In this document: in pieces, positions 1-34,444 of the stretch
How the letters are laid out: each line of letters opens with the position of its first letter
How positions within the stretch are numbered: position 1 is the stretch's first letter
Origin: Candidatus Kapaibacterium sp.
GTDB lineage: Bacteria; Bacteroidota; Ignavibacteria; Kapaibacteriales; UBA961
Direction of reading: 5' to 3'
Length of the DNA: 34,444 nucleotides
Assembly: GCA_017302855.1 (NCBI GenBank)
Contig: JAFLBY010000014.1
Span: 1 to 34,444, forward strand
The notes under the pieces: generated by a model
The model's input: only the letters and a program-made list of their open reading frames with translations
Told to the model about the DNA's origin: nothing
Databases searched by the model: none
Program-made: the position numbers and the translations under genes

Positions 1-1
1 G

Positions 2-505
2 ATAAACCCTACATCGCATCACAGTTCTGAATGGATACATATAAAAATACTTCAAGCCAAATTAAAAGCTAAGGATAATCAAAAGTATTTGTGGGAACAT
101 TCAATTCTTTCACTTGACTTTGGTGAAGACAAAATTCCGGTAAATAAAACTAATCGTGACCTCCATAATTTGCAAAAACAGCTTTATGCACAGCTAAACG
201 AAAGAATGTATTTTATAAAGCCCAAAGACCCGATTGTAGCACAATTATTATTTGATTTAGGCAATATTTGTGCCTTGACAACCGATGTACAAAACACGCT
301 GCAAGTGTATCAAGAAGCAAAGCACTATGGGTACACTTCAGAACTCGTGGATAAAAGAATTTCTTATTTAGAACAAGTTCAATGGATTGGTGGATTAAAA
401 AGGACGATACTTGATTGGATTGTCATAGCAATTTTATTGGTAGTTCTAATAATAGGAATTGACGGAATATTGTTATTGTATAAACGAACAAAAAAACAAG
501 ATTAA
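2..505 (+). CDS. C-terminal part of a TPR-like membrane protein, 5' end outside window
   Basis: The reading frame is open from base 2, so the gene begins upstream of the window; the first internal TTG (base 89) is not a credible start. The visible 167 residues are mostly helical and polar, with a stretch (FDLGNICALTTDVQNTLQVY, followed by a Tyr/Glu-rich helix) that resembles a tetratricopeptide helix pair. A single hydrophobic segment (WIVIAILLVVLIIGIDGILL) and a short Lys-rich tail close the protein, so it is probably anchored in the inner membrane with most of the chain outside the cytoplasm. I do not recognise a named family. No gene follows for almost 300 bases, and a degenerate copy of the dispersed repeat lies just downstream. 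Confidence 0.7.
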   Translation: MNPTSHHSSEWIHIKILQAKLKAKDNQKYLWEHSILSLDFGEDKIPVNKTNRDLHNLQKQLYAQLNERMYFIKPKDPIVAQLLFDLGNICALTTDVQNTLQVYQEAKHYGYTSELVDKRISYLEQVQWIGGLKRTILDWIVIAILLVVLIIGIDGILLLYKRTKKQD

Positions 506-552
506 GAGATGAAGCACGAAAAATTTAATCAAACCCGACAAGTACACTTAAG

Positions 553-620
553 TTGAGAACACTATTGCTACGACGGATAAAGATTTGTCTGTCTTGCCAA
601 AATTTTGTAGTTTAGAGAAA
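553..620 (+). repeat. dispersed promoter-bearing repeat, copy A (degenerate)
   Basis: It shares the core ccaaaattttgtagttt and, more weakly, the upstream TTGAGAAC element with the better copies at 11769 and 13288. It is the most diverged copy and no right arm is recognisable. The rest of the 506-801 gap shows no gene. Confidence 0.45.
584..615 (+). promoter_or_regulatory. Bacteroidota-type promoter in repeat copy A (imperfect)
   Basis: TTTG at 584-587, 20 bases, then TAGTTTAG at 608-615. The spacing is identical to the other five copies but the -7 element has one mismatch to TAnnTTTG. It would fire toward the zinc-ribbon gene at 802. Confidence 0.35.
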
Positions 621-801
621 ACAAATGGGTTAATCCGAGAGAATACAATTGTAAAGACATCATATATCTTAACAAATGGATACAAAGCACATCATCATGA
701 CAACAATAAATTAATAAACAAATCTTCTCAGTTAGCTGACTCTATCTCCTAAAAGGGGTAGGACATTTGTGGAAAAAATCACTCATTAAACATCAAAACG
801 T

Positions 802-1098
802 ATGAAATGTCCAAATTGTAATGTGAGTTTACTCATGACAGACCGTAATGGTATTGAAATTGATTATTGTCCGGAGTGTCGCGGCGTGTGGCTTGACCGC
901 GGAGAACTTGATAAAATTATTGAACGGTCTTCGCAGAATGTCAAACAGAGCAAGGCAGATACGTATGTTGAAAGTCAACGTTTTTCCAAAGACAAGGACG
1001 AACGCTACCACAAAGACTATGATAATCGCTATTATAAAGACGACGACAAGCGCTATAAACATAAAAAGGGATTATTGGGCGAATTGTTTGATTTTTAA
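802..1098 (+). CDS. small TFIIB-type zinc-ribbon protein
   Basis: A 98-residue protein. The N-terminal 40 residues carry two CxxC knuckles (Cys3/Cys6 and Cys23/Cys26) followed by RGVWLDRGELDKI, the signature of the zf-TFIIB family (Pfam PF13453), which binds one zinc ion. The rest is a very charged, Tyr/Lys/Asp-rich low-complexity linker with repeated RYxKDxD units, ending in GLLGELFDF. Such proteins are widespread in bacteria and their cellular role is not established. It lies about 75 bases before the TonB receptor on the same strand; I see no evidence that the two work together. Confidence 0.85.
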   Translation: MKCPNCNVSLLMTDRNGIEIDYCPECRGVWLDRGELDKIIERSSQNVKQSKADTYVESQRFSKDKDERYHKDYDNRYYKDDDKRYKHKKGLLGELFDF

Positions 1099-1173
1099 AG
1101 TAGAATACAACTAAATGTCATATCTCTATGATAAGGGTATGTAATGTGCATTATTCACAATTATATTCAGTAC

Positions 1174-3546
1174 ATGAAATTTATAGCCATATTACTTGTA
1201 ATACAGTCTTGTATTTCTTTCCAGATCTTTGCTCAACAAATATCTATTGGTAATGTTAAAGGTACTGTCATTGACAGCAAAACGAAACAGCCCTTGGTGG
1301 GTGTAACAGTGCAAATAGTCGAGACAAAACAAGGAGCAATTACGGATACAAATGGGAACTTCATTATTAACGCAGTAAAGGTCGGAAAGTATATTGTCAA
1401 GGCTAGCTCTCTTGGCTACACATCGGCACTTTTGACAGAGCAAAGCGTTCTTAATGGAAAAACATTATCTCTCTCGATTGAGCTTAATGAAGATTTTATA
1501 CGTCTGAAAACTATCGAAATATCGGCTTTTCGATATGAAAACAATAAAACAAAGCCTATTTCAACATTTAGTTTCAGCAGAGATGAAATTTCTCTGAATC
1601 CCGGAGCGCAAGGGGATATTTTTAGAGCTATCGGTATGTTGCCGGGCGTTTCAAGCAGTGGGGGTATATATTCGGCTATTGCTGTTCGCGGTCAGGGGGT
1701 ACGAGATAATGTTTATATGGTGGATGATATTCCACTGACAGAGGTAGGACATTTAGAAGGTAACAGTTTTTTTAATGACCCCAATGGCGGTAGGTTCAGT
1801 ATTTTTGCACCAAGAGTAATTGATAATGCAATATTCCAAGGGGGTGCCTTTGGAGCTGAATTTGGACGTAGAAGTGCATCCTATCTTGGATTAAGCATTA
1901 AGGAAGGAAATAATGAAAGCACAGTAATTGATGGGCAACTCGATTTATTGGGTGTTTCATTAAATTATGACGGAAAAAGTTATTTTCACGATAAAACAAC
2001 ACTTTTTCTGTCGGCGAGGTATCAGAACTTTTATCCACTCGTCCACTTAGTTGGTCTCCAAAACTTAGGACTCCCTTCCTATGCGGACTTTATTGTAAAA
2101 ACTACAACCGAACTTGATGCAAAAAACAAGTTATCTATTCTTACAATAATCAGTCCCGAAAGTTTTGTGAGAGATATGGGCAATGTCTATGCGGACAAAG
2201 ATTTGAATTTACTGTATTTGCCAGATTTCAAGAGAAATAAAACTCTTGTTGGAGCAAACTTACGAACATTAATAGGAGCAACAAGTGTATGGAAAAATAT
2301 ACTTTACTTCACAAACTATTCCTCGATGGTACATGTGGGAAAGGCATACCCGAGGCAAGACTCTAACGGCATACTTCGAAGCAACATTTTTGCTAATATC
2401 AATCCCATTCAAACCCAACAATATAGTGAAAATAAATGGGGATTTCGTTCAATTATGGAAACATCATTTTTGAAGAATGATCGATTGATAGTTGGTATTG
2501 AAGGTGATTTACTGCAACTTTTCAATGACAGGGAACTTCTTGTGAATGATACAAACTTTATTTTTAGACGCAATCAATTGTTAAATCCTACACAAAATTT
2601 TCAAGTAATAACACCTGATTTTGTTAATGCAAATTTTGATGATTTTTCATTTAATGGCTCCGGATTTATCAGTTACTTTATTGAGTTTAGCAATAAGCTC
2701 TCAATGAATATAGGTCTAAGATCGGATTATAGTGGTTTTTCCCAAGAAATCGTCATAGCACCGAGAACCAATATCAATTATGACTTAAATGAAAATAATA
2801 GTCTAAGTTTTGGCGCAGGAATCTATTACCAAGACCCCGTATATTCTGATATAGCAGATCTTCCGCAAGGCAATACTCTCACAATGGAGAAAACACAGCA
2901 ATTAATCGTTTCATATAAATCCTACTTGCCTGATGATATAAAAATAACACTTGAAGGGTGGTATAAACATTTCAGTAATATGGTTACCACCCCAATAAAC
3001 GGCAGTATTCTGCGAAATAATAATGGGACAGGTTTTGGTCAGGGCATAGATATCTCTGTCACAAAAAGACTTACAAAAGAATGGCATGGTATCATGAGTT
3101 ACTCATATATGGAAGTAAAAAGAAATGACCATGACGGATTGGGATTATATGATTTTTCTTTTAGTCAACCACATCAAATTAACTTTATGGTCAGCTATCA
3201 AATAAGCCCTGCATTATCTATTTCAGGGAAATACAGATATGCGACAGGCAGACCAACCGACAACTATCAAATATACAGCAATGTCCTCAACAATACAGAT
3301 AACTATCTTTTTGGGATGGAACTTTTAGGTAGAAACCAAGGACGCTTACCCCACTTTTCAAGTTTAGATATTCGTGTCAATTACAGCTTTTATTTAAGCG
3401 ACATAAAATTTATTGCATTTTTTGACGTAGTAAACATATTAAACAGAAAAATTGCCAATAGTGAGAACTTTAATTATGTTAAGGGGAAAACTTATTTTGA
3501 CGGTTTGGCAATATTTCCAACAGGAGGATTAAAGTTTGAATTTTAA
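1174..3546 (+). CDS. TonB-dependent outer-membrane receptor with carboxypeptidase-like N-terminal domain
   Basis: About 790 residues. I chose ATG 1174 over the upstream ATG 1144 because it gives a clean signal peptide (MKFIAILLVIQSCISFQIFA). After it comes a CarboxypepD_reg-like beta-sandwich (GNVKGTVIDSKTKQPLVGVTV through about residue 100), then the TonB plug (LPGVSSSGGIYSAIAVRGQG, YMVDDIPL) and a long alternating-hydrophobic region that fits a 22-strand barrel, ending in an aromatic-rich strand (GGLKFEF). The carboxypeptidase-like extension is typical of Bacteroidota receptors. No SusD partner, regulator or periplasmic enzyme is adjacent, so the substrate cannot be inferred. It could be an orphan receptor for a chelated metal or a peptide or glycan. 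Confidence 0.88.
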   Translation: MKFIAILLVIQSCISFQIFAQQISIGNVKGTVIDSKTKQPLVGVTVQIVETKQGAITDTNGNFIINAVKVGKYIVKASSLGYTSALLTEQSVLNGKTLSLSIELNEDFIRLKTIEISAFRYENNKTKPISTFSFSRDEISLNPGAQGDIFRAIGMLPGVSSSGGIYSAIAVRGQGVRDNVYMVDDIPLTEVGHLEGNSFFNDPNGGRFSIFAPRVIDNAIFQGGAFGAEFGRRSASYLGLSIKEGNNESTVIDGQLDLLGVSLNYDGKSYFHDKTTLFLSARYQNFYPLVHLVGLQNLGLPSYADFIVKTTTELDAKNKLSILTIISPESFVRDMGNVYADKDLNLLYLPDFKRNKTLVGANLRTLIGATSVWKNILYFTNYSSMVHVGKAYPRQDSNGILRSNIFANINPIQTQQYSENKWGFRSIMETSFLKNDRLIVGIEGDLLQLFNDRELLVNDTNFIFRRNQLLNPTQNFQVITPDFVNANFDDFSFNGSGFISYFIEFSNKLSMNIGLRSDYSGFSQEIVIAPRTNINYDLNENNSLSFGAGIYYQDPVYSDIADLPQGNTLTMEKTQQLIVSYKSYLPDDIKITLEGWYKHFSNMVTTPINGSILRNNNGTGFGQGIDISVTKRLTKEWHGIMSYSYMEVKRNDHDGLGLYDFSFSQPHQINFMVSYQISPALSISGKYRYATGRPTDNYQIYSNVLNNTDNYLFGMELLGRNQGRLPHFSSLDIRVNYSFYLSDIKFIAFFDVVNILNRKIANSENFNYVKGKTYFDGLAIFPTGGLKFEF

Positions 3547-3689
3547 ACAATTTTCTTCTAAACAACAACCAAAACTAAGCTTATATTTTTCAATAAGTCG
3601 AGACTCAAAAAATAAAAAAAACAATTGTTACTTTCGACAGATTCACGGATACTGACATTTTTTACCTTGGGATATATTGAACCGAGTAA

Positions 3690-3818
3690 AATTTAAAGAC
3701 AAAGAATATTGACTTGCAAACAGAAGGATACATCGAAGAATGTAATGATGCTGATTTTGTATTCTTTGGCAGCACAATTTGGATGGAAAGCCAAAGTTTT
3801 GTAGTTTTGGGGGAATGA
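3690..3818 (+). pseudogene. possible decayed coding remnant ending in repeat copy B
   Basis: Between the receptor and the next gene an open stretch without start codon reads as a plausible protein tail (LQTEGYIEECNDADFVFFGS), then runs into the repeat. Adjacent frames contain similarly protein-like fragments (TDTDIFYLG just upstream), which suggests an old frameshifted gene. The evidence is only protein-like composition, so this is weak. Confidence 0.2.
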
Positions 3819-3823
3819 AAGGT
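3770..3823 (+). repeat. dispersed promoter-bearing repeat, copy B
   Basis: Shares the core from caatttggatgg through aaagttttgtagttttgg and ggaatgaaagg with the copies at 10783 and 11840. Left and right arms are not recognisable. It lies 36 bases before an orphan exported protein, as the island copies precede their own genes. Confidence 0.7.
3778..3809 (+). promoter_or_regulatory. Bacteroidota-type promoter in repeat copy B
   Basis: TTTG at 3778-3781, exactly 20 bases, then TAGTTTTG at 3802-3809; this matches the TTTG/TAnnTTTG consensus of Bacteroidota primary sigma factor promoters. It points at the gene starting at 3859. Confidence 0.6.
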
Positions 3824-3858
3824 GAATTGGGTTACGATGAGAAACTGATAACACTTCA

Positions 3859-4413
3859 ATGAAAATCAATAAAACTCTCATATTTATATTTTTCCATTTG
3901 ATAACAACCTTATCATTTGGTCAAATCAATTCTGAAAATAGGACATCTGAATTAATTGAAAAATTGAATTGGGGTTCTATAAAAATTGATTGTCAACTAA
4001 TTTTGATTTTAACTCAAACTGATTCAGTATCAAATGAGTTAGTAAAAATAGGAAAACCTGCAACAGAAAAACTTCTTTCTTCAATAAAAGTCCCAAATAA
4101 AACTGTTGCAATTCATATAATTTTAACAAGAATTTATGAAGATACAGAGCAAAAAGCAGAAGGATTAAGCACAATATATATTTATAAAAATTGCAAAGAA
4201 TTACACGGTTGGCATCATGTATATAATGGAATATTTTGGAGTTGGAACTCTGAAGAAGGAGAGTCTATTAACCAAAACCAAATTGATAGTGCTTTTACTT
4301 ATTGGCATAAGAAATTGATTTCAAAAGAACCTGTTCAAATGCAGAACAGAAAAGAAATTTTTTCAATTCTTGATAAAGAAGCTAAAATCAAATTTCCTTG
4401 TATTGACGAATAG
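3859..4413 (+). CDS. exported protein of unknown function
   Basis: 184 residues. An N-terminal signal peptide (MKINKTLIFIFFHLITTLSFGQ) predicts export; there is no lipobox cysteine. The mature part is helical at first (SELIEKLNWGSIKIDCQLIL) and then carries a Trp-rich segment (LHGWHHVYNGIFWSWNS). I do not recognise the family. The gene is AT-rich, has no functional neighbour, and sits directly behind repeat copy B, so it looks like an accessory gene acquired together with that repeat. No repeat copy is evident after it. Confidence 0.7.
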   Translation: MKINKTLIFIFFHLITTLSFGQINSENRTSELIEKLNWGSIKIDCQLILILTQTDSVSNELVKIGKPATEKLLSSIKVPNKTVAIHIILTRIYEDTEQKAEGLSTIYIYKNCKELHGWHHVYNGIFWSWNSEEGESINQNQIDSAFTYWHKKLISKEPVQMQNRKEIFSILDKEAKIKFPCIDE

Positions 4414-4597
4414 ATAATACAAACAATCAAACAAAGTTCAACATCGTAATTTAGAAAAAATTATTAAGTTAAATTTAGTACATGAAAACATATCTGAAAG
4501 TTTGGATGTAAAGTAAAAACTTCGTACAATACCGGTAAGTCTTCCTCCAAAACAGTATTTCACATTGCATTTTGCCTCCCCTACATCTTAGGAAGCA

Positions 4598-5566
4598 TTA
4601 TTTTTTGGTACTCTCACAACCATTACAATGGTGACTTTGAGCAAAGCTGTCGGATTCTATTTGAAATGTGGAATGTGATAATGAATAATCATTTTCTATT
4701 TTAAATCGCACATCGCCCAATATTTCTTCATGAGAGCGCTGTCCATCACTGACAATATGGGCACTGACAGCATTATTGTCTGTGTCTATTTGCCATACAT
4801 GAATATCATGAACACTTTTGACACCCTCTACAGATAAAATTGCATTTTCTATCACGGTGCGGTCTGCTCCTTTGGGCGCGACATCCATAAGAATCCGCGC
4901 AGCCGAACGCACTAATTTATATCCATTCCGCACAATAAACACAATAATTAATAAGGATAAAACAGGGTCAATCCATTCAATATGGGTAAAGTGCATAATA
5001 ATGCCACCAATTATCACTGCCAATGATGACAATAAATCCGACATCACATGTAAATATGCACTGCGCGTGCTGAGATGATGCGATTTATAAAGCACTATGG
5101 CACTTATTCCATTAGCAATAAAACCAAATCCGGCAACAGCTAACATCGTGTCACCATGCACATGCTCCGAATGACCTAAAAGTCTTTCTACCGCTTCTTT
5201 TATCACCAATACGCATACCGACAATAATACCACACCATTCACAAGTGCCGCGATTATTTCAACACGTTTAAATCCAAAAGTAAATCGCTGTAATTTTTTT
5301 TTATCGTTTTTGGATGCTTCATATAAACGCAAAGCCAGATATGCCACCAATAAAGCTCCGACATCCGTAAGCATGTGCCCCGCATCGGCACGCAAGGCAA
5401 TACTATTTGCTATATAACTGCCTATAAGTTGTACCACCATTATACTTGCTGTGGTAATCATGGCAATAAGCAAAGAACGTCTGTCTTTACTTATATGATC
5501 AACATGGGAATGATGATGGTCGGAATGGTCATGAGTATGATTATGATGGGAATGATGATGCGACAT
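4598..5566 (-). CDS. cation diffusion facilitator (CzcD/ZitB-type) metal efflux protein
   Basis: 322 residues, six-helix inner-membrane antiporter of the CDF family, which expels Zn2+ (or Co2+/Cd2+) in exchange for protons. The N-terminus is strikingly His-rich (residues 1-24). The metal-site motifs are visible: Asp61, His64 and Asp68 in ADAGHMLTD of helix 2, and His173/Asp177 in HVMSDLLSS of helix 5. Another His patch (GHSEHVHGD) lies in the loop around residues 131-139, and the C-terminal cytoplasmic domain has the usual GVKSVHDIHVWQI motif. The last residues (SHHCNGCE) add a further possible Cys/His metal site. The start lies 27 bases after the stop of the SUI1 gene on the same strand, so co-transcription is likely. 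The precise metal is not determined by sequence. Confidence 0.92.
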   Translation of the reverse strand: MSHHHSHHNHTHDHSDHHHSHVDHISKDRRSLLIAMITTASIMVVQLIGSYIANSIALRADAGHMLTDVGALLVAYLALRLYEASKNDKKKLQRFTFGFKRVEIIAALVNGVVLLSVCVLVIKEAVERLLGHSEHVHGDTMLAVAGFGFIANGISAIVLYKSHHLSTRSAYLHVMSDLLSSLAVIIGGIIMHFTHIEWIDPVLSLLIIVFIVRNGYKLVRSAARILMDVAPKGADRTVIENAILSVEGVKSVHDIHVWQIDTDNNAVSAHIVSDGQRSHEEILGDVRFKIENDYSLSHSTFQIESDSFAQSHHCNGCESTKK

Positions 5567-5593
5567 ATCTGTATATCTACGTTCAAAAAATTA

Positions 5594-5923
5594 TTATTTT
5601 GCAAGAGTAAAACCCATTCCCGTAAGAATTTTTTTTACTTTTTCGCTATGCTCCCCTTGTATTTCAATGGAATTATCCAATACACCGCCTCCGGCACCAC
5701 ATTGCGATTTAAGTTTACGAGCAATATCGTCTAATTCAGCGGGTGTGGACTGAAATCCCGTAATAAGAGTGACTGTTTTTCCTTTTCGTCCTTTACTGTC
5801 ATGAACTACTTTTAATTTTTGCGGTTTACCATCATAACCCTTTTTGACGGACTGTTGTTCTTGTTTTCTGTCCGATTCCGGTAATAATGAAGCTAAATCG
5901 GACAATGAAGATAACTTTTGCAT
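5594..5923 (-). CDS. SUI1/eIF1-like translation factor (YciH family)
   Basis: 109 residues from the ATG at 5923; a start 54 bases further upstream only adds an unrelated Phe/Asn/His-rich tail, so I take the internal one. The C-terminal 75 residues show the SUI1 fold signatures: KVVHDSKGRKGKTVTLITGF, then LDDIARKLKSQCGAGGG and IEIQGEHSEKVKKIL. This family (bacterial YciH, eukaryotic eIF1) binds the small ribosomal subunit and affects start-codon fidelity; its bacterial role is less clear. It sits between the transglycosylase (74 bases upstream) and the CDF pump (27 bases downstream), all on the minus strand. Confidence 0.92.
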   Translation of the reverse strand: MQKLSSLSDLASLLPESDRKQEQQSVKKGYDGKPQKLKVVHDSKGRKGKTVTLITGFQSTPAELDDIARKLKSQCGAGGGVLDNSIEIQGEHSEKVKKILTGMGFTLAK

Positions 5924-5997
5924 AGTGTGAAAATGCGTATAATTATTTGAAAAGTTTGATGTATGGAATAAAATCAATGATAGTGCATATATTTACA

Positions 5998-7038
5998 CTA
6001 CTTATCCATGCCTAATTTTTCGGCTAAAGTCAGCACAGCGCTAACATAATCTTTGCTATTATTGTAATGGAACACAGCTTTTTCATGTGATTCTCTATCC
6101 TTGCGCCATCCATTAACCGATAAATAATTTGCCACACTAAAAATAGCGTCTTGCTCATCGAATAAATTGATTTTCCCATCACCGTCACCGTCCACTGCCC
6201 ATGAACGATAACTTGATGGTAAAAACTGCGATAAACCGAAGGCACCTGCGAATGATCCTTTTATATCGAGAACATCGGCATGATAGCGCGAACGCATGGA
6301 ATCGAGAGCCATTAATTGATCTATTGCCCATGCCGATTTTTTATTTGCTCTTTGTTCTATTTTTTTCTCTAATTCATACAGCCCTGTCGTATCTTTTTTT
6401 TCTGATAATTCTTGGCGAACGACATTTTTATTTTTTTCAATATTTTCAGGACGATTGGCTAAGGCAACCGATAAGAACACACTTGCAATGGAATGATTGC
6501 CTGTAATTTTTCCGAATTTTGTTTCTATCCATAAAATGGACGTGATGGCTTGTTTGGGCACATTGTACTTGGCTGCTGCACTATCAAGGTCACGGGAATG
6601 TTGTTCCATAAAAGAGACCCCCTTATTCACCGAATACGCATCATGATGTTGGCTGTAATCGGTTGGTTTTCTATAGCCCGTCACATTAATTTTGACAAGC
6701 GACTCTTTGAACTGCACTCGGCTGTCAGTCATCAGGCGCACTAAAAATGCAGTGTCCATGCCTTTTTGCAAAAGCGGTTGCATTATCGGAGCAAAAACCG
6801 CATGGTTTGAAGAGTGCCAATATTCCGGCAGATACAAAGCGATGCCCGTGCGTGGTGGTGGCGGAGTTGCTTCCTTCGATTGTGACGGAGCCGAACCGCA
6901 TGAGCGGAACAATAACATACCCGCCGCCATTATCCATAATGACGATACCGAAAAACGCAGATATAATGAATGTGATTTCACGTGATGAATATTCCTTAGA
7001 AACAGATTTACTACTGCCATTGAACTGTGAAAAAGCAC
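5998..7038 (-). CDS. MltB-like lytic murein transglycosylase
   Basis: 346 residues. Lytic transglycosylases cleave the MurNAc-GlcNAc bond of peptidoglycan in the periplasm, leaving 1,6-anhydro-MurNAc. The SLT_2/MltB features are present: the putative catalytic glutamate is Glu172 in SILWIETKFG, followed by GAFGLSQFLPSSY (about 265-277) and the DGDGDGKINLFDEQDAIFSVANYL segment (about 283-306). The N-terminus has one hydrophobic stretch ending LLFRSCGS, which could be a poor lipobox or a signal anchor; the true start may be one of the later ATG codons (residue 7). The gene is first in a minus-strand run with SUI1 and the CDF pump and is divergent from kynureninase with 84 bases between. Confidence 0.88.
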   Translation of the reverse strand: MLFHSSMAVVNLFLRNIHHVKSHSLYLRFSVSSLWIMAAGMLLFRSCGSAPSQSKEATPPPPRTGIALYLPEYWHSSNHAVFAPIMQPLLQKGMDTAFLVRLMTDSRVQFKESLVKINVTGYRKPTDYSQHHDAYSVNKGVSFMEQHSRDLDSAAAKYNVPKQAITSILWIETKFGKITGNHSIASVFLSVALANRPENIEKNKNVVRQELSEKKDTTGLYELEKKIEQRANKKSAWAIDQLMALDSMRSRYHADVLDIKGSFAGAFGLSQFLPSSYRSWAVDGDGDGKINLFDEQDAIFSVANYLSVNGWRKDRESHEKAVFHYNNSKDYVSAVLTLAEKLGMDK

Positions 7039-7122
7039 TGCTTACCCACAGATGTTTATTGTTTTCTTCCTAATTTGCACTCTGATTTGCGAGTACAACG
7101 ATTTTAAACCGCTATTGTTTTT

Positions 7123-8415
7123 ATGAACGAATATACTAATTCTCTTGATTTTGCGTGCCGGCTTGACAATGCCGACGAGCTTCATCATTTTCGCGGACGC
7201 TTCCATTTTCCGTGTTTTCAAGACAATACCATTTTTTACTTTTGTGGTAATTCTTTGGGGTTAATGCCAAAAACCGTTCAATATGCCTTACTTCATGAGC
7301 TTGAAGATTGGCACAAATACGGCGTTGAAGGTCACTTCATGGCACGTAATCCTTGGTTCAGTTATCATACCTTGCTTCGGGAACCTCTTGCCATGCTAAC
7401 AGGCGGGCTACCCTCCGAAGTTGTCTGTATGAACACACTGACCGTGAATCTCCACTTGATGATGGTATCGTTTTATCGTCCAACACAAGAACGCTTCAAA
7501 ATTATCATCGAAGCCGGAGCTTTTCCATCCGACTATTATACCGTAGAGACACAAATAGCGTTCCATGGTTACAACCCCGAAACGGCACTTATCGAAATTG
7601 CACCCCGCGAAGGTGAAACAACCCTCCGCACAGAAGACATTGTTCGCACTATCGAAGAGCATGGCTCATCGGTGGCTTTGGTGCTTTTCAGTGGTGTGCA
7701 GTATCAGACGGGGCAACGTTTTGACATGAAAGCTATCACCGAAGCCGCGCATAGCATTGGTGCAAAAGCAGGTTTCGATTTGGCTCATGCCATTGGCAAT
7801 GTGGAATTGGCTTTGCATGATTGGGATGTGGATTTTGCTGCTTGGTGTTCCTACAAATATCTGAACTCGGGTCCCGGTGGCATAGGCGGGGTTTTTGTGC
7901 ATGAACGTCACGGCTCATCGCCCGATGTACCTCGTTTCGGGGGCTGGTGGGGCTATGAAGAATCCACACGTTTCCAAATGAAGAAAGGATTTAAACCTTC
8001 ACAAGGGGCTGATGGCTGGCAATTATCGAATGCTCAAGTGTTTCAAATGGCTGCACTCAAAGCATCGCTCGATATATTTCAAGAAGCAGGTTTTGATACG
8101 CTATGTGCAAAACGAGATCAATTGACGGCTTTTCTTGAATTTCACATTAACGATATGCTCGACAATAATCCCGCAATTCCGCTCACTGTGCTCACACCCA
8201 AAGAAAAAGAGCAGCGCGGTGCGCAATTATCTCTCGCTTTTTCTGAAAGAGGAAAAGAATTACATAAAAAATTAACGGATATAGGCTTTATCGGTGATTG
8301 GCGCGAACCCAATATTATTCGTATTGCACCCGCACCACTGTATAATTCCTTTACCGATATTTATCATTTCCGCACTGCATTAGAAACACTGTGCGCAGAA
8401 ATGTGGCCTCATTAA
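7123..8415 (+). CDS. kynU: kynureninase
   Basis: 430 residues, the usual length for bacterial kynureninase, a cytosolic PLP enzyme that splits L-kynurenine (or 3-hydroxykynurenine) into anthranilate (or 3-hydroxyanthranilate) and alanine. Diagnostic segments are all present: YFCGNSLGLMP near the N-terminus, NTLTVNLH (104-111), AGAFPSDYY (131-139), GFDLAHAIGN with PLP-binding Asp219, and WCSYKYLNSGPGG with Schiff-base Lys245, then GGWWGYE. No tryptophan dioxygenase, formamidase or quinolinate-pathway gene is in the window, so whether it serves tryptophan breakdown or NAD synthesis cannot be told. The next gene starts 31 bases downstream on the same strand and is probably co-transcribed. Confidence 0.96.
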   Translation: MNEYTNSLDFACRLDNADELHHFRGRFHFPCFQDNTIFYFCGNSLGLMPKTVQYALLHELEDWHKYGVEGHFMARNPWFSYHTLLREPLAMLTGGLPSEVVCMNTLTVNLHLMMVSFYRPTQERFKIIIEAGAFPSDYYTVETQIAFHGYNPETALIEIAPREGETTLRTEDIVRTIEEHGSSVALVLFSGVQYQTGQRFDMKAITEAAHSIGAKAGFDLAHAIGNVELALHDWDVDFAAWCSYKYLNSGPGGIGGVFVHERHGSSPDVPRFGGWWGYEESTRFQMKKGFKPSQGADGWQLSNAQVFQMAALKASLDIFQEAGFDTLCAKRDQLTAFLEFHINDMLDNNPAIPLTVLTPKEKEQRGAQLSLAFSERGKELHKKLTDIGFIGDWREPNIIRIAPAPLYNSFTDIYHFRTALETLCAEMWPH

Positions 8416-8446
8416 TAGACATTATTTATTCAAAGGTGATAATAGT

Positions 8447-10579
8447 ATGGAAGTAAAAAATTACTTATTTCTTATGCTCATGGCAATTGCCGGAGGTGTT
8501 TTTGCGCGAAGTGCTGCACGCCTTTTACAATACTTGAGTTTTGCCAAACCGGAAATACGATGGGATAATATTCCGGCTCGTATAAAACAAACATTACTTG
8601 TCGGTTTTGCACAAACAAAAATTCTTCGCGATAAAGTCGCAGGTCCTATTCATGCCGGTATTTTCTGGGGATTTCTTATCCTGTTAGCAGCCGCCACAGA
8701 ATCTGTGTTGGAAGGTATTCACCCCGCTTTAGGACTTAACTTTTTAGGACCGATATATTCCGTGATGTCAATTCTCATTGATATATTTTGCTTGATGATT
8801 ATTGCCGGAACTATGATGTCACTATGGCGACGTTATGTTTCTAAAATTAAGCGTTTGCAAGTGGAAGCCGAAAAAGTGGAAGCCGCAATGATTTTGCTGA
8901 CCATTTTTTCTATTGTCACATCATTATTATTCCAAAATTCTGCACGAGTGGCAATGGATGCCGATTTTTCATGGGCTGTCCGTCCGATTTCTTCATTTAT
9001 TGCTCAAACACTCTTTTCAGGCTTTTCTTATGGAACATTGCATTTTATCTTTGAAGCATGTTGGTGGATTCATATCATATTAATTTTGGGATTTACCAAT
9101 TATTTGCCCTATTCGAAGCACTTGCATGTTTTGACTTCCATTCCGAATGTGTTTTTCTCTAAAATTACTTATCCCAATGTATTGGAGAAAATTGATTTTG
9201 AGCAAGACAATATCACGCGCTTTGGTATCAATGATATTGAGGATTTTTCATGGAAAACTATTCTTGACGGTTATACCTGTACGCATTGCGGACGATGCAC
9301 CAGCGTATGTCCTGCTAATACAACAGGTAAAGTACTTGACCCGCGCGAAATTATTGTGCAAATTCATCATCGCACAATGGAAAAAGGTCCTTTACAATCC
9401 AAAATTGCCGATTATGCGCTCAATGCCTCACGCCAAGAGCGGAAACAAGCAGCTGAACATATTTTAACGGGTATCAGCACTGCCGAATACACAGAATTGG
9501 AGCAAGAAATATTTACCGAAGTCTTAAATGAGCAAGAACAAAATATATGGAATAAAAAATTAATCGGCGATTATGTCAATCCCGATGCCTTATGGCAATG
9601 TACAACCTGCGGTGCATGTATGCAAGAATGTCCCGTCAATATTGAGCATGTGCCCGCCATTGTCGGTATGCGCCGTTCGATGGTCATGATGGAATCGGCA
9701 TTTAATGAAGAGTCCGCAATTTTACCGGATATTTATGGTAATATGGAAAATAATAGTGTGCCATGGGGCGGATTTTCCGAAAGCGACCGCGCGGCATGGG
9801 CTGAAGGTACGGGCATAAAAACCGCCGCCGAAGATGCTGACATGGAAGTATTATTCTGGGTTGGATGTGCAGGCAGCTTTGATGACAGAGCAAAAAAAAT
9901 TACTCTTGCCTTTGCTGAATTAATGACTCTTGCCGGAATTAATTTCCGTATTCTTGGCACCGAAGAACGTTGCACCGGCGACCCCGCGCGCCGATCGGGT
10001 AATGAATATCTTGCCGATATGCTAACAAAAATGAATGTTGAAACATTGAATATGTATAATGTCAAAAATATTGTGACCACATGTCCACATTGTTTTAATA
10101 CATTAAAAAATGATTATCCGCAATTTGGCGGTAATTATGAAGTGTCACATCATTCGCAGTATATTCGCTCATTAGTTTCTTCGGGACGTTTGCACATTGA
10201 TAAAAATTCCGGTATATCCGAACAAGCGATTGCTTATCATGATTCATGTTATCTGGGCAGATATAATGATGAATATGAAGCACCGAGAGCGACATTAACC
10301 AATATTCCCGGCTTAGAAATTCTTGAGGTAGAACGCTCCGAAAGTCGTGGTTTTTGTTGCGGTGCCGGTGGGGCAAGAATGTTTATGGAAGAGCATGTCG
10401 GTGAGCGAGTTAATATCAACAGAACCAATGAATTATTGGCAACGGGTGCAGATACTATTGCCGTGAATTGTCCATTTTGCACCACCATGATTACCGATGG
10501 TGTGAAAGCAGCAGAAAAAATAGACAGCGTGCGCGTGCGTGACATCAGTGAAATTATTCTTGATGTAGTGAAAAAATAA
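8447..10579 (+). CDS. membrane-bound Fe-S oxidoreductase, FadF/EtfD-like (HdrD-type CCG domains)
   Basis: 710 residues. The N-terminal 225 residues hold about five membrane helices resembling the haem-b-binding NarI-type gamma subunit. Two 4Fe-4S motifs follow: CTHCGRCTSVCP (278-289) and CTTCGACMQECP (385-396). The C-terminal half has two cysteine-rich CCG domains: GCAGSF, RCTGDPARR and TTCPHCF, then HDSCYLGRYND, GFCCGAGGARM and NCPFC. This architecture is that of proteins proposed to pass electrons from electron-transfer flavoprotein (fatty-acid or amino-acid oxidation) to menaquinone. No etfAB or acyl-CoA dehydrogenase is adjacent, so that role rests on architecture alone. A clear terminator follows. 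Confidence 0.9.
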   Translation: MEVKNYLFLMLMAIAGGVFARSAARLLQYLSFAKPEIRWDNIPARIKQTLLVGFAQTKILRDKVAGPIHAGIFWGFLILLAAATESVLEGIHPALGLNFLGPIYSVMSILIDIFCLMIIAGTMMSLWRRYVSKIKRLQVEAEKVEAAMILLTIFSIVTSLLFQNSARVAMDADFSWAVRPISSFIAQTLFSGFSYGTLHFIFEACWWIHIILILGFTNYLPYSKHLHVLTSIPNVFFSKITYPNVLEKIDFEQDNITRFGINDIEDFSWKTILDGYTCTHCGRCTSVCPANTTGKVLDPREIIVQIHHRTMEKGPLQSKIADYALNASRQERKQAAEHILTGISTAEYTELEQEIFTEVLNEQEQNIWNKKLIGDYVNPDALWQCTTCGACMQECPVNIEHVPAIVGMRRSMVMMESAFNEESAILPDIYGNMENNSVPWGGFSESDRAAWAEGTGIKTAAEDADMEVLFWVGCAGSFDDRAKKITLAFAELMTLAGINFRILGTEERCTGDPARRSGNEYLADMLTKMNVETLNMYNVKNIVTTCPHCFNTLKNDYPQFGGNYEVSHHSQYIRSLVSSGRLHIDKNSGISEQAIAYHDSCYLGRYNDEYEAPRATLTNIPGLEILEVERSESRGFCCGAGGARMFMEEHVGERVNINRTNELLATGADTIAVNCPFCTTMITDGVKAAEKIDSVRVRDISEIILDVVKK

Positions 10580-10601
10580 TATTCTGCATTGCATTATTCT
10601 C

Positions 10602-10635
10602 AGCCCTTTTGTTTATACAAGAGGGCTTTTTTTTT
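10602..10635 (+). terminator. intrinsic terminator after the Fe-S oxidoreductase
   Basis: agcccttttg (10602-10611) pairs with caagagggct (10618-10627) in a 10-bp stem with one G-U pair and a 6-base loop, followed by eight T. It separates the kynU-oxidoreductase unit from the accessory island. Confidence 0.9.
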
Positions 10636-10720
10636 GCATAGATAGCGACGCATCGGCACGAGCTTATGGACTCAGGAATATGATAACAAAACGGATTGCA
10701 AAAGCGGATCAGTGAACCTG

Positions 10721-10831
10721 TAAAGCACTATTCTTACTCTGGCATAGAGACATTCCCTTTGTTTATGTTTGCATGAATAGACAAAATTTTGTAGTTTTGA
10801 GGGAATGAAAGGTGTTTTACATATTGCGGGT
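10721..10831 (+). repeat. dispersed promoter-bearing repeat, copy C (C/E subtype)
   Basis: Aligns without gaps to 15574-15665 (copy E) over 92 bases, with about 14 mismatches counted by eye, starting at taaagc and running through the promoter core. A shortened right arm (tgttttacatattgcggg) resembles the gtgaatatggg arm of the D copies. It is the first repeat of the island, about 85 bases after the terminator. Bases 10636-10720 show nothing recognisable. Confidence 0.8.
10768..10799 (+). promoter_or_regulatory. Bacteroidota-type promoter in repeat copy C
   Basis: TTTG at 10768-10771, 20 bases, TAGTTTTG at 10792-10799. It points at the HEAT-like gene starting at 10910. Confidence 0.6.
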
Positions 10832-10909
10832 TCTACGGTCTTTACAGAATGAAAAACTCCTTTAGAACATCTATACATCTTGGCATATACGCAAATAGAA
10901 GTGAAAGAC

Positions 10910-11734
10910 ATGATAAAAACCGTTAACGAATTTATTGCATTTATACAAAGCGACAACACGACCGATCAATTTCGTGCCAGGTATGACAATGCTGATATTA
11001 AAATTTGGCTCGAGATTATTAAAAATTACCCCGATTTCAAGACTTGGGTAATCCATAATAAGACAGTTCAAATAGAAATACTTGAAATACTTTGTGCTGA
11101 CAAAGACCCGAATATACGCTCTGACATCGCGAAAAAACTAAAAATAAATGACTTCATTTTTAATATACTTTCGGTTGACCCAGACGAAAACGTTCGGTAC
11201 GCATTAATGTGCAATACAGTTTTATCGGTTGACAAAATCAAGAAAATAAAAGTTGACGACTCTACTTGGCTGACAGAAAAGCTTGCTGACATAATAAACA
11301 TTCAAATGCCAATCAGGAGAAACACATTTTACGGTAACGATTCGCTCATTGATAGTTACATAGAATTATCGAAACACAGTCACCCACATTGGGCAGACTT
11401 TGGAAAATCAATGGTAATGTTTTTGACAGCAGCTAATAGGTTGTTTAAAACAACAGAGGTTTGGGGATATACATCACATCATGAACTCAAACTACAGGCT
11501 GAAAACACCTTGCATGCTCCATGTTATGTACAAATTGCGCCCACAGTAGGAGGAGAGGAAGATTATGAGATTTCCTACGTGATGCCTGTCAATAAAGCTC
11601 CTTTGAAGCACGCTGTGGTTAGCGGAATTGCTAATTCTCTAGATGAAGCAATGTATTATTTGCTAGTTGCAATGAAAGAATCCGATGGTTGGAAAGAAAG
11701 TAGCGAGTTGTTAGAACTACTTTCGAAATATTGA
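10910..11734 (+). CDS. two-part orphan protein with HEAT-like N-terminal half
   Basis: 274 residues from ATG 10910; an upstream TTG at 10880 is in frame but less likely. Residues about 30-115 contain repeated helix pairs of HEAT or leucine-rich-variant style (IRSDIAKKLKINDFIFNILS, NVRYALMCNTVLSVDKI). From about residue 140 a different globular domain follows (SHPHWADFGKSMVMFLTAAN, VWGYTSHHELKLQAENT, SLDEAMYYLLVAMKESDGW). No signal peptide or membrane helix is visible, so it is probably cytosolic. I do not recognise either half as a named family. Protein-binding repeats plus a compact domain would fit a toxin-immunity or defence accessory, but nothing nearby supports that. It is flanked by repeat copies C and D1. 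Confidence 0.7.
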   Translation: MIKTVNEFIAFIQSDNTTDQFRARYDNADIKIWLEIIKNYPDFKTWVIHNKTVQIEILEILCADKDPNIRSDIAKKLKINDFIFNILSVDPDENVRYALMCNTVLSVDKIKKIKVDDSTWLTEKLADIINIQMPIRRNTFYGNDSLIDSYIELSKHSHPHWADFGKSMVMFLTAANRLFKTTEVWGYTSHHELKLQAENTLHAPCYVQIAPTVGGEEDYEISYVMPVNKAPLKHAVVSGIANSLDEAMYYLLVAMKESDGWKESSELLELLSKY

Positions 11735-11768
11735 AGCATCATAATCTGCTCATTACTCAACAGCCCTC

Positions 11769-11909
11769 ACTCTTCCCCAACTCATCGGTGATTGTTGAGA
11801 ACTATAAGTGGTATTGGGATGCTAACTTGAAGAATTGTGTTTGGGTGGATACACAAAGTTTTGTAGTTTTGAGGGAATGAAAGGCGCTTTGCATGAATAT
11901 GGGAGGGGT
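11769..11909 (+). repeat. dispersed promoter-bearing repeat, copy D1
   Basis: 141 bases that align without gaps to copy D2 (13288-13428), with about 17 mismatches by eye. It begins actcttcccc and ends gggaggggt; these two ends are partly complementary and could form the base of a long imperfect hairpin. Confidence 0.9.
11840..11871 (+). promoter_or_regulatory. Bacteroidota-type promoter in repeat copy D1
   Basis: TTTG at 11840-11843, 20 bases, TAGTTTTG at 11864-11871. It points at the interrupted lipoprotein gene at 11958. Confidence 0.6.
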
Positions 11910-11957
11910 CTCACCATTCAGTGCTACACTTCACAAGCAAGGACTATCAAATAATAT

Positions 11958-12404
11958 ATGGCAATATTAAGACCTCTTATTTATACAATTATCTTGGCAA
12001 CTTTACTCATGTTAATTTCCTGTGAAAAATCACATAGGAAACAGACTCTTAATGCGCAATACAAAGACATTTATCTTGACCAATTTAAACTAACATATTT
12101 CCAACAACTATTAATTAAATGCTATAACAACTCAAATGCCGTAAGATAAATTATTTATACTGACCATAGTGGATTTACAGAACCTATTTTATCGGAACAA
12201 GATTTAAAACTTATTGATAGTTTAACTACTATTGACAATCAAAGATTGATTGCAGACTCTATAGAAGGATTTCGAAGAGCGGAAGGTTCAAATGGAAAGC
12301 GACAATTAGAATACATTTTGGACAAACTAAACAATAAATGGTTGGACAGTTTGGCAAGAACAAGATTTACAGTGAATGGCGTTCCGAGTAGCTGGACAGA
12401 ATAG
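11958..12404 (+). pseudogene. lipoprotein gene interrupted by an in-frame TAA
   Basis: The first 63 codons encode a lipoprotein signal (MAILRPLIYTIILATLLMLISC) and a polar start. A TAA at 12147-12149 stops translation, yet the same frame then continues for 84 codons with clearly protein-like sequence (YTDHSGFTEPILSEQDLKLI, DSLARTRFTVNGVPSSWTE) to a TAG at 12402. No frameshift is needed, so a single substitution would restore one protein of about 148 residues. Function is unknown; the lipobox implies an outer-membrane or periplasmic location. The frame stays open beyond the TAG up to 12605, but that extension looks less protein-like and is probably chance. A sequencing error at 12147 is an alternative. 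Confidence 0.65.
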
Positions 12405-12460
12405 CTGCTACAACAAAGCAATAGTGGTGCAGACAGTGTAAGTTTAACATTTGCAATTCT

Positions 12461-12494
12461 TGAGCATTTGTGCAAAATTGAAGTTTTGTGCTCA
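12461..12494. repeat. bulged inverted repeat between two island genes
   Basis: TGAGCA (12461-12466) pairs with TGCTCA (12489-12494), and CAAAA (12473-12477) with TTTTG (12484-12488). The six bases TTTGTG remain as a one-sided bulge and TTGAAG forms the loop. No T-run follows, so it is not an ordinary terminator. One-sided unpaired bases in a stem are reminiscent of folded integron attC sites. Confidence 0.45.
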
Positions 12495-12601
12495 GAATTA
12501 AAAATCAGCGAAGCTCAACCCGCTCGAATACAAAGATTTGAACCTTTGGTGATTATTTTAGGACGACAACACAGAAGAAAAACATTTGACGCGATAATAC
12601 A

Positions 12602-13279
12602 ATGACAAAACTGACATTTTTCACATGCACAATATTAGCCTTGACAATGTCGTGCAACAGCAGACAACGAAAAGGGAATCAATCTAAGACCAACAACATA
12701 GTAGAAACTAAAAGAGACAGTATAACAGAAACTAGATTTGAAACGACAGAATTTATATGTGATACAATATATCCAAACAAAGGCTATAAAGTATCACTGA
12801 CAACTTTTGACCCGCTAAACGAAGATGAAACAATTCCAAACACATTATTCACTTTTAGCAGGCTGACAAACGGAAAATATTTGCCGTGTTTTTCTGACTC
12901 AATTTTTAATAGAGTTCAAGAAATTCGTTTTGACGATTTCAATAATGACAAAGTCAAAGACATTTTAGTACAAAATTACTCAGATGTAAGGAGTAATTGG
13001 ACTTACCATTTGTATATAGTTGATACTGTTCAAAATACCTTGAAAAAAATTAAAGGCTTTGAAAAAATCAAAAACCCAAATTATTTGTCACAATACAATC
13101 TTATTGACAACTATGTTATATCAGGACAAATATGGACAAGTTTCTATAGAATCACGGATGACACTATCAAGGATTTGGACATTGTAATTTATGACAACCT
13201 AACGGATAAGGCAAGTTATATCCGAGAACACAAAAAAGCTATTAAATCAATATTGAGAAAAGAAAAAAGCAGGCGCTAA
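12602..13279 (+). CDS. lipoprotein of unknown function with FG-GAP/VCBS-like segment
   Basis: 225 residues. The N-terminus is a lipoprotein signal (MTKLTFFTCTILALTMSC, lipidated Cys18), then a Ser/Thr/Lys linker. Around residues 105-125 the motif RFDDFNNDKVKDILVQNYSD resembles the Asp-rich calcium-binding loop of FG-GAP/VCBS-type proteins; downstream segments alternate in the manner of beta strands. It is probably a periplasm-facing or surface lipoprotein. The stop codon TAA (13277-13279) is part of GGCGCTAAC, which opens the following repeat copy D2, so the last codons (KSRR) derive from the repeat. Confidence 0.75.
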   Translation: MTKLTFFTCTILALTMSCNSRQRKGNQSKTNNIVETKRDSITETRFETTEFICDTIYPNKGYKVSLTTFDPLNEDETIPNTLFTFSRLTNGKYLPCFSDSIFNRVQEIRFDDFNNDKVKDILVQNYSDVRSNWTYHLYIVDTVQNTLKKIKGFEKIKNPNYLSQYNLIDNYVISGQIWTSFYRITDDTIKDLDIVIYDNLTDKASYIREHKKAIKSILRKEKSRR

Positions 13280-13438
13280 CTTGGGTAACTCTTCCCCAAG
13301 TCATCGGTGATTGTTTAGAACTATAAGTCGTATTGGGATACTAACATGAAGAACTGTGTTTGGATGTACAGACAAAATTTTGTAGTTTTGAGGAAATGAA
13401 TTACGTTTTGCGTGAATATGGGAGGGGTAACCTTACAA
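13273..13438 (+). repeat. dispersed promoter-bearing repeat, copy D2, with CGCTAAC core
   Basis: The 141-base body (13288-13428) matches copy D1. It extends left into GCGCTAAC (13273-13280), which contains the stop codon of the preceding gene. GGTAACTCTTCCCC on the left is partly complementary to GGGAGGGGTAACC (13420-13432) on the right, giving an imperfect palindrome about 150 bases long, compatible with an attC-like site. Confidence 0.85.
13359..13390 (+). promoter_or_regulatory. Bacteroidota-type promoter in repeat copy D2
   Basis: TTTG at 13359-13362, 20 bases, TAGTTTTG at 13383-13390. It points at the gene starting at 13532. Confidence 0.6.
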
Positions 13439-13531
13439 ATTTACAAAAGTACTTCTTAGACAGACTACGTTTGTACTTAGTAATTGCCGGAATCCGCCTG
13501 CCGTTACAGGTAAGCCAAGACGATAAAAGCA

Positions 13532-14242
13532 ATGATTGGAAAAGACCAAAATATAGCCTTATTAACAGTTGGAAATGCAGCACTAAAAAATGCTGACTGG
13601 ACTGACTATGCTAATTATTGTTTTGACAGAGAAAAAGGGTTACGAAAAGAAGCATTTAAAAACCTTGACAAATTCCTTAAATCAACAGAAGTCTGGACTC
13701 TTGAAAAGAAAATTGACTTTGTGAAATTTCTGTTTCCATTTTTTGAGAATGTTCAGGATGCAGACTATGGACCGTTTCCTCAACCACTAAGTGATAAACT
13801 TATAAAACCTACTTTGACAACTTGGTGCAACAAAGAGAAAATTGACAATAATCCATTTCGCTGGTTTGGCAAATATTATCGAAGTGAAGATCATTTATTT
13901 AAAGCATTAGAAATTAATCCCGCGGACGATTTAGCAAGACAGACAATATTATGTTGGTGGACTTATAATATTTATTATTCTGTACACCATTTGCCGGAAG
14001 GTTACATCGGAGAACCACTTGATGACATAAAGCTTGGAGAGAAGATAAAAGAGCATATACAAAAGCTAACGACGCCTGAACTAAGAGAACACTGGACAAA
14101 GGAGCTGGAAGAAGATTTAGAACTTGTGAAAAACTACATTGACTGGGAAACTTCCGGACATCCTGATTTTGAAAAGTGGGGACAAGAAAATAAAAAGAAA
14201 ACAGGTTACGGAATAACACGAACATATTACTATCAAGAATAG
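13532..14242 (+). CDS. cytosolic protein of unknown function with TPR-like helices
   Basis: 236 residues, no signal peptide or membrane helix. The N-terminal half reads as helical repeats (DYANYCFDREKGLRKEAFKN, FVKFLFPFFENVQDADYGPF). In the middle is a TPR-like unit (YYRSEDHLFKALEINPADDL) followed by a conserved-looking aromatic segment (WWTYNIYYSVHHLPEGYIGE), and the tail is charged and Trp/Tyr-rich. I do not recognise a named family and see no catalytic motif. ATG 13532 is chosen because an overlapping frame starting inside the repeat lacks protein-like sequence. It is AT-rich, transcribed from the repeat D2 side, and is not followed by a recognisable repeat copy. Confidence 0.75.
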   Translation: MIGKDQNIALLTVGNAALKNADWTDYANYCFDREKGLRKEAFKNLDKFLKSTEVWTLEKKIDFVKFLFPFFENVQDADYGPFPQPLSDKLIKPTLTTWCNKEKIDNNPFRWFGKYYRSEDHLFKALEINPADDLARQTILCWWTYNIYYSVHHLPEGYIGEPLDDIKLGEKIKEHIQKLTTPELREHWTKELEEDLELVKNYIDWETSGHPDFEKWGQENKKKTGYGITRTYYYQE

Positions 14243-14367
14243 AAGAAGCACCGATTATATCACAGGTTTTTCGTCAGACTGGGTTTCGTACTCCTCAGAC
14301 AGTTTTGTGCTAAATACCCACACTTCGCAAAGCTGATAACAATCGTGCATCATATTAAAAAACAGAA

Positions 14368-15474
14368 ATGAACATAAAATTAAAATTGATATATCTTATA
14401 CTCATATTGACACTCAACTTTTCCTGTATTGAAAAAAAATCAATAGAAAATGGACTTAATAAATCCGAATTTGTAGAGTCTTCAAAAAACGATACCTTAA
14501 AATTTACTTCAGGAATTCGTGCTATATTTCAAGACAGCAAAGGAAATTATTGGTTTGGAAGTCTTCAAGAAGGGGTAGCCGTTTATAATGGAAAATCATT
14601 CATTTACTTCAATAGTGATGACGGATTGTCAGACAATCAGATTCACAATATACAAGAAGACAAAGCGGGTATTATATGGTTTAATACTCAACAGGGAGTG
14701 AGTAGCTATGATGGAAAAAAAATTGTAAATCACACCAAGGCAGACATAGAAAAATCACAAACTACATTCCCAACTCAGATTACTAAACCTTTGAATGGTC
14801 AATGGATGAAATCAGATAATGACCTTTGGTTTGAAGCCGGAACTAAAGAAGGAGTTTATAGATATGATGGGAAAAATTTAATTTATTTAGCATTTCCACC
14901 ACATAAAGTGTTTAATCATTATGATAATTTATTTGCAGTAACAGGCATCTCCAAAGGAAAAAACAATATGATTTGGTTTGCTACTTACGCAGGTGTTTTT
15001 GGTTACAATGGAAAAGAATTTACAATCATCAATGATGAAACATTAGGGCTTGATAGAAATATTGCACCACTGCATATTAGAAGTATTTTCGAAGACTCTA
15101 AAGGTAGGCTTTGGATTGGTAATAATGGGATAGGCGTATTACTGAGGGAAGGTGATTCAATCATTAATTTTTCAGAAAAAAATAACTTGATTCACCCGGC
15201 AAGTGGAAAAAAAGGCGATACCTCAATGCCCGGCACTCTCGAGCACATTTTCACCATTGCAGAAGACGGAGAAGGTAATATTTGGTTTGGGGACAGAGAT
15301 GCGGGTATTTGGAAATATGATGGTGTAAAGATGACTAATTACACAAAGAAAGATGGACTTAGTAATGACAATGCCTTATCAATTTTCGAAGATAATAAAG
15401 GTGTATTGTGGTTTGGAATGGCAGATGGGAATTTATATAAATTTAACGGAAATACTTTTGAAAAGCAATTGTAA
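14368..15474 (+). CDS. lipoprotein with two-component-regulator-type propeller repeats
   Basis: 368 residues. A lipoprotein signal (MNIKLKLIYLILILTLNFSC, Cys20) precedes a beta-propeller built of Reg_prop repeats: IRAIFQDSKGNYWFGSLQEG, IHNIQEDKAGIIWFNTQQG, IRSIFEDSKGRLWIGNNG, IFTIAEDGEGNIWFGDRDAG, ALSIFEDNKGVLWFGMADG. In Bacteroidota hybrid two-component systems this propeller senses periplasmic ligands, but here no membrane helix, histidine kinase or regulator domain follows, so it is a free-standing, membrane-anchored propeller. It may bind a glycan or protein; no partner is evident. It lies between D2 and E but has no repeat immediately upstream, so it may share the transcript of the gene at 13532. 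Confidence 0.85.
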   Translation: MNIKLKLIYLILILTLNFSCIEKKSIENGLNKSEFVESSKNDTLKFTSGIRAIFQDSKGNYWFGSLQEGVAVYNGKSFIYFNSDDGLSDNQIHNIQEDKAGIIWFNTQQGVSSYDGKKIVNHTKADIEKSQTTFPTQITKPLNGQWMKSDNDLWFEAGTKEGVYRYDGKNLIYLAFPPHKVFNHYDNLFAVTGISKGKNNMIWFATYAGVFGYNGKEFTIINDETLGLDRNIAPLHIRSIFEDSKGRLWIGNNGIGVLLREGDSIINFSEKNNLIHPASGKKGDTSMPGTLEHIFTIAEDGEGNIWFGDRDAGIWKYDGVKMTNYTKKDGLSNDNALSIFEDNKGVLWFGMADGNLYKFNGNTFEKQL

Positions 15475-15493
15475 CAAATATGAATGCACAATA

Positions 15494-15700
15494 GCCCCAA
15501 CTCAACAGTCATATTTAGAACAATGCGTGATAATGGGATTATGTGTGGGGTGGAAACCACAGACAAGAATCTCTAAAGCGATGTTTTTACTCCGGCATAG
15601 AAACATTTCCTTTGTTCATGTTTGGATGTACAGACAAAATTTTGTAGTTTTGAGGAAATGAATGCACTTTGCGTGAATATCGGAGTTAGCGGTAACCTTA
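15494..15700 (+). repeat. dispersed promoter-bearing repeat, copy E, with GTTAGCGG core
   Basis: Bases 15574-15665 match copy C; the left part (ccccaactca, tttagaac) resembles the D copies; the right arm (gcgtgaatatcgga) matches D2 and then contains GTTAGCGG (15685-15692) followed by taacctta, as in D2. GTTAGCGG is the exact reverse complement of CCGCTAAC found at the end of the next gene. Confidence 0.85.
15621..15652 (+). promoter_or_regulatory. Bacteroidota-type promoter in repeat copy E
   Basis: TTTG at 15621-15624, 20 bases, TAGTTTTG at 15645-15652. It points at the small gene starting at 15724. Its -7 box lies inside a longer open frame that begins at 15622, which argues against that upstream start. 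Confidence 0.6.
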
Positions 15701-15723
15701 ACCAAACATACTTAAAAAACATA

Positions 15724-16077
15724 ATGATATCAGCCACTCAATTAAAACAGGTTATTGAACAAAGAACCACTGATGAAAGATCATTATTGATTTCTCAATT
15801 TTTATTTGAAGCAATCAATGATTGGCCAACTTCAAATTTAACAGAGCCAAATGAATTTATCGAAACATTGAAAAATGAAGTTGGATTAAAGTTAAGACTT
15901 AACGATTTAAAATTATTTTCGAAGCAATTGAATTTCAGCAGTGACTCTTGGAAAATAGAATCATTAGAATCAATATTTAAGATTTTTGAGATTTTTGATA
16001 AAGAAAATGAATTGCAAATAGAATTAGAAAAAATTATAGATTTAATTGTAATAACTAAAGAACAAAGCTGCCGCTAA
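15724..16077 (+). CDS. small cytosolic protein of unknown function in a cassette-like unit
   Basis: 117 residues from ATG 15724. The frame is open further up to 15622, but that part encodes repeat E and contains its promoter; ATG 15658 would be an alternative, nearly leaderless, start. The protein is helical and charged (VIEQRTTDERSLLISQFLFE, KLRLNDLKLFSKQLNFSSDS, FDKENELQIELEKIIDLIVI) without signal peptide or known motif; no family is recognised. Its stop codon TAA is inside CCGCTAAC (16071-16078), so the final Cys-Arg come from the repeat. The gene is thus bracketed by GTTAGCGG and CCGCTAAC, exactly the geometry of an integron cassette. Confidence 0.65.
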   Translation: MISATQLKQVIEQRTTDERSLLISQFLFEAINDWPTSNLTEPNEFIETLKNEVGLKLRLNDLKLFSKQLNFSSDSWKIESLESIFKIFEIFDKENELQIELEKIIDLIVITKEQSCR

Positions 16078-16145
16078 CAGCGATAACTGTTCCACAACTC
16101 TTACCCAACTCATACATGTCTGTTAATCAATTATGGTGATATGAT
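16071..16145 (+). repeat. left half of the dispersed repeat, copy F, with CCGCTAAC core
   Basis: CCGCTAAC (16071-16078), then aactcttacccaactcat resembling the left arm of D1/D2. The promoter core and right arm are missing, so the array ends here. The remaining bases up to 16236 show nothing recognisable. Confidence 0.55.
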
Positions 16146-16236
16146 ATTCCCAAGAAGCATAGCGCAGTTCATACAAGTGCGATTTTATAACACCTTAATT
16201 TTTTAACTGTGTATATTTGTGCCAATTATTGTCTTT

Positions 16237-17310
16237 TTATGTATGATGTATAATTTCTAAAAATGCTTGCTCTATTGCAATACTGTCTTGTTCATGGAAC
16301 CATCCCATGTGAGCCACACGAATAATATCATTTTCAAGATGTTTTTGCCCGCGAGCCACACGAATATTATGTTCTAATAATTTATTGGCAATTATATGTG
16401 CTTGTTGCGGCACAGCCAATGCCGTGAGTGCATTGCAAGGTGATTGAGAAAAAAGAGAAATATTGTTTTTCATAAAAAAGTCACGCAATCTTTGAGCTGT
16501 TTTTGCATGTCTTTCCCATACATTTTCCAATCCTTCTTGTTCAATCATCTGCAAAGCGGTATATGTGGCACGCACAAGTGTGACGGCGGGTGTCCACGGG
16601 GTTGTTCCTTTTATATATGCTTCCCTTGCTTTGCATAAATCAAAATATATACCCTTGGGCGATGATTTTTCTACTATGTCCCATGCTTTTTGGCTGAGTG
16701 CAATAAATGCTAAGCCGGGCGGTGACATAAGACCTTTTTGCGATGCAGTAATAAGCACATCAATTCCCCATTCATCCATACGACATTCATGAACTCCGAT
16801 GGCTGTAATGCCGTCAATACACACCAAAGCATTGCTATTTTGTCGAATAATAGGCAATAATTTTTGAATATCGGTAAGCGTGCCCGATGAAGTTTCGCAA
16901 TGAACAAGCCATATCATATCAAGGTCGGGATTATTGCGCAAAAACACTTCAATTTCTTCGGCATCGGGCGCTTTTCCCCATTCTGTTTTGTATGTACACA
17001 CGTCCATACCATAGCGTTCCATCAAAGTGCCCCATCGTTCTCCAAAACGACCATTGGCAATCGTTGCTCCTTTTTTGTGCTCACCGCATACATTCATCAC
17101 TGCTGCCTCTGCCGCACCAGTGCCCGATGACATTAATGTTATCACGGGCATAGATGTTAAAAATACCTTTTGCAATGATGTAGAAAACTCACGAAATATG
17201 GCGGTAAACTCCGCACTGCGATGATATATAATCGGTAATGCCGCCGCATCATAAACGGCAGGCGGTAAAGGTGTCGGTCCGGGTGTATAAAGTCTTTCAG
17301 ATTGCTGCAC
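16237..17310 (-). CDS. class V PLP aminotransferase (alanine-glyoxylate / serine-pyruvate family)
   Basis: 357 residues. The fold-type I class V signatures are in order: YTPGPTPLPPAV at the N-terminus, SSGTGAAEAAV (61-71), VHCETSSGTL (136-145), CIDGITAIG with PLP-binding Asp166, and TASQKGLMSPPG with Schiff-base Lys192. Such enzymes transfer the amino group of alanine or serine to glyoxylate or a related oxoacid; the exact substrates cannot be fixed from sequence, and relatives are sometimes misnamed soluble hydrogenase subunit. The start follows the stop of the upstream 1412-residue secreted protein by 12 bases, so they are probably on one transcript although no functional link is obvious. 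Confidence 0.9.
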   Translation of the reverse strand: MQQSERLYTPGPTPLPPAVYDAAALPIIYHRSAEFTAIFREFSTSLQKVFLTSMPVITLMSSGTGAAEAAVMNVCGEHKKGATIANGRFGERWGTLMERYGMDVCTYKTEWGKAPDAEEIEVFLRNNPDLDMIWLVHCETSSGTLTDIQKLLPIIRQNSNALVCIDGITAIGVHECRMDEWGIDVLITASQKGLMSPPGLAFIALSQKAWDIVEKSSPKGIYFDLCKAREAYIKGTTPWTPAVTLVRATYTALQMIEQEGLENVWERHAKTAQRLRDFFMKNNISLFSQSPCNALTALAVPQQAHIIANKLLEHNIRVARGQKHLENDIIRVAHMGWFHEQDSIAIEQAFLEIIHHT

Positions 17311-17322
17311 AAATATTCTGCA

Positions 17323-20300
17323 TTATTGAACAATACATTTTATTTTTTCTGATGAATAGACGGTTTGTACGGTGATAAAATATATTCCGGCAGGTAATGA
17401 ACCGGGAACCGTTATTTGTTGCGATGTCGTCTGTGCAGTAAGCCATGGCGTAAGCATTATTGACTCTCCCATCAAATCCGTGACCGTAAAGCGCACCGGC
17501 GATGTTCCTTGTTTACTTCTGTATTCAAGCACTATGGAACGACTATCCTGCACGGTTTGCACAGTAGTTTCAATATAACCCACAGGTACGGGTATTGCCA
17601 CAAGACATCCATACACTATTGTTAATGAACCGGTTACGCGTTCAGTATTGACGGGATGGCGCGAAAAAACTTGATATTGATGAATGCGCAAAGGTGTATT
17701 ATTTTCCACATTGGTTAATGTATATCCTTCCACAAAAAATAAAGTATCCTGAGCGTGTACATCACTGTCTTTATTATGCAAAGTAAGGCGAATAGTATCT
17801 TTATTGATGGTGTATGGAATATTTATTTTTTCTGTGCCTTCATAGCGAAAAACATTTCTTACATTGAGCGAACGATGATTAATAAGCAATATAATATTCA
17901 CGGAATCAATTTCGGCTTCGGCAATGGCACCTTGTTGCCACAATGGTAATTGGACTGTGGTTGCATAATTTTCCGTGTGTTTGCGCATGGAAACCGTATG
18001 GTTATATTGAACATTCGGGATGGTATAAGTCATTGGAATAATTGCACTATCCTTACATTCTGATTGCACTTTTATGGTCATTTCAGCATTATATGTTCCA
18101 ACAACCGTAGCATACCATGCAATACGTATAGTTTCGGAAGCACCCGCAGCTAAAATATAGGGCGGTGGGCGCATTCCTATAATTGTACAATTATTGCCCG
18201 TTAATGTAATATCTGTAATTTCTCTGTCAATAACCGATGAATTAGTAATAATAACCGAATCAAAGACTTGTCTGTCGAGTGCTCCTCTTGGCGTGATGAG
18301 CGGCGACGGTCTTACAGTAAATTCCGGTTGAATTATTTCGCCATTTATGGAAAATGTGCCTTGTGTGGGACATACCAATGTTTTATACATAATTATTTCA
18401 TCCCAAGAACCGAGAGCGGATTGATTCGGCATTAATACTATTTCCGCATTAGCAACAGATTGTGGAGGCACAATAACCGTATCATTTTGCAATGATACGC
18501 CTTTTACCGGTTTAGAACGCTGAAATATGACAGTATCTTGCAATAAACCGCTATTAGTAAATGGGATAATAAATGATTTTTCCGCAGCACATATTTCATG
18601 TCTGCCCATTGGTATTTCTTGTATTGCCGTGGATGTTTGTGCCTTAAAAAATGACGATGTTAAAGCCACAGTTTGCGCCGTAGATGAGCGCAAAGAACGT
18701 AATCTGATTTCACCACTGTGATTTTGTTCATTTGTGGGAAAATATTGCACTTTAATAAATAATTTCTGATCTCCGGCTAATATATATGGTAATGTCGGCG
18801 GATCAATCAAAGAAAAATCCGGCGCGCCTTTTATTAAAGCCAATTCCGTAATTGTATCAGCCACAGCACTTTCATTGGAAATAGTAAATGTGGAATGAGC
18901 AATAGAAGGTGTGCATCGCTGCGGAGTAAATAATATTTCATTTGTCGAAAGTCCTATACCCGTCAAAATTGATTGTAATACAATAGGAACACATCGTGCG
19001 CCGACACATTCTTTTGTTGCCACAAAACATACTTCACCACGATATGTCATTTCTGTGTTTGGATTTACTTCAACAGTTGCCACATAATCTTGCCCGGGTG
19101 CAAGTAATAATGGCTTAGGAATATTCACCAAATTCCAGTCAGGACGATTAGGGTTCAGCGTGGCATCGGTAATTTCCGCCACAGCCGTGCCGGCATTGCG
19201 AATTGTTACGGTGCGTTTCGTGATTTTTCCCACCATCACAGTACCTTTTATGGTATCGGGTTGTGCTTGCAACACCACATTTTTGCCTATACATGACACA
19301 GGAATACGTATAAAATCGCCACAGGGTTGGAAACGAATTTCTACCGTATCCACATTAAGTCCAATATTTTCAGGTTTAAAAATAACTGTTATTTTAGCAG
19401 AATCGGCATTAGCTAATTGTTGCGGGGCGGGAAAACCCTCACGCCACAGCACTCGCACTTTACCAAGTTTGGTCCCAATATATGTCATTGTTGCTTGAGT
19501 TGTGCCTAAATTGCGGACGGTAAAAGTCCCTGTTTTTTCTTCGCCTATACAAATTTCAGGTCCTGTAACAGCAGGAATATTCGTAGAAATAAGCGGTCCT
19601 GCAAAATGCGCATCCACTTCTACAGAAAATGCTGTTTTATTACCCCGTTTTGTTGTCGAGTCATTACAGTTTATTTGCAAAATGGCTTTGCTTATTTTTG
19701 TTGCCGATGTCACGGCATAGCGAATTTTCAGCCATCCCTTATGTTTGGGCTGAATAATAGTTGTTCTGTCACCCTGTTTATTCCAACCGAGAATAGAAAA
19801 ATTCTGCGGATCGGTCGTGGACATAGTCACACCATAAATTGTTAATGGTGCATTCCCTGTATTTTCAATAGGAATAGAATCGGTGAGCATGGCACTACAT
19901 TGGGCTTTCATGGCAAATTTATCGGGGTGCACCACAATCGGCGAAATGCCATAAGCGCGTGCATTAACGATAAATTCACAAGAATTTACGGTGAGCACAT
20001 AGCGTGCAGCAATCCAACCTGTATCCACAGGATTTACACCAACAAACAGGCGCTCAGTTGTTGATGGCTGAATAATCAATGGCAAGGGAGTAATAAAAGA
20101 AAATTCCGGCGTACCCAATGTTTTTTGTGCTTTTTTTACTTGAACACTTTGCAATAAACCATTAGTGACAGCAATAGATTTTTGCGATATTTTACCGCAT
20201 GGTGCTTTATCAAAAACAATAATTGAATCGAGAGACTGCGCTGTAATACTTTCTGCTTTACCGGTGAGCGGAATAGAAAATACTGTTGGTGGCGAGCCGA

Positions 20301-21561
20301 CGGAAATCGTCATTATTGCTTCACGCAAGCCAATATCTTTGGGAGTAAATTTGACAATGAGGCGCACACTGTCGCAACCATTAATAGTAAATGGCGGTAT
20401 TGGTTGATGAATACTGAAATCAGCCGCATGGGTACCTGCTATAGTGACGGTTGCCAATTCCGGATGAAAAGATTGAAGTTTCACAAATACAGTATCATAA
20501 CTCACCGATGGGAAACAACGGTCGCCGAAATGTAAAGCCGTTTTGGATGTAGAACGATAAGGGCTACGCAAACGATAGATAGCGCCGTCGGCGGCAATCC
20601 AGCCGGTGGTATCATCACTAAACCACACATCATCGCAACTTGCTTTTATGCCACAATTGCGCAAAGCCCAGCTTTGGCCGCCATCGGAAGTATAATAAGC
20701 CCGTGAACCAACACCCACAGCCCAACCGCGCTGCGCATCCAATAAAAATGTGCCGAACATTGCCCCGCCACTGCTGAAATTATTCCATGTTGTGCCATCA
20801 TCGGTGCTGAAACGCATCCCTCCTGCATTGCCTGCGCCCGAACATTCCGTGCCTGCGGTCGGGATTAAGTATGAATTGTTTACCTTCGTAAATTCCTCAT
20901 GCCATATAGCAGTACCTGTCGGCGATTTTACTGACCATGTCACGCCACCATTGCTTGTTTGCCAAAGATAACCGCTGCTCATTGCCCATCCCGCCCCTGT
21001 GGCAGAAGTAAGAAACACATCACTCATTCCGGAACGGTCAACTCTCGTGGTATCGCGAAAAGCATTCCATGTTGCTCCGCCATTGGTTGTCCTGTAAAAA
21101 CTTCTGATATTATCAACACCGCAGCCGCCGCCTATCACCATACCCGTATCGGCTGTCGGGAAATGTGTTCCCCATAATGAATTGCCAGCACTTGCAGGAG
21201 TAATGCTCGACCATGTTGCTCCGCCATCGGTGCTCTTAAAAATACCGGCATTGCCGGAAGTGTAACCAATAGAAGTATTTACAAAATGAATGCTTTCAAG
21301 GTGATCATTATTGGATGGTGAATATGGCACTGTTGTTCCTTGCCATGTTGCCCCACCGTCTGTGGTTCGTATCACATGACCTTTTGCACCACATACCCAG
21401 CCGAATTGCGGATTCGACGGCAAAAAGTACACATCTAACCATAAAGTGGCATGATAAGGCGGTTGTAACGGAACGGCTTCCCAACGCTGCCCCATAAGCA
21501 TAGTGCATGATCCTATTATTGCAAAAACAACAAAATAGACAAGTGGTCGAATATGTTTCAT
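17323..21561 (-). CDS. large secreted protein: Asp-box propeller, choice-of-anchor-D repeats, T9SS sorting domain
   Basis: 1412 residues. A signal peptide (about residues 1-24) is followed by a BNR/YCF48-like propeller with about seven Asp-boxes (TTDGGATW, STDGGATW, TTNGGATW, STDDGTTW, TSDGGQSW) up to about residue 330. Residues about 340-1180 are tandem immunoglobulin-like modules of the choice-of-anchor-D/ASPM-SPD2-Hydin type, each with phrases such as PFTINGCDSVRLIVKFTP or FTVRNLGTTQATMTYIGT. The last 75 residues (VTDLMGESIMLTPW, LPAGIYFITVQT, ending KIKCIVQ) match a type A sorting domain of the type 9 secretion system, so it is likely exported through the outer membrane and attached to or shed from the surface. 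Its role may be adhesive or structural; no enzyme motif is visible. Confidence 0.9.
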   Translation of the reverse strand: MKHIRPLVYFVVFAIIGSCTMLMGQRWEAVPLQPPYHATLWLDVYFLPSNPQFGWVCGAKGHVIRTTDGGATWQGTTVPYSPSNNDHLESIHFVNTSIGYTSGNAGIFKSTDGGATWSSITPASAGNSLWGTHFPTADTGMVIGGGCGVDNIRSFYRTTNGGATWNAFRDTTRVDRSGMSDVFLTSATGAGWAMSSGYLWQTSNGGVTWSVKSPTGTAIWHEEFTKVNNSYLIPTAGTECSGAGNAGGMRFSTDDGTTWNNFSSGGAMFGTFLLDAQRGWAVGVGSRAYYTSDGGQSWALRNCGIKASCDDVWFSDDTTGWIAADGAIYRLRSPYRSTSKTALHFGDRCFPSVSYDTVFVKLQSFHPELATVTIAGTHAADFSIHQPIPPFTINGCDSVRLIVKFTPKDIGLREAIMTISVGSPPTVFSIPLTGKAESITAQSLDSIIVFDKAPCGKISQKSIAVTNGLLQSVQVKKAQKTLGTPEFSFITPLPLIIQPSTTERLFVGVNPVDTGWIAARYVLTVNSCEFIVNARAYGISPIVVHPDKFAMKAQCSAMLTDSIPIENTGNAPLTIYGVTMSTTDPQNFSILGWNKQGDRTTIIQPKHKGWLKIRYAVTSATKISKAILQINCNDSTTKRGNKTAFSVEVDAHFAGPLISTNIPAVTGPEICIGEEKTGTFTVRNLGTTQATMTYIGTKLGKVRVLWREGFPAPQQLANADSAKITVIFKPENIGLNVDTVEIRFQPCGDFIRIPVSCIGKNVVLQAQPDTIKGTVMVGKITKRTVTIRNAGTAVAEITDATLNPNRPDWNLVNIPKPLLLAPGQDYVATVEVNPNTEMTYRGEVCFVATKECVGARCVPIVLQSILTGIGLSTNEILFTPQRCTPSIAHSTFTISNESAVADTITELALIKGAPDFSLIDPPTLPYILAGDQKLFIKVQYFPTNEQNHSGEIRLRSLRSSTAQTVALTSSFFKAQTSTAIQEIPMGRHEICAAEKSFIIPFTNSGLLQDTVIFQRSKPVKGVSLQNDTVIVPPQSVANAEIVLMPNQSALGSWDEIIMYKTLVCPTQGTFSINGEIIQPEFTVRPSPLITPRGALDRQVFDSVIITNSSVIDREITDITLTGNNCTIIGMRPPPYILAAGASETIRIAWYATVVGTYNAEMTIKVQSECKDSAIIPMTYTIPNVQYNHTVSMRKHTENYATTVQLPLWQQGAIAEAEIDSVNIILLINHRSLNVRNVFRYEGTEKINIPYTINKDTIRLTLHNKDSDVHAQDTLFFVEGYTLTNVENNTPLRIHQYQVFSRHPVNTERVTGSLTIVYGCLVAIPVPVGYIETTVQTVQDSRSIVLEYRSKQGTSPVRFTVTDLMGESIMLTPWLTAQTTSQQITVPGSLPAGIYFITVQTVYSSEKIKCIVQ

Positions 21562-22277
21562 AAGCTCAAACCCTACTTTATATGGTTATATCAAGTGCTA
21601 TTTACTGAAAAGAATTGGCATTTCCAATACTTCCACAAAAAAAAATTGATATGAATGCAATGATGAGTACAAGTAATGAGTGCTTTTTGGTCAAAAATGT
21701 ATCAGTGTGAGCATTGATTTTTTTACCAAAGTTGAGCATATTACGATTTCATGTTTATGAACATTCCCCGCTATCAGAATAGTTGTTCATTCTAAAAAGA
21801 GGGTGGTGTGACTATGGCTTCTACCTTAGCTTATCACTCAAGCTCAAAAAGAAATCCGTACTATTTTTATCCTCAAAACGGCTATATTTACAAGCCGTCC
21901 CATTCTATGAATTCGATAGTAAAAAAATATCATGTTGTTCCGACAAAAAATGAAATAATAAGTGCCTGTATTGAAAGAATTTCCTCAATCCGACAATTCA
22001 TGTCATAATGGTATGCCCATTATTTGAAAAAGTTTTGCTAAGTTGCAGATAGTATAGTGCGAAGCCACGGTTCAATGATAGAGTATGATATACACTGATT
22101 GGATATTGGATGTTATAGTGGATAGAAGAATAGTAAAGAGCCGCGCCTACCGTGTACTGATTCCATGTTTCTATTGTTACAAGGAAAGATTGCCAAGATT
22201 CATAAGAATAGTACAAAAAACAATCTTTCATATATGCAAAACCAAGTTCTTCAACACTAATCCAAAGGAATAAAACT
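21562..22277. other. 716-base AT-rich gap without convincing gene
   Basis: It lies between the divergent 1412-residue gene and the lipoprotein gene, so it must contain both upstream regions. One plus-strand frame of 66 codons (21808-22008) starts with ATG but its product has no recognisable motif and no clear promoter; a minus-strand frame at its right edge mostly overlaps the lipoprotein gene. No dispersed-repeat copy, hairpin terminator or tRNA is seen. Confidence 0.4.
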
Positions 22278-22823
22278 ATGAAAAACATTAGTGCAATCCT
22301 CATTGTGTTCATCAGTATTCTTGCTCTGAACGCTTGTAATAATACTCCCGCATCCGTGATGGAAGATACATGGGTTGAAATTAAAGACACGACGCATTTG
22401 CCGGACATAGACATTTTAGATGGATATTGGGAAGAATTTAGAGGTATTATTGTCCGTAACAGTGAAGAATATAGTAGCATACCGAAACGAATTATAGATA
22501 CAACATATAGTAAAAATGTTTTCACGGGAACCTTGCCCGAAGCACCGGACTTTGCATCATATAGTTACCTTGCTTATACTTTTTTTGAAGTTGATATAAT
22601 TAAACATCCTCGATATAATCGTGCACCGCAGGTAAAATTGAGAAGGGTTTTAAGAAATGATAGTCAGAAAAAAATTCGCTATGAATTAGATGTTATGCAT
22701 GATCCTATTTTTGCATACCCTTTTGCTTTACAAGTGGTGCATCGGCAAAACTGGATTCGTATTCCGAAAGTACCGATTGATTATTCTTTTGAAATTGATA
22801 TTCTACTCATCCCATTCGACTAA
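22278..22823 (+). CDS. lipoprotein of unknown function
   Basis: 181 residues with a good lipobox (MKNISAILIVFISILALNAC, Cys20). The mature part is polar and probably beta-rich (RGIIVRNSEEYSSIPKRIID, YSYLAYTFFEVDIIKHPRYN) and ends with aromatic and hydrophobic strands (FEIDILLIPFD). No named family is recognised. An A/G-rich segment (ccaaaggaataaaact) precedes the ATG. The 3' part of its downstream spacer already resembles the spacers of the following tandem array, so it may be co-transcribed with those genes and act with them at the envelope. Confidence 0.7.
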   Translation: MKNISAILIVFISILALNACNNTPASVMEDTWVEIKDTTHLPDIDILDGYWEEFRGIIVRNSEEYSSIPKRIIDTTYSKNVFTGTLPEAPDFASYSYLAYTFFEVDIIKHPRYNRAPQVKLRRVLRNDSQKKIRYELDVMHDPIFAYPFALQVVHRQNWIRIPKVPIDYSFEIDILLIPFD

Positions 22824-22889
22824 TAGTATGAAAAAAGAATATTGATGAGATAAATACAAAATAAACGTTTCACTATACTCTTAACTTGC

Positions 22890-23402
22890 ATGAAATTACT
22901 CTTTAGCATATTCTTTTTTTGTATTATGACATTGCCATGTCTTGCACAGGATTCGCTGAAAGCAGCATCAACTCTTTCATTCAAGCCATTAGTCGGTCTG
23001 GGGCTGCTTAATGGCGCAAGAGCAGGATTGCAAGTTCAATACAATGATATTATTGCAATTGAAGGTGGTGTGGGGATATTTATTCTTTCATTTCATGCAC
23101 TTTTTGCTCATGATTTTAAGAATGTGTATTGGCAACCTTCACATGGAATAATTGTGACACCTTTGGAAGATAAAAGACTTTCATTTTATCAATATACTAC
23201 ATATTATAAATTTAGCATTTTTAGCACGATAGAAAAATTTAGACCATTTATTCAGGTTGGAGTGGGGTGGTTAATTTCCATAGGAAAAAGCTCAAATCTT
23301 CGTATTTCTAGTGGAGTCGGTGGTAATGATTTATTGCCAATCTCACCAATTCTAACATTAGATTTTACTGTAATCTTCGACGGTGTTAATGTTCGTTTAT
23401 AA
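22890..23402 (+). CDS. tandem paralog 1: small exported, probably outer-membrane protein
   Basis: 170 residues. Signal peptide MKLLFSIFFFCIMTLPCLAQ. The block FKPLVGLGLLNGARAGLQVQ plus YNDIIAIEGGVGI (about 31-63) is nearly invariant in copies 1-4; the end (LTLDFTVIFDGVNVRL) is likewise constant. Alternating hydrophobic strands, glycine-rich turns and a terminal aromatic strand suggest a small beta-barrel or beta-sandwich in the outer membrane or periplasm. The centre (about 64-150) most resembles paralog 4 (HGIIVTPLEDKRLSF, EKFRPFIQVGVGWLISIGK). Function unknown. Confidence 0.8.
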   Translation: MKLLFSIFFFCIMTLPCLAQDSLKAASTLSFKPLVGLGLLNGARAGLQVQYNDIIAIEGGVGIFILSFHALFAHDFKNVYWQPSHGIIVTPLEDKRLSFYQYTTYYKFSIFSTIEKFRPFIQVGVGWLISIGKSSNLRISSGVGGNDLLPISPILTLDFTVIFDGVNVRL

Positions 23403-23500
23403 TAATGTAGAAAAGCATAAACTAAGTATGAACTCATAAAAAAAATTCTAATAATAACAAGATAAAACAAAATAAATGTTCACCTATACTCTCTATTTGC

Positions 23501-23977
23501 ATGAAATTACTCTTTAGCATATTCTTTTTTTGTGTTATGACATTGCCATGCTTTGCACAGGATTCGCTGAAAACAGCATCAACTCTTTCGTTCAAACCAT
23601 TAGTAGGTCTGGGTCTGCTTAATGGTGCAAGAGCAGGATTGCAAGTTCAATACAATGATATTATTGCAATTGAAGGTGGTGTGGGGATATTGAATAGGAG
23701 TATGTTTTCATACGGGGTTATCTTATCACCATTTGATGAAAACCGTCTTTCTTTTTTTTATTATAAGGGACATCATTATTATCAATTTTTTGACACTTTT
23801 GATGATAGCTATCAACAAATTGGAATGGGGTGGTTAATATCAGTTGGTGATACAGAAAAATTACGTGTATCTTTAGGTTCACAAACCGTTGATATAGAGA
23901 AAATTCTGTTCTTAGGTAAATTGTTATTAACATTAGATTTTACTGTAACATTCGACGGTGTTAAACTTCATTTGTAA
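23501..23977 (+). CDS. tandem paralog 2
   Basis: 158 residues with the shared signal peptide and the shared block up to about residue 63, differing from paralog 1 in only a few residues there. The centre is its own (LNRSMFSYGVILSPFDENRL, YYKGHHYYQFFDTFDDSYQQ) and the end returns to the common LTLDFTVTFDGVKLHL. The abrupt switch from near-identity to divergence around codon 64 suggests recombination or gene conversion rather than uniform drift. Confidence 0.8.
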   Translation: MKLLFSIFFFCVMTLPCFAQDSLKTASTLSFKPLVGLGLLNGARAGLQVQYNDIIAIEGGVGILNRSMFSYGVILSPFDENRLSFFYYKGHHYYQFFDTFDDSYQQIGMGWLISVGDTEKLRVSLGSQTVDIEKILFLGKLLLTLDFTVTFDGVKLHL

Positions 23978-24075
23978 TAATGTAGAAAAGCATAAACTAA
24001 GTATGAACTCATAAAAAAAATTCTAATAATAACAAGATAATACAAAATGAATATTCAACAATACTCTCTATTTGC

Positions 24076-24552
24076 ATGAAAGTACTCTTTAACATATTCT
24101 TTTTTTGTGTAATGGCATTGCCATGCTTTGCACAGGATTCGCTGAAAACAGCATCAACTCTTTCCTTCAAACCCTTACTTGGTTTGGGATTAATAAATGG
24201 AGCAAGAGGAGGATTACAAATTCAATATAACGATTTTATTGCCATTGAAAGTGGGTTAGGAATAATTGGTAAAAGTACTCTATCATACGGAGTTATAATA
24301 ACACCATTTGGTGAAAAAAGTCTATCATTTCATCTTTATGATACTTATTATTACAATGGTATGCTACAAACTTTGGCGAATGGGTTTTCCCAATTTGGCA
24401 TTGGATGGACATTTACCCTTGGTTACATAAAGAAATTACGTATATCCATAGGGCTAGGAAATTTTACAATTCCTCAAGAATGGCATCCTGGTCAACTAAT
24501 GCTAGCATTAGATTTTACTGTAATCTTCGACGGTGTTAATATTCGTTTGTAA
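24076..24552 (+). CDS. tandem paralog 3
   Basis: 158 residues. It is the most diverged of copies 1-4 in the constant block (MKVLFNIFFFCVMALPCFAQ, FKPLLGLGLINGARGGLQIQ) and shares the SYGVIITPFGEKSLSF style of centre with paralog 2, then LANGFSQFGIGWTFTLGYIK. The end is the common ALDFTVIFDGVNIRL. Same predicted export and beta-rich fold as its neighbours. Confidence 0.8.
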   Translation: MKVLFNIFFFCVMALPCFAQDSLKTASTLSFKPLLGLGLINGARGGLQIQYNDFIAIESGLGIIGKSTLSYGVIITPFGEKSLSFHLYDTYYYNGMLQTLANGFSQFGIGWTFTLGYIKKLRISIGLGNFTIPQEWHPGQLMLALDFTVIFDGVNIRL

Positions 24553-24651
24553 TAATGTAGAAAAGCATAAACTAAGTATGAATTCATAAAAAAATTCTAA
24601 TAATAACAAGATAATACAAAATAAATGTTCACCTATACTCTCTCCATTTGC

Positions 24652-25155
24652 ATGAAATTACTCTTTAGCATATTCTTTTTTTGTGTTATGACATTGCCAT
24701 GTCTTGCGCAGGATTCGCTGAAAACGGCATCAACTCTTTCATTCAAACCATTAGTCGGTCTGGGTCTGCTTAATGGTGCAAGAGGAGGATTGCAAATTCA
24801 ATACAATGATATTATTGCTATTGAAGGTGGGGCGGGGATATCTGTCTTTTCATTTAAGCACATTCTTGCTCAGGAGTTTACAAAGTTGAATTGGCTAATT
24901 TCTCATGGAATAATTGTGACACCACTTGAAGACAAACGACTTTCATTTCATCAATACATTACATACTATAGATTTATTCTTACAGAAAAATTTAGACCAT
25001 TTATTCAAGTTGGATTGGGATGGTTAATATCCATAGGGAAAATCTCAAATCTTCGTATTTCTAGCGGAATCGGTGGTAATGATTTACTGCCAATTTCACC
25101 AATTCTAACTTTAGATTTTACTGTAATCTTCGACGGTGTTAATGTTCGTTTATAA
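24652..25155 (+). CDS. tandem paralog 4
   Basis: 167 residues from ATG 24652; an upstream ATG at 24625 lies in the conserved spacer and is not used in the other copies. It is the closest relative of paralog 1 along its whole length (HGIIVTPLEDKRLSFHQYIT, EKFRPFIQVGLGWLISIGK, RISSGIGGNDLLPISPI), so those two represent one central type while paralogs 2 and 3 carry another. Confidence 0.8.
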   Translation: MKLLFSIFFFCVMTLPCLAQDSLKTASTLSFKPLVGLGLLNGARGGLQIQYNDIIAIEGGAGISVFSFKHILAQEFTKLNWLISHGIIVTPLEDKRLSFHQYITYYRFILTEKFRPFIQVGLGWLISIGKISNLRISSGIGGNDLLPISPILTLDFTVIFDGVNVRL

Positions 25156-25252
25156 TAATGTAGAAAAGCATAAACTAAGTATGAACTCATAAAAAAATTC
25201 TAATAATAACAAGATAATACAAAATAAACGTTCCACTATACTCTTAACTTGC

Positions 25253-25786
25253 ATGAAATTACTCTTTAGCATATTCTTTTTTTGTATTATGACATTGCCA
25301 TGTCTTGCACAGGATTCAACGAAAGTTCGGTCTCTTGATACTTTTGCAGTGAAGCCATTACTTGGCTTGGGATTAATAAATGGTGCAAGAGTAGGTGTGC
25401 AAGTACAATATGGCGATATTGCTGCTCTTGAAGTGGGTGGAGGAATTGATTTTCTTCCTGTCGCAACTATATTTTTCAGAGGTTACTCGGGGTTTCAGTA
25501 TTTGACACTTTCGCAAGCATTGATTCTTACTCCCTTTCCGGAAAAAAGACTTTCGCTGATTCTGTATCATGCTTATTTATCAGATAGAGATATTCCAAAT
25601 ATTCAACGTCATTGGCAATTTATGATTGGATGGTCAATACCTTTAGGTGAATTTACTCATTCTCGATTTTCTTTAGGTGGGTCAATATCTAATGAAAAAG
25701 AATATGATTTATATGGCTTATCTGCTAGTGATGGTATAACATTTGACTTTGTTATGACTTTCGATCATGCAAAAATTCGATTGTAA
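25253..25786 (+). CDS. tandem paralog 5 (most diverged)
   Basis: 177 residues. The signal peptide is identical to that of paralog 1, but divergence begins right after it (STKVRSLDTFAVKPLLGLGL, VGVQVQYGDIAALEVGGGID). The centre and end (HWQFMIGWSIPLGEFTHSRF, ITFDFVMTFDHAKIRL) keep the strand pattern but little identity. It is also the last copy, with an unrelated sequence downstream, so it may be the ancestral member from which the inner copies were amplified. Confidence 0.8.
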   Translation: MKLLFSIFFFCIMTLPCLAQDSTKVRSLDTFAVKPLLGLGLINGARVGVQVQYGDIAALEVGGGIDFLPVATIFFRGYSGFQYLTLSQALILTPFPEKRLSLILYHAYLSDRDIPNIQRHWQFMIGWSIPLGEFTHSRFSLGGSISNEKEYDLYGLSASDGITFDFVMTFDHAKIRL

Positions 25787-25864
25787 AAGACATACTTTTT
25801 AGTACTTACTATTATTATTTTTATCGGATATAGTTTTCTCATTTTTATCATACTGCATTTCTAA

Positions 25865-26031
25865 CATACACTTAGTTCTGCCCATCAACAATGGGTACAT
25901 CAATATATTGTTCAAGAAGCATATCGTTTTTTGCAAAACATGTCGGATCAATCCCTGCTTTAAAAAACTATGCAGGTCTTGATGGTAATCCCTTTTTTGG
26001 TGCAGGTCAGATATATTATATGGCGATTTGA
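25865..26031 (+). pseudogene. possible decayed gene fragment before the riboswitch
   Basis: One frame (25865-25963) reads SAHQQWVHQYIVQEAYRFLQ, which is protein-like and resembles the start of bacterial zinc-dependent phospholipase-C-like exported proteins (HQYxxxEAY). It ends at a TAA, and another frame continues with NYAGLDGNPFFGAGQIYYMA to a TGA at 26029. No start codon or intact frame exists. Identification is by eye from one short motif, so it is tentative. The rest of the 25787-26195 gap shows nothing else. Confidence 0.3.
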
Positions 26032-26199
26032 GAACAATGCAAGACTAACACCTGTTTTTTCAGACAGTACTACTCAATAGATGAAAAGCAATATCCTTGC
26101 TCTGAATTGTGTGTATCCAACAACTCAGCACTACGCCAAAACCTCTTCCAACAAGTTTTGGTAAGGTTACGTCATAATTTCTTCGTATTTTCGCAATAA

Positions 26200-26285
26200 C
26201 GTTAGAGGTGCCGGACACAATAGTGTCGGCTGAGATTATACTCTTGGAACCTGATCCGGTTAAGACCGGCGTAGGGAAACGGATG
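26200..26285 (+). promoter_or_regulatory. TPP riboswitch (THI element)
   Basis: The conserved aptamer elements are in order: GGTGCC (26207-26212), CTGAGA (26230-26235) after a GGACAC...GTGTC-type hairpin, GAACCTGATC (26247-26256), the CCGGT/ACCGG stem (26256-26260 with 26265-26269) and GTAGGGAA (26271-26278). This binds thiamin pyrophosphate and normally shuts off thiamin synthesis or uptake genes when TPP is abundant. It lies in the leader of the TonB-dependent receptor gene. Confidence 0.95.
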
Positions 26286-26323
26286 AAACGCTTAGCGTTA
26301 TCATAGCTCCAACCTACCTCTGC

Positions 26324-26351
26324 GGAACATCATTTTTGTTCCATTTTTTTT
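26324..26351 (+). terminator. riboswitch-controlled intrinsic terminator
   Basis: GGAACA (26324-26329) pairs with TGTTCC (26337-26342), 7-base loop, followed by A and eight T. It ends 11 bases before the receptor ATG. Upstream, CCTAC (26313-26317) can pair with GTAGG of the aptamer (26271-26275) and ACCTCT (26316-26321) with AGAGGT (26204-26209), a possible antiterminator when TPP is absent. Confidence 0.8.
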
Positions 26352-26362
26352 ACACATTTTTC

Positions 26363-28771
26363 ATGAAAACATTTCGACTCAGTGCATCTGCATTTTTGCT
26401 GCTCACTGCATTGCCATTCGTGGCATTATCACAAAAAAAGACTGTTACCGACAGCACTCCCCCAACAAAATCTTATAATGTACCAACAGTGACCGTCACA
26501 GCCACCCGAGCTACGGAAAGGCAATCGCCCGTACCTTTCACTGAAATTAACCGTGCGGAATTGCAGGAAAAACATACTGCTTTTGATATAGCCACTTTAT
26601 TGGCTTCCACGCCATCGGTCTATTTTTATTCCGATAATGGCAATAATATCGGTTATACCAATATTCGTGTGCGCGGCTTTGACCAAAGACGCGTGGCGGT
26701 GATGATAAATGGTGTACCGCAAAATGACCCTTCCGACCATAATGTCTATTGGATAAATTTTCCCGATATTGCATCCAATTTACAATCCGTGCAAGTGCAA
26801 CGTGGTGCAGGACTTATGAATTATGGCTCTGCTGCCATCGGCGGCAGTATAAATATGATAACTGCTAATTATTCCGATAAACGTTTTGTTACTATTTCCC
26901 AAGGATATGGTTTTCAAGAATTTGGTGTCAATGGAACAAAATATGTTCCCACAGTCAGCAAATATTCTTTTGAAGCGGCTTCCGGGTTGATAGATAAATA
27001 TGCATTTTATGGTCGTGTTTCTCGCATTAACTCGGCGGGATATCGCGATAAATCATGGGCTGAATTAGAGAGCTTTTTTTTGAGTGCAGCCCGCTTTGAT
27101 GATTCGCATACATTACAAGTAAATGTTTTTGGCGGTCCAATCGCTGACGGATTGGCATATATCGGATTACCCAAATCATTTATCGGCGACCTCGGTTTAC
27201 GTCGTACCAATTTTAATTATTGGGAATATGACAGTGACTCACTTGCAGTCGGAAAACAAATAGTCGGTTTTGGTTCGCCCACACGCCAACAAGAAATAGA
27301 GAATTTTTCTCAACCACATTATGAAATTCTCTCCGATTGGACGCTGTCAGAAAATGTTTCATTAAAAACAACAGCTTTTTACTATACCGGTGATGGTTTT
27401 TTTGATTTTGATGCTTCATGGGCGGATAAAGATATGTTATTATTGACACCCGAATATGGTTTTCCCGATAATAGCGCTGTTTCAGGTACAATTTTTAAAG
27501 CATTCGTTGGCAATAGACATGGCGGCATTGTGCCTCGTTTACTTTGGAAACATAATCAAGGCGAATTATCTGTCGGTGCGGAATTACGCATACATCGTTC
27601 CGAACATTGGGGAAAAATCAATTTTGCAGAAGGTTTACCTGCAAATTACAATCCCGAGTTTCGTGTCTATGAATATAATGGTGAACGTGATATATTTTCA
27701 TTATTCGCACGTGAGCAATATTATCTGCAACCCAATATTATGCTCAATATTGAAGGACAAATAGTTCATCATCGTTATACTATTGCCAATGAAAAAAAAG
27801 GCGGGCAATTTGTTGAATACTCAACAGATAATGGCATAGTAGGAAAAAATGGCGGTGATATTTTTACCGTCAATTATCTGTTTTTTAATCCTCGTTTGGG
27901 TGTTCATTGGAATATTGATGAGCAATGGAGCGGCTTTTTTTCTTTGGCACTCACATCACGCGAACCTCGTATGAATAATTTATATAATGCAAGTGAGCGT
28001 TGGTCAAGCGGTGCAATTCCTTTATTCCAGCAAAATAATAATGGTAATTTTGATTTTTCTCGTCCATTGGTAAAACCTGAACGTATGTTGGACATAGAAA
28101 TAGGCGGCTCATTTACCGATGGTATTATCAAAGCTAATATGACGGGCTATTGGATGGAATTTAGCAATGAATTAGTCAGAAGCGGTCAATTAGATATTTT
28201 CGGCGCTCCTCGTGACGGCAATGCACCCCGCACACGTCATGTGGGTCTGGAGGCAGATATAGCGGCTGTTATTTTCACTACGGATAATAGCGCACTTACC
28301 ATCGGAGGCAATGCCAATATCAGTACTAATACCATTATTGATATGACCTATTTTACGAATATTAATGACAGTACAACACGTGGCATCTCATTAAATGGTA
28401 ATTCGATTGCGGGATTTCCGGATTTTCTGTCGGGTATGTTTGCCCAATATCGTTTAGGCAATCTTTCATGGGCAGTGACCATGCGCCATGTTCGTGGTAT
28501 CAGAACAGATAATTTTGGCGATAAAATATTAGAAATTCGTGCCATAAATCCGTCAGCAATACCGTATCTCGATAATCGTTTGGATGCTTACACGGTATTC
28601 AATACAGATATTGCTTATGAATTACCGCAGTTTTTATCATTTGAATCATTGCGTTTGCGTTTACAAGTCAATAATATTGCTAATGCACTCTATGCCGCAG
28701 GCGGTGAAGGTGGTCAATTTTTTCCTGCGGCGGAACGTAATATGTATTTTGGCATAGATGTAAATTTGTAA
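26363..28771 (+). CDS. TonB-dependent receptor, predicted thiamin transporter of the outer membrane
   Basis: About 802 residues from ATG 26363; the upstream in-frame TTG at 26336 lies inside the terminator hairpin and is rejected. Signal peptide MKTFRLSASAFLLLTALPFVALS, TonB-box region (TVTVTATRATERQSPVPF), plug (STPSVYFYSDNGNNIGYTNI, RVRGFDQRRVAVMINGVPQN, GSAAIGGSINMIT), then a long barrel ending FPAAERNMYFGIDVNL. There is no carboxypeptidase-like domain. A TPP riboswitch directly upstream makes thiamin or a thiamin precursor the likely ligand; TPP-regulated receptors of this kind are known from comparative genomics of Bacteroidota. No inner-membrane thiamin permease or thi biosynthesis gene is in the window. 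A terminator follows. Confidence 0.92.
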   Translation: MKTFRLSASAFLLLTALPFVALSQKKTVTDSTPPTKSYNVPTVTVTATRATERQSPVPFTEINRAELQEKHTAFDIATLLASTPSVYFYSDNGNNIGYTNIRVRGFDQRRVAVMINGVPQNDPSDHNVYWINFPDIASNLQSVQVQRGAGLMNYGSAAIGGSINMITANYSDKRFVTISQGYGFQEFGVNGTKYVPTVSKYSFEAASGLIDKYAFYGRVSRINSAGYRDKSWAELESFFLSAARFDDSHTLQVNVFGGPIADGLAYIGLPKSFIGDLGLRRTNFNYWEYDSDSLAVGKQIVGFGSPTRQQEIENFSQPHYEILSDWTLSENVSLKTTAFYYTGDGFFDFDASWADKDMLLLTPEYGFPDNSAVSGTIFKAFVGNRHGGIVPRLLWKHNQGELSVGAELRIHRSEHWGKINFAEGLPANYNPEFRVYEYNGERDIFSLFAREQYYLQPNIMLNIEGQIVHHRYTIANEKKGGQFVEYSTDNGIVGKNGGDIFTVNYLFFNPRLGVHWNIDEQWSGFFSLALTSREPRMNNLYNASERWSSGAIPLFQQNNNGNFDFSRPLVKPERMLDIEIGGSFTDGIIKANMTGYWMEFSNELVRSGQLDIFGAPRDGNAPRTRHVGLEADIAAVIFTTDNSALTIGGNANISTNTIIDMTYFTNINDSTTRGISLNGNSIAGFPDFLSGMFAQYRLGNLSWAVTMRHVRGIRTDNFGDKILEIRAINPSAIPYLDNRLDAYTVFNTDIAYELPQFLSFESLRLRLQVNNIANALYAAGGEGGQFFPAAERNMYFGIDVNL

Positions 28772-28804
28772 CAAATACTCACACATCACATCCACTGATT
28801 TCTT

Positions 28805-28837
28805 CCCTGTTCTTCTCTGAGAACAGGGATTTTTTTT
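28805..28837 (+). terminator. intrinsic terminator after the thiamin receptor
   Basis: ccctgttct (28805-28813) pairs perfectly with agaacaggg (28820-28828) around a 6-base loop, followed by A and eight T. Confidence 0.93.
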
Positions 28838-28938
28838 CGCACAATTCGGCTTTCACCCACTCACAATTCTTACTTTGTTTATGCTATTATTCATATAATC
28901 CGTAAATTACAGTTACTATTATTAACTTTTTTGGCATA

Positions 28939-30930
28939 ATGATGCGACTAAGTGCAATCATTCTAAACTTTTTCCTCATAGTTGTAAGTGTAGTTCAGGC
29001 ACAATGGTCACAGTGCATAGGACCTTTTGGCGGGCGTGTGACAAGCATCACTTCAACGCAAAATGCTCTTTTCGTAGGCACAAATGGCGGTGGTATCTAT
29101 AAAAGCACTAATAATGGCTCATCGTGGCAATCCGTAAATTCAGGACTCACAAAACATTATATACAATCATTGGCAATTGTTAATTCCGCAGTATGCGCAG
29201 GCACATTGCATACCGGATTTTTCCGCACCACAAATGAAGGAAATTCATGGACATCGCCCAATAATGCAGGTTTGCAAAATGGGGGCATTATCTCATTATT
29301 GTCTTCATCAAATACGCTCTTTGCGGGAACAAACGGCTATGGCATATTTCGCAGCGGCAATGGTGGCACAACATGGACTTCTGCCGGATTAAGCGGCAAA
29401 CGTATTAATACTTTATTTGTCAATGCCAATATTCTCTATGCCGGAACCGATGATGGTTTATTTTTCAGCAATAATAATGGAAATTCATGGACGGCTTTCA
29501 CGACAACTCCCGGAAAAACTTATATTCAATGTTATGCGCGGCATGGAACAACATTATTTCTCGGCACATTAACGGGTGCCTTCAGCAGCACAGATAATGG
29601 CAAAACATGGGATACCGTAAACATTGATAATATGTCTGTCAGTTCTATCGTAAGTACGGAATCAAGCGTTATTATCAGCACATTAGGAAAAGGTATATTG
29701 AAAAGCACTGATAATGGTATCACATGGAATCCTGTGTCATTTGCACAGCCTTTTGTGAATGTGCTGTATGTCTATGGGTCGTGGATTTTTGCGGGGACAT
29801 CGTATGCGGGAATGTATCGTAGCAATGATGATGGTACAACATGGGCAGCGATGAATGAAGGTTTTGCGGCTCATACAGTAACGGCATTGAGTATTTCTGC
29901 CACACAATCATATTTTGCCGGTGTTCTTGGCGACGGTATATATCGCAGTAAAGATAAAGGTAATTCATGGCAGCCGGTGGGACTTGAACAACAATCCGTC
30001 AATTCTATTATTATGCGAGATACAGCCATCTATGTGGGAACAGATAATGGCATTTATCGCAGTCTGGATGATGGCAATACTTGGACGACACACAATAATG
30101 GCTTGCTTTCCCGTAAGGTATATGCTTTTGCCCTCAGCGACAGTATTATTTATGCCGGAACACGTGTAGGTCTTTATCGAAGCACTAATAATGGCGAAAC
30201 ATGGACTGAAGCCGGATTAACCAATGAATATATTATTGCCCTGGATATAATTGGCACCACACTCTATGCCGGCACATGGGGCAATGGTATGTTTCGCAGC
30301 TCCGACAATGCCCGAAATTGGTATCCATTTTCTCTAGAAAATCAAGATGTGCGCTGTTTTGCCGTGCGAAGCGGAAAATTATTTGCGGGGACAACAAGTG
30401 ATGGGGTCTATCGGCTCAGCGATAATCAATCCGCTATGCTGCAATCAGGTTTATCTTCTGAATATATACGTTCAATAGCAGTGGCATCAGGGCGGATTTT
30501 TGCAGGCACTTTGACAGGGGTGGCATATAGTAATAATGATGGCGAAACATGGAAAAATGTAGGATTTACCGAAAAAGCTGTTTTTTCCTTTCTTGCTGTG
30601 GATAATACTTTATTCGTCGGTGCAGAAGGATCGTCCATTTGGAAAACGGATATCGGTATTCTTACCTCCACGAATGAACAGAATTTTTCTTCGGACAATA
30701 TTTACACTTTCCCTCAGCCGGCGCAAGATATACTTCATATTTCAGCACAAAATATTCCCCATAATTCTCAAGGTTCAATTTTGACTTTAGATGGAAGATT
30801 ATTGCACACATTTTCATTAACAGAATCCGCGACATTCCCCATTCAGCATATACCGACAGGAATATATATCATTACCATAGGAAATAATACACAGCCACTA
30901 TATCGTGGATTAATCTCTATCGCACGATAA
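28939..30930 (+). CDS. secreted Asp-box beta-propeller protein with T9SS sorting domain
   Basis: 663 residues. A signal peptide (MMRLSAIILNFFLIVVSVVQ) precedes twelve Asp-box units spaced about 40-45 residues (KSTNNGSSW, RTTNEGNSW, RSGNGGTTW, FSNNNGNSW, SSTDNGKTW, KSTDNGITW, RSNDDGTTW, RSKDKGNSW, RSLDDGNTW, RSTNNGETW, RSSDNARNW, YSNNDGETW), which fold into one or two sortilin/BNR-like propellers. The last 75 residues (YTFPQPAQDILHISAQNI, LDGRLLHTFSL, IPTGIYIITIGN, RGLISIAR) match a type A sorting domain of the type 9 secretion system, predicting surface attachment or release. No catalytic sialidase motif (FRIP, Arg triad) is evident; it is probably a binding or adhesion protein. Confidence 0.9.
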   Translation: MMRLSAIILNFFLIVVSVVQAQWSQCIGPFGGRVTSITSTQNALFVGTNGGGIYKSTNNGSSWQSVNSGLTKHYIQSLAIVNSAVCAGTLHTGFFRTTNEGNSWTSPNNAGLQNGGIISLLSSSNTLFAGTNGYGIFRSGNGGTTWTSAGLSGKRINTLFVNANILYAGTDDGLFFSNNNGNSWTAFTTTPGKTYIQCYARHGTTLFLGTLTGAFSSTDNGKTWDTVNIDNMSVSSIVSTESSVIISTLGKGILKSTDNGITWNPVSFAQPFVNVLYVYGSWIFAGTSYAGMYRSNDDGTTWAAMNEGFAAHTVTALSISATQSYFAGVLGDGIYRSKDKGNSWQPVGLEQQSVNSIIMRDTAIYVGTDNGIYRSLDDGNTWTTHNNGLLSRKVYAFALSDSIIYAGTRVGLYRSTNNGETWTEAGLTNEYIIALDIIGTTLYAGTWGNGMFRSSDNARNWYPFSLENQDVRCFAVRSGKLFAGTTSDGVYRLSDNQSAMLQSGLSSEYIRSIAVASGRIFAGTLTGVAYSNNDGETWKNVGFTEKAVFSFLAVDNTLFVGAEGSSIWKTDIGILTSTNEQNFSSDNIYTFPQPAQDILHISAQNIPHNSQGSILTLDGRLLHTFSLTESATFPIQHIPTGIYIITIGNNTQPLYRGLISIAR

Positions 30931-31011
30931 TTGCTATCGAATCATTAATAAAATCATATACGATATTTTTATATATCACTCAAATAATTTTTTTATATTT
31001 CCATTGTTATT

Positions 31012-31695
31012 TTACTCTCCTATATGTTTTAGTGCTTCTCTGCGTGTGAGGGGACTCACAGAATGTGATAGGACAAAATCACGCACAAGTTCCGGTTCTC
31101 TATAGGCATATTCGCGCAAAGCCCATCCCATCCCTTTGCGTATAAAAAATTCTTTTGATTCGGATAAACGCTCACACAGTGAAAATAATAATTCTTTATC
31201 CGTTTGATCTTTATATTTACGTTGAAAAATAAGGGCTGTTCTTTGCAACCAAATATTTTCTGACTTCATGAGATGTTCGGCATATTTGCGGATACGATCT
31301 TGCGATTGCTTTCTCAGATATTCGCCAATGATTCCGGAAGAAATGGCATCGGTCGTGTCCCACCATGAAGTCATAAGTATCATTTCTTCGCTTAATCCGA
31401 GTATATCATCATCCCATTGTTTTTTGAGTTTGACGCTAATATCAATAGCGCAATAGTGCATTTCCCTTGCGGGTAATTGCCAAAGCTGGCGCACCACCAA
31501 TGGTAATACTTCATAGTCGGGCAAACCTTCATTCTTGATAAAGTCCTTTAAGAGTGCTGAACGTACAGGCGATGCTATTCCCATAAAATCGCATACATCT
31601 TTCATGTACTTTTTCATGGCGGGAGCATAGTCAGGATTCGCTGCCTCGCTCATCGCAGCATAGAGATTACGAACATAGGGTAACTGTTTTTTCAT
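31012..31695 (-). CDS. DNA alkylation repair protein (AlkD-like HEAT-repeat glycosylase)
   Basis: 227 residues of the AlkD family (Pfam PF08713), HEAT-like helical repeats that remove N3- and N7-alkylated purines from DNA without base flipping. Characteristic segments: FMGIASPVRSALLKDFIKNE near the N-terminus, LWQLPAREMHYCAIDI, MTSWWDTTDAISSGIIGEYL with the conserved Trp-Asp pair (about 111-116), and EFFIRKGMGWALREYAYREP, VRDFVLSH towards the end. Length and motif order are those of the family. It stands alone on the minus strand and no other repair gene is near. Confidence 0.92.
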   Translation of the reverse strand: MKKQLPYVRNLYAAMSEAANPDYAPAMKKYMKDVCDFMGIASPVRSALLKDFIKNEGLPDYEVLPLVVRQLWQLPAREMHYCAIDISVKLKKQWDDDILGLSEEMILMTSWWDTTDAISSGIIGEYLRKQSQDRIRKYAEHLMKSENIWLQRTALIFQRKYKDQTDKELLFSLCERLSESKEFFIRKGMGWALREYAYREPELVRDFVLSHSVSPLTRREALKHIGE

Positions 31696-32035
31696 GGATA
31701 GACCTCATTGTATTGTTATACAAACTTAGCCAACTGTTCTTATAATTAATATGACGGTATTACAACAAAGTTAACTTTCCCAATAACAGAACATTTGAAA
31801 GACAAAAGATAAACAATTAACAATTTCACAAATAATTCATTGAAAAACATTAGGTTAAAAGAAGACTTCTTTTCTCAACATTTAACAATTGCTCTTCACA
31901 ACATTTAACATTGTGTTGATCTCAACGCTATATCACTTATGAGCAAAACCACAATGTATTGGACTTTATATGCTGCTGTACTCGTATTTTCGCACAACTA
32001 AAACAGATAGACCAACAGTAAACGTTTTGTTCAGA

Positions 32036-32587
32036 ATGCACTTTTTGTTCCGATACCGATATGGTATTGCCACCCTTTTGATGATGACTCTACTCATCAA
32101 TTCAACGGGGTATGCCATTGCACACTCTATGGTAAAACGCTGGAGTAAAGCATCGGTACGTGCCTATCTGTTGTGTCATGTACCCGATACATTCTTTGAA
32201 TTCACACTCGATAACCATAGCGTGGTGGGTTATGACAATGCGGAATATCTTGAAGAAGAACAAGAAATTCGCATCGGCGAAGAGATGTATGATATTTTTT
32301 CATCTCGTTTAGAACAAAATGGTACCTATACAGTTCGGTGTGTCCATGACCGTCAAGAGAAAATGCTTCGATCGGTATGTTATGCCGTATTTCAATCGCA
32401 TGATAGTAAGTTGCCTATAAAAAATCAACACAGGGCATTGGTCCATCACATTATCAAAGACAGTCAACCGCCCGATAAAGATGATTACAAACATATTCTT
32501 GACGATTGTGTTACTCACTATGTAGGGTATCCCCTTACAACATATTCTGTCACCCTCCCTATTTATTCCCCACCACCGGAAGCATAA
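32036..32587 (+). CDS. small membrane-anchored or exported protein of unknown function
   Basis: 183 residues from ATG 32036; the frame is open to ATG 31970, but the internal start places a hydrophobic signal/anchor (YGIATLLMMTLLINSTGYAI) close to the N-terminus. The remainder is extracytoplasmic and charged (NAEYLEEEQEIRIGEEMYDI), with three cysteines and a proline-rich end (LPIYSPPPEA). I do not recognise the family. It lies about 150 bases upstream of a TonB receptor on the same strand, a position often held in Bacteroidota by small periplasmic accessory proteins of metal uptake, but it lacks a metal-binding motif that would prove this. The gap at 31696-31969 shows only A/T-rich sequence. 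Confidence 0.6.
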   Translation: MHFLFRYRYGIATLLMMTLLINSTGYAIAHSMVKRWSKASVRAYLLCHVPDTFFEFTLDNHSVVGYDNAEYLEEEQEIRIGEEMYDIFSSRLEQNGTYTVRCVHDRQEKMLRSVCYAVFQSHDSKLPIKNQHRALVHHIIKDSQPPDKDDYKHILDDCVTHYVGYPLTTYSVTLPIYSPPPEA

Positions 32588-32739
32588 ACCCACTCTTTAC
32601 GGCTTTTAACTTTCGTCTGCACGGACTGTTATGATGGGTATTTCACAGCATCTGAACAGTACCGTTTTTCTCTCTATGTACCTTCCCATCCACACAATGG
32701 GCAAGGCTTATCTTTTTATTTTTATTATAATTATTACCA

Positions 32740-34444
32740 ATGAAAAAAATAGTTTCTTCATTAATAGCACTTTGTTGTCTGACATCGGTCAGTGCACAAA
32801 CAAAAAAAACATCTACAAAAGACAGCACAACAATACGAGAAATATCAACCCAAGAAGTGGTTGTCACGGCAACACGCCAAAAAGAAATAAATTTAGAAGT
32901 TCCCTTGGCTATCACAGTTGTTCCACAAAAGATATTGGAAAATGCACGCGGCTATGGTTTGGACGAAGTCTTATCTCTCGTGCCGGGTGCTTTGGTGCAA
33001 TCACGTTCTGGTAATCAAGATGTGCGTGTGACTATACGCGGTTTTGGTGCTCGAGGTGCCGGCGAACGTTCCAATGCAGGCACATCGCGTGGTCTGCGTT
33101 TTTATCAGGACGGCATTCCCGATACCGAGCCGGATGGTCGCACAGCTTTCGATTTAATTGATTTAAGCGGTGCCTCAAGCATTGAAGTTATTCGCTCCAA
33201 TGCCTCAGCATTATGGGGCAATGCTGCCGGTGGTATTGTCTCAATCAGCACTATTCCTACAACACGCACACCGTTTATCTCACTGACCAATCAAAACGGC
33301 AGTTTCGGCTTTATGAAGCAGTCATTGCGCATGGGTACCAATACCGATGCGGGATTATTATATCTTTCCACCAATAATACCTCATTCGAAGGATGGCGCG
33401 AAAATAGCCGCAGTTCCTTATTTCAATTTAATGCCGGTCTGGTTTCATCCCTTGGACAAAATACCAAATTGAATGTTTTTCTTGTGGGTGCAAGTAATAA
33501 TTTTAAAATTCCCGGACCATTAACACCTTCGCAATATGATTCCGCAGCATGGCAAGCACAAAATGACACAAGGGTATATCGTCCGACATACGTACAACGT
33601 GATGAACGCCGATTTAATCGTTTAGGACGTATCGGTACAACTCTTGAGCATAATTTTTCGGAAAATATTACGCTCAATACCATGACATTTATCCAAACTA
33701 AATATCTGGAGCGTTCTGAACGAAATACCTTCAGAGAATTTAATCGCTATCATGTGGGCGGCAATGCCATTCTTGGTATTAAAACTACAATTTCTGATGA
33801 TATGTGGTTACGTACTTTGGTGGGGTTTGATGAACAATATCAAGATGGCGGCATTGCATTTTTTGAATTATCACCCCAAGCTGATAAAGGGAAATATCCA
33901 CGGAGTATTAAGTCCGAAGGTGCTAATAATTTCGGGGTGTTTTTGCAGGAAGAATTATCGCTTATGGACAACAAAGTATCTGTTTCTGCGGGTTTGCGCT
34001 ATGATAATATCACATATTTTAATAGCAGTAATGATTATAGTTTTCGCGGCGACAGCGTCGGCAGTAATTCTCGGAATGTGGCAATTATTGACGGCAGTAA
34101 AAGTTTTACACAAGTGACTCCTAAATTTGGCATTACATGGCGTATTGAACCTACATTAAGCGTGTATGCGAATGTGGGTGGAGGCGTGGAAGTACCCGCA
34201 GGCAATGAAACAGACCCTGCTGCTGTTTCGGGAGTCACTGTCCCTGCTGCGGTAAACCCTTTATTAGAGCCAATTCGATCCATAACCACAGAAATAGGTG
34301 TAAAAAATATAATTATCTCGGAAAACCAGCACAATTTTGTCAAAGAATTGACCTATGATATTGCAGGATACATGATTAATGTTACCAATGATTTAATCCC
34401 TTATGGATCAGGCGGTTATTATGTATCGGCTGGTGAGTCGCGTC
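32740..34444 (+). CDS. TonB-dependent receptor, iron-complex type, 3' end outside window
   Basis: 568 residues are visible before the window ends. Signal peptide MKKIVSSLIALCCLTSVSAQ, then the TonB box (QEVVVTATRQKE) and a plug domain of FecA/ferric-complex style (LDEVLSLVPGALVQSRSGNQ, VRVTIRGFGARGAGERSN, RGLRFYQDGIPDTEPDGRTA, IEVIRSNASALWGNAAGGIV). The barrel follows up to SGGYYVSAGESR at the edge. No carboxypeptidase-like domain. By similarity of the plug it probably imports a ferric siderophore or ferric citrate, but no Fur site or siderophore gene was identified, so the ligand is open. No riboswitch is recognised upstream, in contrast to the receptor at 26363. Confidence 0.88.
   Translation, partial: MKKIVSSLIALCCLTSVSAQTKKTSTKDSTTIREISTQEVVVTATRQKEINLEVPLAITVVPQKILENARGYGLDEVLSLVPGALVQSRSGNQDVRVTIRGFGARGAGERSNAGTSRGLRFYQDGIPDTEPDGRTAFDLIDLSGASSIEVIRSNASALWGNAAGGIVSISTIPTTRTPFISLTNQNGSFGFMKQSLRMGTNTDAGLLYLSTNNTSFEGWRENSRSSLFQFNAGLVSSLGQNTKLNVFLVGASNNFKIPGPLTPSQYDSAAWQAQNDTRVYRPTYVQRDERRFNRLGRIGTTLEHNFSENITLNTMTFIQTKYLERSERNTFREFNRYHVGGNAILGIKTTISDDMWLRTLVGFDEQYQDGGIAFFELSPQADKGKYPRSIKSEGANNFGVFLQEELSLMDNKVSVSAGLRYDNITYFNSSNDYSFRGDSVGSNSRNVAIIDGSKSFTQVTPKFGITWRIEPTLSVYANVGGGVEVPAGNETDPAAVSGVTVPAAVNPLLEPIRSITTEIGVKNIIISENQHNFVKELTYDIAGYMINVTNDLIPYGSGGYYVSAGESR

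Follow-up and report, generated by a model that had tools for sequence, protein, structure and literature searches.

A tandem array of predicted outer-membrane barrel genes with constant ends and variable centres in uncultured Ignavibacteria

Introduction

Outer-membrane barrel families that recombine and vary in their loops have been described chiefly in host-associated pathogens and symbionts. The window analysed here, a stretch of 34,444 nucleotides that makes up contig C46 of a Candidatus Kapaibacterium genome (3.58 Mb, 298 contigs), raises the question of whether a presumably free-living lineage keeps a family of this kind. It holds five similar small genes in a row, for which we found no published description in the open-access literature. 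An original prediction, made from the DNA alone, had described them as a diversifying reservoir of envelope proteins with constant ends and swapped centres, shaped by gene conversion.

Results

Organization of the array

The array consists of five intact tandem genes on the same strand (22890-25786), coding for 170, 158, 158, 167 and 177 aminoacids (Table 1). All five have signal peptides, and the predicted row of small exported proteins is thus present. Each ORF is complete and preceded by a 5' flank of its own, similar among the copies, and in the repeat search the copies lie 575-611 bp apart. For c4 we used the homologous start at 24652; the listed ORF begins at 24625. Beyond the array, the same genome has partial genes on contigs C286 and C141, and the predicted lipoprotein LP181 is co-duplicated with the barrel genes. 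Scans for sigma-70 promoters and terminators performed no better here than on shuffled sequence.

Table 1. Features of the array and its immediate surroundings in the window.
Feature	Position	Strand	Remarks
Remnant of first ~50 codons of P547 (547-aa)	22085..22249	+	tblastn 42% over 55 aa, E 7e-7
LP181, predicted lipoprotein	22278..22823	+	Lipobox LNAC assigned by eye; C286 has a 95% identical paralogue
c1 barrel gene (predicted)	22890..23402	+	Centre class A, ~23076-23348; DNA identical to UBA2373 orthologue; AF2 model
Constant block c1/c2	23349..23686	+	c1 3' end, spacer and c2 5' block
c2 barrel gene (predicted)	23501..23977	+	Centre class B, ~23687-23923; short loop 2; AF2 model with 8 main strands
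Constant block c2/c3	23924..24261	+	c2-to-c3 switch of UBA2373 a2 at end of 5' block
c3 barrel gene (predicted)	24076..24552	+	Centre class C, ~24262-24498; 5' block partly c5-like
Constant block c3/c4	24499..24837	+	
c4 barrel gene (predicted)	24652..25155	+	Centre class A', ~24838-25101
Constant block c4/c5	25102..25318	+	Stops soon after c5 signal peptide
c5 barrel gene (predicted)	25253..25786	+	Most diverged copy; class E; distinct 3' end (array end)
Decayed remnant of T708 N-terminus	25835..26013	+	tblastn E 9e-15; DNA 86% to C141

In terms of family assignment, the window copies have no family in Pfam or NCBIfam, in line with the prediction of an unrecognised family, and the Pfam domain OMP_b-brl (PF13505) does not match them. 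One relative's protein reaches 19.9 bits against this domain (E 9e-4), below the gathering cutoff of 28.7. A sequence profile search of the PDB also gave no family for the window copies, and no Opa. The barrel family is present in 5 of the 14 genomes of its taxonomic family; profile searches across the class (294 genomes) and the order (123 genomes) returned nothing beyond these five genomes, apart from two marginal matches, and one scan of viral contigs returned no relative.

Constant blocks and breakpoints

The unit of repetition is best seen as a constant block of ~335 bp that spans one gene end, the spacer and the next gene start, and that alternates with the variable centres. It is composed of the last ~48 nt of a gene, a spacer of ~98 nt and the first ~190 nt of the following gene, in a constant frame. 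The first ~180 bases had been described as near-identical in copies 1-4. This holds for c1, c2 and c4, which are ~90-98% identical in DNA over the 5' block (codons 1-62), and fails for c3, which over codons ~33-62 is 72-88% identical to the other copies and partly c5-like. The likeness of c5 to the other copies is limited to the upstream region and the signal-peptide stretch. The 3' blocks of c1-c4 (last ~48 nt) are 88-100% identical, as anticipated. The four spacers, described as identical, differ slightly (91-95% identity).

An abrupt boundary near codon 64 had also been foreseen, and the breakpoint test bears it out. The maximum chi-square at codon 64 is 46 for c1/c2 and 75 for c2/c4, with p=2e-4, which is the floor of 5000 permutations. 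For c1/c2, dS rises from 0.15 in codons 1-62 to 1.43 in codons 81-153. Because synonymous sites also change at the boundary, purifying selection on the signal peptide is insufficient to explain the constant ends, and recombination, not constraint alone, must have shaped the limit between constant and variable parts. Since the constant block spans the spacer, unequal crossing-over is indicated in addition to the proposed gene conversion.

We also weighed invertible or site-specific cassettes and rejected them: the repeat search found no inverted repeats at the array, and the breakpoints lie inside homologous blocks.

Comparison with a sister genome

A scan of genome contigs gave only one near relative for comparison, the metagenome-assembled genome Ignavibacteria bacterium UBA2373. 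The array is carried by only these two closely related genomes, of which at least one, and probably both, are metagenome assemblies. In UBA2373 the array sits in the same place, within a 121-kb contig, and has three copies (a1, a2, a3) against the five of the window. Except at 19397-20896, a divergent stretch, and at the far end beyond 30053, most of the flanking DNA agrees at 94-100% in the two genomes. A BNR/choice-of-anchor protein on the minus strand (17323-21561) is 79-92% identical to UBA2373 in residues ~200-700 and 97-100% outside them, which marks local replacement of a segment.

As for the copies themselves, a1 is identical to c1 across gene and flanks, and c5 is nearly identical in both genomes. 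The 100% identity of c1 was discarded as evidence of recent transfer, because an identity of 98-100% extends over much of the DNA around it. The other two copies are mosaics. Copy a2 combines the 5' block of c2 (27/28 informative sites) with the centre of c3 (109/110), and a3 the upstream region of c4 (6/6 sites) with the body of c5 (237/246), each with p=1e-4, the permutation floor. Both carry private substitutions, and the junction of a2 is mixed. An economical reading is that the ancestor had five copies and that UBA2373 would have lost two units by crossing-over in the constant 5' blocks, each loss leaving an intact hybrid gene. Neither copy number nor centres are thus fixed between the two near-identical genomes (five copies against three, with mosaics), and the invariance that would have refuted the original prediction was not seen.

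Predicted structure and position of the variation

AlphaFold2 was run with 13 sequences from the window and related loci, and c1 and c2 were folded as representatives. Both models have a signal-peptide helix followed by eight main strands (c1: pLDDT 76, pTM 0.64; c2: pLDDT 76.5), and in c2 loop 2 is just short. These models fit the OmpA/OmpX-like fold, in which eight antiparallel strands behind a signal peptide close into a barrel. Foldseek matched the two models to transmembrane barrels (designed barrels, Ail, OmpA, OmpX, OprF, NspA and Opa60), with best E values of 1e-4 to 1e-2; the TM-scores to solved barrels are ~0.3-0.6 and model confidence is moderate. These results indicate that the array proteins are probably eight-stranded outer-membrane beta-barrels, similar to OmpA, OmpX, Ail and Opa60.

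By the usual rule for such barrels, which is established knowledge and is stated in PMC2843615 as well, both termini are periplasmic. Taking both ends as periplasmic, the codon 64 boundary presumably corresponds to the entrance of extracellular loop 2. Within the centre, identity is 20% in the presumed extracellular loops, 46% in the periplasmic turns and 42% in the strands. Gapped pairs number 94 in loops and 66 in strand-labelled columns (mostly beside loops), with none in periplasmic turns. Of 89 circular shifts applied to the structural labels, 8 matched the loop contrast. On these models, identity is lowest and length variation highest in the presumed extracellular loops, and the outcome that would have refuted the original prediction, variable residues buried in the core, was not seen.

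Centre classes and selection

The original prediction separated the centres into two unrelated-looking types, copies 1 and 4 against 2 and 3. We found instead homologous centres that have diverged within a single fold and fall into four classes (c1/c4, c2, c3 and c5). Invariant in all five copies are S84, P91, S98, Y102, Q122, G126-W127, G132, R138, S140, G142 and D158, and c1 and c2 have the same predicted fold. In codons 81-153, dS is 0.41 for c1/c4, which form one class (A/A'), and between classes it is 1.43 (c1/c2), 1.00 (c2/c3), 1.67 (c3/c4) and 1.38 (c1/c5); in codons 1-62 the same five pairs have dS of 0.15-0.72. A short loop 2 is common to c2 and c3, but between their centres dS is ~1.0 and dN ~0.55, which places the two copies in separate classes.

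Within a class, purifying selection is seen in the centre (c3/a2: dS 0.08, dN 0.02; c1/b, a dispersed copy of UBA2373: dS 0.14, dN 0.02). There is therefore no hypermutation, and this pattern of substitutions marks the centres as stable, functional proteins. Between c1 and c4, the ratio of nonsynonymous to synonymous change is 18.5:2.5 in loop 2 and 10:16 downstream (p=6e-4), and dN in loop 2 is not significantly above dS (p=0.17). This hints, weakly, at diversifying selection on the array. The word "diversifying" is thus backed by the concentration of nonsynonymous change in loop 2, and not by a significant excess of dN.

Dispersed copies and probable origin of the array

UBA2373 has two further copies outside the array. 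Copy b lies between a 544-aa protein and a 718-aa protein with a T9SS tail, and copy d beside an enoyl-CoA hydratase-like gene. Codons 63-153 of c4 are identical to those of d (dS=0, dN=0). In the window's genome, the place matching d has other DNA and lacks the copy, with synteny breaking at the neighbouring gene.

Two parts of a class-A' copy lie at the ends of contigs C286 and C141, and the 3' flank and T708 gene behind them are those found at b; we infer that the two parts join into one gene. If they do, the dispersed copy upstream of T708 appears to be of class A in UBA2373 and of class A' in the window's genome. At other loci, P547 precedes the barrel gene and T708 (708-aa, T9SS-tailed) comes after it. 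A genome of genus g4 has a 524-aa protein, a barrel and a T9SS-tailed 702-aa protein in the same order; because the order recurs there with a single barrel copy, [5xx-aa]-[barrel]-[T70x] is probably the ancestral setting.

Remnants of both neighbours flank the array (Table 1), and 22027-22157 is 92% identical in DNA to C286. In the relatives checked, no array was found beside the TonB-receptor gene with a TPP riboswitch. For these two reasons, a segment was probably copied to the window site, where its neighbours decayed and the barrel gene multiplied. The source would be the [P547]-[barrel]-[T708] locus, copied next to the TonB-receptor gene, losing most flanking genes and then expanding.

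Some further observations concern these neighbours and relatives. In T708/T718 beside the barrel gene (L009 176-2302, L029 399-2555), residues ~241-390 have 56-89% DNA identity and the rest mostly 93-100%. The bodies of P547/P544 (L010 3055-4698, L029 3130-4764) are near-identical, with the C-terminal ~125 residues replaced (56-84% DNA identity). Another locus of genus g4 has a tandem pair of barrel relatives (L033 8959-10233, L032 6806-8097), one copy with stops or frameshifts. A truncated barrel copy at L009 2463-2888 has yet another centre start and runs into the region adjoining the secA 3' end.

Discussion

We read the array, with moderate confidence, as a recombining multigene family of small outer-membrane barrels whose benefit would lie in variation. 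The layout, the mosaics, the copy-number difference and a centre common to dispersed loci are all established at the level of DNA. On the models, the 5' block would cover the signal peptide and strands 1-3; strands 4-7 and loops 2-4 would fall in the centre, and strand 8 in the 3' block. Homologous recombination between constant blocks, presumably of the RecA type, would delete, duplicate or replace a centre, and the gene would stay whole and in frame because these blocks keep a constant frame. The genome would then hold several barrels with differing exposed loops, some repeated at dispersed sites, and the set would change over short evolutionary times. The benefit may lie in a standing variation among exposed loops, useful against phages, predators or changing partners, and selection for diversity is plausible. 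For this lineage, phages, predators or shifting binding partners seem more natural agents than vertebrate immunity. It is a tentative proposal, though a real possibility, that this is a surface-variation system of the Opa kind in presumably free-living, uncultured Ignavibacteria, in which each crossover in a spacer-centred constant block of the tandem array gives an intact, in-frame barrel carrying a new set of loops; phage or predator pressure, and not host immunity, would maintain it.

Tandem duplication with birth-and-death is the main rival. The copies would be paralogues with specialised roles, for example as partners of the T9SS-exported proteins next to them, and recombination between neighbours would equalise their ends without any selection for diversity. 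Purifying selection within each class fits this account, as do the stability of the main copies (c1 identical and c5 nearly identical in both genomes) and the recurrence in another genus of a single barrel gene beside a T9SS-tailed protein; moreover, recombination of tandem repeats requires no selection. However, identity is lowest and length variation highest in the presumed exposed loops, the aminoacid changes between c1 and c4 concentrate in loop 2, and the copy next to T708 appears to differ in its centre between the two genomes, which speaks against its having a fixed partner. We consider this account rather doubtful.

The variation might also be of the silent-cassette type, with one expressed gene taking centres from silent copies. 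Conserved 5' and 3' blocks around a variable centre are the msp2/p44 layout (PMC11946796), and a truncated copy is present on C141. However, the five array copies and the complete UBA2373 copies are intact, with signal peptides and similar 5' flanks of their own, and neither a unique expression site nor a preferred recipient was seen among them. A silent-cassette system is very improbable, and the likeness to antigenic-variation loci that had been drawn is not supported as regards a silent store. Equally improbable is that the mosaics and the copy-number change are repeat-assembly artefacts of metagenome assemblies. Both genomes are fragmented, and C141 and C286 end inside copies, but the UBA2373 array lies inside its long contig, a2 and a3 have private substitutions, the junction of a2 is mixed and not a clean k-mer join, and c4-type upstream sequence is independently present in UBA2373.

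Among known systems, and on our preferred reading of a recombining family of complete barrel genes, the array stands closer to Opa or to Ehrlichia P28/OMP-1 than to silent-cassette systems. Neisseria Opa has up to 11 loci (PMC10327513). The likeness lies in several complete paralogous genes for eight-stranded outer-membrane barrels (predicted here), whose variable loops are reshuffled by recombination; for the array, exposure of the loops is deduced from topology. In contrast to Opa, the copies here are mostly in one tandem array, have no known host or receptor, and show no detectable sequence relation, only similarity of fold (the Foldseek match to Opa60). No pentanucleotide phase-variation repeat of the Opa type is obvious in the signal-peptide region of the array copies; a T7 tract is constant in all copies, and immediately upstream of c4, a3 and d there is an indel of a CT unit (two genomes only).

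Ehrlichia P28/OMP-1 genes are complete, tandem outer-membrane protein genes whose copy number is 14-23 between species (PMC7789307). The array shares with them tandem complete genes and a copy number that differs between relatives, as a way of working and not as homology. The Ehrlichia array is larger and no sequence relation was found; the striking feature here is the constant, spacer-centred block with near-identical ends. In Anaplasma MSP2/P44, conserved 5' and 3' blocks frame a variable region in the middle, and the 5' block is a recombination hotspot (PMC11946796); the layout is thus alike. It differs in feeding one expression site from ~100 silent copies, whereas each gene of the array is complete and preceded by a 5' flank of its own. 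Finally, in the eight-stranded barrel of Wolbachia WSP, recombination reshuffles four hypervariable loops, and the chimeras were ascribed to foreign DNA and not to exchange within the genome (PMC2843615). WSP shows this loop-centred reshuffling in a single gene. In the array a similar focus is suggested by the 20% identity of the loops against 42-46% elsewhere, a contrast that 8 of the 89 label shifts equalled, and the variation is kept in one genome as tandem and dispersed paralogues. As far as tested, the array family does not appear to be a member of Opa, P28/OMP-1, MSP2/P44 or WSP by sequence.

If the reading is true, it would suggest that such families can also be driven by phage or predator pressure, here in an uncultured lineage that is not known to infect any host. 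The mosaic evidence is direct, as it comes from two near-identical genomes, and the array offers a clear, small test case in which recombinant junctions can be counted in environmental long reads.

Other features of the window

A TPP riboswitch (26194-26294) is found directly upstream of the TonB-dependent receptor gene (26336-28771), in a region conserved in relatives. Lastly, a dispersed repeat of ~65 bp with the core TTTTGTAGTTTTGAGGGAATGAA occurs at 3778-3842, 10768-10832, 11840-11904, 13359-13423 and 15621-15685. It includes a TAnnTTTG-like element of the kind typical of Bacteroidota promoters.
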